From Puniceicoccaceae bacterium (lineage in GTDB: Bacteria > Verrucomicrobiota > Verrucomicrobiia > Opitutales > Opitutaceae), in assembly GCA_007695295.1 (NCBI GenBank), contig REEB01000092.1, positions 1 through 41,076 on the forward strand: a DNA stretch of 41,076 nucleotides, written 5' to 3'. The position numbers were made by a program, and so were the translations under genes. The notes under the pieces are model-generated. The model saw nothing but the letters and a program-made list of their open reading frames with translations. It did no database searches and was not told the DNA's origin. Numbering within the stretch: the first letter of the stretch is position 1; every line of letters starts with the position of its first letter. Below are positions 1-41,076 of the stretch, in pieces.

Positions 1-96
1 CTGGACACTTCCTGCGCCCAGGGCGGTTTTCTCACCGCCGCCACCTTTCCCGGAGGGGACCTCTTCAGCGTCCCCGCCGCCCGGCGCTACTACTGA
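1..96 (+). CDS. C-terminal end of an unidentified protein (partial)
   Basis: Only the last 31 codons and a TGA stop are inside the window. The open frame begins at base 1 and encodes LDTSCAQGGFLTAATFPGGD and then LFSVPAARRYY. It is counted as a gene end because the frame is open to the edge, codon use is GC3-rich like the neighbours, and the next gene lies convergently on the other strand. Its stop overlaps the stop of the protease gene by 7 bases. No family can be recognised from so short a tail. Confidence 0.5.
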   Translation: MDTSCAQGGFLTAATFPGGDLFSVPAARRYY

Positions 97-1169
97 GTCC
101 GCACCATGTACCGCGCGATTTCATCGCGCACGGCCCGCAACTCGGCCTGGCGCGACCGATTGAAGTCGTAGAAGGCGGGGTCGTCGAGGGAGCGGGTGTC
201 GCGCAGAAAGAGGGTCCGGGCCGAAGTCAGCAAGGCTTGGTCGCGGCGCGGCCAGTGGGAGCCGTCGAGGCGCTGCCCGTGGTAGTGGCGGCCCATGGCG
301 TCGAAGTCGGCCCGCAGCCGATCCATCACCGCCGAACTCCGCCCCTCGAAAAAAGCCATCCACTCCCGGAGCCGCTCCTCACCCTCGGCCAGGCGGCGCG
401 ATTCACGACTGAATTCACCCCAGTGCAGCTCCTGCCATTGGGTGATGGAGTCCAGCCGGTAGCCGAACCAGCGCGTTCTCTCGAAGCGACTGAGGGCATC
501 CCGCCCCTGCAACTCGATCGTGGTCGTGTGGCTGGCCACGCCAATGACCCGCCGCGGGGACTGCAACAAGATCGGGCTGCCGCTGTTGCCGCTGACAAAC
601 CGGGCATCCACTTCCAAGGTGCGCGCGCCAATCCCCACCACCCGCCCGGCCAAGCTGGTGAAGACTTCCCCGCCGAGACTGTTGCCGGTCACGAGTATCT
701 CCCGGCCATGGGATGCCGCCACCTCCCCGGAAGAGGCCGGCTCCAGATAACGCTCCACCGGATCGATCGTGATCATGGCCACGTCATGGCCGACCGCACC
801 GTGGAAACGCAGCGGAGGCAGCACCTGGCCGTTCGACAGCCGCAGCTCAATCCGCTCGCTGCCGGCCAGCACGTGCAGGTTGGTGATGACAAAAAAACGC
901 TCGTGCCAGCGGAGCACGAATCCGCTGCCGATGGAGCCGTGCTCGGAGCGCACTTCCACCAGGCAGGCCAGGGTGTGCGGGTCGAGCCCGGCCTCCGCCG
1001 CCCGGCCGGCGGCCGGCTCGCTCCCGCGGGGTGCAATCCGCACCGGGGGTTCGCAGCCGGAGGCGAGCAACCCCATTGCCAGCAAGAGGCAAACCATGAT
1101 GGGACGAGAGCAAGGCAAGGTCTCCCGTTGTGTCGCCGCCGCGCGGGCCGTCAAGCCCGCCGGATCCAC
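90..1169 (-). CDS. Trypsin-like serine protease, predicted lipoprotein
   Basis: A predicted exported serine peptidase of the chymotrypsin/trypsin fold (S1/DegP-like), without a visible PDZ domain. With the GTG start at 1169 there is a short basic N-region, a hydrophobic stretch (MVCLLLAMGLL) and a lipobox LASGC ending at Cys39, so it is probably lipidated and membrane-anchored. The catalytic triad is visible as His99 (TNLHVL), Asp129 (GHDVAMI) and Ser196 (SGNSGSP). About 130 residues after the triad are charged and probably helical (RESRRLAEGEERLREW). An ATG at 1097 (Met25) is an alternative start but would leave a signal peptide with no basic residues. It starts 6 bp after hprK, so it is probably the last gene of that operon. 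The substrate is unknown. Confidence 0.75.
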   Translation of the reverse strand: MDPAGLTARAAATQRETLPCSRPIMVCLLLAMGLLASGCEPPVRIAPRGSEPAAGRAAEAGLDPHTLACLVEVRSEHGSIGSGFVLRWHERFFVITNLHVLAGSERIELRLSNGQVLPPLRFHGAVGHDVAMITIDPVERYLEPASSGEVAASHGREILVTGNSLGGEVFTSLAGRVVGIGARTLEVDARFVSGNSGSPILLQSPRRVIGVASHTTTIELQGRDALSRFERTRWFGYRLDSITQWQELHWGEFSRESRRLAEGEERLREWMAFFEGRSSAVMDRLRADFDAMGRHYHGQRLDGSHWPRRDQALLTSARTLFLRDTRSLDDPAFYDFNRSRQAELRAVRDEIARYMVRTQ

Positions 1170-1175
1170 CCCGGA

Positions 1176-2195
1176 TCAGCTCCGGTCCGAAGGCAGCACT
1201 TTGGCCTTCACCCCTTGCGTATCGCCGTCTTTCGAACCCTGGTTGGCCATGAAGGCAATGAGGCGGTCGTTGAATTCCTTGGCCGGGTCGTGGCCCAGTT
1301 TCTTCAGCGCCTGCACGAGGGCCGCCACCTCCACCAACCGGGCCAAGTCGCGCCCGGGCCGAACGAAGATCTCAATGTGCGGCACCTGGATGCCGAGGAT
1401 CTCATAAAAATTCTGCTCCAGCCCGGTGCGGTCCTCGTTGGCTCCCGGCACCATCTCCAGCAGGGACACGACCAAGTCGATCCGTTTCTCCAGCCGCACA
1501 CTGCGCACCCCGAACATCTCTGCGACATTGATGATGCCGATGCCGCGGCACTCCATGTGGCCTCGGTTCAATTCCAGGCTGGAGGCCATCAGGTCCTTCT
1601 CGTCGATCAGCTTGATGCGGGTCAGGTCGTCGGAGACGAGGCTGTGGCCCCGCTCGATGAGGGCGAGCGCGCACTCGCTTTTACCAACTCCGCTGGAGCC
1701 GCGGATGAGCACCCCGATGCCTTTGATGTCCATGCTGGTGCCATGCTCGGTGGCGCTGGGGGCGAACTCATAGTCGATGCAGATGGTGGCGGTGTTGACA
1801 AAGTCCATCGTGATCATGGGCGTACGCATGAGGGCGAGGTTGCGCTTCTCCGCGATTTCCAGGAGCGAGGCGGTGGGGTGGAAGTTGCGCGAGAGCACGA
1901 TGCAGGGGATGACCCGGTCGACGAGTTGGTTGAGGATTTCCCGCTGCCGGTCCTCGCTGAGCGTTTTCAGGTAGGTCATCTCGGCCGCTCCGAAGACTTG
2001 GATGCGTTTGTTGGCGAAATATTTGAAGAAGCCGGTGAGGGCGAGGGCGGGGCGGTTGATGCTGCCCTCGCGGATCACGCGCTGGAGGCCTTTGCGGCCG
2101 GAAATCAGCTCCAGCTTGAGTTGGTCGCCGTAGGTTCGCAGGAAACGCTCCACGGTGATTCCCTGCACTTGTCGTCGGACGGTTTTTCCCAGCAT
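1176..2195 (-). CDS. hprK: HPr kinase/phosphorylase
   Basis: A bifunctional enzyme that phosphorylates and dephosphorylates a serine of the phosphocarrier HPr, linking nutrient state to regulation. At 339 residues it is close to the usual length of about 310-340. Seen in the sequence: His151 in the HGTSMDIKGIGVLI segment, Walker A GSSGVGKS at 166-173, the following SDD acidic pair near 188-190, and the family signature MECRGIGIINV. The N-terminal ~130 residues match the HprK N-domain (RIQVFGAAEMTYLKTL, RNFHP). It starts 7 bp after lptB ends. In Gram-negative bacteria hprK commonly sits beside lptB and rpoN; here rpoN is missing between them. No ptsH is visible in the window. Confidence 0.95.
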   Translation of the reverse strand: MLGKTVRRQVQGITVERFLRTYGDQLKLELISGRKGLQRVIREGSINRPALALTGFFKYFANKRIQVFGAAEMTYLKTLSEDRQREILNQLVDRVIPCIVLSRNFHPTASLLEIAEKRNLALMRTPMITMDFVNTATICIDYEFAPSATEHGTSMDIKGIGVLIRGSSGVGKSECALALIERGHSLVSDDLTRIKLIDEKDLMASSLELNRGHMECRGIGIINVAEMFGVRSVRLEKRIDLVVSLLEMVPGANEDRTGLEQNFYEILGIQVPHIEIFVRPGRDLARLVEVAALVQALKKLGHDPAKEFNDRLIAFMANQGSKDGDTQGVKAKVLPSDRS

Positions 2196-2202
2196 CGGTC
2201 GT

Positions 2203-2964
2203 TCAGAGGTTGAAGTTTTCTCCCAGGTAAATGCGGCGACTCTCCGGATCCTCGATCAGCCTGCGGCTGTCGCCGGAGACCAGCACTTTGCCTTGGTGGA
2301 TGAGGTAGGCTCGGTCCACGATCCGGAGAGTTTCGCGGACATTGTGATCTGTAATCAAAATTCCAATACCGCGCTCCTTGAGTGAGAGCACGATCTTCTG
2401 CACTTCGGCCACGCTGATCGGATCCACCCCGCTGAAAGGCTCGTCCAACAGAAGGAAGCGGGGGCTGGTCACCAGCGCCCGGGAGATCTCCACCCGGCGG
2501 CGCTCCCCGCCGCTGAGGGTGTAGGCCATCTGCTTGGCGAGATGGGTCAGGCCCAGCTCCTCGAGGTGCCGGGCGACCAACTCCCGGCGCGCGGTGCGGT
2601 CGAGGTTGAGGGTCTCGGCGATGGCCAGGAGGTTCTGCTCCACGGTCAGCTTGCGGAAGACACTCGCTTCCTGCGGCAGGTAGCCGACTCCGAGCCGGGC
2701 CCGCCGGTGCATCCGCAGCCGGGTGATTTCCTCGCCATCAAGCAGCACCCGCCCGTCCGTCGCCGGCACCAGGCCCACGATCATGTAGAAGGTCGTGGTC
2801 TTGCCCGCCCCGTTGGGCCCGAGCAGGCCGACGACTTCGCCGGCCTGTACGTCCAGGCTGACTCCGTCCACGACCCGGCGCTTGCCGAAGACTTTGACCA
2901 GATCCCGCGCCGCAAGGGCGCCGGCGGCGGGATCCGGGGTGTCGGTGGGGTCGGAGTCTGGCAT
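2203..2964 (-). CDS. lptB: LPS export ABC transporter ATP-binding protein LptB
   Basis: The cytoplasmic ATPase that drives LptFG extraction of lipopolysaccharide from the inner membrane. It has 253 residues, slightly longer than the ~240 norm because of a Pro/Asp-rich N-terminal tail (MPDSDPTDTPDPAAG). Seen: Walker A GPNGAGKT at 49-56, the Q-loop segment GYLPQEASVFRKLT, the signature TLSGGERRRVEISRAL, Walker B RFLLLDEPFSGVDP and the H-loop ITDHNVRETL. The last two are characteristic of LptB. It is encoded 90 bp downstream of lptA and directly upstream of hprK, the expected lptC-lptA-lptB order. Confidence 0.95.
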   Translation of the reverse strand: MPDSDPTDTPDPAAGALAARDLVKVFGKRRVVDGVSLDVQAGEVVGLLGPNGAGKTTTFYMIVGLVPATDGRVLLDGEEITRLRMHRRARLGVGYLPQEASVFRKLTVEQNLLAIAETLNLDRTARRELVARHLEELGLTHLAKQMAYTLSGGERRRVEISRALVTSPRFLLLDEPFSGVDPISVAEVQKIVLSLKERGIGILITDHNVRETLRIVDRAYLIHQGKVLVSGDSRRLIEDPESRRIYLGENFNL

Positions 2965-3054
2965 CGTCGGAACACTGTCCTAACAGACCGCCGGGGGGCT
3001 TGGGAAGCCCGCAGGCGCAGGGACGAGGGTGCCCCCGGCGGAGGGCGTTGGGCG

Positions 3055-3669
3055 CTATTGCGCGGGCCCTGCGTCGTCCGCCGGCGGGATTTCCTCAGCC
3101 GGCGGGGGCGGCGGCTGCGGGGGCGGCGGCGCCTGTTGCGGCGAGTAACCGAGGTCCGGCAGCATCGGCAGGCGCACCCGCACCGGACCGGCTTCGCCGC
3201 TCTCCACGATCGCACCCTGCTGCTGGCCGCGGAAAAAGGTCATCTTCGCACCGGACACGGTGCCCTGCGCATCAGTCACCACCGGGTTGCCGGTCAGCAC
3301 GATCTTGTCCTCCAGCGGGCGCACCTCGGCGCGCTCCGCCCGGGCGGTCCGCCCTTCCTGCTCGATGAGCACGTTGCCGCTGGCCACGATCAGCCGGATG
3401 CGGCCCAACTCGCCGAAGGTCTCCTCGGCCTCGTCCAGACGCTCCGAATACAGCTCCAGCAGATCGCAGGTCACGGTCAGGTTGTTGCCTTGCAGGCGCA
3501 CCGCCTCGCTGAAGACGAAGTAGGCGCGCTGGCCGTCGTTCTGCATCTCCAGGCGCTTGCCGGTAATGACGGTTTCATCGGGAGAAACCGCTGCCTCCGG
3601 GGATGATCCGAAAAGCGGATACACCGCGAACAGGGCGGCGGAAAAAAGTAGGGTGCCAAGGGATTTCAT
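3055..3669 (-). CDS. lptA: LptA-like periplasmic LPS bridge protein (OstA domain)
   Basis: A predicted periplasmic component of the Lpt bridge that carries LPS from LptC to LptD. The ATG at 3669 overlaps the lptC stop as ATGA, which fixes the start and gives 204 residues. Seen: a signal peptide (MKSLGTLLFSAALFAVYPLFG), then OstA/LptA-type beta-jellyroll text (VITGKRLEMQNDGQRAYFVF, LTVTCDLLELYSE, RAERAEVRPLEDKIVLTGNP, AKMTFFRG). The C-terminal ~40 residues are a low-complexity Pro-rich tail (QQAPPPPQPPPPP), not typical of E. coli LptA and probably disordered. Identity rests on the OstA-like repeats plus position between lptC and lptB. Confidence 0.85.
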   Translation of the reverse strand: MKSLGTLLFSAALFAVYPLFGSSPEAAVSPDETVITGKRLEMQNDGQRAYFVFSEAVRLQGNNLTVTCDLLELYSERLDEAEETFGELGRIRLIVASGNVLIEQEGRTARAERAEVRPLEDKIVLTGNPVVTDAQGTVSGAKMTFFRGQQQGAIVESGEAGPVRVRLPMLPDLGYSPQQAPPPPQPPPPPAEEIPPADDAGPAQ

Positions 3670-4121
3670 TTCAGGATGTTGCCGACCGACTCGCGGAAGA
3701 CCACCCGCACGTCTTCGTCGATCCGGATGGTCTGGGTGTCGCCGAACCACTCCCAGTCGGTGCCGCTGATCTGGAAGTTGAGCGAAGTGATCTCGATCGG
3801 TCCGGGGCCGGCGGCGCGGGTTTCATGGGGAAAAAAGACCGCCAGCGGGCTCAGGATGGTGGTGTCGACCATTTCGGCTTCGTCGCCGGAGTAAAGCCGC
3901 AGCCGCATGTTGTCCACCTCGACCCGGTTGGCGTCAAGGTAGCGGCCCACATCGCCCCGCAGATCCCAGGTGCGGTAGCCGGCTTCGTTGAACATCGGCA
4001 GGCGGAAGTTTTCGATCGGAGCGTTGGGTGTCATCTGCGCAGCCAAAGCGGCTGCCAGGACGCAGGCCAGCAGTTGAACCGCGCCGGTCGCGAGGGAAGG
4101 TCGGTTGGTCGCCGGGATCAT
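3666..4121 (-). CDS. lptC: LptC-like LPS export protein
   Basis: A predicted bitopic inner-membrane protein whose periplasmic jellyroll passes LPS to LptA. The ATG at 4121 overlaps the kdsC stop as ATGA and gives 151 residues, somewhat short for LptC (~190). Seen: an N-terminal membrane anchor near residues 14-29 (AVQLLACVLAAALAAQ), then LptC-type text (FRLPMFNEAGYRTWDLRGD, VDNMRLRLYSGD, SPLAVFFPHE). A longer frame upstream to 4196 is possible but would run into kdsC. The four-base overlaps on both sides indicate tight translational coupling with kdsC and lptA. Confidence 0.82.
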   Translation of the reverse strand: MIPATNRPSLATGAVQLLACVLAAALAAQMTPNAPIENFRLPMFNEAGYRTWDLRGDVGRYLDANRVEVDNMRLRLYSGDEAEMVDTTILSPLAVFFPHETRAAGPGPIEITSLNFQISGTDWEWFGDTQTIRIDEDVRVVFRESVGNILK

Positions 4122-4684
4122 GAGGATTCCTTGGAGACGCCCTCCGCTGCCCTGGTGTTCCCTGCGGACCTCCGCGCCGCCAAGAGGAGGTCGCAAACTT
4201 CCCGGACCGCGCCGCGGCCGCCGCCGCGCCGGGTCACCCAGTTGGCCGCGGCCAGGACCGGCCCCATCGCGTCCGGCACCGCCACGCCGATGCCCGCCAA
4301 TTCCATCGCCGGGATGTCGATGTCGTCGTCACCCATGTAAACCGCCTCCTCCGGGGCGATGGCGAGGGCGCGCAGCAGCTCATCGAGGGCGGCGCGCTTG
4401 TCTTTGCGGCCCTGGATGAGGTGGGGGACTTTCAACTCTTCGGCCCGGCGGGTGGTCGCCCCGGAGTGCCGCCCGGAGATCCAGGCCAGCTCGATCCCGG
4501 CGTCCCGCACCCGGGACAGCCCGAGGCCATCGAGTACGGAAAAGCCTTTCGATTCATGGCCGGCCGAGGAAACCTGGACGGTGCCGTCGGTGAGGACGCC
4601 GTCCACGTCCATGGCGAAGAGCCGGATTTTGGCCCAGCGCTCCGGCGGCGGAGGCGGCCGGGCGCCGGCGGAGGCCGGGTTCAT
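4118..4684 (-). CDS. kdsC: 3-deoxy-D-manno-octulosonate 8-phosphate phosphatase
   Basis: A HAD-superfamily phosphatase that dephosphorylates KDO 8-phosphate to KDO, an essential sugar of LPS inner core. It has 188 residues, a normal KdsC size. Seen: HAD motif I DVDGVLTDG (Asp26 nucleophile, Asp28 acid/base), the motif KGFSVLDGLGL, motif II WISGR, motif III Lys in RKDKRAALDEL, and motif IV GDDDIDIPAM. The C0-type architecture with no cap domain fits KdsC. The start at 4684 is set by an ATGA overlap with the upstream dehydrogenase stop. It is coupled to lptC downstream, so KDO synthesis and LPS export are co-expressed. Confidence 0.93.
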   Translation of the reverse strand: MNPASAGARPPPPPERWAKIRLFAMDVDGVLTDGTVQVSSAGHESKGFSVLDGLGLSRVRDAGIELAWISGRHSGATTRRAEELKVPHLIQGRKDKRAALDELLRALAIAPEEAVYMGDDDIDIPAMELAGIGVAVPDAMGPVLAAANWVTRRGGGRGAVREVCDLLLAARRSAGNTRAAEGVSKESS

Positions 4685-6723
4685 TCCCCGCCCTCCAACC
4701 AGGCCAGCAACCGCTCCAGGACGGAGTCGCGCGAGGGCCGGTAAACCGCCTCCAGCTCGGGCGCGAAGGGCACCGGGGTGTCCTCCGAGGCGATCCGCAG
4801 GGGCGGCGCCTCCAACTCGTAGAAACAGGCCTCGGAGACCCGCACACAGATCTCGGCGCCGAAACCGGCCGTACGCCGCGCCTCGTGCACGACCGCGAGG
4901 CGGTGGGTGCGCCGGACCGAGGCCAGCACCGGCTCCAGGTCGAGCGGGGAAAGGCAGCGCAGATCGATCAGGTCCAGGCTCCAACCGTATTCATCTTCCA
5001 GATACTGAAGGGCGCCGTCCGCGAGGTGGACCATCTCGCCCCAGGCCACCACCGTGGCTTTGTCGCCGGAGCGGACGGCGCGGGGATGCCAGACTTGGCG
5101 GTAATCGGGGTTGAAGGCCACCGGAGCCTTCAGCTTGCGGTAAAGGCCTTTGTGCTCGAAAAGGAGGACGGGATTGTCGTCTTCGTAGGCCGCCAGGAGC
5201 GCGTCAAAGGCGTCCTGCGGCGTGCTCGGATAGAGCAGCTTGAGGCCGGGGGCGTGCAGGTAGATGGATTCGAGGTCCTGCGAGTGAAAGGAGCCGAAGG
5301 TAAGCCCTCCGCCGCAGGGGAAGCGGAGAACGAAAGGGACCCCCGCCCCGGAGCGGTAGTGGTAGGTGCCGGCATTGAGCAGGATCTGGGTGGTGGCGTC
5401 GGTGGCGAAGTCGGCGAACTGGAACTCCACGATCGGCCGGTGCCCGTTGAGGGCGAGGCCGGTGGCGAATCCGATCGTGGCCGACTCGCAGAGCGGGGTG
5501 TTGCGCACCCGTTCGCCGCCAAACTCCCGGTGGAGGTGTTCGGTGACTTTGAAGGGGCCTCCGTAGGCGGCGATGTCCTGGCCGAGCACCAGTGCCTCCG
5601 GCCGCTCGCGCAAGATTTTCTCGTGCGCCTGCTGCAGCGCTTGGGCGAAGGTGAGTGGTTTTCCGCCCGCGGCTGGAATGGCCGGGTCCCAGTCCGCCTT
5701 CAGTATCCCTTTTGCAAAGACATCCTCGCGGCCCACCACCGCCGCCGGGCGGGGGCGGCCGAGGGCGATTTCGAGGCTCTCGTCCAGAAAGCTTTTCGCC
5801 GCTTCCTCGACTTCGCGGATCTCCGCCTCCTTGCCGGCCTCCAGCAAGCGCGCCCGCAGGCGGGGGTACGGATCAAGCGCTTCCCAAGCCGCCGTCTGCC
5901 CTTCCGGGAGGTAGTCGCAGGTGTCGTAGGCGGCATGGCCGCGCAGGCGGTAGGTGACCGCCTCGAGCAGAAAGGGGCGGCCGCTTTCGCGGATGCGCTC
6001 GACCAGGGGAGCGAGTTGCTCCAGGACCTGCCCGGTGTCCGAGACCTCCAGCGTCATCCCCTCCATGCCGTACCCCGCGGCGCGCCGGGAAAGGCGGTCG
6101 ACGATGAACTGCTCCTTCACCGGCGTGGAGTAGGCATAGTGGTTGTTTTCCACCACGAAGAGCACCGGCACGGAGAAGACCGCGGCCAGGTTCATGATTT
6201 CGTGAATGTCCCCCGTACTGCTGGCCCCGTCCCCGAAAAACGCCACCCCGATGGCCGGCTTGCCTTTCCATCGCTGCGAGGCGGTCGCCCCGACCACATT
6301 CGGCGGCATCGAGCCGAGGTGGCTGATCATGGGGTAGCTGCGGTTGGCCGGATCGCCGTGGTGCACATTGCCCTCGCGGGCCTTGGTCGGACTGTCCGCG
6401 TTGGCGAGGTATTGGTTGAGGTGCTCGACGAGGTGACCGCTCCAGATGAGGTGGCCGGCCAGGGCCCGGTGGGTCCAGGAAACGCAGTCGATCGCCTTGT
6501 CCATGAGCAGGGCCAGGGGCACGATGAGGCCTTCGTTGCCCTGCCCGCCGGTCACGGTGCCTTTCATCAGGCCCTGGCGGAAGAGCTCCAGGATGCGGTT
6601 GTCCACCACCCGGCTCAGATGCATCCAGCGGTAGCAGAGGAGCAGGGCGGACTCGACGTCGGCGAGGTCCCCGGCGCGCAGGTCCCGCCGGGCGAAGTGT
6701 TCAGGAAGCACGGGTAAAGCCAT
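4681..6723 (-). CDS. Fused E1 alpha-beta 2-oxoacid dehydrogenase (BCKDH/PDH-type)
   Basis: A thiamine-diphosphate-dependent E1 in which the alpha and beta subunits form one 680-residue chain. Seen: the alpha part (about 1-330) has the ThDP motif GDGASSTGDIHE followed by VVENNHYAYSTP, and the phosphorylation-loop-like NRSYPMISH. The beta part (about 345-680) has LTFAQALQQAHEKIL, VRNTPLCESATIGFATGLAL, EFQFADFATDATTQILLNAG and VVHEARRTAGFGAEI. Such fusions are common in Bacteroidota and Verrucomicrobiota and usually act on branched-chain 2-oxoacids or pyruvate; the substrate cannot be settled here. The ATG at 6723 has a GGAGGG ribosome site 5 bp upstream; a longer frame to 6972 lacks similarity. 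No E2 or E3 is nearby. Its stop overlaps kdsC. Confidence 0.9.
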   Translation of the reverse strand: MALPVLPEHFARRDLRAGDLADVESALLLCYRWMHLSRVVDNRILELFRQGLMKGTVTGGQGNEGLIVPLALLMDKAIDCVSWTHRALAGHLIWSGHLVEHLNQYLANADSPTKAREGNVHHGDPANRSYPMISHLGSMPPNVVGATASQRWKGKPAIGVAFFGDGASSTGDIHEIMNLAAVFSVPVLFVVENNHYAYSTPVKEQFIVDRLSRRAAGYGMEGMTLEVSDTGQVLEQLAPLVERIRESGRPFLLEAVTYRLRGHAAYDTCDYLPEGQTAAWEALDPYPRLRARLLEAGKEAEIREVEEAAKSFLDESLEIALGRPRPAAVVGREDVFAKGILKADWDPAIPAAGGKPLTFAQALQQAHEKILRERPEALVLGQDIAAYGGPFKVTEHLHREFGGERVRNTPLCESATIGFATGLALNGHRPIVEFQFADFATDATTQILLNAGTYHYRSGAGVPFVLRFPCGGGLTFGSFHSQDLESIYLHAPGLKLLYPSTPQDAFDALLAAYEDDNPVLLFEHKGLYRKLKAPVAFNPDYRQVWHPRAVRSGDKATVVAWGEMVHLADGALQYLEDEYGWSLDLIDLRCLSPLDLEPVLASVRRTHRLAVVHEARRTAGFGAEICVRVSEACFYELEAPPLRIASEDTPVPFAPELEAVYRPSRDSVLERLLAWLEGGE

Positions 6724-6814
6724 CCGCCCTCCAGCCTGCCGCGCCCCGCGGAGCTGGAAAAGAAAAAACCTGCCGCCGCCGTGCTTCCGGCTCGACCCTC
6801 CCGGCCGCCGGCCG

Positions 6815-7570
6815 ATGCTCCCCCACATGCGTTTCCGCCTGATCGCCTGCGATGTCGATGGCTGCCTCTCCCCGGAGGCGTCGGTGAGCTGGGACCTCGA
6901 CCGGATTTCGACGGTTGCCCGCCGGGTGCGCGGCGCGGGCCCGCGCCCTCCCCTGCCCTTCACCCTTTGCACCGGCCGGCCCCAGCCCTATGTCGAGGCG
7001 CTGCTCAAACTTTTCGCCATCGACCTGCCCGCCATCTGCGAAAACGGCGCTGTCCTCTACCGCCTCGCCACCAACGAGGCCGCCTACGCCCCCGGTGTCA
7101 CCGCGGAGCGGATACGGGCGATGGACGAGGTCCGGCGCTTCGTCGTCGGCGATCTGCTTCCCGCCGTCCCCGGCGCCCGCCTCCAGTTCGGCAAACAGGC
7201 CCAGGTCACCCTCTACGTGCCGGACCCCGGCCGCTTCCGGGATCTCGCCGGTCGCATCCGCGCGTTTCTCGGGCGGGATGCGGCCCAGTTCGTGGTTTCC
7301 AGCTCCCACCTCTACCTCAACGTCTCCCTCGCTGGCGTGGACAAGGGCACCGCCCTCGCCGCTGTCTGCCGCGAACTGGGCCTCGGCCGCGATGCGGTCG
7401 CCGCCATCGGCGACACCGAGGGCGACCTGCCGATGCAGGGCCACGCGGGTTTCTTCGCCTGCCCCGCCAACGCCACCGCCGAGGTCCGCGCACGCGCCAA
7501 CTATGTCTCTCCCTTGGAAGAAGACCTCGGCCTGATCGACATTCTCGATCACCTCGGCGCGCCCAACTGA
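6815..7570 (+). CDS. HAD-family phosphatase (Cof/SPP-like)
   Basis: A predicted cytoplasmic sugar- or glycolate-phosphate phosphatase of the HAD superfamily with a C2 cap (Cof/TA0175/SPP group). Seen: motif I CDVDGCLSP (Asp13, Asp15), motif II FTLCTGRPQ, a cap domain at about 85-175, motif III Lys in VDKGTALAAV and motif IV IGDTEGDLPM. It is 251 residues from the ATG at 6815; Met5 (6827) is an equally possible start. It stands alone on the plus strand, divergent from the E1 fusion, with about 90 bp between the two starts. The natural substrate is not deducible. Confidence 0.85.
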   Translation: MLPHMRFRLIACDVDGCLSPEASVSWDLDRISTVARRVRGAGPRPPLPFTLCTGRPQPYVEALLKLFAIDLPAICENGAVLYRLATNEAAYAPGVTAERIRAMDEVRRFVVGDLLPAVPGARLQFGKQAQVTLYVPDPGRFRDLAGRIRAFLGRDAAQFVVSSSHLYLNVSLAGVDKGTALAAVCRELGLGRDAVAAIGDTEGDLPMQGHAGFFACPANATAEVRARANYVSPLEEDLGLIDILDHLGAPN

Positions 7571-7645
7571 GCGGCGCGCGCCGGTTGCCGGAGCGCCACC
7601 ACCGCCCCGCCTCTTCGTGCATGGATCCCGTTGCCCGAAAACGAA

Positions 7646-7678
7646 AACGCCCGCCTCCCACAGTGGGAAGCGGGCGTT
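7646..7678 (-). terminator. Rho-independent terminator of the outer-membrane protein gene
   Basis: A 15-bp stem with one mismatch (left arm 7646-7660, right arm 7664-7678, 3-nt loop). On the minus strand it is followed by a T-rich run (ttttcgttttc). It lies 25 bp after the stop of the gene at 7703 and on the right strand for it. On the plus strand there is no T tract, although the hairpin may also slow transcription from the HAD gene. Confidence 0.85.
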
Positions 7679-7702
7679 CCAGAGAGCACGCGCGGCCGCC
7701 GG

Positions 7703-8455
7703 TCAGAAGCGGAAGCCCACCGATCCCGTCCAGGTCTTGGCGTCGCTTTCCTTCAGAAAGGCCAGGCCCAGGCTGAGGTTCGTGGTGATGAACTTGCGGG
7801 TGCGAAGTTCGTAGCCGCGGCTGCTGCCGCCGACATCGAAGTCTTCATAGATCCACTCCCCACCCACGCTCCAGGTCCGGTCGATGTAGAAATCGCCGCC
7901 CACGCTGTAGGCCTTGAAGTCGTCGCCGCGGGCGGCGCCGGCCTCAAGGTTGAAGGTGTAGCCATCGGCCACAAAGACATACTTTCCATCCAGCGCCCAG
8001 ACGTCCGCATCATCGGAATAACGCAGACGGACCCGCAGCCCGTCCAGGGGCGTCAAGCCGACGCCGACCATCCAGTCGTTTTCGCTCATGCCGGAGCTTT
8101 TGATCCGGCTGAACTCCCCGATGAAATAGAGGGGACTCCGGGGCACATAGACCTCCAGCCCGCCCAGGAGGAGGTCCGCTTTGATCGGGCTGAGCCGGGT
8201 GTGGACAAAAGCGCCGTAGATATTGCTGGAACGTTCCAGGAAGGCCGCCTCCGCCAGGGCGTGTCCGGCCGTGCGCACCGGGGCGAAGTGAATTTCCGCT
8301 CCGGCTAGGTATGCCTTGGCCGTCCCATCGACGCCGTCGAGGCTCGTCCGGGCATAGGCTCCGGTAAGCTCGACTTGGTAGGATTCCGCGAGGGCGGACG
8401 TTGCGCTGATAACAAGTGCCGCCGAAGCGGCGATGATCCTGATTTGAGTGTTCAT
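7703..8455 (-). CDS. Predicted outer-membrane beta-barrel protein
   Basis: A 250-residue exported protein with a signal peptide (MNTQIRIIAASAALVISATSALA, cleavage probably before ES). The mature part is a run of alternating polar/hydrophobic strands rich in Gly, Tyr and Phe (YQVELTGAYARTSL, AYLAGAEIHFAPV, GLRVRLRYSDDADVW, YELRTRKFITTNLSLGLAF). It ends in GSVGFRF, and a terminal Phe is the usual signal for beta-barrel assembly. It therefore probably forms a small outer-membrane barrel of about 10-12 strands; the cargo is unknown. The ATG at 8455 is chosen because it begins the signal peptide. It is monocistronic, with a strong terminator downstream and the arsenic operon upstream. Confidence 0.7.
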   Translation of the reverse strand: MNTQIRIIAASAALVISATSALAESYQVELTGAYARTSLDGVDGTAKAYLAGAEIHFAPVRTAGHALAEAAFLERSSNIYGAFVHTRLSPIKADLLLGGLEVYVPRSPLYFIGEFSRIKSSGMSENDWMVGVGLTPLDGLRVRLRYSDDADVWALDGKYVFVADGYTFNLEAGAARGDDFKAYSVGGDFYIDRTWSVGGEWIYEDFDVGGSSRGYELRTRKFITTNLSLGLAFLKESDAKTWTGSVGFRF

Positions 8456-8671
8456 ACGCTGATGTAAAAAAACCCGCCGCGGTGTGGGCGGTTGTTTCGA
8501 TGAGCCCACCCGAATCCGGGAATGGATGATGGAAATGACCGCTTCCGGAAGGGAATCAAGCAGGACCGAATCGCCGCTTGAAAATAAATACCGACCCACG
8601 GCAGGAACTTTTTTCCATTCCCGAAGTCGCCGCCCGCCCGCCATTGGGCGGATGCCCGCAATCCGCTTGCG

Positions 8672-8709
8672 GCTTTCCGTCCGAAAGCGCTTCGCCGTCG
8701 GGCCGACGG
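8672..8709 (-). terminator. Possible hairpin terminator after acr3
   Basis: Two adjacent inverted repeats lie 16-53 bp past the acr3 stop: GCTTTC/GAAAGC (8672-8688) and CCGTCGG/CCGACGG (8695-8709). No clear T tract follows, so they could act as a Rho-dependent or weak terminator, or have no role. Confidence 0.3.
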
Positions 8710-8724
8710 GGGCGACATCGACTT

Positions 8725-9933
8725 TCAGGAATCCGCCGCGGACCGGGCCGCCGCCGCCCGAGCCTGCCGCAAGGCCCGGCAGGTCTCGCTTTCGAAGAAA
8801 GCCCGGTCGCGCGCGGTCAGTGTTTCCACTCCCTCCAGCTCGGCATCGTCGATGATCGCATGGGGGAAATACTTCCGCCGCAGCCAGAGCGCGACGTGCA
8901 CCAAGCCGATCAGGACCGGCACTTCAATCAAAGGTCCGACGACGGTCGCGAAGGCCACGCTGGAGGCGATGCCAAAAACCGCAATCGCCACCGCAATCGC
9001 CAGTTCGAAATTGTTGCCGGAAGCAGTGAAGGCAAGCGTGGTGCTGCGGGTGTAGTCGGCCCCCACGGCCCGGCCCATGAAGAAGCTGATGACAAACATG
9101 ATCACAAAGTAGGTCGCCAGGGGCACTGCGATCCGGAACACGTCCACCGGCAGCTTCACAATCGCGTCTCCTTTGAACATGAACATGACCATGATGGTGA
9201 ATAAAAGCGCGATCAGGGTGATGGGGGAGATCACCGGTATGAACCGCCGATCATACCAGTCGTGGCCTTTGAGCGGGATCAGGATGACCCGGCTCAGGAT
9301 CCCCGCCGCAAAGGGTATGCCCAAGTAGATCATGACGCTGGCAAAGATCTGGCCGATCGTTACATCCGCCAGGGTCGTTCCACCCACCCCCTGCACCCCG
9401 GAAAGGTCGATGCCCAAAAGGGGCGGAAGCAAGGTCACGAAGATCCACGCATAGAGGCCGAAGAACACGATCTGAAAAACACTGTTCAATGCCACCAAGC
9501 CGGCGCAGTACTCCGAATTCCCTTTCGCCAGCTGGTTCCACACCAGCACCATCGCGATGCAGCGGGCGATCCCGACCAAGATCAGCCCCACCATGTACTC
9601 GGGATGGTTGTGCAGAAATAGCACCGCCAGCACAAACATCAGCACAGGTCCCACGATCCAATTCTGTAACAAGGAAAGTCCCAGTATCTTCAGGTTGGAA
9701 AACACCTTTGGCATTTGCTCGTACTTCACTTTCGCCAGCGGCGGATACATCATCAGGATGAGCCCGGCCGCGATGAGCAGATTGGTCGTCCCCACCGTCA
9801 CGGGGGCGAAGAGCGCCTCCGGATCGGCGATTAGAAAGTAACCGATCGCCACCCCGAGGGCCATGGCGACAAAGATCCAGACCGTGAGAAACCGGTCCAG
9901 CAGGGACATGCGTTTGGCGATGGAGTTGTTCAT
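8725..9933 (-). CDS. acr3: Arsenite efflux permease of the ACR3 family
   Basis: An inner-membrane arsenite exporter (bile/arsenite/riboflavin transporter superfamily) with about ten membrane helices in 402 residues. Seen: [23 protein letters not shown] at the N-terminus, [36 protein letters not shown], which contains the conserved Cys of ACR3, and [22 protein letters not shown]. The ATG at 9933 begins the recognisable N-terminus; the frame further upstream is unlike the family. It is the last gene of the ars operon, 40 bp after arsC. ACR3 normally works alone as a secondary carrier; with ArsA present it may work in an ATP-driven form, which is inference. Confidence 0.95.
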
Positions 9934-9973
9934 TCTTAATAAAATACTGTGGTGGGCGGCGGCGGGCGGGCTT

Positions 9974-10420
9974 CTAGGATTGGTCGCCGGCGAGAGCATC
10001 CCGATAACCGGCCGCATAGGCTTCGAACACTTTCCGGATTTCATCGCGGATGCGGCGGAAGGCATCGACTTCGGATTCGCCGGGATGCGCGGCTTTGGGC
10101 GGATCGTCAAACCCCCAATGGTAACGGTTGATCTGGCCGGGAAACACCGGACAGGCTTGGTCGGCGTTGCCGCAGACGGTGATGACGGTGTCCACCGTCC
10201 GGTCGAGAAAGTCGCTCATGGGCTTCGAGGTGTGCCCGGAGATGTCGATGCCGATTTCTTTTAGCACCTCGATGGCCTTGGGATGCACATAACCGGCGGG
10301 TTTCGAGCCGGCGCTGTGGATGTCGAAAAGATCACCGGCCGCATGCCGCAGGATGCCTTCGGCCATGTGGCTGCGGCAGGAGTTGCCGGTGCAGAGGATG
10401 AGAATGGTGGGCTTCGCCAT
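9974..10420 (-). CDS. arsC: Arsenate reductase, thioredoxin-coupled type
   Basis: Reduces arsenate to arsenite in the cytoplasm. The 148-residue protein has the low-molecular-weight tyrosine phosphatase fold. Seen: the P-loop CTGNSCRS beginning at Cys10, and a redox pair Cys83 and Cys90 ([11 protein letters not shown]). This three-cysteine arrangement matches the thioredoxin-dependent Bacillus/Staphylococcus type and not the glutaredoxin type of E. coli. The DP of the general-acid loop is visible in WGFDDPPKA. It lies between arsA and acr3, so its product, arsenite, feeds the exporter. Confidence 0.95.
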
Positions 10421-10497
10421 GGGAATCAGTTGGTTCGGGTGACAAAATCAGAGTCGGGCAAGGGGTGCCGGGTACAGCCGAGCCTCGCGGTTTTTGG

Positions 10498-12312
10498 TCA
10501 CACGGGCGCCCCGGGCCCGCAGAGGTTGCCCAAGCCCTCCCGGCCGACCGGCTCCACGGGACTCCAGGGGAGGAGGTAAACTTGGCTGCCGGCGTGGGTT
10601 TCAATGACTTCCCGGATGTAGCGGAGCTCCGCCCGGCCGCGTGCCGCAAGGACGGGTTCATCGGTATCCACTGCGGCCATACTTTGGTTGATGATCCAGG
10701 CGTGCGGCTCAATGCCGGCGCGGCGCAGGTCGGCCTGGAGGGCGGCCGCTTCGTGCACCGGGGTGGCCTCAGGCAGGGTGACCAGGAGCACGCGGGTGAA
10801 CTCCGGATCGCGGAGGCGGGGCAAAAGCTTTTCGATCGCTTCGGACCGCTGGCTGCCGCGGCTTTGCCGGCCCAGTTCGCGGTGGTAGGACTGGGTCGCG
10901 TCCAGCAGCAGGAGGGTGTGACCGGTGGGGGCGGTGTCGAGCACGACAAACCCATCCTCACCTTGGGCGACCGTACGCGCGAAGGCTCGGAAAACCGCGA
11001 TCTCCTCGGTGCAGGGCGAGCGGAGATCCTCCTCCAGCAGGGCGCGGCTTTCCGGGTCGAGGTCGGCGGACTGCTGCGCCAAGACCTCCTCGACGTAAGC
11101 TTTCGTCTCCACCTTGGGGTCGATGCGTTCGATCTCGAGGCCGCCGGCCCCCTCGCCAAAAGCGTCCCGCAAGTGAGCGGCGGGATCGGTGGTGGAGAGG
11201 CGCACCTTGGCGCCACGCTCGGCCAGGGCCAGGCCGAGGGCCGCCGCAACGGTCGTTTTCCCCACCCCGCCTTTGCCCATGGTCAGCACCACGCCCCGCC
11301 CGCGGGGCGCAAGCCGGTCCGCCAACTCAGCCAGGCCCGGCCGCTCCGGGAACGTGGCCGTCTCGGTTTTGTCATGAGTTTCCAAGGACGGCGCGGACTC
11401 GGCTTGAAAAAACGCCCGCAACACGTCCAGCCCGATGAGGTTGGTGGAAAGCAGGGGAGCCAGGTAAAGGGGGAGGGATCCCAGGAAACCGGATTCGGCA
11501 TCAATGGCTTCGCGCTGGCGGCCCGCCCAGGAGCCGGACACCGGATCGTCCGGGCGGGTCGGCTTGAACCAGCCGTTGAGGGCCAGGGATTGGTTGGCAA
11601 TGCCAAGGGCGGCCAATTCGGCAGAGGTGCGGCGGGCTTCCCGCAGAGCGGGCTTTTGCGCGCGGCTGACCAGCACGACGCGGGTTAGACCGGCGTCTTT
11701 CAGCACCTCGACGGCTTGGGCGTAGAGCGACCGCTGTTTCTCCAGACCGGCCAACGGGCCAAGGCAGGAGTTGCCGCTTTTGTTGTCGTTGAAAAACTGC
11801 GTCCAAGCCTTCGAGAGTGCCATCAGGCGAAGGGTGTGGCCGGTGGGTGCGGTGTCGAAAACGACATGGTCAAACGCCTCCCCGCCCCCGCCCCCCAGAA
11901 AGGCCGTGAACTCATCAAAGGCGGCGATCTCCATCGTACAGGCTCCGGAGAGTTGCTCCTCCATTTCGCGAAGGGCGGCTTCCGGCAGCAGGCCCCGCAT
12001 CGGGCCGACGACTTTTTCCCGATAGGCGGCCGCGGCCGCTTCGGGGTTGATGTTGAGGGCAAAAAGGTTGGCGGCGCCCGGAACCGGCTGCGCCTCCCGG
12101 CTCAACTCCAAGCCGAGGACTTCGTCCAGATTCGAGGCCGGATCGGTGCTTACCAGCAGGGTGCGCCGGCCCGATGCGGACAGGGCGAGCGCGGTGGCGG
12201 AAGCGACCGAGGTCTTCCCCACCCCGCCTTTGCCGGTGAAGAAATAATAACGCGTGGCCGCCTCGGTGAGGGCGCGGAGCGGCCGGGGATCAAAAACGGT
12301 GATTTCGGACAT
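10498..12312 (-). CDS. arsA: Arsenite-stimulated ATPase ArsA (two-domain)
   Basis: A cytoplasmic ATPase that energises arsenite export. At 604 residues it is the tandem-duplicated form with two P-loops (GKGGVGKT at 27-34 and 346-353). Both halves carry the DTAPTGHTLRL/DTAPTGHTLLL signal-transduction motif. All three arsenite-binding cysteines of the E. coli R773 enzyme are in matching contexts: Cys125 (SGACTMEIAAFDEF), Cys183 (GNSCLGPL) and Cys434 (RSPCTEEIAVF). The ATG at 12312 lies 5 bp after arsD. Because no arsB is present, its partner is probably ACR3 downstream, a pairing known from other arsDA-acr3 operons. Confidence 0.96.
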   Translation of the reverse strand: MSEITVFDPRPLRALTEAATRYYFFTGKGGVGKTSVASATALALSASGRRTLLVSTDPASNLDEVLGLELSREAQPVPGAANLFALNINPEAAAAAYREKVVGPMRGLLPEAALREMEEQLSGACTMEIAAFDEFTAFLGGGGGEAFDHVVFDTAPTGHTLRLMALSKAWTQFFNDNKSGNSCLGPLAGLEKQRSLYAQAVEVLKDAGLTRVVLVSRAQKPALREARRTSAELAALGIANQSLALNGWFKPTRPDDPVSGSWAGRQREAIDAESGFLGSLPLYLAPLLSTNLIGLDVLRAFFQAESAPSLETHDKTETATFPERPGLAELADRLAPRGRGVVLTMGKGGVGKTTVAAALGLALAERGAKVRLSTTDPAAHLRDAFGEGAGGLEIERIDPKVETKAYVEEVLAQQSADLDPESRALLEEDLRSPCTEEIAVFRAFARTVAQGEDGFVVLDTAPTGHTLLLLDATQSYHRELGRQSRGSQRSEAIEKLLPRLRDPEFTRVLLVTLPEATPVHEAAALQADLRRAGIEPHAWIINQSMAAVDTDEPVLAARGRAELRYIREVIETHAGSQVYLLPWSPVEPVGREGLGNLCGPGAPV

Positions 12313-12317
12313 CGGCG

Positions 12318-12650
12318 TCAGCCCGTCGTTTCGGCCGTGGCGTCCGTGGCCCGTTTCATCCAAGCGGAACCCTCGGTTTCATCCGGGTAGCGGCCCTTCA
12401 TTTCAAGTTTGCCGTCGATGAATATCAAAGGCAGCACATCCGTGCCTTCCTTTTCAAGCAGGGCGCGAACCTCCGTGTTCTGGGCGAAACGCAGGGGCCT
12501 TTGGGCAAGGTTGTGGCGCTCGACGTGGACGCCCGCTTTGGCGAGTTGCGACAGCAGGCCCGCCACCCGTGGCAGGACCGGATCGACTTCGGGACCGCAC
12601 ACACCGGTCGAGCAGCACATGGGGGGATCGTAAACAGTGATGGTTTTCAT
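12318..12650 (-). CDS. arsD: Arsenite metallochaperone ArsD
   Basis: Binds arsenite and hands it to ArsA. It has 110 residues (typical 110-120) with a thioredoxin-like fold. The functional cysteines are visible as Cys12, Cys13 and Cys18 in PPMCCSTGVCG, followed by the conserved VERHNLAQRPLRFAQN. The C-terminal Cys pairs of plasmid R773 ArsD are absent, as in many homologues. It is located 30 bp after arsR and 5 bp before arsA, the usual coupling with its ATPase partner. Confidence 0.95.
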   Translation of the reverse strand: MKTITVYDPPMCCSTGVCGPEVDPVLPRVAGLLSQLAKAGVHVERHNLAQRPLRFAQNTEVRALLEKEGTDVLPLIFIDGKLEMKGRYPDETEGSAWMKRATDATAETTG

Positions 12651-12680
12651 ATCGAAAAGAAGACGGTCGGGAAATTCATC

Positions 12681-13067
12681 TCAGGCCGGGCACTGCCCGA
12701 CGAGGTCGCGGATTTGACGGGGCAGATCCTCGCAGGCGCCCACCATGCCCCGGATCGACTGGCGGCGTTTGCGGAGGTCGGCCGCAAAGGCCCGTTCTTC
12801 GCTCCGCAAGTCCTGGAGGCACTTCAGATTCGTCTCCAGCAGGGCGGAGGGATTTTCCGGGATGCGGCAGATCGTCCAGTTGTAGCAGCGCTCGGTCTCA
12901 ACGGCTCCGCTTTCCTTGAGCGCTTTCAGGTGGCGGGAAATCTTGGGCTGTTCCAGCCCGAGGATGGAGGAAAGGTGGCACACGCAAAGCGGTCCCTCCA
13001 GGAGGAGGTTCAAAATCCGCAGCCGGGTCTCGTCGCAGAGGCAGCGGTACACCTTGGTCGCATTCAT
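12681..13067 (-). CDS. arsR: Arsenic-responsive repressor ArsR
   Basis: An ArsR/SmtB-family winged-helix repressor that leaves DNA when it binds arsenite. It has 128 residues. Seen: the core fold RLRILNLLLEGPLCVCHLSS with the metal-sensing pair Cys28 and Cys30 (LCVCHL, as in the R773 repressor), then the recognition helix QPKISRHLKALKESG. Extra C-terminal cysteines (CLQDL, GACED, GQCPA) may add sites. It is the first gene of the minus-strand ars operon. A perfect palindrome lies 6-19 bp upstream of its ATG, so autoregulation is very likely. Confidence 0.95.
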   Translation of the reverse strand: MNATKVYRCLCDETRLRILNLLLEGPLCVCHLSSILGLEQPKISRHLKALKESGAVETERCYNWTICRIPENPSALLETNLKCLQDLRSEERAFAADLRKRRQSIRGMVGACEDLPRQIRDLVGQCPA

Positions 13068-13072
13068 GCTGA

Positions 13073-13086
13073 TCCGAATATTCGGA
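13073..13086. promoter_or_regulatory. ars operator: perfect 14-bp palindrome
   Basis: TCCGAATATTCGGA is a perfect palindrome whose edge is 6 bp upstream of the arsR start codon. A further half-site TATTCGG (13095-13101) stands 8 bp beyond its edge in the same orientation. Inverted repeats of this length next to arsR are typical ArsR operators. It is so close to the ATG that the transcript must start inside or just after it, giving a very short or absent leader. No Shine-Dalgarno is visible. Confidence 0.75.
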
Positions 13087-13380
13087 CTTTCATATATTCG
13101 GCAAGCGGGAAATGGATTTTATCCGGCCTCGCCCATCGGCTTCAGGGTTCGGCGCTGATGGACGGCGACCATTGCCAGCCCTATCGACGGCCCCGTCGCC
13201 GGAAGGGATCCGCGGGCACAGGTCTGTTATTGGTCTTTGGTCCTCACGATTTCAGTTTCCGGCAGGGAGGGTGCGCTGGAACCGGGGAGCCAGGGCGAGT
13301 GCAATCCACCGATGGAGGCCGGGCGGCCTTCCCATGGGATGCGGGCTCTCCCCTTTGTGTGACCGGCGCTCGGGACGTCT
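13087..13380. other. Non-coding region upstream of the ars operon
   Basis: About 300 bp with no supportable gene on either strand; open frames here have no recognisable protein text. The end nearest arsR carries the promoter and the extra operator half-site. A weak candidate -35 (TTGCCG, minus strand, 13099-13104) has no convincing -10. Nothing else is seen. Confidence 0.5.
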
Positions 13381-13710
13381 TTACTGAGCGAGGATGTCTT
13401 CGGTCCAGGATAGGGCGGCCATCATGGCCGGGAACCCGATCGTGGTCAGCGTGAGGATGACGGCTTGGCGGATTTCCCCGGGTGAGCAGCCGGCGTCAAG
13501 CGCGCGGCGGGTGTGGGAGTGGACGGCGCCCTCGGAGCGCATCGCGGCGGCCGTTGAGAGCTTGATCAGCGCAACCGTCTTCGGGTCGAGCGGACCGGCG
13601 GCACGGAGAACTTGGCCGAGCTTCGCATAGGCTTCCGCAACCTCCGGATAGCGGTCTCCAAACGACCTGTAATGGGCGGGCAGGGAAGAGTCGGCGGATG
13701 GTTTTTTCAT
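13381..13710 (-). CDS. Carboxymuconolactone decarboxylase-like (AhpD-fold) protein
   Basis: A small 109-residue protein of the CMD/AhpD fold. Seen: the family helix-turn-helix text LDPKTVALIKLSTAAAM, RSEGAVHSHTRRALDAGCSPGEIRQAVILTLTTIGFP. The usual CxxC redox pair of AhpD is absent (positions read EGAVHSH), so peroxidase-reductase activity is unlikely. It resembles the small CMD proteins often annotated as gamma-carboxymuconolactone decarboxylase, whose real roles are mostly unknown. The ATG at 13710 is preferred; the longer frame upstream is non-conserved text. It follows nuoN on the same strand after 124 bp, so it may be read through from the nuo operon. Confidence 0.75.
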   Translation of the reverse strand: MKKPSADSSLPAHYRSFGDRYPEVAEAYAKLGQVLRAAGPLDPKTVALIKLSTAAAMRSEGAVHSHTRRALDAGCSPGEIRQAVILTLTTIGFPAMMAALSWTEDILAQ

Positions 13711-13834
13711 GGCGGTGGGCAGGGGATTAATGCGGGTCGAGTTTAGGCAAAGGCGGGCCGGGTGGGAAGCATCGACTGCCCCCCCGGAGGGATGGGAAGC
13801 GGTCTCTGCCTGCGGAGGCTGGGCGGACCGGTGA

Positions 13835-15325
13835 TCAGAAGAGCTGGACCAGGGCGCGCTGCAGCGGCTGCAGCACCAGCGAGGGGAAGAGGCCAAGCAG
13901 GACCAGCACGGAGCCGCAGACCAGACACACCGCGGTACCGGCGGAGGTGTCGCGGGTCGGTGCGGCGTCCGCTGGAGCCGGGGCGAAAAAGACCTGCTTG
14001 AGTACGCGCAGGTAATAATAAAGCGAGACCGCGCTCATCAGCAAAGCCAGTGCAACCAGCCACAGGAGCCCCGGGACGGTACCCGGCGTCCCACCGGAAA
14101 GGGCGGCGGCAAAGAGCTGGAACTTACCGAAGAAGCCCACCAGCGGAGGGAGTCCGGCCAGGGAAAGGAGCGCCAGGGCCAGCACCCCCGCGGCCGCCGG
14201 AGCGGTGCGCCCGAGGCCGGCAAAATCCTCCAGGCGGTCGGCGCCGCGGGCTCGCAGCACGCACCCCGCCACCCCGAAGGCGGCGAGACTGGCCACGCCA
14301 TAAATCACACTATAGAAAAGCACCGCCCGAACCGCTTCGGCATTGGCCGCCACAAGTGCCGTGAGGATGAACCCGCTGTGTCCGATGCCCGAATACGCCA
14401 AGAGACGGCGCACACTTTGCTGCGCGAGGGCGGCAAGGTTGCCCACCACCATCGAGAGCGCCGCCAAGACCGCGACCAACGGCGCCCAGCCCATCGCGAA
14501 CGCCCCCCAGTCCGCGCTGCCCTCCACCACGCCAAATCCCAGCACAAGGACTTTTGCGACGATGAAAAACCCCGCCACCTTCGAGGCCGAGGCGATGAAT
14601 CCGGCGGCCGGCGCGGGGGCGGATTGATAAACGTCGGGCGCCCAGAGGTGAAACGGCACCGCCGCAACTTTGAAACCGAAACCCACCAAAGCCAGCCCCA
14701 CCCCGAGCGGGAGGATGGGTTCGACGGGATGTGCGGCCAACACCTTCGCGATGACCCGCAGGTCGATGCTGCCGGTGGCGCCGTAGATGAAGCTGAAGCC
14801 GAAGAGCAGAAAGGCGGCCGCCACACTGCCGAAGAAAAAGTACCGCAACGCCGCCTCGGCCGGCCGGCCAGCGGGGGCGGCAAAGACCACCATCAGGTAG
14901 AGGGCGAGCGAGGCGAGTTCCAGCCCGACAAAGAGAAGGAGGAGATTTTCCGTGCCGACAACCACCAGCAGTCCGAGCAGCGCCAGCAGCAGCAAGGCGC
15001 TGTTTTCCGCCCCGCGCCCTTCGTTCCCGCCGGCTTCTCCCCCGGGAAATAGAAACAGGGCGGTCCCCAAAGTCAGGGCAAGCAGGACGGCTTTGAACAG
15101 TCGGGTGAGTGCATCTACCACGATCATGCCCTCCAGCAACCGCCCGGACTCCGGTCCGAAAACCACCGCCGCCAGGGCCAGCCCCAGCCCCGCCGCCGTG
15201 ACCGCAAGCACTGCTTTGCCGCCGCCCCGGCTTCCTCCGGCGCAGCCCATGCCAATCAGAACCAGCGCGGTCACCAAGACCGCGATTTCCGGCAAGACAT
15301 GCGAAATCAGTTCCAGGTAGTTCAC
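13835..15325 (-). CDS. nuoN: Complex I membrane subunit NuoN
   Basis: An antiporter-like proton-pumping subunit of complex I in the inner membrane, 496 residues with about 14 helices. Seen: LFVGLELASLALYLMV (TM5 Glu), GFGFKVAAVPFHLWAPDVYQSAP (TM7 Lys and the NuoN-typical PDVYQ), SKVAGFFIVAKV (TM8 Lys) and GLPPLVGFFGKFQLF (NuoN has Lys in place of the TM12 Glu). The GTG start at 15325 overlaps the nuoM2 stop as GTGA, which decides the start. Last gene of the nuo cluster. Confidence 0.95.
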   Translation of the reverse strand: MNYLELISHVLPEIAVLVTALVLIGMGCAGGSRGGGKAVLAVTAAGLGLALAAVVFGPESGRLLEGMIVVDALTRLFKAVLLALTLGTALFLFPGGEAGGNEGRGAENSALLLLALLGLLVVVGTENLLLLFVGLELASLALYLMVVFAAPAGRPAEAALRYFFFGSVAAAFLLFGFSFIYGATGSIDLRVIAKVLAAHPVEPILPLGVGLALVGFGFKVAAVPFHLWAPDVYQSAPAPAAGFIASASKVAGFFIVAKVLVLGFGVVEGSADWGAFAMGWAPLVAVLAALSMVVGNLAALAQQSVRRLLAYSGIGHSGFILTALVAANAEAVRAVLFYSVIYGVASLAAFGVAGCVLRARGADRLEDFAGLGRTAPAAAGVLALALLSLAGLPPLVGFFGKFQLFAAALSGGTPGTVPGLLWLVALALLMSAVSLYYYLRVLKQVFFAPAPADAAPTRDTSAGTAVCLVCGSVLVLLGLFPSLVLQPLQRALVQLF

Positions 15326-16815
15326 GGCAGTAACACGCGCATGAGATCGCTGTTCATGGCTTCCAGGATCGGGGCGATCCACGGTTGCGGATAAAGGCCG
15401 ATGCCCAACGCCGCCGCCAAAAGGAGGACGGCGCCGATGATTTCCGGCAGACTGATGGGTTCATACTGCGCTCCGGCGTCGGCGGATTCACGTCCCCCGG
15501 CCGCTCTGGAGAAAAAGGCCTGCTGCAGCGCCTTGAGGGTGAAGGCCACCGTCAGCAGCACTCCGATACCGGCCGGCAGCAGGAGCAGGGGAAAGGCGCC
15601 CCAGGTTCCCACCAAAACCAACACTTCGGCGATGAAGCCACTGAAACCCGGCAACCCCATCGAAGCGGCCGAGGCGAGGACAAAGACGAAGGCCGCAAAC
15701 GGCAGCGCCCGCCGCAGCCCCAGGCCCGCGAGGACGGCCAGCTCGCGGGTATGCACGCGGTCGTGCAGCATCCGACCCGCCACCGCGAAGAGGAGCGAGG
15801 CGATCACACCGTGGGAGACCATCTGGAGCACCCCGCCGGCCACACCCAGGGATGTCAGACTGAGAATTCCGAGGAGCACAAAGCCCATGTGGCTGATGCT
15901 TGAATAAGCGATGACGAATTTCAGATCCCGCTGCGCCAAGGCCGCTCCCGCCCCCCAGGCAATGCCCACCGCCGCCATCGAGGCGAAGATCAGTCTCCAC
16001 GCCTCCAGCCCTTCAGGAAACAAAGGCATCGCAATCCGAAGAGCCCCGTAGGCGCCAAGCTTCATCACCACCCCGGCCAGCAACATTGAGGCCGCCGTCG
16101 GCGCCGCCACATGCCCCCCGGGCACCCAAGTGTGAAACGGCCAGATGCCCGCCAGAATCGCAAACCCGAGAAAGAGCACCGGAAAGGCCCAGAGTTGCAG
16201 CCCGGGGGCGAAGCTTGCCGCCGCCAGTTCCAACAAACCGAAGGTATCCAGTCCCGATGCCACCCGCGCCGCCAGAATCCCGATGATGACAAGCGCACTC
16301 CCCACGATCGAGTAAAGCGTCAGTTTCATCGCGGCATAGCTCCGATTGGTCGATCCCCAGCCCGCGATGAGAAAATACTTCGGCACAATCACGATTTCGT
16401 AGAAGACCAGGAAGAGAAACAGATCGAGGCTGAGAAAAACACCGTAGGCGCCGGCGATAATCAGAAGATAAAGGGCGAAAAAATGCCGCGGCGCGCGCTC
16501 CACATTCCAGGAAAACAATATTCCCGCAACCGCCACCAAGGCGGTCAGCACGATGAGCACCAGGCTGATGCCGTCCACCCCGAGGTGAAACGTAATCCCG
16601 AGGGCGGGAATCCACTCCCGTTGGACCTCCAGTTGAAACCCCGCCGCGCCGGCGCCGGCGCCGAAGTCGAAGCTCCACACCGCCACCGCCACCGGCAGGC
16701 AGCCCGCGAGAGCCGCCGCCAGCGCAACGCGCCGGGCCAGCCCCGCCCGCCGCGCCGGCAGCAGGAAGAGAAGGGCGGAGCCAATCAACGCGGTGAGAAA
16801 GGTCCAGGCAATCAT
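15322..16815 (-). CDS. nuoM: Second NuoM-like proton-pumping subunit (NuoM2)
   Basis: A second, divergent NuoM of 497 residues immediately after the first. Seen: TM5 Glu140 (VFYEIVIVPKYFLI), His228 (WPFHTW), TM8 Lys252 (VVMKLGAYG) and the TM12 Glu in GLPGFSGFIAEVLVL. The TM7 lysine (NuoM K234 in E. coli, in 'AVKxP') is not there: the matching text is GFAILAGIWPFHTW, with Leu221 at that place. The loop reads GGHVAAP instead of the acidic DxxxEAP. It is therefore a real paralogue and not a recent duplicate. The ATG at 16815 overlaps the nuoM1 stop (ATGA). Extra NuoM subunits define the '2M' type of complex I. Confidence 0.93.
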   Translation of the reverse strand: MIAWTFLTALIGSALLFLLPARRAGLARRVALAAALAGCLPVAVAVWSFDFGAGAGAAGFQLEVQREWIPALGITFHLGVDGISLVLIVLTALVAVAGILFSWNVERAPRHFFALYLLIIAGAYGVFLSLDLFLFLVFYEIVIVPKYFLIAGWGSTNRSYAAMKLTLYSIVGSALVIIGILAARVASGLDTFGLLELAAASFAPGLQLWAFPVLFLGFAILAGIWPFHTWVPGGHVAAPTAASMLLAGVVMKLGAYGALRIAMPLFPEGLEAWRLIFASMAAVGIAWGAGAALAQRDLKFVIAYSSISHMGFVLLGILSLTSLGVAGGVLQMVSHGVIASLLFAVAGRMLHDRVHTRELAVLAGLGLRRALPFAAFVFVLASAASMGLPGFSGFIAEVLVLVGTWGAFPLLLLPAGIGVLLTVAFTLKALQQAFFSRAAGGRESADAGAQYEPISLPEIIGAVLLLAAALGIGLYPQPWIAPILEAMNSDLMRVLLP

Positions 16816-18317
16816 GGCAGCAGTGCGAAGCCGGAGTGAAAGAGACGCAGGAGCAGTCCGGGGAAGCACCCCAGAACGACCATCAGGCCGACAATCGGGA
16901 ACAACATCAGCCCCTCCCGACGGGTGAGATCGGGAAAAGCCTGCCAGCGCTCGGGCAGAGGTCCGGAAAACACCCGGAGCAGCACCCGGAGCAGAAAGCC
17001 CGCCGTCAGCAACAGCCCCGGAAGCGCCAGCGCGACCCATCCGCCGACGAGGCCGAAAGCCCCTTTGAAGATCAGGAACTCGCCCACAAACCCGCTCAGC
17101 CCCGGAAGCCCGATGGACGCAAACAGGGCCACCCCCATCAGGCCGCAAAGCATCGGCGCGGCCGCCCGCAATCCCCCGAAATCATGCAGGCCCCGCAGCC
17201 CGCCGGAGCGCGCTTCAATGACCGCGACAAACGCAAACAACGTCGCCGCCGTCACTCCGTGGCTGAACATCTGGAAACAAACCCCGGCCAGTGCCGCCTC
17301 CCTCCCCGCCGCCAGTCCCGCGGCAGGCCCGGCCGCCGCGCCGACGGCGAAGAGCCCGAGAAGGCAATAGCCGAGATGGTTGATCGACGAGTAGGCGAGG
17401 ATTCGTTTGAGATCCGTCTGCGCGAGGGCCGCGAGGGCGGAAAGCAGGATGGAAGCCAGAGCCAGCACCAGGAGCGGCGCCATCCAAGCCTGCATGAGCT
17501 CGGGAAAAAGCGGCAACAGAATCCGCAGCATCCCGTACAAACCCATCTTCGAAAGCAGTCCGGTCAGAATCATGCTCACGCCGGCAGGGGCTTCGGCGTA
17601 GGTGTCGGGAAGCCAGGTGTGGAAGGGCACCACCGGCACCTTGACGGCCAGGCCGAGAAAGACTCCGGCAAAAACCAGCCCCGCTGCAACCGGCGCACCC
17701 ACCGCCAGGGACGGCATCAGCTCGCCCGCCCGCGCCGCTTCCGCCAAGTCAATGAAGTCGAAACTTCCGGTGGCCCGGAAGAGGGCGAGAAAGGCCAGCA
17801 GCATCGCGATGCTGCCGGTCATCGTGTAGAGGAAAAACTGATACGCCGCCGGGCCCGCCCGGTCGCCGCCCCACAGTTTGATGAGAAAAAACGCCGGGAT
17901 CAGGGCCAGTTCCCAAAAGAGGAACCAGACCACAAAGTTGAGGGAGAGGAATACGCCCAGCGCCGCCGCCTGCAGGAGTGACATGAGTGCGAAGAAGAGG
18001 CGCGGCAGGGGCAGCTCCGGAGGCGTCATCCAGAGCGCAAATGGACCAAGCAGACCAGCCAGCAGCACCAGGAGCACGCCGAGCCCGTCGGCGCCAAAAT
18101 ACCACTCCGCCCCCAGGGCGGGTATCCAGTCGTACCGGAAAACAAACTGCAGTCCGCCGACCGCGGTATCGTAGCGGAGCACCGCGGCCAGCGCGAGGGC
18201 CAGACCGGCAAAGGCAAAGCCGAGGGCGATCCGGCGGGCCAGCCCGGCCGGAGCGAGGGCAAGCACGACGGACGCAAGAAGCGGCAGGGCGATGATAAGC
18301 GGAAGGAGCGGGTCCAC
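16812..18317 (-). CDS. nuoM: Complex I membrane subunit NuoM (first copy)
   Basis: A proton-pumping antiporter-like subunit, 501 residues, with a complete set of key residues: TM5 Glu136 (LFWELALIPAFF), TM7 Lys226 (GLAVKVPVVPFHTWLPD), the acidic loop TYAEAP, TM8 Lys257 (LLSKMGLYG) and the TM12 Glu in GLPGLSGFVGEFLIF. An extra Ala/Gly-rich stretch (GAAAGPAAGLAAGREAAL) sits in a loop before QMFSHGVTAATLF. The start is a GTG at 18317, 18 bp after nuoL ends, with no clear ribosome site. It is followed by a four-base overlap with nuoM2. Confidence 0.95.
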   Translation of the reverse strand: MDPLLPLIIALPLLASVVLALAPAGLARRIALGFAFAGLALALAAVLRYDTAVGGLQFVFRYDWIPALGAEWYFGADGLGVLLVLLAGLLGPFALWMTPPELPLPRLFFALMSLLQAAALGVFLSLNFVVWFLFWELALIPAFFLIKLWGGDRAGPAAYQFFLYTMTGSIAMLLAFLALFRATGSFDFIDLAEAARAGELMPSLAVGAPVAAGLVFAGVFLGLAVKVPVVPFHTWLPDTYAEAPAGVSMILTGLLSKMGLYGMLRILLPLFPELMQAWMAPLLVLALASILLSALAALAQTDLKRILAYSSINHLGYCLLGLFAVGAAAGPAAGLAAGREAALAGVCFQMFSHGVTAATLFAFVAVIEARSGGLRGLHDFGGLRAAAPMLCGLMGVALFASIGLPGLSGFVGEFLIFKGAFGLVGGWVALALPGLLLTAGFLLRVLLRVFSGPLPERWQAFPDLTRREGLMLFPIVGLMVVLGCFPGLLLRLFHSGFALLP

Positions 18318-18335
18318 GGGTGAAAAACGGCGGCG

Positions 18336-20351
18336 CTACAACCAGGCCAGCAAGAGGAGCAGACCCACGGCGCCGACGCCGAGAGTGGTTAACAAGAAGT
18401 GGAGTTGACCCCGGTGGGCCCGGTGCAGCCCGATTCCGCCCGCCCGCAGTCCCGCGCAGCCAAGATCGAAGCCATGGTTCAAACCCCGCCGGTCGAGCCG
18501 ATCCGCGAGGGCGGAAAACAGGCGCGCCAGGGCTGCCGCCAGCGCCACCGCCCCACCCCAGATCCAACGGTCGAGGGCGGCGGCCAGGCGGCCGCTCCAC
18601 CGGCAGGCCCGCACCACCGTGAAGTCGTAGGTGCGATCCCAATACAATTCCTCGGCCAGCACCCGGTGGCCCGCCCCGAGCCGGTCCTCGAGGGGGTCGC
18701 GGCCGGCGGCCTCCCGGCGGCCGGGATGGTAAATCCACCAAGCCAGACCCACGCCCGCTCCCACCAGCAGAATCGAGCCCGCGAGAAGCGGCCACACTTC
18801 AGGCGCAAGCAACCGCGAAAGCGCCCATTGCGCCTCGCCCCCGCGCACCAAGGCCTCGAACCAAGGCCAGGCCGGGGTGGCCACCACCAGAGGCAGCACC
18901 GAAAGCGCCGCCAAGATCACCAATGGGGCCGTCATCAGGCGGGGGCTCTCATGAGCCTGGGCGGCGGCTTCGCTGCGTGCGCGGCCAAAAAAAACCAGCA
19001 GCATCTGGCGGCTCATGTAAAAGGCGGTCAGAAAGGTCGCGGCCAGCGCGATCCAGAAGGGACCCGGCGAAACCGGCCAGGCTTGGGCGGCGTGCAGGAT
19101 CGCCTCTTTGCTCCAGAAGCCGGAGAAGAAAAACGGAAACCCGGCCAACGCCATCATGCCAATGCCATAGCAGGCAAAGGTCAGCGGCATGCGCCGCCCC
19201 AGTCCGCCCATCCTGAGCACATCCTTCTCCTCCCCGCAGCCGTGGCTCACCGAGCCCGCCCCGAGAAAGAGCAGGGCTTTGAAGAAGGCGTGCGCCAAGA
19301 GGTGAAACAATGCCGCCACCGGCCCGCCCACTCCGAGGCTCAGCATCATGAAGCCGAGCTGCGATACCGTCGAGTAGGCCAGGATGCGCTTGATCTCGCG
19401 CTGAGCAACCGCGATGCACGCGCCGAGCAGGGCGGTCGCCGCCCCCACCCAGGCGACGACGGAAAGCGCCGTCGCCGAGGCCTCGAAAAGTGGATAGGCG
19501 CGGGCGACGAGAAACACGCCCGCCGCCACCATGGTGGCGGCGTGGATGAGCGCGCTCACCGGTGTCGGCCCCTCCATCGCATCAGGCAGCCAGACATGGA
19601 ACGGCACCTGGCCCGACTTGCCGGCGGCACCGATGAACAGCAGCAACGCGATCGCGGTCGCCGCAGTCATGCCCCCGGCCGCACCGGCCGCGAGCCCCCC
19701 CAGGACGGCCGTCTCCAGTACGCCCGCCCCACCATCGTAGAAGAGCAGGGTGCCCGCCTCCCGATAGAGCCAGATCATGCCGAGAAACAACCCCAGGTCA
19801 CCGATCCGGGTCACGATGAAGGCCTTGCGGGCGGCCCGGGCAGCGGCGGGTTTTTGAAACCAGAACCCGATGAGGAGATAGGAGGCGAGGCCGACCAGCT
19901 CCCAGCAGATGAAAAGCAGCAGCAGGCTGTTGGCCACCAGCAAGCCCAACATGGCGGCGGAAAAAAAGGAGAGAAAGCAGAAGAACCGCACCGCGCGGGG
20001 ATCGCCGCCCATGTAGGCGATGCTGTAGATAAAAACCAGCAGGCCGACCAGACTCACCATCAACAGCACCGGGGCGTTGGTCGCATCGACGAGCAGCCCG
20101 AGCGGCACCACCGTCTCCGCCCCGAGCTGAAACCAAGTGAAGTTCAGCACTTCGCGGAAGCCGTCTCCGCCGGCCACCACCCGCACGAGCACAGTCCCGG
20201 AGGCGAACAGGGCGAGCGCCTGCGCCACAACGGCGATCGCGCCAGCCGGCCGCCGCAGTCGCCCGGGCATGAAGAGCAGAACCGCCGCCGCGGCCAGAGG
20301 CGGCAACGGGATGAGGGCGAGCGCAAGGAAGAGGGTGGCCGTTTCAGTCAT
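18336..20351 (-). CDS. nuoL: Complex I membrane subunit NuoL
   Basis: The distal proton-pumping subunit that in known structures sends a long lateral helix back along the membrane arm. At 671 residues it is longer than E. coli NuoL (613). Seen: FICWELVGLASYLLIGFW (TM5 Glu), GAAGKSGQVPFHVWLPDAMEGPTPVSALIHAATM (TM7 Lys), HAFFKALLFLGAGSVSHG and the C-terminal EELYWDRTYDF. The part after that point is about 102 residues against about 70 in ordinary NuoL. The extra text includes an amphipathic Ala/Leu-rich segment around 18495-18572. The ATG at 20351 overlaps nuoK by 8 bp. Confidence 0.95.
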   Translation of the reverse strand: MTETATLFLALALIPLPPLAAAAVLLFMPGRLRRPAGAIAVVAQALALFASGTVLVRVVAGGDGFREVLNFTWFQLGAETVVPLGLLVDATNAPVLLMVSLVGLLVFIYSIAYMGGDPRAVRFFCFLSFFSAAMLGLLVANSLLLLFICWELVGLASYLLIGFWFQKPAAARAARKAFIVTRIGDLGLFLGMIWLYREAGTLLFYDGGAGVLETAVLGGLAAGAAGGMTAATAIALLLFIGAAGKSGQVPFHVWLPDAMEGPTPVSALIHAATMVAAGVFLVARAYPLFEASATALSVVAWVGAATALLGACIAVAQREIKRILAYSTVSQLGFMMLSLGVGGPVAALFHLLAHAFFKALLFLGAGSVSHGCGEEKDVLRMGGLGRRMPLTFACYGIGMMALAGFPFFFSGFWSKEAILHAAQAWPVSPGPFWIALAATFLTAFYMSRQMLLVFFGRARSEAAAQAHESPRLMTAPLVILAALSVLPLVVATPAWPWFEALVRGGEAQWALSRLLAPEVWPLLAGSILLVGAGVGLAWWIYHPGRREAAGRDPLEDRLGAGHRVLAEELYWDRTYDFTVVRACRWSGRLAAALDRWIWGGAVALAAALARLFSALADRLDRRGLNHGFDLGCAGLRAGGIGLHRAHRGQLHFLLTTLGVGAVGLLLLLAWL

Positions 20352-20655
20352 GGGCAACCGGAAGTCGGCCCGGATCAATGGTCCGGAAATGCCGGTACAC
20401 CAAGAGGATGAGGGCGAGGCCGACGGCGGCCTCGGCGGCCGCCACGGCGATCGAGAAGAGTGCGAAAACCACGCCGGTCAGCGAACCCGGTTCCGCGCCA
20501 TACCGCCAAAAGGCGATGAAGTTCAGATTGGCCGCCGCCAGCATCACCTCGATGCCGATCAACATGATGATCGCGTTGCGCCGCAACAGCACGATGGCCA
20601 GTCCAAGGCAGAAGAGGGCCGACGAAACCAGCAGCACCAATTGCAGCGTGATCAT
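20344..20655 (-). CDS. nuoK: Complex I membrane subunit NuoK
   Basis: A small three-helix membrane subunit of 103 residues, normal length. The two buried glutamates needed for proton transfer are visible: Glu36 (MLIGIEVMLAAANLNF) and Glu75 (AVAAAEAAVGLALIL). The text between them ends in the FALFSIAVAAAEAAVGLA signature. It is linked by an ATGA overlap to nuoJ and an 8-bp overlap to nuoL. Confidence 0.96.
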   Translation of the reverse strand: MITLQLVLLVSSALFCLGLAIVLLRRNAIIMLIGIEVMLAAANLNFIAFWRYGAEPGSLTGVVFALFSIAVAAAEAAVGLALILLVYRHFRTIDPGRLPVAHD

Positions 20656-21182
20656 GCGTCCGGCTTCCTTTCCACCAACGCCAGCGTCACCCCGCCGACC
20701 AGCGCCACCGTGAGAACGACTCCCACCAGAATCAGCGGCGGCACCGCCCCCGCCACCAGCTCACGGCCCAAGGCCGCGATCTCCAGGACCATGGGCTCCT
20801 CGGGGACTTCCCGGTACAGCGAGCCGCTGCCCAACACGGCCGCCGCCAAGGCACCGAACAAGGCCAGCGCGACCCCCAGCCCTCCTAGGACGCGGAGTCC
20901 GGCGAAGCGCCCGCCTTCCGTCTCCCCGCCTGCATCCTCCCTCCGGGTCAGCAGAATCACGAAAACAATCAAGACCGCGACCGCGCCGACGTAGACCAGC
21001 CACTGGATGAAGCCGAGAAACTCCGCCCCCAGCCAGAGGTAAAGCAGACCCACGCCGACAAAGCAGAGGGCGCCGACCAGGGCCGCGCGCACCGGCTCCC
21101 GCACCAGCGCCACGGCCGTCCCCGCGCCAAGGGTGAGAACGGCGAAGGCGAAGAAGAGCAGGCCGGAGGCAGTGAGATTCAT
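20652..21182 (-). CDS. nuoJ: Complex I membrane subunit NuoJ
   Basis: A five-helix membrane subunit near the E-channel, 176 residues. Seen: the conserved TM3 text FIQWLVYVGAVAVLIVFVILLTRRE and an N-terminus LLFFAFAVLTLGAGTAVALVREPVRAAL typical of NuoJ. The C-terminal helix (ILVGVVLTVALVGGVTLALVERK) also matches. The ATG at 21182 overlaps the nuoH stop (ATGA); the much longer open frame upstream is a shadow of nuoH. Confidence 0.94.
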   Translation of the reverse strand: MNLTASGLLFFAFAVLTLGAGTAVALVREPVRAALVGALCFVGVGLLYLWLGAEFLGFIQWLVYVGAVAVLIVFVILLTRREDAGGETEGGRFAGLRVLGGLGVALALFGALAAAVLGSGSLYREVPEEPMVLEIAALGRELVAGAVPPLILVGVVLTVALVGGVTLALVERKPDA

Positions 21183-22561
21183 TCTTCGGAAAATCGGTAG
21201 GTGCGAAGCGCGTTTGCCTCCGCGGATTGCAGGCGCGGAAGCAGCAGGAAGTACGGGGCCGTCACCACCGGAGTCACCACCAGCCAGCCGAGCCAGCCCC
21301 CGCCCGTGAAGTGCCAGAGCGCCGCCCCGGCCAGAACACAGAAACCGGTTGGGATCAGAAACAGCCAGGAAAAAGCCAACAACTGGTCGATCCGCACCCG
21401 CGGCATGGTGCCGCGAATCCAGATCGCCAAGAGGACCAGACCGTAGAGCTTGAGGAAAAACCAGAGGTAACCCGGGATGAAGTCGAGCACCGGCAGCGGA
21501 GCGTGCCAGCCCCCCAGGAACAGCGCGACGGCAAAACCACAGATGCCGAACAGGCCGATGTACTCGGCGAGGAAAAATACCGCGTATCGAAATCCCGAAT
21601 ACTCCGTCATGTGCCCGGCAACCAGTTCGGACTCTCCCTCCGGCAGGTCGAAGGGGCTGCGGTTGGATTCCGCGAGGGCGGCGATGAAGAAGAGCACAAA
21701 CCCCACCAAGCCCCACGGCGTGAACACAAACCATTGCGGCACGAAACCGAAGGCGTGGCCCGCCTGCGCCTCCACCATCAGCGTCGGCGAAAGCGTTCCG
21801 GCCAACATCACCACCGCGAGCGCGGCCAGTAACAGCGGCATTTCATAACTGATCATCTGCGCGATCGCCCGCATCGCCCCGAGCAGGGAATACTTGTTGT
21901 TGCTCGACCAGCCCGCCATGAAGACGGCCACCTCGGCGCTGGCACCGAGCGCGAAAAAGAAAAGAATGCCGACGCCCAGCTCCACCACTGTCATGCCCGG
22001 GCCGTAGGGAAGCAGGGCGAGGACCAGAAATGCGGGCACGGCGAGCATGACGGGCGCGAGCAGGTGCATCCACCGGTCGCCGCCCGCCGGGACGATGTCT
22101 TCCTTGGTCAGCATTTTGATGCCGTCGGCCACGGGTTGCAACAATCCCCAGAGGCCGGCCCGGTTGGGGCCGTAGCGGTTCTGGATGCGGGCCAGCACCT
22201 TGCGCTCGACGATCGAGGTAAGGGCAAACAACCCCATGAAGACCGCCACGATGGTGAAGAGGGACAGGCTGATCGAAGCGAGGCCGAGCCAGGGTTCGCC
22301 CAAGCCCCAGCCTTCCGCCAGCCAGCCCAGCACCCCCGCCTTCAGGATCAGCGGAGCGGTCGCCGGATGGGCGAGGGCTTCAACCACCGCACCGGTGAGG
22401 ATCCCGGGAGCCTTGCGGTCAAGCAGGAGCACCAGTAGTGTTGTGCCCACTACAAGGACGCCTGCCGCCGCGGCCAGCGTCAGCCCGGGGCGGCGGGCGG
22501 GAAAGGCCAGGGACGTCCGTCCGGGGGGCGGGGCAGCATCGCTGGGGATCGTCACCGCCAC
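21179..22561 (-). CDS. nuoH: Complex I membrane subunit NuoH with N-terminal extension
   Basis: The membrane subunit that forms the quinone cavity with NuoB and NuoD. Conserved text is plain: ERKVLARIQNRYGPNRAGLWGLLQPVADGIKMLTKED, AEVAVFMAGWSSNNKYSLLGAMR, QMISYEMPL, AESNRSPFDLPEGESELVAG, TEYSGFRYAVFFLAEY and RGTMPRVRIDQLL. At 460 residues it is well above the usual ~330; about 90 extra residues lie at the N-terminus and include one extra hydrophobic stretch (27-47). The start is a GTG at 22561, with a second GTG two codons on, just after nuoI. Order is unusual: nuoI precedes nuoH. Confidence 0.95.
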   Translation of the reverse strand: MAVTIPSDAAPPPGRTSLAFPARRPGLTLAAAAGVLVVGTTLLVLLLDRKAPGILTGAVVEALAHPATAPLILKAGVLGWLAEGWGLGEPWLGLASISLSLFTIVAVFMGLFALTSIVERKVLARIQNRYGPNRAGLWGLLQPVADGIKMLTKEDIVPAGGDRWMHLLAPVMLAVPAFLVLALLPYGPGMTVVELGVGILFFFALGASAEVAVFMAGWSSNNKYSLLGAMRAIAQMISYEMPLLLAALAVVMLAGTLSPTLMVEAQAGHAFGFVPQWFVFTPWGLVGFVLFFIAALAESNRSPFDLPEGESELVAGHMTEYSGFRYAVFFLAEYIGLFGICGFAVALFLGGWHAPLPVLDFIPGYLWFFLKLYGLVLLAIWIRGTMPRVRIDQLLAFSWLFLIPTGFCVLAGAALWHFTGGGWLGWLVVTPVVTAPYFLLLPRLQSAEANALRTYRFSEE

Positions 22562-22564
22562 CGG

Positions 22565-23194
22565 CTAGCTGTTCTCCGGAGCTTCTGGTTTCGCGGCCGC
22601 CGCCTTGGCGGCGGCCTCTTTTTTCATCCGGGCGGCTTCCTCGCGTTTGCGCCGGGCCTCCTCCTTGCGGAACCGCTCCATCTCCAAGCGGGCATCGACC
22701 TCGGCCGCCTCGCGCGGCTTGATCCTGTGGTAGTAGGTGTTGGACTTGGCGAGACGGAGCTTGTTGTGGACCATGGGCCGGGTGCGCCCGGTGGCGGCAT
22801 GTTCATAATCCGAGTCCATCTTGATGGCGTCAAAGGGACAGACCTCCGCACAGATCTGGCAGCCCATGCAGGCATCAATGCCGATCTCGAAACGCTCCGG
22901 ATGTTTGGCGGGGCGGCCGTTTTCATCCCGGGCCTGCACAATGCGGATCGCACCGGAGGGGCACTCCCGCTCGCAGGTCTTGCAGGCCACGCAGCGCAGG
23001 CCCTCCACCGAATCGTTGCCATCATAAACGAGGAACGGGAAATTCCGGCTGCTTTCCGGCAAGAGCAGCCGCTGCTCCGGATAGGAAACGGTCACCAGCC
23101 GCCGCGGATTGCGGTAGCTGCCGAAAAAATTCCTTCCCGTCACCAGCATGCCTTTGAGCAGGCCGACCCCGGGCAGTTGCTTGAGTTTTCTCAT
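22565..23194 (-). CDS. nuoI: Complex I ferredoxin-like subunit NuoI
   Basis: The peripheral-arm subunit carrying clusters N6a and N6b. Two [4Fe-4S] motifs are visible: Cys68, 71, 74, 78 (CVACKTCERECP) and Cys109, 112, 115, 119 (CMGCQICAEVCP). It has 209 residues; the last ~45 are a Lys/Glu/Ala/Arg-rich helical tail (FRKEEARRKREEAARMKKEA) not needed for the fold and of unknown role. The ATG at 23194 overlaps the nuoD stop (ATGA). In an enzyme without NuoEFG this subunit is the likely outermost electron entry point, for example for ferredoxin, which is inference. Confidence 0.95.
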   Translation of the reverse strand: MRKLKQLPGVGLLKGMLVTGRNFFGSYRNPRRLVTVSYPEQRLLLPESSRNFPFLVYDGNDSVEGLRCVACKTCERECPSGAIRIVQARDENGRPAKHPERFEIGIDACMGCQICAEVCPFDAIKMDSDYEHAATGRTRPMVHNKLRLAKSNTYYHRIKPREAAEVDARLEMERFRKEEARRKREEAARMKKEAAAKAAAAKPEAPENS

Positions 23195-24351
23195 CGGTCA
23201 ACTTCTCCCAATACAATGTCGATGCTGCCGAGGATCACCATGACATCGGCGATCTTTGCGCCGACGCACATTTCCTCGAGCAGGGTCAGGTTGATAAGAC
23301 TGGGCGGGCGCACCCGGTAGCGGTAGGGCTGGGGGCTCTGGTCGCTGATCAGATAAAAGCCGAGTTCGCCTTTGGGGGACTCGATCCGCCCGTAGGCCTC
23401 GCCGGCGGGTGGACGGAAATTTCTCAGTTTCGCCTGGGGGTTGATGACCGGCCCTTCCGGCAAATCGCGGAGGGCGGAGTCGAGTATGTTCAGCGACTCG
23501 CGCATCTCCAGGAGCCGGATCATGAGTCGGTCATAGACATCGCCCTTTTCACCCAGCGGGATGCGGAAGGAAAACCGGTCGTAGATCCCGTAGCGGTCCA
23601 CCTTGCGGAGGTCATGGGAAAGGCCGGCCGCGCGGAGCAAGGGCCCGGAGACCCCGGCGTTGACGAGCCGCTTGGCTTCAACCCCCCCGATCCCCATGGT
23701 GCGGGCGCGGAGGATTTCGTTCTCGGTGAGCAGTTGCTCCATCTCGTCGAGAAATCCGGGGTAGGAGTCCACCACCAACCGGGCCGCCGCCGCCCAGCCC
23801 GGCGGCAGGTCGCAGCGGCAGCCGCCGAAACGCAGGTAGTCGCACATCATGCGGGAGCCGGTCAGCGCCTCGAAGAGGTCGAGCACGGCATCGCGCTGGC
23901 GGAAGCCATACATGAGCACACTGCCCCACGCCCCCATGTCGCCGAGAAGAAAACCAAGAAAGACCGTGTGGTTTTGCAGCCGGGTCAGCTCGGCGAGGAT
24001 GACGCGCAGGTATTCGGCGCGCTCCGGCACTTCAAGCCCGGCCAGTTTTTCAACCGTGAGCGCGTAGGCCCAGTTGTTGGTCAGCGAACAGAAGTAGTCC
24101 AGGCGATCGGTGAAGGGCATGGACGCAAGGTAAGACATCCTTTCGGCCAACTGCTCATGGTTGCGGTGCAGGTAACCGAAAACCGGCTGCAGGCGGACCA
24201 CGGTTTCACCGTCAAGGAGGGCGTTCATGCGGAAAACGCCGTGCGTGGAGGGGTGCTGGGGACCGAGCGACAACTCCAGGAGTTCCGTCTCCCCGGGGTC
24301 GGCGAATGGTGCCGTGCCCGCCGGCCATGGTGCGGCGCGCGTGAGGTTCAT
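23191..24351 (-). CDS. nuoD: Complex I 49-kDa subunit NuoD
   Basis: A hydrogenase-derived subunit that forms the quinone site with NuoB, 386 residues. Seen: LGPQHPSTHGVFRMNALLDGE with the quinone-site His, GYLHRNHEQLAERMSYLASMPFTDRLDYFCS, LTRLQNHTVFLGFLLGDMGA, and the C-terminal KGELGFYLISDQSPQPYRYRVRPPS. It is not fused to NuoC. The ATG at 24351 overlaps the nuoC stop (ATGA). Confidence 0.96.
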   Translation of the reverse strand: MNLTRAAPWPAGTAPFADPGETELLELSLGPQHPSTHGVFRMNALLDGETVVRLQPVFGYLHRNHEQLAERMSYLASMPFTDRLDYFCSLTNNWAYALTVEKLAGLEVPERAEYLRVILAELTRLQNHTVFLGFLLGDMGAWGSVLMYGFRQRDAVLDLFEALTGSRMMCDYLRFGGCRCDLPPGWAAAARLVVDSYPGFLDEMEQLLTENEILRARTMGIGGVEAKRLVNAGVSGPLLRAAGLSHDLRKVDRYGIYDRFSFRIPLGEKGDVYDRLMIRLLEMRESLNILDSALRDLPEGPVINPQAKLRNFRPPAGEAYGRIESPKGELGFYLISDQSPQPYRYRVRPPSLINLTLLEEMCVGAKIADVMVILGSIDIVLGEVDR

Positions 24352-24965
24352 CTGTTTGCCTCCCCTTTCGCGGCGGCGGTTTCGATTGCGGGCAGGCCGT
24401 CCTCATCCGGCGCAACGTAATCCTTGCGCATGGGGTGACCCTCAAACTCGTCCCAAAGGAGCAGGCGGCGCAGGTCGGGATGGCCGCTGAAGGAAATGCC
24501 GTAGAGGTCAAAGATTTCCCGCTCCTGGAACTCCGCGCTTCTCCAGACCGGCGTCAGGGACGGCAATGGGGCCGGTGCTTCGCGGCCTGCCGCGCGCAGG
24601 CGCAGGATGACGGGGCCGTGCCGCAGGGCGACGGAGTACAAATGATAAACCGCTTCCAGATAGCCCGGCTCGGTGCGGGTGACTTTTTTTGTCACTTCCT
24701 TCGTCTCCCCGCCGACGGTTTCGGTGGTCGTGACGGACTCCGTCACTTCCCGGGGCAGCCAGTCGACGCCGGTGACGTTGGAGCAGTAGTCGAGTTGCAG
24801 CTCGGGATGATCGCGGAGGAATAACGCCACTTCGAGGGCCGCGTCCGGATCGACGAGGAGGGCGTCTTGGCCGGAGGGACCGGGATTGGTCCACCGCCGA
24901 ACCCGCCCGGCGGAGCCGGGAAGGCCGGCCTCAAGAAGCGAGAGCAGGCGGTCGGGATCAGTCAT
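24348..24965 (-). CDS. nuoC: Complex I 30-kDa subunit NuoC
   Basis: A peripheral-arm subunit, 205 residues. Seen: [27 protein letters not shown], and the family signature [40 protein letters not shown]. Between the first two blocks there is an insertion of about 25 residues rich in Thr, Glu, Val and Lys ([20 protein letters not shown]), probably a surface beta-hairpin. The ATG at 24965 overlaps the nuoB stop (ATGA). Confidence 0.95.
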
Positions 24966-25639
24966 GCCGTGGTCTCCCGTGGTGTGACCGCGTCGCTGCC
25001 GTCGTCGGGCGCGGCGTCGGGATCGGAGGGGGGTTGCCAGAGATCGGGGTTGAAGGGGGGCCGCAGGCCGGCCGGACCGTAGTTGGGAATCGGATACTCT
25101 CCGGGGACGGCCGGATCGGCGGCGCGGGAGCGGCCGGGGCCGCTGAGTTTTTCTCCCCGGATGAGTTCCTGCAGGCGGATGACGCCGTGCAGGAGCGCTT
25201 CCGGGCGGGGCGGGCATCCCGGGATGTACAGGTCGACCGGGAGGTAACGGTCAATACCGCGGAGGACATTGTAACCCTCGCGGAAGGGGCCGCCGGAAAT
25301 GGCACAGGCGCCCATGGCGATGACGTATTTCGGGTTGGCCATTTGATTGTAGAGGCGCACCACCATCGGGGCCATTTTCTTGGTCACGGTGCCGGCCACG
25401 ATCATGAGGTCGGCCTGGCGCGGCGAGGGGCGGAAGACCTCGGCCCCGAAGCGGGCCAAGTCATGCCGGGCCATGGTCGCGGCGATCATCTCAATGGCGC
25501 AGCAGGCCAATCCAAACTGCAGAGGCCAGAGGGAGTGCGCCCGGCCCCAGTTGTAGAGCGACTCAAGCGAGGTGACATGGACGCCGCGGCGGGCCAGATC
25601 CTGGCGCAAGCTTTCGTCGGTGGTTCCCATCGTGGTCAT
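24962..25639 (-). CDS. nuoB: Complex I subunit NuoB (cluster N2)
   Basis: Carries the terminal [4Fe-4S] cluster N2 that reduces quinone. The four ligands are visible: tandem Cys46-Cys47 ([10 protein letters not shown]), Cys112 (MGACAISGG) and Cys142 ([12 protein letters not shown]). It has 225 residues; the last ~55 form a Pro/Asp-rich tail ([15 protein letters not shown]). The ATG at 25639 is 4 bp after nuoA; Met4 is an alternative start. Confidence 0.96.
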
Positions 25640-25643
25640 GGCC

Positions 25644-26021
25644 TCATTTCCAATTCAGGTAGCCCTTGGCCCAGCACCAGGCCAGGCTCTCCAAGAGTAA
25701 TAAAACGAATACCGCCGCGACCAACACCGCACCCAGAGGCAAGTCGAGAAAGGCCACCGCGATGGGGATGAGAAAGATCGCTTCGACATCGAAGATGAGA
25801 AAGACGATGCCGTAGACGTAATACTGGGACTTGAACTGAATGCGGGCGGGTCCGGTGGCTTCGATGCCACATTCGTAGGCGGAATGCTTCGACGGTCCGG
25901 GCTTGGCCGGGGTGAACCACCGCAGCCACAGGTGCGACAAGCCGATGGGCACCAAGGCCGCCGCGACGGCTATCCCGAAAAAGATGCCCAGGGTGAGGTA
26001 GGCCTGTGGATCCGATGGCAT
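25644..26021 (-). CDS. nuoA: Complex I membrane subunit NuoA
   Basis: A three-helix membrane subunit, 125 residues. Seen: the TM1-2 loop [44 protein letters not shown], with the conserved Cys and the FDVE motif, and the C-terminal [15 protein letters not shown]. It begins the nuo cluster, only 22 bp after the stop of the molybdopterin oxidoreductase gene, with no visible terminator or promoter between them. This places both respiratory modules in one transcription unit. Confidence 0.95.
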
Positions 26022-26044
26022 GGCGGCGAAGCGATCGCGGGTGG

Positions 26045-29000
26045 TCAGCCCAACTTCCGCAACCGGACCCGGGTATCATAGAAGCTGACGCTCGCACCGA
26101 TGGGATCGGAGAGGGCGGTGTTTTTGAGGAAGGGGTCGACCCGCATGACGGCGTTGGCGTTGATGCCACGCCCGCGGCGGTCGTCGCGCCGGAGGAGGTC
26201 GCCATCGACCCGCATGTCGGTGGCCCCGTTGCCCCATTGGCCGAAGCCGAGGGAAAAGGTCACCACGCCGGGTCGCATGCCTTCGACAACCTTGATTTTA
26301 CCGGCCACCCGGCGCTTGCCAAGTCCGCCGAGATCCCAAACGCCGTCCGGATTGGTCGCGCTCTCGATCACGACTTCGTCGCCGGTTTTCAGGCCCGAGG
26401 CCCGGGCGGTCAGGCGGTTCATGAGGATAGCGTTTTCTGGAGTCACGGCGAGGAGCCAGTAGGCGGAATTGGTGCGGGTTTTGGTCTGCACGCTCTGACG
26501 GTAGGTGCTGAGGAGCAGCGGATAGTCGCTTTCGGTGTCCGCAAGCTCGCGGCCAAGGCTGTCGAGGACGGGATAGTGGCGCGCAATCCCGTCGTAGCGT
26601 TGTCCGGTCATGCTGTTGCGGAAGCGCGCGGTCTTTTCGCAGTAGAGATTGATCAGCCGGGCGTAGGCGTTGGTGAGCAACTCGCCGCGGTAGGTGTCGG
26701 GGTAGTCCTGATAACGGCCCCCGCGATTGAGCACATAGATCACTTTCTTCCACCACTCTTCGCCGACGGACTCTTTCCAGCGCTTTTCCTCAAAGGTGTG
26801 GCCGGCGAGGTGGCGGCGGGACTTTCTGAAAACCTCTTCCTCGCGCGCATCGGCATCAGGGACGGGGGTGCCGTCGGCGGCGACGTTGGCCACCATTTTG
26901 AGATAATAATGATCCGGATGCGTGAGCGGCATCCCGCCGCCGAAACCATCGGGGCCGAATCCGCTCAATCCCATTTTTTCGGCCATGGCCATCATCATGG
27001 ACTCCAGCGTGATGGGCATTTCCTCGCCGAAGACGGTGCAGGTGTCGACCAACGGCGTGACCACGGGAGTCCGCACGGGTTGGACTTTTTGCGCGACGGA
27101 CCCGTGGGATCCGTGGAACTCCCAGCGCTCATAGAAGGTGCCATCGGGGAAGATGTAGTCTGCGTAGGCGGAAGTGGCGCCGATGGTGATGTCATTGGCG
27201 ATGAAGAGCGGGATTTTCGCCGTGTCGGAGAGAATGGCGTTGAGCTCGTTGCCTGCCGGCAAGGCGTAGTTGGGGGCGCCCATGTAGAGGATGAGCGCTT
27301 TGATGGTATACGGGTAGCCGTCGCCCGCGGAGGGAATGACCTCCTGGTAAATGCTGTCGGCGATCGGATACCACGGGCGCCGGGAGGGGTACCCGTTGAA
27401 GAGGGTGGATTTCTCATATTCCACCCGGTCGCGGATGATGGGGATGCCGAAGGGCCCGAGCTTGCCCGGGTGCAGGTTGTTGACCGGGAAGGGCTGGCCG
27501 CTCCCGGTGCCGGTGGCGTTGTAGGTGGATGCCTCGATCATGCCGCCCTTCCAGCCAATGTTGCCGATGAGGAGGTTGAGGCTCATCCAGGCCGCGGTGG
27601 CAAGGTAACCATTGGTGTGCTGGGAGACCCCGCGGTGAATGTCCGCCGACGCCTTTTTGCCATGGCTGGTGAATTCGCGGGCCAGGTCGACGATGTCGCG
27701 CACGCGGATCCCGCAGATCTCCGCCCAGCCCGCGAGGCTGTGCTCGCAGGCGGACTCGTAGAGCAATTGCAGGCTGCTCTTCACAGGGATGCCGCCCAAG
27801 GTGGTGTCCACCAGGAGGTCGCCGACGACGGGATTGATCGGGTCGTTTGCATCCACCGCCTGGATACGGCCCTCACGCAGGACGACGAATCGGTCCGGGT
27901 CGCCTTCGGGACGGGTTTCGGCGGGCAGGTCGCCCACACGAAGCAAGTCGCCCGGGCCGTCGGCTTCCATCTTCACCAGCCAACTTGAGTTGCTCCAGTT
28001 GGGCTCGCCGACGGCGTCCGCGGCCGCCTTGTTGGCGGCGGAGAGGTAGGCTTGGTCGTAGCGACGGTTCTCGATGATCCAGCGAATCAGGGCGAGGGCG
28101 AGGCCGGTTTCGCTGGCAGGTTTGGCCGGCAGCCATTTCCAGGCCATCCCGCCGAGTTTGCCCATGCGCGGATCGACGACTGCGAACTTGAACCGGCGCT
28201 CGGTCAGTCCGTTGGTGATTTTCGGTGTGCGCAGCGGCGGGCCATAGCCGCCCTCGAAGGCATTCGAGCCGACGAAGATGACAAACTCAGCGTTCTTCAG
28301 ATCGGCCTGCCAATAAAATTTCCGACCCCCCGTCCATTGTCCGTTAACGTATTGCTCGCTCATGGCCCGGCAGGCGAAGTAGAGCGAACCCTGGCAAACG
28401 GTGGTGTGTCCGATGCGGTTGACGGTTCCGAAGGAATCGCTGATGAAGCGCTGAACAAACTGGCTGCGCCCGGCCTTCATGCGGCCCCAGTTGAAAACCA
28501 ATTGATTGTTGCGCGGCCCGAGGTCGGGGTGATCGGGATCAATGAGTTTATCAAGGTGGTTCCGGTGCTTTTGCCTGAACTCCGTCACCGTCATTTCTCC
28601 CGCCGTGATTTTACCCGCGTCCGCCCGGAGGAGCGCCATGACCCCGGGATCGCGCAGCGCGCAAATGCCGGCCAGGCCTTCCACCTCCCGGGCCTCTTCG
28701 CCGGGCACGTCTGCGAACAACCGCCCGCCCTCCACCACCTCGGCAATGGCCTGTTCAAACGGAATGCTCGTCCACTTTCCCTCCCCGCGGCGCCCCGTGC
28801 GCTTGAGAACCCGGCGGATCCGGTAGGGATCATAAAGCGTCTGAATGCCCGCCTGCCCCTTGGGGCAGATGGCCCCGTCGAGTTTGGCGATTTCGGGATC
28901 CGCGGGACTGTGGTGGTACCGAAGGTGGGGTGTCATCGTCCACGGGCTGTAGGGATTGCCGTCGACCTTGATCATAACCCCGTCGACGATCTTCGCTTTG

Positions 29001-29227
29001 ATACCGCAACCCGTGTTGCAGTTCATGCAAGTGGTGTAGAGAATGTTCTCCGCCTGAGCCAATTCGTAAAACTCATCCGGCGATAGCTCGCCGGAGGCCG
29101 CGCGGGCGGAGAGATCATCGGCCCGGCGACACGAAGCCGCCAAGGCCGCACAGCCCCCCACCAAGGCACTGGTGGTGAGAAACTGGCGACGTGAGACGGC
29201 GGAGGGCTGGGTTTGGGTGTCGTTCAT
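26045..29227 (-). CDS. TtrA-like molybdopterin oxidoreductase catalytic subunit
   Basis: A 1060-residue periplasmic molybdoenzyme of the DMSO-reductase superfamily. A Tat signal is clear (SRRQFLTTSALVGG at 12-25). The [4Fe-4S] motif is Cys67-x2-Cys70-x3-Cys74 with Cys121 (ICPKGQ). A likely Mo-ligand cysteine is Cys278 (TTVCQGSLYFA). Text resembling tetrathionate reductase TtrA, as I remember it, includes RRGEGKWTSIPFEQAIAEVVEG, HPDLGPRNNQLVFNWGR and ALIRWIIENRRYDQAYL. Length and the gene order B-C-A also match ttrBCA and the selenate reductase srdBCA. Tetrathionate, selenate, arsenate or another oxyanion are all possible; the window does not decide. It lies between the NrfD subunit and nuoA. 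Confidence 0.85.
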   Translation of the reverse strand: MNDTQTQPSAVSRRQFLTTSALVGGCAALAASCRRADDLSARAASGELSPDEFYELAQAENILYTTCMNCNTGCGIKAKIVDGVMIKVDGNPYSPWTMTPHLRYHHSPADPEIAKLDGAICPKGQAGIQTLYDPYRIRRVLKRTGRRGEGKWTSIPFEQAIAEVVEGGRLFADVPGEEAREVEGLAGICALRDPGVMALLRADAGKITAGEMTVTEFRQKHRNHLDKLIDPDHPDLGPRNNQLVFNWGRMKAGRSQFVQRFISDSFGTVNRIGHTTVCQGSLYFACRAMSEQYVNGQWTGGRKFYWQADLKNAEFVIFVGSNAFEGGYGPPLRTPKITNGLTERRFKFAVVDPRMGKLGGMAWKWLPAKPASETGLALALIRWIIENRRYDQAYLSAANKAAADAVGEPNWSNSSWLVKMEADGPGDLLRVGDLPAETRPEGDPDRFVVLREGRIQAVDANDPINPVVGDLLVDTTLGGIPVKSSLQLLYESACEHSLAGWAEICGIRVRDIVDLAREFTSHGKKASADIHRGVSQHTNGYLATAAWMSLNLLIGNIGWKGGMIEASTYNATGTGSGQPFPVNNLHPGKLGPFGIPIIRDRVEYEKSTLFNGYPSRRPWYPIADSIYQEVIPSAGDGYPYTIKALILYMGAPNYALPAGNELNAILSDTAKIPLFIANDITIGATSAYADYIFPDGTFYERWEFHGSHGSVAQKVQPVRTPVVTPLVDTCTVFGEEMPITLESMMMAMAEKMGLSGFGPDGFGGGMPLTHPDHYYLKMVANVAADGTPVPDADAREEEVFRKSRRHLAGHTFEEKRWKESVGEEWWKKVIYVLNRGGRYQDYPDTYRGELLTNAYARLINLYCEKTARFRNSMTGQRYDGIARHYPVLDSLGRELADTESDYPLLLSTYRQSVQTKTRTNSAYWLLAVTPENAILMNRLTARASGLKTGDEVVIESATNPDGVWDLGGLGKRRVAGKIKVVEGMRPGVVTFSLGFGQWGNGATDMRVDGDLLRRDDRRGRGINANAVMRVDPFLKNTALSDPIGASVSFYDTRVRLRKLG

Positions 29228-29276
29228 GGTGATGCCTCGGTTGGAGAAGGATGAGATTGAAAAAGGACGGGCGGGC

Positions 29277-30479
29277 TCAGTGGTGTTCCCTCAGGTAGGG
29301 TTCCACGATAAAGCGGTAGCCCACGGTGAAAACGAGGAGTGAGATGCCGACGGCGAACACCACCACCTGCCACTCCATGAACATGGGCGTGTAGTCGAAG
29401 GTCAGTTTCGAATGATAAAAGGCCTCCTTGATGCCTTCCATCGTCGGCATGGGATAGGCCAGGCCGGGAATGATAATGTTTACCGGCACCATGGTGAACC
29501 CGATCAGATAGCAGATCGAAGCCGCGCCGATGGCCAGCAACCGGGTCCGCCAGAACGATAGAAGCAACAACGGAACCAGCACCCCGATGCCAAGGTGGAC
29601 AATCCAGATCGTCCACCAGTAGGGTCCGAAGAGGACGAGCTTGAGACCCTCCGCATGGGCCGGCACATTGGGATAGGCGATGACCAGGCCATTCGCCAGC
29701 GAGGCGATCAGGCCGATGATGATGGCCGCCAGAAAGACCCGCGCCATCTGGATGGCGGTGGCTTTATATTGCGGGGTGCCTCGGGTGGGTGAAAAGAGCA
29801 GGTGCAGCAAGGTGAGCAGCCCCAGCCCCGCGACCAGCGAGGCGATGAAAAACATCAGGGGAAGCACCGATGCATTCCAGAAGGGACGCGCCGCCACCAC
29901 TCCAAAGAGGCCCCCGATGACCGCAATCAGCAGCACGCCGATCGGGATGCTGATGTAGGTCAGGAAGTTGAGATAAATTTTCCAGCGATCCACATAATTC
30001 TTCCCCCGGAAGTAGGCGAAAAGCTCGGCGGTGAGAATGACCAAATAGAGCGTGTGCAGCCAAATCATCCATGACATCAGCGACCCGAAGTTGGGCTGCA
30101 AATACGCTTTCCAGAAGCGGAAGGGATGCCCCAGATCCATTCCGATGACAAAGAGCGCCCCGAGCAAAGCGCTGATCGCCGCCAGCATGGCCACGGGGGC
30201 CAATAGCCGCAGCCCCTCGATTTGCATGAACCTGCGCAGGAGAAAATAGGTCAGGATCATGCCCACCTCCAGCCACACCAGAAAAACATAAACGCCAACC
30301 CAGAGCCCCCAGGGCACGTAACTGGTGAGGGCGCCGTGGTCTTTGAACACCAGCACGCGCAAAACACCGTAAGCTCCGAAGAGCAGGGCGATGAAAGCCA
30401 GCGTAAGGGAAATCCGGTAGTCGATGGTCCGGTTCAGGCGCGGACCGGGAACGGCGGTTGCGGTAGCGGTGGATGCCAT
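29277..30479 (-). CDS. NrfD/PsrC-type membrane quinone subunit
   Basis: An integral membrane subunit, 400 residues with about nine to ten helices, that exchanges electrons with quinol/quinone for a periplasmic molybdoenzyme (NrfD/PsrC/TtrC family). Seen: WGLWVGVYVFLVWLEVG, the conserved VIGMDLGHPFRFWKAYLQPNFGSLMSWMIWLHTLY, and later YPNVPAHAEGLKLVLFGPYWW. The basic N-terminus with no signal and the location between the FeS and catalytic subunit genes fit TtrC/SrdC. The ATG at 30479 is used; the 49-bp gap to the catalytic gene holds nothing notable. Confidence 0.9.
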   Translation of the reverse strand: MASTATATAVPGPRLNRTIDYRISLTLAFIALLFGAYGVLRVLVFKDHGALTSYVPWGLWVGVYVFLVWLEVGMILTYFLLRRFMQIEGLRLLAPVAMLAAISALLGALFVIGMDLGHPFRFWKAYLQPNFGSLMSWMIWLHTLYLVILTAELFAYFRGKNYVDRWKIYLNFLTYISIPIGVLLIAVIGGLFGVVAARPFWNASVLPLMFFIASLVAGLGLLTLLHLLFSPTRGTPQYKATAIQMARVFLAAIIIGLIASLANGLVIAYPNVPAHAEGLKLVLFGPYWWTIWIVHLGIGVLVPLLLLSFWRTRLLAIGAASICYLIGFTMVPVNIIIPGLAYPMPTMEGIKEAFYHSKLTFDYTPMFMEWQVVVFAVGISLLVFTVGYRFIVEPYLREHH

Positions 30480-30534
30480 GGTGGTTGCGGTTGGAAAGTT
30501 GTTGTTAGTAATCAGCGGACATTCCGGACTGCGG

Positions 30535-31161
30535 TCAGATGAGGTAATAAACGCGCGGCCGGGTGCCCATTTCCTCCTTCAGGCGGATCTTGTTGCCCCG
30601 GCTGATCAGCTCCGCCACCAGGCTGTCGGGGTCGTTGGCATCGCCAAAGTAGGTGGCATATCCGATGCAACTGGTGACACACGACGGCAGCATGCCCGCA
30701 TCAAGCTTGTGCGAACAGAAATGGCACTTGCGAACATTGCCCGTCGGTGACCGTCCCCGGCGTTGTTCCCAGCGCTTTCCATATTCGAAATTGGGAACCC
30801 GCTCGTAGGGCTGGTTCGGCTCGGGCGTTCCCGTGGTGTAGTTGTAACCGAAATCAAAGGTGCGCGCATGGTAGGGGCAGGCTGTCATGCAGTAGCGGCA
30901 GCCGATGCACTGGTCGTAGTCCATGTCGACGATGCCATCGGGGCGGATCCAGGTGGCATGCACCGGGCAGACCGGCACGCAGGGAGCCGTCTCGCATTGC
31001 ATGCAGGGGCGGGGCGTGGAGCGCATCGAGACATTCGGATAAGTCCCCAGCTCCTCTTCCATCACCGGCCGATAAACCACCCCCGCCGGCAGGTGGTTTT
31101 CCGCGATGCAGGCGATGGTACAGGCGTTGCAGCCCGTGCATTTCCGAAGGTCGATGACCAT
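30535..31161 (-). CDS. TtrB-like four-cluster ferredoxin subunit, separated from its N-terminal part
   Basis: A 208-residue electron-transfer protein with sites for four [4Fe-4S] clusters: [37 protein letters not shown] and [20 protein letters not shown]. The last block and the end ([11 protein letters not shown]) read like TtrB. It starts at MVIDLRKC, exactly where family members have an internal 'W/Y-A/V-M-V-I-D-L' junction after a Tat signal. Here no signal peptide precedes it in the same frame, because an in-frame TGA stands two codons upstream (31165-31167). It may be made by re-initiation at this ATG, in which case it would have to ride to the periplasm with the catalytic subunit, or the gene is damaged. 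Confidence 0.85.
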
Positions 31162-31164
31162 GAC

Positions 31165-31593
31165 TCATTTGCGCTTTTCAATGGGTTTGCGCATGGCCTT
31201 TTGAAGCTCGCGCTGCATCCGCACGATAATGTTCTCCGCCTCGTCTTCCTCGAACTCAGGGCCATCCCTCAGGAAGCCCTCCTCCTGCGAGTCGGCGCGT
31301 CCCTCGGCCACCGCCTCCAGCCCGGCCCGCACCAGTGAGGGCATCGCCACCGTACCCAGCCCGACCAGCGAAGCCACTTTGGCGAGGAATCGCCCCCGCC
31401 CCATCGGCAGCTCCGTCTCAGCATCCTCGCCCACGCCGGCACCGGTCATGGCGGCGGCGATGGTTTCATCGCAGGCCAGGGCAGCTTCAGACCCCGCCGG
31501 TTTGGGGAATGGGTCCACTGAGGGGGATCCATCCGCCATTTCCGAAACCTTGGTGGAAACAGGGACTGGTTCAAAGCGTGTGGGAGTTTTCAT
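31165..31593 (-). CDS. Tat-signal-like N-terminal part of the TtrB-like subunit, ended by an in-frame UGA
   Basis: A 142-residue frame in the same reading frame as the ferredoxin gene that follows one codon after its stop. It has no cysteine cluster. Residues 64-90 look like a Tat-type signal (MGRGRFLAK, then VASLVGLGTVAMPSLVRA), although the arginines are R-G-R and not R-R. Met64 (31404) would place this signal at the N-terminus and may be the true start. After it comes a charged helix (ENIIVRMQRELQKAMRKPIEKRK). A single G-to-A change would turn TGG into the TGA and rejoin the two parts as K-W-V-M-V-I-D. A separate small protein is the alternative reading. Confidence 0.65.
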   Translation of the reverse strand: MKTPTRFEPVPVSTKVSEMADGSPSVDPFPKPAGSEAALACDETIAAAMTGAGVGEDAETELPMGRGRFLAKVASLVGLGTVAMPSLVRAGLEAVAEGRADSQEEGFLRDGPEFEEDEAENIIVRMQRELQKAMRKPIEKRK

Positions 31594-31606
31594 GCCGGGA
31601 TCGGGT

Positions 31607-32083
31607 TCAAGAGATTGGAATGGGGAGGCGATTTGGCCTGGCTGAAGTACGCCCGAGGGGAGGTGGATTCGCCTGCGACCGCTCCATGGCGATCATCCGG
31701 GCAAGGGAAATACGCCCCAACTCCCGCCGGATGCGCTCCCGCTCGCGGGGCCAAAAGTCACGACACGGACACGCCGTCCCGTCCCGGCAATAGGCCTCGC
31801 CGAGAAGACAGTCCGGCAGGAAATCCTTGCCCTCCACCGCTTCGGCGATCTCCAGCAGCGAGATCCGCTCCGGTATGCGGGCCAGCCGGGTGCCGCCGGA
31901 CCGGCCCCGCTTCGCTTCGATCACCCCGCCGGCCGCCAGCTTCTTGAAAATCTTCGGGAGGTAGGAGGCCGGCACCCCGCTGCAAGCCGCAATCGCGCGA
32001 GTGTACTGGGTCGCGCAGTCCCGGCCCTCCATACAGACCAGTGCTTTCACCGCGTAGCCGACGCCCTGGGACAAAGAGAACAT
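31607..32083 (-). CDS. Rrf2-family transcriptional regulator with Cys cluster
   Basis: A winged-helix regulator of the Rrf2/IscR/NsrR family, 158 residues. Seen: the N-terminus LSQGVGYAVKALVCM, recognition region IAACSGVPASYLPKIFKKLAAGGVIEAKRGRSGGTRLA, and LLEIAEAVEG. Four cysteines lie close together: Cys92, 99, 105 and 107 (DCLLGEAYCRDGTACPC). That is the place where IscR and NsrR bind an Fe-S cluster, so redox, NO or Fe-S status is a likely signal (inference). The ATG at 32083 matches the family start; 32101 is possible. It is the first gene of the respiratory operon, 13 bp before the next gene. Confidence 0.88.
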   Translation of the reverse strand: MFSLSQGVGYAVKALVCMEGRDCATQYTRAIAACSGVPASYLPKIFKKLAAGGVIEAKRGRSGGTRLARIPERISLLEIAEAVEGKDFLPDCLLGEAYCRDGTACPCRDFWPRERERIRRELGRISLARMIAMERSQANPPPLGRTSARPNRLPIPIS

Positions 32084-32105
32084 CAAAGGGAGGATCGTCA
32101 TAAAA

Positions 32106-32141
32106 GATACCGATGTCACCTTTAAAGAGGACAAATGTATC
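32106..32141. promoter_or_regulatory. 36-bp imperfect palindrome, candidate Rrf2 operator
   Basis: Two 18-bp halves centred on TTTAAA share GATAC-N4-GTC at the outside and TTT at the centre (13 of 18 positions match). It lies 23 bp upstream of the chosen start of the Rrf2 gene, in the divergent region to the large secreted-protein gene. A-T-rich dyads of this kind overlapping the promoter are normal for Rrf2 regulators. It would control the whole ttr-like/nuo operon if that is one transcript. Confidence 0.55.
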
Positions 32142-32320
32142 CTTTTTATTATCGCTTATGGTGTTCATTAGACTAATTCGGCTCGGCCGCGTTGGGGATT
32201 GCCGGGACGGTCCGCCTCTTGGTAAAAAATTGCGGTCTTCTTCCCAGAATCGAGCCCCCCGCCACGGGACCTTCCGGCCGCCGGATCCTTCCCTTTGATT
32301 TCCAAGTCGTTTCGCCCCCC

Positions 32321-35300
32321 ATGACCACCTCCACACCCTCCCCTGCCGGGATTTTCCGCTTTTCCACTTGCTTCGTTTTCTGCCTCTTGGCCGCGCTGTT
32401 TTTCAGTGCCGCGGTCTCCCGACTCCCGGCCTCCACTTACTCTTGGACGGGGCCTTCGCCCATCAACCAAAACTTCAGCGGCAACTGGAATGTGGCCTCC
32501 AACTGGACCCCCTTCGGCTGGCCCTCCTCCGCCACCGACATCGCGTTGATCTCCAACGCCTCCGCTCCGCCCTATACCGTCACCCTCAATCTCAATCTCA
32601 CCCTCAATGAGATTTTCATGATCGCTCCGGCCACCTTGAGCGCCACCAGCCGCGTTCTGGAGACCATCGGGAGCTCAACCATCGATTCGGGTACGGTCTT
32701 TTGGAATGGCTCCACTTGGCGGGGCGGCACGCTCACCAACAAGGGGCTGATGCGGTTCGAAGGCGGGTCTGTGCTCGATTTCACCACTTTCAGCCAGGAG
32801 GGCGATCTGGTCATCCAAGGCCGGAGCACGGCCGATGGTTTCCTCACCGTCCGCAACGGCTTTGCCAACCTTGGCAGCATCGAGCTGACTTCGATCGCCA
32901 ACCGTCCCTCGGTCTTTCGGGTGACCAACGGGGTCCTGGAAAACTTCGGCACCATAGCGCTTCGGCCCGGAGCCGGCGGCGAACGCACCTGGAGCGCCGA
33001 TCTGGTCAACCAAGGGTTCTTTGATGTCGAATCGCCCAGCATTTTCCTGCGCAACGGCGGCACCTATTCCAATTATGGAACCTTTCGCATCCTGCCGACA
33101 GGGTTGCTCACCATCACCGGCGCCAACCAGTCCCTCGTCCAGGCCAGCGGCACGCTCGACAATCAGGGTGCGCTCCAGCTCACCGAAGTGACTTTCGACT
33201 TCCAGGGCGGCGCCCTCGCCGGCAACGCCCCGGTGCTCGCGGGTGGCCGGCTCAAACTTGCCCCCGGCTCCGCCGGAAGCGGCTCTTTCATCCTCCGCCG
33301 CTCGGTCACCCTCGACGGCAATATCCATCCGGACCAGTCGCTTCGGATCGAGGGCGTCACCGGCCAGGACGGGATCCTCACCAGTCCGGCCGCCGTCACC
33401 AACCATAGCCTGCTCGTCCTAACTTCCACCGCCAACCGCCCGGCACGGTTCAACCTCACCGAGGGCGCTTTCACCAACACCACCAGCGGCACCGTCCGCC
33501 TGGCCGCCGGCAGCGGTGGTGCCCGCACGTGGAGCGCGCCGCTCGAAAACGAGGGCGACTTTTTCGTCGAAACCAACGCCATCTTCAGCAAAAGCAATGC
33601 GTCCTACACGAACCGCCAGCTCCTCCGCATCGAGCAAGGCGCCGCCCTCGGCATCAACAGCCAGAACCAGCGGCTCATCCAGGAAGCCGGCACCCTCGAT
33701 GTCCAGGGCGCCCTCAATCTCTTCGATGTCCCGTTCGACTTCCAGGGCGGCTCGCTCACCGGCAACGCCCCCATCGTCGAGGGGGGCAGCCTGCGCCTCG
33801 GCCCGGGCTCCGCCGGCAGCGGCTCGTTCATCCTCCGCCGCTCAGTCGCCTTCGAGGGCAACATCCATCCGGGCCAGCAGATCGAAATCCAGGGCATCCC
33901 CGGCCACGTGGGCGTCGCCACCAGCAGCTCCAGTGTGACCAACCAGGACAGCCTCATCCTCTCCTCCACCACCAACCAAGCCTCCCGCTTCGCCATCGAC
34001 GACGGCACCTTCGTCAACCTCCAGGGTGCCACGGTGCGCCTCGCCGCCGGCGCCGGCGGCCACCGGTTCTGGAGCGCGGGGCTCGGCAACGACGGCAGTT
34101 TCCTCGTCGAAACCAACGCCACTTTCGACAAGGACGACGCCCACACCACCAACCGCGGGCTCTTCCAAGTCGCGGCGGGCGCTTCCCTCACCATCTCAGG
34201 GGCCAGCCCGCAGTTCACCCAGACTTCGGGCACGCTCGACGTCCAGGGTGCCCTCAACCTCCACAACGGCGCCTTTCACTTCAATGGCGGCACCTTCGAG
34301 GGCAACCGCCCAATCCTCGAGGGCGGCGCCCTCTCCCTCGCTCCCGCCTCCGCCGGCAGCGGTTCGTTTCTCCTTCGCCGCGAGATGACCTTCGAGGGCA
34401 ATGTCCATCAGGGTCAAAGCATCGAAATCCAGGCCACCGCTGGCCACGACGCCCGCATCACCGCCCCTGGTCCGCTCACCAACCACCACTTCCTCATCCT
34501 TTCCTCCAACGCCAACCGCCCCTCCCTGCTGGAGGTCGAAAACGGCGACTTCACCAACGCAGCCACGGCCACGCTCGAAACCCGGGCGGGCGGCGGCGGC
34601 CTCCGCACCATCCGCGCCAACCTCGACAACCACGGCGAGTTCTTCGTCCATCAGCACACCGCCATCGACCGGGCCGAGGCCGAAGTGGTCAACCACGGCC
34701 TGGTTGTGATCGCCGACGGACAATCCCTCACCATCGCCGGCACCTACCGTCAGGAAACCGGCACCACCCGTCTGCACCGCGCCACGCTCGAGGCCAGCGG
34801 CGCCATCGCCCTCGACGGCGGCCGCCTCGCCGGCACCGGCGCCATCGCCGCTTCGCTCGACAACGCCGCCACCCTCTCCCTCGGCCCCGGCCCTCACGGA
34901 CTTACCGTATCCGGCAATTACCTGCAAACTTCCGTCGGCACCCTCGAAATCGAGTTCGCCAGCCCCACCCCGGTGGAAAAACAGGATCCGCTTGCCGTCG
35001 CCGGAAACGCCACCCTCGCCGGAACCCTCGAAGTCACGCTCCTCGACGGCTATGAGCCCGAAATCGGCGACACCTTCACGCTCCTCACCGCCGCCTCCGT
35101 CCACGGCGCTTTCGATGCCTGGAGCGGCGGCGGCCACCGCCCCGGCCGCGGCTGGAAGGTCGACACCACCCCCACCGCCGTCATCCTCCGCGTCGGCCCC
35201 GGGCCAATTTCCTTTCACGATTGGTTGAACGAATTTTACACCGCCGCGGAGCGGGCCGACCCCGCCATTGGCGGCCCCAACGGCGACCCCGGAAACACCG

Positions 35301-35638
35301 GCATCGACAACCTCACCCGCTACTTTCTCGGCATGACCCCCTGGGCGCCCGACCCCGCCCTCCTGCCCCGCCCGGTCGTGGTCTCGCTCGAAAACGGCGG
35401 CCCGTCCACCCGCCACCTCGCCTTCGAATTCGAGCGCCGCCGCCAACCCATGGGTGTCACCGCCACGTATCAGTTTTCCAAGGACATGCAGACTTGGACC
35501 GAGGCCGGGCTCAGCGAGGAGATCCTCTTCGCCGGCAACACCATGGAAACCGTCCGCATCCGCGTCGAGGAGCCCATCGCCGAGGACGGCGACGACACCG
35601 GCTTCCTCCGCCTCGTCCTCGCCGATACCCGGCCCTGA
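32321..35638 (+). CDS. Large secreted repeat protein (predicted beta-helix)
   Basis: A 1105-residue exported protein. The ATG at 32321 starts a signal peptide (hydrophobic FVFCLLAALFFSAAV). The bulk is four tandem repeats of about 180 residues, rich in Gly, Asn, Thr and Ser, with lines such as GSGSFILRRSV, NRPARF, GGARTWSA, TLDVQGALNL and FDFQGG. These should form a long parallel beta-helix. Near 900-980 there is text like autotransporter-associated repeats (AGTLEVTLLDGYEPEIGDTFTLLTAASVHGAFDAW). There is no C-terminal beta-barrel. The end (GIDNLTRYFLGM, YQFSKDMQTWTEA) resembles the C-terminal segment common on verrucomicrobial secreted proteins. Function is unknown; adhesion or a surface layer is only a guess. 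It is divergent from the Rrf2 gene. Confidence 0.85.
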   Translation: MTTSTPSPAGIFRFSTCFVFCLLAALFFSAAVSRLPASTYSWTGPSPINQNFSGNWNVASNWTPFGWPSSATDIALISNASAPPYTVTLNLNLTLNEIFMIAPATLSATSRVLETIGSSTIDSGTVFWNGSTWRGGTLTNKGLMRFEGGSVLDFTTFSQEGDLVIQGRSTADGFLTVRNGFANLGSIELTSIANRPSVFRVTNGVLENFGTIALRPGAGGERTWSADLVNQGFFDVESPSIFLRNGGTYSNYGTFRILPTGLLTITGANQSLVQASGTLDNQGALQLTEVTFDFQGGALAGNAPVLAGGRLKLAPGSAGSGSFILRRSVTLDGNIHPDQSLRIEGVTGQDGILTSPAAVTNHSLLVLTSTANRPARFNLTEGAFTNTTSGTVRLAAGSGGARTWSAPLENEGDFFVETNAIFSKSNASYTNRQLLRIEQGAALGINSQNQRLIQEAGTLDVQGALNLFDVPFDFQGGSLTGNAPIVEGGSLRLGPGSAGSGSFILRRSVAFEGNIHPGQQIEIQGIPGHVGVATSSSSVTNQDSLILSSTTNQASRFAIDDGTFVNLQGATVRLAAGAGGHRFWSAGLGNDGSFLVETNATFDKDDAHTTNRGLFQVAAGASLTISGASPQFTQTSGTLDVQGALNLHNGAFHFNGGTFEGNRPILEGGALSLAPASAGSGSFLLRREMTFEGNVHQGQSIEIQATAGHDARITAPGPLTNHHFLILSSNANRPSLLEVENGDFTNAATATLETRAGGGGLRTIRANLDNHGEFFVHQHTAIDRAEAEVVNHGLVVIADGQSLTIAGTYRQETGTTRLHRATLEASGAIALDGGRLAGTGAIAASLDNAATLSLGPGPHGLTVSGNYLQTSVGTLEIEFASPTPVEKQDPLAVAGNATLAGTLEVTLLDGYEPEIGDTFTLLTAASVHGAFDAWSGGGHRPGRGWKVDTTPTAVILRVGPGPISFHDWLNEFYTAAERADPAIGGPNGDPGNTGIDNLTRYFLGMTPWAPDPALLPRPVVVSLENGGPSTRHLAFEFERRRQPMGVTATYQFSKDMQTWTEAGLSEEILFAGNTMETVRIRVEEPIAEDGDDTGFLRLVLADTRP
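32701..34780 (+). repeat. Four 540-bp in-gene tandem repeats
   Basis: The GSGSF(I/L)LRR block ends at exactly 33300, 33840 and 34380, a strict 540-bp (180-codon) period. An earlier, more diverged unit starts near 32760. The copies differ at many bases, so the array is old and maintained at the protein level, but long near-identical stretches remain that could recombine. Confidence 0.85.
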
Positions 35639-35654
35639 AGCCCGCATCCCGCTC

Positions 35655-35673
35655 GACCCGCGGCGAGCGGGTC
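35655..35673 (+). terminator. Possible hairpin after the secreted-protein gene
   Basis: GACCCG and CGGGTC pair across a 7-nt loop 16 bp past the stop codon. There is no T tract, so this is only a weak terminator candidate. Confidence 0.3.
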
Positions 35674-35699
35674 CGCCGCCGGAGACGTGAGTTCAATAG

Positions 35700-36090
35700 T
35701 GAGACACCCTGTCCAACCCCGAAATCCTAATCGTAATCCTTTTCCTAATCGTAATCCCATTCCCCATTCTTCCGCAGGTCCAACGCCGTACCCAGACGAT
35801 TCGTCATTGCAGTCACCAGCACTCGATCCGTCGATTATGATTACGAGCAGGATTACGATTAGGATGGGCCGCGGGACACCCAATCCCGTAAGCTCTCCAT
35901 AGGAAATCAACGTCTTCCGTACGCAATGGGAGGTGCTGTTGAACTCAGGAAAGTGGCGGGAGCATCCTGCTCCCGGGTTGGGAGGAGAGCAAGATGCTCC
36001 CCCTGCTTTGCTATGGGACACCCTTTCCAAGCCCGTAATCCTTTTCATAATCGTAATCCTAATCGTAATCCCACTCCCCATTTCCGTATC
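35700..36090. repeat. Dispersed TAATCGTAATCC repeats
   Basis: The ~508-bp gap between the secreted-protein gene and the NmrA-like gene has no supportable gene. It holds two direct copies of a unit of about 75 bp (near 35700-35775 and 36012-36090). Each begins GACACCCT-TCCAA and continues with two blocks of TAATCGTAATCC and CCAxTCCCCATT. A third block lies inverted at 35850-35865 (GGATTACGATTAGGAT) and pairs with 35724-35739. Such ATTACGATTAGG strings recur between genes in several verrucomicrobial genomes as far as I recall; their role is unknown. Confidence 0.7.
35958..36001. repeat. Compound hairpin with GGGAGCATC arms
   Basis: GGGAGCATC (35958-35966) pairs perfectly with GATGCTCCC (35993-36001). 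Two smaller hairpins nest inside (GGGAGCA/TGCTCCC and GAGCA/TGCTC). The element sits between the two direct repeat units and may be a mobile hairpin (REP-like) or act as a terminator for either side. Confidence 0.55.
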
Positions 36091-36146
36091 CATAAAATGG
36101 CGACACCGTCACCGGCCGGCCCGCCGCCGGAGCCACTCTTCCAGTC

Positions 36147-37007
36147 TCACTTCACTTCCCGCAGCCAATCCTCCAGCCGCGTGGGGGTAAGGCTGCGGTC
36201 GGCGTCTTCGGGCGTGGCGTAGCCGTCGGCCAGAAAGGCGAACATCGCAACCAACCCCTCGGCGGCGGCCGCGCTTTGCCCCGCGCCCCGCATCGCCTCC
36301 ACCAATTCCTCCGGACGGCAGGGGCGGTAGTCCACCCGCCGGCCCAGTCTCTGCGACAGGATCGACGCCATTTCGTCATAGGTGAGGTCGACGGGACCGA
36401 GCAGCGGGACCGTCGCCCGCCCGGTCCAGCCGCCATCCATGAGCAGGTCCGCGGCGACCCGGGCGATGTCGGCCGTCGCGACCTGCGGTCCGGGAATGTC
36501 CCCGGGCATCGGATAGGTGAAATAACCATCCCCCATGATCGCGTCCCATTGCCAGAGCAGGTTGTCGAAGAACGATCCGCAGCGCAGGAAGCGGATCGAA
36601 GCGCCGGTCTCCGCCAGGATGCCTTCCATGCGATGAAGCGCGGTGATCGGTCCGGCGGGGGTGGCGCCGGGTTCGCCCGCGGCCGAGATCGCGACCACGC
36701 GGGCGAGGCCGGCCTCGCGCATCGCGGCCGCTCCGGCGCGGGCGAGCGAGGTGTACGCACCGACATAATCCGCCGCCGCGGCCGCGTCGGGCTGACACCA
36801 GAAGAGGGCACCGGCACCATCGAGCAGTCGCCGCAGTGCGGCCGGATCTTCCAGCGTGCCTTGGACAACCTCGACCCGAGCAGGCAACGCCTCCTGCAGC
36901 CGGCCGGGGTCGCGGGCGAGGACCCGGATGGGGCCGGCATGCGCCTCGACCAGGTTGCGCAGCACTTTCGAGCCAATGGTTCCGGTCGGTGTGGTGAGTG
37001 CGATCAT
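36147..37007 (-). CDS. NmrA-like NAD(P)-binding protein
   Basis: An atypical short-chain dehydrogenase of the NmrA/NAD(P)H-binding family, 286 residues. Seen: the N-terminal dinucleotide site TTPTGTIGSKVLRNL, then PIRVLARDP and a later RFLRCGSFFDNLLWQW, typical of the family. C-terminal LTYDEMASILSQRLGRRVDY also matches. Members act as redox sensors or quinone/azo reductases; which applies here is unknown. The ATG at 37007 has a perfect AAGGAGG (37018-37024, minus strand) 10 bp upstream, inside the last codons of the preceding VOC gene. Third gene of the AraC-VOC-NmrA operon. Confidence 0.85.
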   Translation of the reverse strand: MIALTTPTGTIGSKVLRNLVEAHAGPIRVLARDPGRLQEALPARVEVVQGTLEDPAALRRLLDGAGALFWCQPDAAAAADYVGAYTSLARAGAAAMREAGLARVVAISAAGEPGATPAGPITALHRMEGILAETGASIRFLRCGSFFDNLLWQWDAIMGDGYFTYPMPGDIPGPQVATADIARVAADLLMDGGWTGRATVPLLGPVDLTYDEMASILSQRLGRRVDYRPCRPEELVEAMRGAGQSAAAAEGLVAMFAFLADGYATPEDADRSLTPTRLEDWLREVK

Positions 37008-37012
37008 GCTGT

Positions 37013-37405
37013 TCACACCTCCTTGGTTCCGATCCACCAAGCCGTGCCGCAAGCGTCCCTGAACCCCCCACGCTTGTCCTCGTCGCCTTTTCTCACCGGT
37101 TCCTGCAAGGACTGGGCGCCGGCTTCGATCGCTTTCCGGTAGGTGGCGTCCACGTCCGGAACATAAACGTGCACATGCGCCGGCGTCGCCGGCCAACCCT
37201 CAGCGGCATCACCGAGCATGATGACACTGTCGTCGAGGCGGACTTCGGCATGCATGATGCCCCGGCCGCCTTCGCCGGGAAACCGCCGGATCTCCTTGGC
37301 GCCAAAGACGGTTTCGAGAAACCGAATCGTGGCGGCGGCATCGTCGACGACCAGATACGGCGAGACGGAGTTGTAGGTGTCGGGCTTGTACGGGTGCGAA
37401 CTCAT
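37013..37405 (-). CDS. VOC-family (glyoxalase-like) protein
   Basis: A small metal- or ligand-binding protein of the vicinal oxygen chelate superfamily, 130 residues, PhnB/YdcJ-like. Seen: two beta-alpha-beta-beta-beta halves, SVSPYLVVDDAAATIRFLETVFGAKE and HVHVYVPDVDATYRKAIEAGA, and an end GFRDACGTAWWIGTKEV. The ATG at 37405 overlaps the AraC stop (ATGA), so the first three codons of the longer frame are not used. Such proteins may be glyoxalases, resistance proteins or have no enzyme activity. Confidence 0.85.
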   Translation of the reverse strand: MSSHPYKPDTYNSVSPYLVVDDAAATIRFLETVFGAKEIRRFPGEGGRGIMHAEVRLDDSVIMLGDAAEGWPATPAHVHVYVPDVDATYRKAIEAGAQSLQEPVRKGDEDKRGGFRDACGTAWWIGTKEV

Positions 37406-38277
37406 CGGCGGCATCCTACCATGACTTCAGGCTTCGGTATTGGACAAATTTGACCCCGCTCCTCCACCGGCACGTGGAGCATGAAGTCGCCCTGCAGTCT
37501 CGCATACTCCGCCGGCGTCAGTCCGGAGAAGCGCTTGAAGTCGCGGATCATGTGGGCCTGGTCGTACCACCCGCAATCGATGGCCAGGTCGGCCCAGCCG
37601 CACCGGGCGGTCCGGTGAATTGTTCTCAGCGCTTTCTGGAAGCGGCGGATGCTGGCGTACACTTTCGGAGTCAGGCCCACGCCGGCGGTGAAGACTTCGA
37701 TGAACCGTCGGGAACTTAACCCCAACTCCGCGGCAAGGTCGCCGAGTTTGACCGGGGCCTCGTCCGCTTCCAGCCGCCGCAAGGCCTCCGCCACCGCCCG
37801 GTGCGGGGTGCGCTCCACCCGCAGGTCGCCGGCGAGCCAACGCTCCACTTCGCGGATTTTCTCCTGCGGAGTCGGCACCCCGAGGAGCCGCTCGCGCAAG
37901 ATGGCGGCTCTCCCGCCCCAAAGCTCCTCCAGCGGCACGTCCCGCCCGGCAACGGCGTCCGCAGGAATACCGGTGAGGATTTGCATCCCGCCGGGACGCA
38001 GGTGAACGCCCATGATTTCCCTCTGTTGCTCGGTATCGATGATCTGCACGGACGCCCGCGGCCCGGCTACCAACGCTCCCGCAGTCGCTTCCACCGGCTC
38101 GTACGTCTCCGGATGGTAGCAGAGAAACCGGTCCGCCCGCAGGTTGATGACCCATTCGATGGTGCCCGACGGGAGCACGCGCTCCAGCCGGTGCGGCGGG
38201 CTATACCCCGCATAAAGCCAGATCGCTTCCACCGCGAGACTCAGCGGAGGGGATGGCCTGTAACTGAGGTAGATCAT
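37402..38277 (-). CDS. AraC-family transcriptional regulator
   Basis: A 291-residue regulator. The N-terminal ~160 residues are a cupin-like sensing domain (DUF6597-like; LERVLPSGTIEWVINL, VHLRPGGMQILTG). The C-terminal domain has two helix-turn-helices: LGDLAAELGLSSRRFIEVFTAGVGLTPKVYASIRRFQKAL and WADLAIDCGWYDQAHMIRDFKRFSGLTPAEYARL. The ATG at 38277 is preferred over a TTG at 38301. It heads an operon with the VOC and NmrA-like genes and probably controls them in response to an unknown small molecule. Confidence 0.88.
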   Translation of the reverse strand: MIYLSYRPSPPLSLAVEAIWLYAGYSPPHRLERVLPSGTIEWVINLRADRFLCYHPETYEPVEATAGALVAGPRASVQIIDTEQQREIMGVHLRPGGMQILTGIPADAVAGRDVPLEELWGGRAAILRERLLGVPTPQEKIREVERWLAGDLRVERTPHRAVAEALRRLEADEAPVKLGDLAAELGLSSRRFIEVFTAGVGLTPKVYASIRRFQKALRTIHRTARCGWADLAIDCGWYDQAHMIRDFKRFSGLTPAEYARLQGDFMLHVPVEERGQICPIPKPEVMVGCRR

Positions 38278-38528
38278 GACTGGCTGGAAAGTATTCCGCA
38301 AAAAGCTTCAGGATGCTGGAATCCTGCAACAGGTTGCAGAAAAACACGGGGCTACAAACCCTCGGAATCCTTAGCCGAGCTTTTTATTCCAAAACACCAA
38401 GGCCACGAAAGGTGGAAGGGTTTCTTCGTTTCCAGAGCACGCGGGTTGATTGGAGCGCACCTGGCCAAGCCAAAGGAGCAAGGTAGCTTGGACCACCACT
38501 GTTCCCCTGGGTCTCTGGCGAAGTCCTG

Positions 38529-38836
38529 CTGTGGTTACACAGTTCGCGAGCGCCAAAGGCGCGTTGATTCCACAGCCCAGTCCGCAAGGCTGGGTATCCT
38601 GACCATGAAACCAGCGGGCTGAAAGTCCGCGATAGAGCGGACGCCTCCGGGAGTTGCCCGCAAAAAGAATGACGGACTTTCAGTCCGCGATTAATCCCTC
38701 TTTCCACCCGGCCCTTCGAGCCGGGTTGTTGAATTTTGCCCTTTGGGCCAGGTGCGTCACCATGCTCAAGATGTGAATGCTCGGCAGGGCGAACCCCCGG
38801 GCCTGCCGAGAGCAGCATGTTCTGCGTTGGGCAGAA
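38529..38836. repeat. Cluster of at least eight short palindromes
   Basis: Perfect inverted repeats: CTGTGG/CCACAG (38529-38575) enclosing GCGCC-AAA-GGCGC (38550-38562); CCCAG/CTGGG (38576-38594); GTCCGC/GCGGAC (from 38625); CGGACT-TTC-AGTCCG (38673-38687); ACCCGGC/GCCGGGT (38706-38726); GCCC-TTT-GGGC (38738-38748); CGGCAGG/CCTGCCG (38782-38808); TTCTGC/GCAGAA (38820-38836). The density is far above the rest of the window. Candidates are REP-type elements or a structured RNA. Confidence 0.6.
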
Positions 38837-39002
38837 CCGAGTTCCACTCCGGACAGGCTGCACTTCACGCGTGAGGCTTCAGGAGTTCCCGAACCCTCGC
38901 AGAGCGGACTCAAGGCGTTTGGTGATGCAAAGCCCCGGGCCTGTGACCCATGCCCGCTCAGGGCACCCCTTTGGAAACGCACTTGCCGGAGGATTGACAA
39001 TG

Positions 39003-39018
39003 ATACAGCTATACAGCT
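39003..39018 (+). promoter_or_regulatory. Tandem 8-bp repeat in the antitoxin promoter
   Basis: ATACAGCT occurs twice in direct succession between a TTGACA box (38994-38999) and the antitoxin ATG at 39029. Ribbon-helix-helix antitoxins usually bind short repeats of this kind in their own promoter. The -10 box is not clear. Confidence 0.4.
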
Positions 39019-39028
39019 AGCTGGCCTC

Positions 39029-39298
39029 ATGAAAGCAACCTTCCAGATACCGGATGAGCTTTACCGCGAACTGAAGTCCGAGGTGGCCCGGGAGGGCCGG
39101 ACGATGCGCGAGGTCACCATCCAGCTCTTCCAGCAGTGGCTGGCGGCCCGCAAGGGCGGGGTCGGCGGGCGGCCCCGGGTGAATTGGCGGGAGTTCCGCA
39201 GCCCTTTGGCTTCCCGTATCTCGGACGAGGTTTCCGACCACTCCATGGAGGCCATCCGGTCCAGCATTGCCAAAGGACGCCATGGTGCAGGCGACTGA
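39029..39298 (+). CDS. Antitoxin of VapBC-type pair 1
   Basis: An 89-residue probable DNA-binding antitoxin. The N-terminus (MKATFQIPDELYRELKSEVAREGRTMREVTIQLFQQWL) has the beta-strand/helix/helix pattern of a ribbon-helix-helix (Arc/FitA-type) protein. The C-terminal half (WREFRSPLASRISDEVSDHSMEAIRSS) should wrap the toxin. It overlaps the toxin start by 17 bp, the usual arrangement for such modules. The ATG at 39029 starts the conserved part; the longer upstream frame is non-coding. Confidence 0.8.
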   Translation: MKATFQIPDELYRELKSEVAREGRTMREVTIQLFQQWLAARKGGVGGRPRVNWREFRSPLASRISDEVSDHSMEAIRSSIAKGRHGAGD

Positions 39299-39707
39299 AT
39301 TGGGCGCGGGGGTGGATACCTCCGTGCTGGTCCGCCTGCTCACGGGGCGACCGGAGGGTCTTGCCGTCGCCGCCAAGGAGTTTCTAGCCGGGATGGAGAT
39401 GGCGGGGGCGCCGGTCTTCGTCTCCAACCTGGTCGTCGCTGAAACCTGTTTTGCCTGCCAGCACCATTACGGGATACCCAAGGCCGCTGTCTTGGGCGGA
39501 CTTCACGAACTCCTCGCCCAGCCGACGTTCCAAGTGCCCGAAGACCTTTTGGAGCTTCTATCCCGGCCCGAACTGGATACGGCCAAGCCCGGCTTCCTCG
39601 ACCGCCTGATCCACGCCGAATACGCCCGCTCCGGCCTGCCGCTCGTCACTTTCGAGAAAGCCGCCGCCCGGCTGCCGGATACGCTCGTGCTTCCTCCTTC
39701 GGGCTAG
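39282..39707 (+). CDS. PIN-domain toxin (VapC-type) of pair 1
   Basis: A 141-residue PIN-domain ribonuclease. Acidic active-site residues are visible: Asp12 (GVDTSVLVRLL), Glu54 (VVAETCFACQ) and Asp107 (FLDRLIHAEYA); the last block reads LVTFEKAA, with Glu where many have Asp. The ATG at 39282 lies inside the antitoxin gene; a TTG at 39267 is unlikely. Bases 39365-39682 recur exactly at the end of the window. Toxin targets in such families are tRNA, rRNA or mRNA; this one is unknown. Confidence 0.85.
   Translation: MVQATELGAGVDTSVLVRLLTGRPEGLAVAAKEFLAGMEMAGAPVFVSNLVVAETCFACQHHYGIPKAAVLGGLHELLAQPTFQVPEDLLELLSRPELDTAKPGFLDRLIHAEYARSGLPLVTFEKAAARLPDTLVLPPSG
39365..39682 (+). repeat. 318-bp perfect direct repeat, copy 1
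   Basis: Identical over 318 bases to 40759-41076, with an offset of 1394 bp. It covers codons 28 to 133 of the first toxin gene, so it lacks the first catalytic Asp. Confidence 0.95.
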
Positions 39708-40102
39708 TCCGCCTTTCACCGCAGGACACGGATGCCCACATGCCCCTCTGCGCTCCCGCCGCCACGGGAATGGGGAATCGGCGGCCGTTTCGAAGGCGAA
39801 GTTGCCCATGGCCAACCAGCGCAGGCATCCGCTCAAAACATTGAGGCGCAGTTGATCCATTCGCGCCCGGAGTCCCTTCCGGTCAAGAGCCCCTTCGCGG
39901 TGTTTGTGGTGAAACACAGAAGAGACCCATACCCCAGAAACTTAGTCGCCAGTCCCGTCTTTCCGGAGCCTGCCGATGGGGCCGGAGGGAATCACGCGCA
40001 GCGAGTCGAAGACGGAGCAGAAAAGCCTGCCCCCCCTGGTGCCCAGAGACAGAAAACCAGCGAGGCTTGACGGCGCACATAATGCACGTAATGCTGTGCA
40101 AA
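39708..40102. other. Non-coding region between the two toxin-antitoxin pairs
   Basis: About 395 bp with no supportable gene. A line near 39894-39917 (TTCGCGGTGTTTGTGGTGAAAC) resembles the CACGAAG-type remnants seen between genes in verrucomicrobial genomes. TTGACG (40067-40072) and TAATGC (40089-40094), spaced 16 bp, could be a promoter for the second antitoxin; the message would then be almost leaderless at the GTG at 40103. Confidence 0.45.
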
Positions 40103-40333
40103 GTGAAAAACCTTACTTTGCGAGTCGACGAAGCCATGCTCTCGGAAGCCCGCCAGGCCGCCGCCAAGCGGGGCACGTCCGTCAATGCCTTGATCCGTGA
40201 ATACCTTGGGGAGTTGGCCCGTGATCAAGGCCGTCGCCGGCAAGCACGAAAGGAGATTCTCGAGTTGTGCGGGAAATCCGCGGCCCAGGTTGGAGAGCGA
40301 AACTGGACACGCGGGGAACTCTATGAGCGTTGA
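40103..40333 (+). CDS. Antitoxin of VapBC-type pair 2
   Basis: A 76-residue antitoxin with an N-terminal ribbon-helix-helix: MKNLTLRVDEAMLSEARQAA then KRGTSVNALIREYLGELA. The GTG at 40103 gives this typical start; ATGs at 40082 and 40091 would add 7 or 4 residues of unlike text. The C-terminal part (SAAQVGERNWTRGELYER) is the likely toxin-binding tail. It overlaps the toxin start by 11 bp. Confidence 0.8.
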   Translation: MKNLTLRVDEAMLSEARQAAAKRGTSVNALIREYLGELARDQGRRRQARKEILELCGKSAAQVGERNWTRGELYER

Positions 40334-40739
40334 ATGCTTTCTGGATACGAACGTCCTCGTCTATGCGGTCGATCAGTCGAAGGCGGGGTCAGCCAAAAAA
40401 GCGGTGGCTCTGGGTTTGATTGAGAGGGAAGATTTCGGTCTCTCCGCTCAGGTGCTCCAGGAATTCTATGTGACGGCGACACGGAAATTGAAGAACCCCC
40501 TTTCGCCGGACCAGGCGCTGGCCCTCATTGAGCGCTTTGAAGCTTTCCCGGTGGCATCGACCGACTGCTCTTTAATTACCCAGGGCATCCGCAACGCGCT
40601 GCGATTCCAGATATCCTATTGGGATGGCGCGATTCTGGCCGCCGCCGAGCGTCTCGGCGCAAGGATTGTCTACAGCGAAGACCTCAACCACGGCCAACAC
40701 TACGGTGACCTCCGCGTGGTCAATCCGTTTTCGGGATAA
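40323..40739 (+). CDS. PIN-domain toxin (VapC-type) of pair 2
   Basis: A 138-residue PIN-domain ribonuclease with a full set of acidic residues: Asp8 (CFLDTNVLVYAVD), Glu47 (SAQVLQEFYVTAT), Asp101 (SYWDGAILAAAERLGA) and Asp120 (VYSEDLNHGQ). It belongs to a different PIN subgroup from the first toxin and shares little text with it. The ATG at 40323 overlaps the antitoxin stop region, so the longer upstream frame is not used. Confidence 0.88.
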   Translation: MSVECFLDTNVLVYAVDQSKAGSAKKAVALGLIEREDFGLSAQVLQEFYVTATRKLKNPLSPDQALALIERFEAFPVASTDCSLITQGIRNALRFQISYWDGAILAAAERLGARIVYSEDLNHGQHYGDLRVVNPFSG

Positions 40740-40758
40740 ACGCCCCGGAGGTTGATCG

Positions 40759-41076
40759 CGTCGCCGCCAAGGAGTTTCTAGCCGGGATGGAGATGGCGGG
40801 GGCGCCGGTCTTCGTCTCCAACCTGGTCGTCGCTGAAACCTGTTTTGCCTGCCAGCACCATTACGGGATACCCAAGGCCGCTGTCTTGGGCGGACTTCAC
40901 GAACTCCTCGCCCAGCCGACGTTCCAAGTGCCCGAAGACCTTTTGGAGCTTCTATCCCGGCCCGAACTGGATACGGCCAAGCCCGGCTTCCTCGACCGCC
41001 TGATCCACGCCGAATACGCCCGCTCCGGCCTGCCGCTCGTCACTTTCGAGAAAGCCGCCGCCCGGCTGCCGGATAC
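40759..41076 (+). pseudogene. Truncated second copy of the pair-1 toxin (repeat copy 2), running off the window
   Basis: Perfect 318-bp copy of 39365-39682 beginning 19 bp after the second toxin stop. It starts in mid-gene, at codon 28, with no start codon, no antitoxin and no first Asp, so it cannot encode an active toxin. The copy reaches the last base of the window, so its true end is not seen. Confidence 0.8.

Follow-up and report, generated by a model that had tools for sequence, protein, structure and literature searches.

In Salmonella, the genes for the TtrABC system are found in the order B-C-A (ttrBCA). PsrABC and ArrAB (solved structures 2vpw and 6cz7) are distant relatives of the gene cluster described here, with similarity in the ferredoxin and the molybdopterin subunits. 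TtrB of Enterobacteriaceae is described, in passages of PMC6708511, as having a Tat motif without the RR pair, and is called there the only known native cargo with a KR motif. For genes that lie close together, passages of PMC10666635 take stop-to-start distances between -8 and +10 nt to predict termination-reinitiation, with near loss of the process by about 20 nt, and report translational coupling as enriched for subunits of complexes. A Shine-Dalgarno motif was not essential in those Haloferax volcanii (H. volcanii) pairs that the relevant part of PMC6728339 covers.

Here we describe a gene cluster found in a stretch of 41,076 nucleotides (contig REEB01000092.1 of assembly GCA_007695295.1, Puniceicoccaceae bacterium), in the following called the window. 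Genes for a ferredoxin (B), an NrfD-type membrane subunit (C) and a molybdopterin subunit (A) lie together in one cluster, and share the order B-C-A and the NrfD-type C with TtrABC (Table 1). Among the NCBIfam models, A is matched best by TtrA (488.6 bits, cut-off 1750), and B is matched best by DsrO (170.2 bits, cut-off 200) and second best by TtrB (160.1 bits, cut-off 416). The window differs from TtrABC in that its TtrA and TtrB scores are far below the cut-offs, in the Rrf2 regulator located upstream and in the interruption of the B gene. We suggest that the operon encodes a TtrABC-like membrane-bound molybdoenzyme.

The B subunits of PsrABC and ArrAB start at about the same place as the ferredoxin frame of the window, whereas the window's close relatives carry an additional, conserved N-terminal helix. 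With termination-reinitiation gene pairs the window shares the closeness of the two frames, +3 nt from stop to start. The difference is that the pair in the window appears to be born of a nonsense change inside one gene.

Table 1. Features of the B-C-A gene cluster, listed in the direction of transcription
Feature	Coordinates	Strand	Remarks
Rrf2-family regulator	31607..32134	-	Upstream of B; inside the block common to G056
N-terminal piece of the B-subunit gene	31165..31593	-	142 codons plus the TGA; holds a Tat-like signal of degenerate type (GRGRFL) and the conserved helix IIVRMQRELQKAMRKPIEKRK
In-frame TGA	31165..31167	-	TGG in 94/117 other homologous loci, stop in 0/117
Ferredoxin domain frame, 208 aa	30535..31161	-	ATG 3 nt past the TGA; 4Fe-4S dicluster, TtrB/DsrO/PsrB/ArrB-like
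NrfD-type membrane subunit (C), 400 aa	29277..30479	-	Open; family model match
Molybdopterin catalytic subunit (A), TtrA-like, 1060 aa	26045..29227	-	Tat signal (SRRQFL) that passes the TAT model

The interrupted B-subunit gene

The initial annotation had placed the end of a Tat-signal frame at a TGA (31165-31167) and the start of the ferredoxin ORF just after it in the same frame. These coordinates were confirmed. In brief, the minus strand holds a 142 residue ORF (31593 to 31165) that ends in TGA (31167-31165), a single GTC codon, and the ATG at 31161, from which the ferredoxin ORF (to 30535, 208 residues) continues in the reading frame of the upstream piece. Reading the TGA as Trp joins both pieces into a single B subunit of 352 residues. 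A second ATG, at 31168 and out of frame, overlaps the stop of the B gene as ATGA. It should be noted that, without a flag, annotation would list the interrupted gene as two.

The junction was compared over 119 loci. The window's own locus and L020, whose match falls short of the junction, were left out. Among the 117 others are at least two pairs of duplicates (L005/L034 and L003/L004) and the own-genome paralogues L002-L004. At the position of the stop, Trp (TGG) is found in 94 of these loci, Phe in 11, Tyr in 10, and Leu and His in one each, and none of the 117 has a stop codon. The 13 distinct loci with at least 45% identity are all open across the junction, 12 with Trp and one (L118) with Tyr, and the codon of the nearest relatives is one base away from the TGA. 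In L005, L034, L035 and L036 the junction reads AAATGGGT(G/C), compared to AAATGAGTC in the window. A search of plasmids for homologues gave 655 records, with the best place of each below 60% identity.

As judged from its homologues, the B-subunit gene is one gene with a single nonsense change, located between the signal and helix part and the ferredoxin domain. This agrees with the initial annotation, in which reading the TGA as TGG was said to restore the usual junction of the family (K-W-V-M-V-I-D is usual among the close relatives) and a G-to-A nonsense mutation or a base error, interrupting one gene at a Trp codon, was among the options. Relatives with two truly separate genes, which would have spoken against this, were looked for and found at none of the 13 close loci.

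The N-terminal helix is strongly conserved among the close relatives. When the window is aligned with 11 of the 13 (L039 and L118 are absent from it, and L118 is without the helix motif), M126, L130, A133, K136, P137, E139, R141 and W143 are invariant; W143 of the window comes from the TGA read as Trp, so the invariance of this residue rests on the other rows (11 of 11).

Age of the stop codon

Change along the window branch was estimated for five segments, with bootstrap intervals. The sister was G056, which belongs to another family of the same order, and the outgroup was either L035 or L038. Non-synonymous change, window versus G056, was 0.103 vs 0.145 and 0.128 vs 0.129 for the N-terminal part, 0.030 vs 0.055 and 0.054 vs 0.030 for the helix (21 codons only), 0.017 vs 0.022 and 0.019 vs 0.019 for the ferredoxin, 0.022 vs 0.016 and 0.014 vs 0.025 for NrfD, and 0.051 vs 0.038 and 0.049 vs 0.040 for the A subunit. 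None of the five segments has a significant excess of amino acid change on the window branch, and all ten bootstrap intervals of the difference include zero. With synonymous distances of about 1 or more, decay of long standing would be expected to be visible. Gene decay was rejected for lack of such an excess, with the helix tested on 21 codons. As no segment indicates decay, the stop would be recent or an error in the consensus; most likely it is one of these rather than a novel type of decoding.

In our judgement a base or consensus error in the assembly, with the living gene intact and encoding one 352 residue B subunit, is a possible explanation, with the chances against it. The assembly is a draft in 278 contigs, the change is a single base that is unique among the 117 other loci, and relaxed selection is seen on neither side of the stop, all of which would suit an error. 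Against this, all 10 Nuo ORFs scanned on the contig are uninterrupted, with model matches that run almost from end to end, which argues mildly against an error-rich contig, and the frames of NrfD, A and Rrf2 are full length.

We consider it slightly better than an even bet, again as a matter of judgement, that the stop is a real, recent nonsense allele in an ordinary and probably horizontally acquired B-C-A operon, with a short ferredoxin made by re-initiation. The absence of a stop at all 117 other loci together with the one-base codon difference, the open rest of the operon, where the C and A frames are full length, and the lack of a branch excess favor this reading. So do the +3 nt gap, a core that seems complete from the internal Met, the existence of B relatives without a signal, and TatC. 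Against it, the ferredoxin ATG is without a Shine-Dalgarno 4-mer and the out-of-frame ATG of the ATGA could compete. In addition, the helix lost from the short product is strongly conserved in the close relatives, and the short product may not work. As found, the case is that of a single interrupted gene from one draft genome, of wider value only if the stop proves to be both real and common in the population.

Translation of the ferredoxin

Provided that the stop is real, termination-reinitiation is the probable route to the ferredoxin. We suggest that ribosomes ending at the TGA would re-initiate at the ATG 3 nt downstream, a distance within the -8 to +10 nt range, and produce a 208 residue Fe-S subunit without signal and without the conserved helix. 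The initial annotation expected an Fe-S subunit lacking its signal from such re-initiation, and this is supported. We found no Shine-Dalgarno 4-mer in the 22 nt before the ferredoxin ATG. Among eight other starts tested, those of the upstream ORF, NrfD and NuoA are without one, and those of A, NuoD, NuoI, NuoB and Rrf2 have one.

The Met equivalent to the ferredoxin start stands at position 6 in the PsrB chain and at position 5 in the ArrB chain. Since PsrB and ArrB begin near the same Met, a ferredoxin core starting there is expected to be complete. The AlphaFold model of the read-through form was poor (mean pLDDT 54.8, 25 sequences). It has 10-residue blocks above 80 only at approximately 121-150, where a helix (116-134) and a strand (143-148) are predicted, and 311-330.

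Tat signals and export of the B subunit

The SRRQFL motif of the A subunit has the twin arginine, and A passes the TAT model with 22.2 bits (cut-off 16.7). The initial annotation assigned a Tat signal to the B piece as well, which stands in part: the piece carries a degenerate Tat-like motif, but its R-G-R-F-L is not a twin arginine, and the piece (motif GRGRFL) gave no match to the TAT model and no other family hit.

The B motifs of the close clade are GRGRFL, GRKRFL, GRKQFL, NRKRFL or GRMRFI. The second arginine is missing in the window, L034, L035, L036 and L038 (RG, RK, RK, RK and RM), and the hydrophobic stretch is kept. Four of six more distant relatives have RR, namely L113 (DRRNFL), L119 (DRREFL), L114 (DRREFV) and L116 (SRRDFI), and the other two, L117 (ERGDFL) and L115 (TRAEFV), do not. 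L116 (19.8 bits) and L119 (17.2 bits) pass the cut-off of the TAT model, and L034 and L035 gave no TAT row; the model is an imperfect test, as L113 stays below the cut-off (13.9 bits) despite its DRRNFL. L113 and L119 (G311:C73) are two B-subunit genes approximately 6 kb apart in one genome, possibly in tandem operons.

B subunits without a hydrophobic signal were found at L037 (1537-2214), L039 (2887-3690) and L171 (4090-5115), the last being a plasmid locus of the haloarchaeon Halorientalis marina. Their A neighbours carry SRRDFLK, DRRTFLK and SRRDFVK, respectively. The DNA examined near L039 gave no NrfD match. The window's own genome encodes TatC.

As these three relatives pair a B without signal with an A bearing RR, a short B may still be exported on the signal of A. 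Export of an untagged subunit on the Tat signal of its partner is described in part of PMC10924467. In the window, the short Fe-S subunit could be exported together with the catalytic subunit, which has a Tat signal of its own. Loss of the B-subunit signal would plausibly be tolerated and need not be fatal. The function of the enzyme in this strain may be reduced or lost. The relatives without a signal already raise the question whether the B-subunit signal is needed, and the interrupted gene, should its stop prove real and frequent in the population, would be a natural test of that need when A carries a Tat signal.

Reading of UGA

The tRNA-Trp of this genome might read UGA usefully often, so that some full-length subunit with its signal would be made in addition to the short one. 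The replaced codon is Trp and both halves of the gene appear constrained. In passages of PMC5373646, UGA stops are over-represented among the recoding events of E. coli, and near-cognate Cys and Trp tRNAs are the proposed or favored explanation of two read-through cases. The remaining evidence is against it, and we regard such read-through as quite unlikely. RF2 is present in the own genome (511.2 bits, cut-off 370), and no SelB was found there over the cut-off (best 168.9 vs 242.25). ARAGORN assigned an anticodon to all 39 tRNA matches, none of them UCA, in a set that is incomplete (tRNAs for Asn and Ile are absent from the matches). The one tRNA-Trp(CCA) among them (L133:1498-1573) has A9, G24 and an anticodon stem of five pairs topped by a G-U pair, in our own numbering. 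The read-through variants of tRNA-Trp named in the relevant part of PMC13092985 are A9C, G24A and an unpinned 27-43 pair, and the tRNA found here has neither A9C nor G24A and is paired at all five stem positions. TGA terminates 23 of the 26 other main ORFs of the window, or 24 of 27 with the interrupted piece, where the set of 27 is our own selection. The local fold of the 120 nt around the stop is ordinary (z -0.70).

Given RF2, the tRNA-Trp described above and the many ORFs ended by TGA, a general suppressor is unlikely, and no sign of general UGA suppression was seen, though read-through at a low background level may occur. Read-through as a working mechanism, one of the options initially considered, was not upheld, RF2 being present and signs of suppression being absent from the genes listed above. 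Three special cases were rejected as well: selenocysteine, because the relatives have Trp at the site and SelB is below the cut-off; a change of code, because RF2 is present, no UCA tRNA is among the 39 found and TGA is common as terminator of the window's ORFs; and a recoding hairpin, because the fold around the stop is not unusual.

Very unlikely, in our view, is a stop that is both fixed and used, where a coupled pair would supply a signal-less Fe-S subunit riding the Tat signal of A and a little read-through would add the signal-bearing form. A stable, selected split, with the signal/helix peptide and the ferredoxin as two cooperating subunits made by coupled translation, would fit the very short stop-start distance, the constraint on both halves and the enrichment of coupling for complex subunits reported in part of PMC10666635, but it is known from one genome only, no split is seen at the 13 close loci and recency explains the constraint equally well, so that we consider it extremely improbable.

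Origin of the gene cluster

The Rrf2-B-C-A block (26045-32134) was probably acquired horizontally, as suggested by its alignments. Positions 26045-31408 of the window align to one contig of G056 with 81% nucleotide identity, and positions 31697-32083 align to the same contig with 75%. Within the 19 kb compared, the rest of the window gave no further alignment. The ferredoxin is 93% identical to that of G056, where the match has an E value of 1e-143, compared to no match better than 2.6e-37 in the 36 other genomes of the own family. In a sample across the phylum, 8 of 387 genomes, the own genome included, have a match at E 1e-60 or better. The GC content is 61.9% in the operon and 65.5% in the flanks on either side. 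A ferredoxin with 85% identity was found in a genome labelled Rhodothermaceae (L036).

NuoD, encoded on the same contig as the operon, is 63-69% identical to proteins of 17 of the 36 other own-family genomes and of G043, from another family, but at most 44% identical to G056. A NuoD of the own family beside a G056-like operon of lower GC is in line with horizontal acquisition and speaks against mis-binning of the contig, which was rejected because NuoD tracks the own family and the ferredoxin tracks G056.

Two neighbouring, overlapping ORFs at 15322-18317 each match the NuoM model over nearly the whole length. The Nuo cluster in which both are found also matches NuoL, NuoN, NuoH, NuoI and NuoA-D. 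Divergent from the operon, the plus strand holds an ORF of 1148 residues (32192-35638) that, judged by eye from its translation, looks repetitive and secreted.
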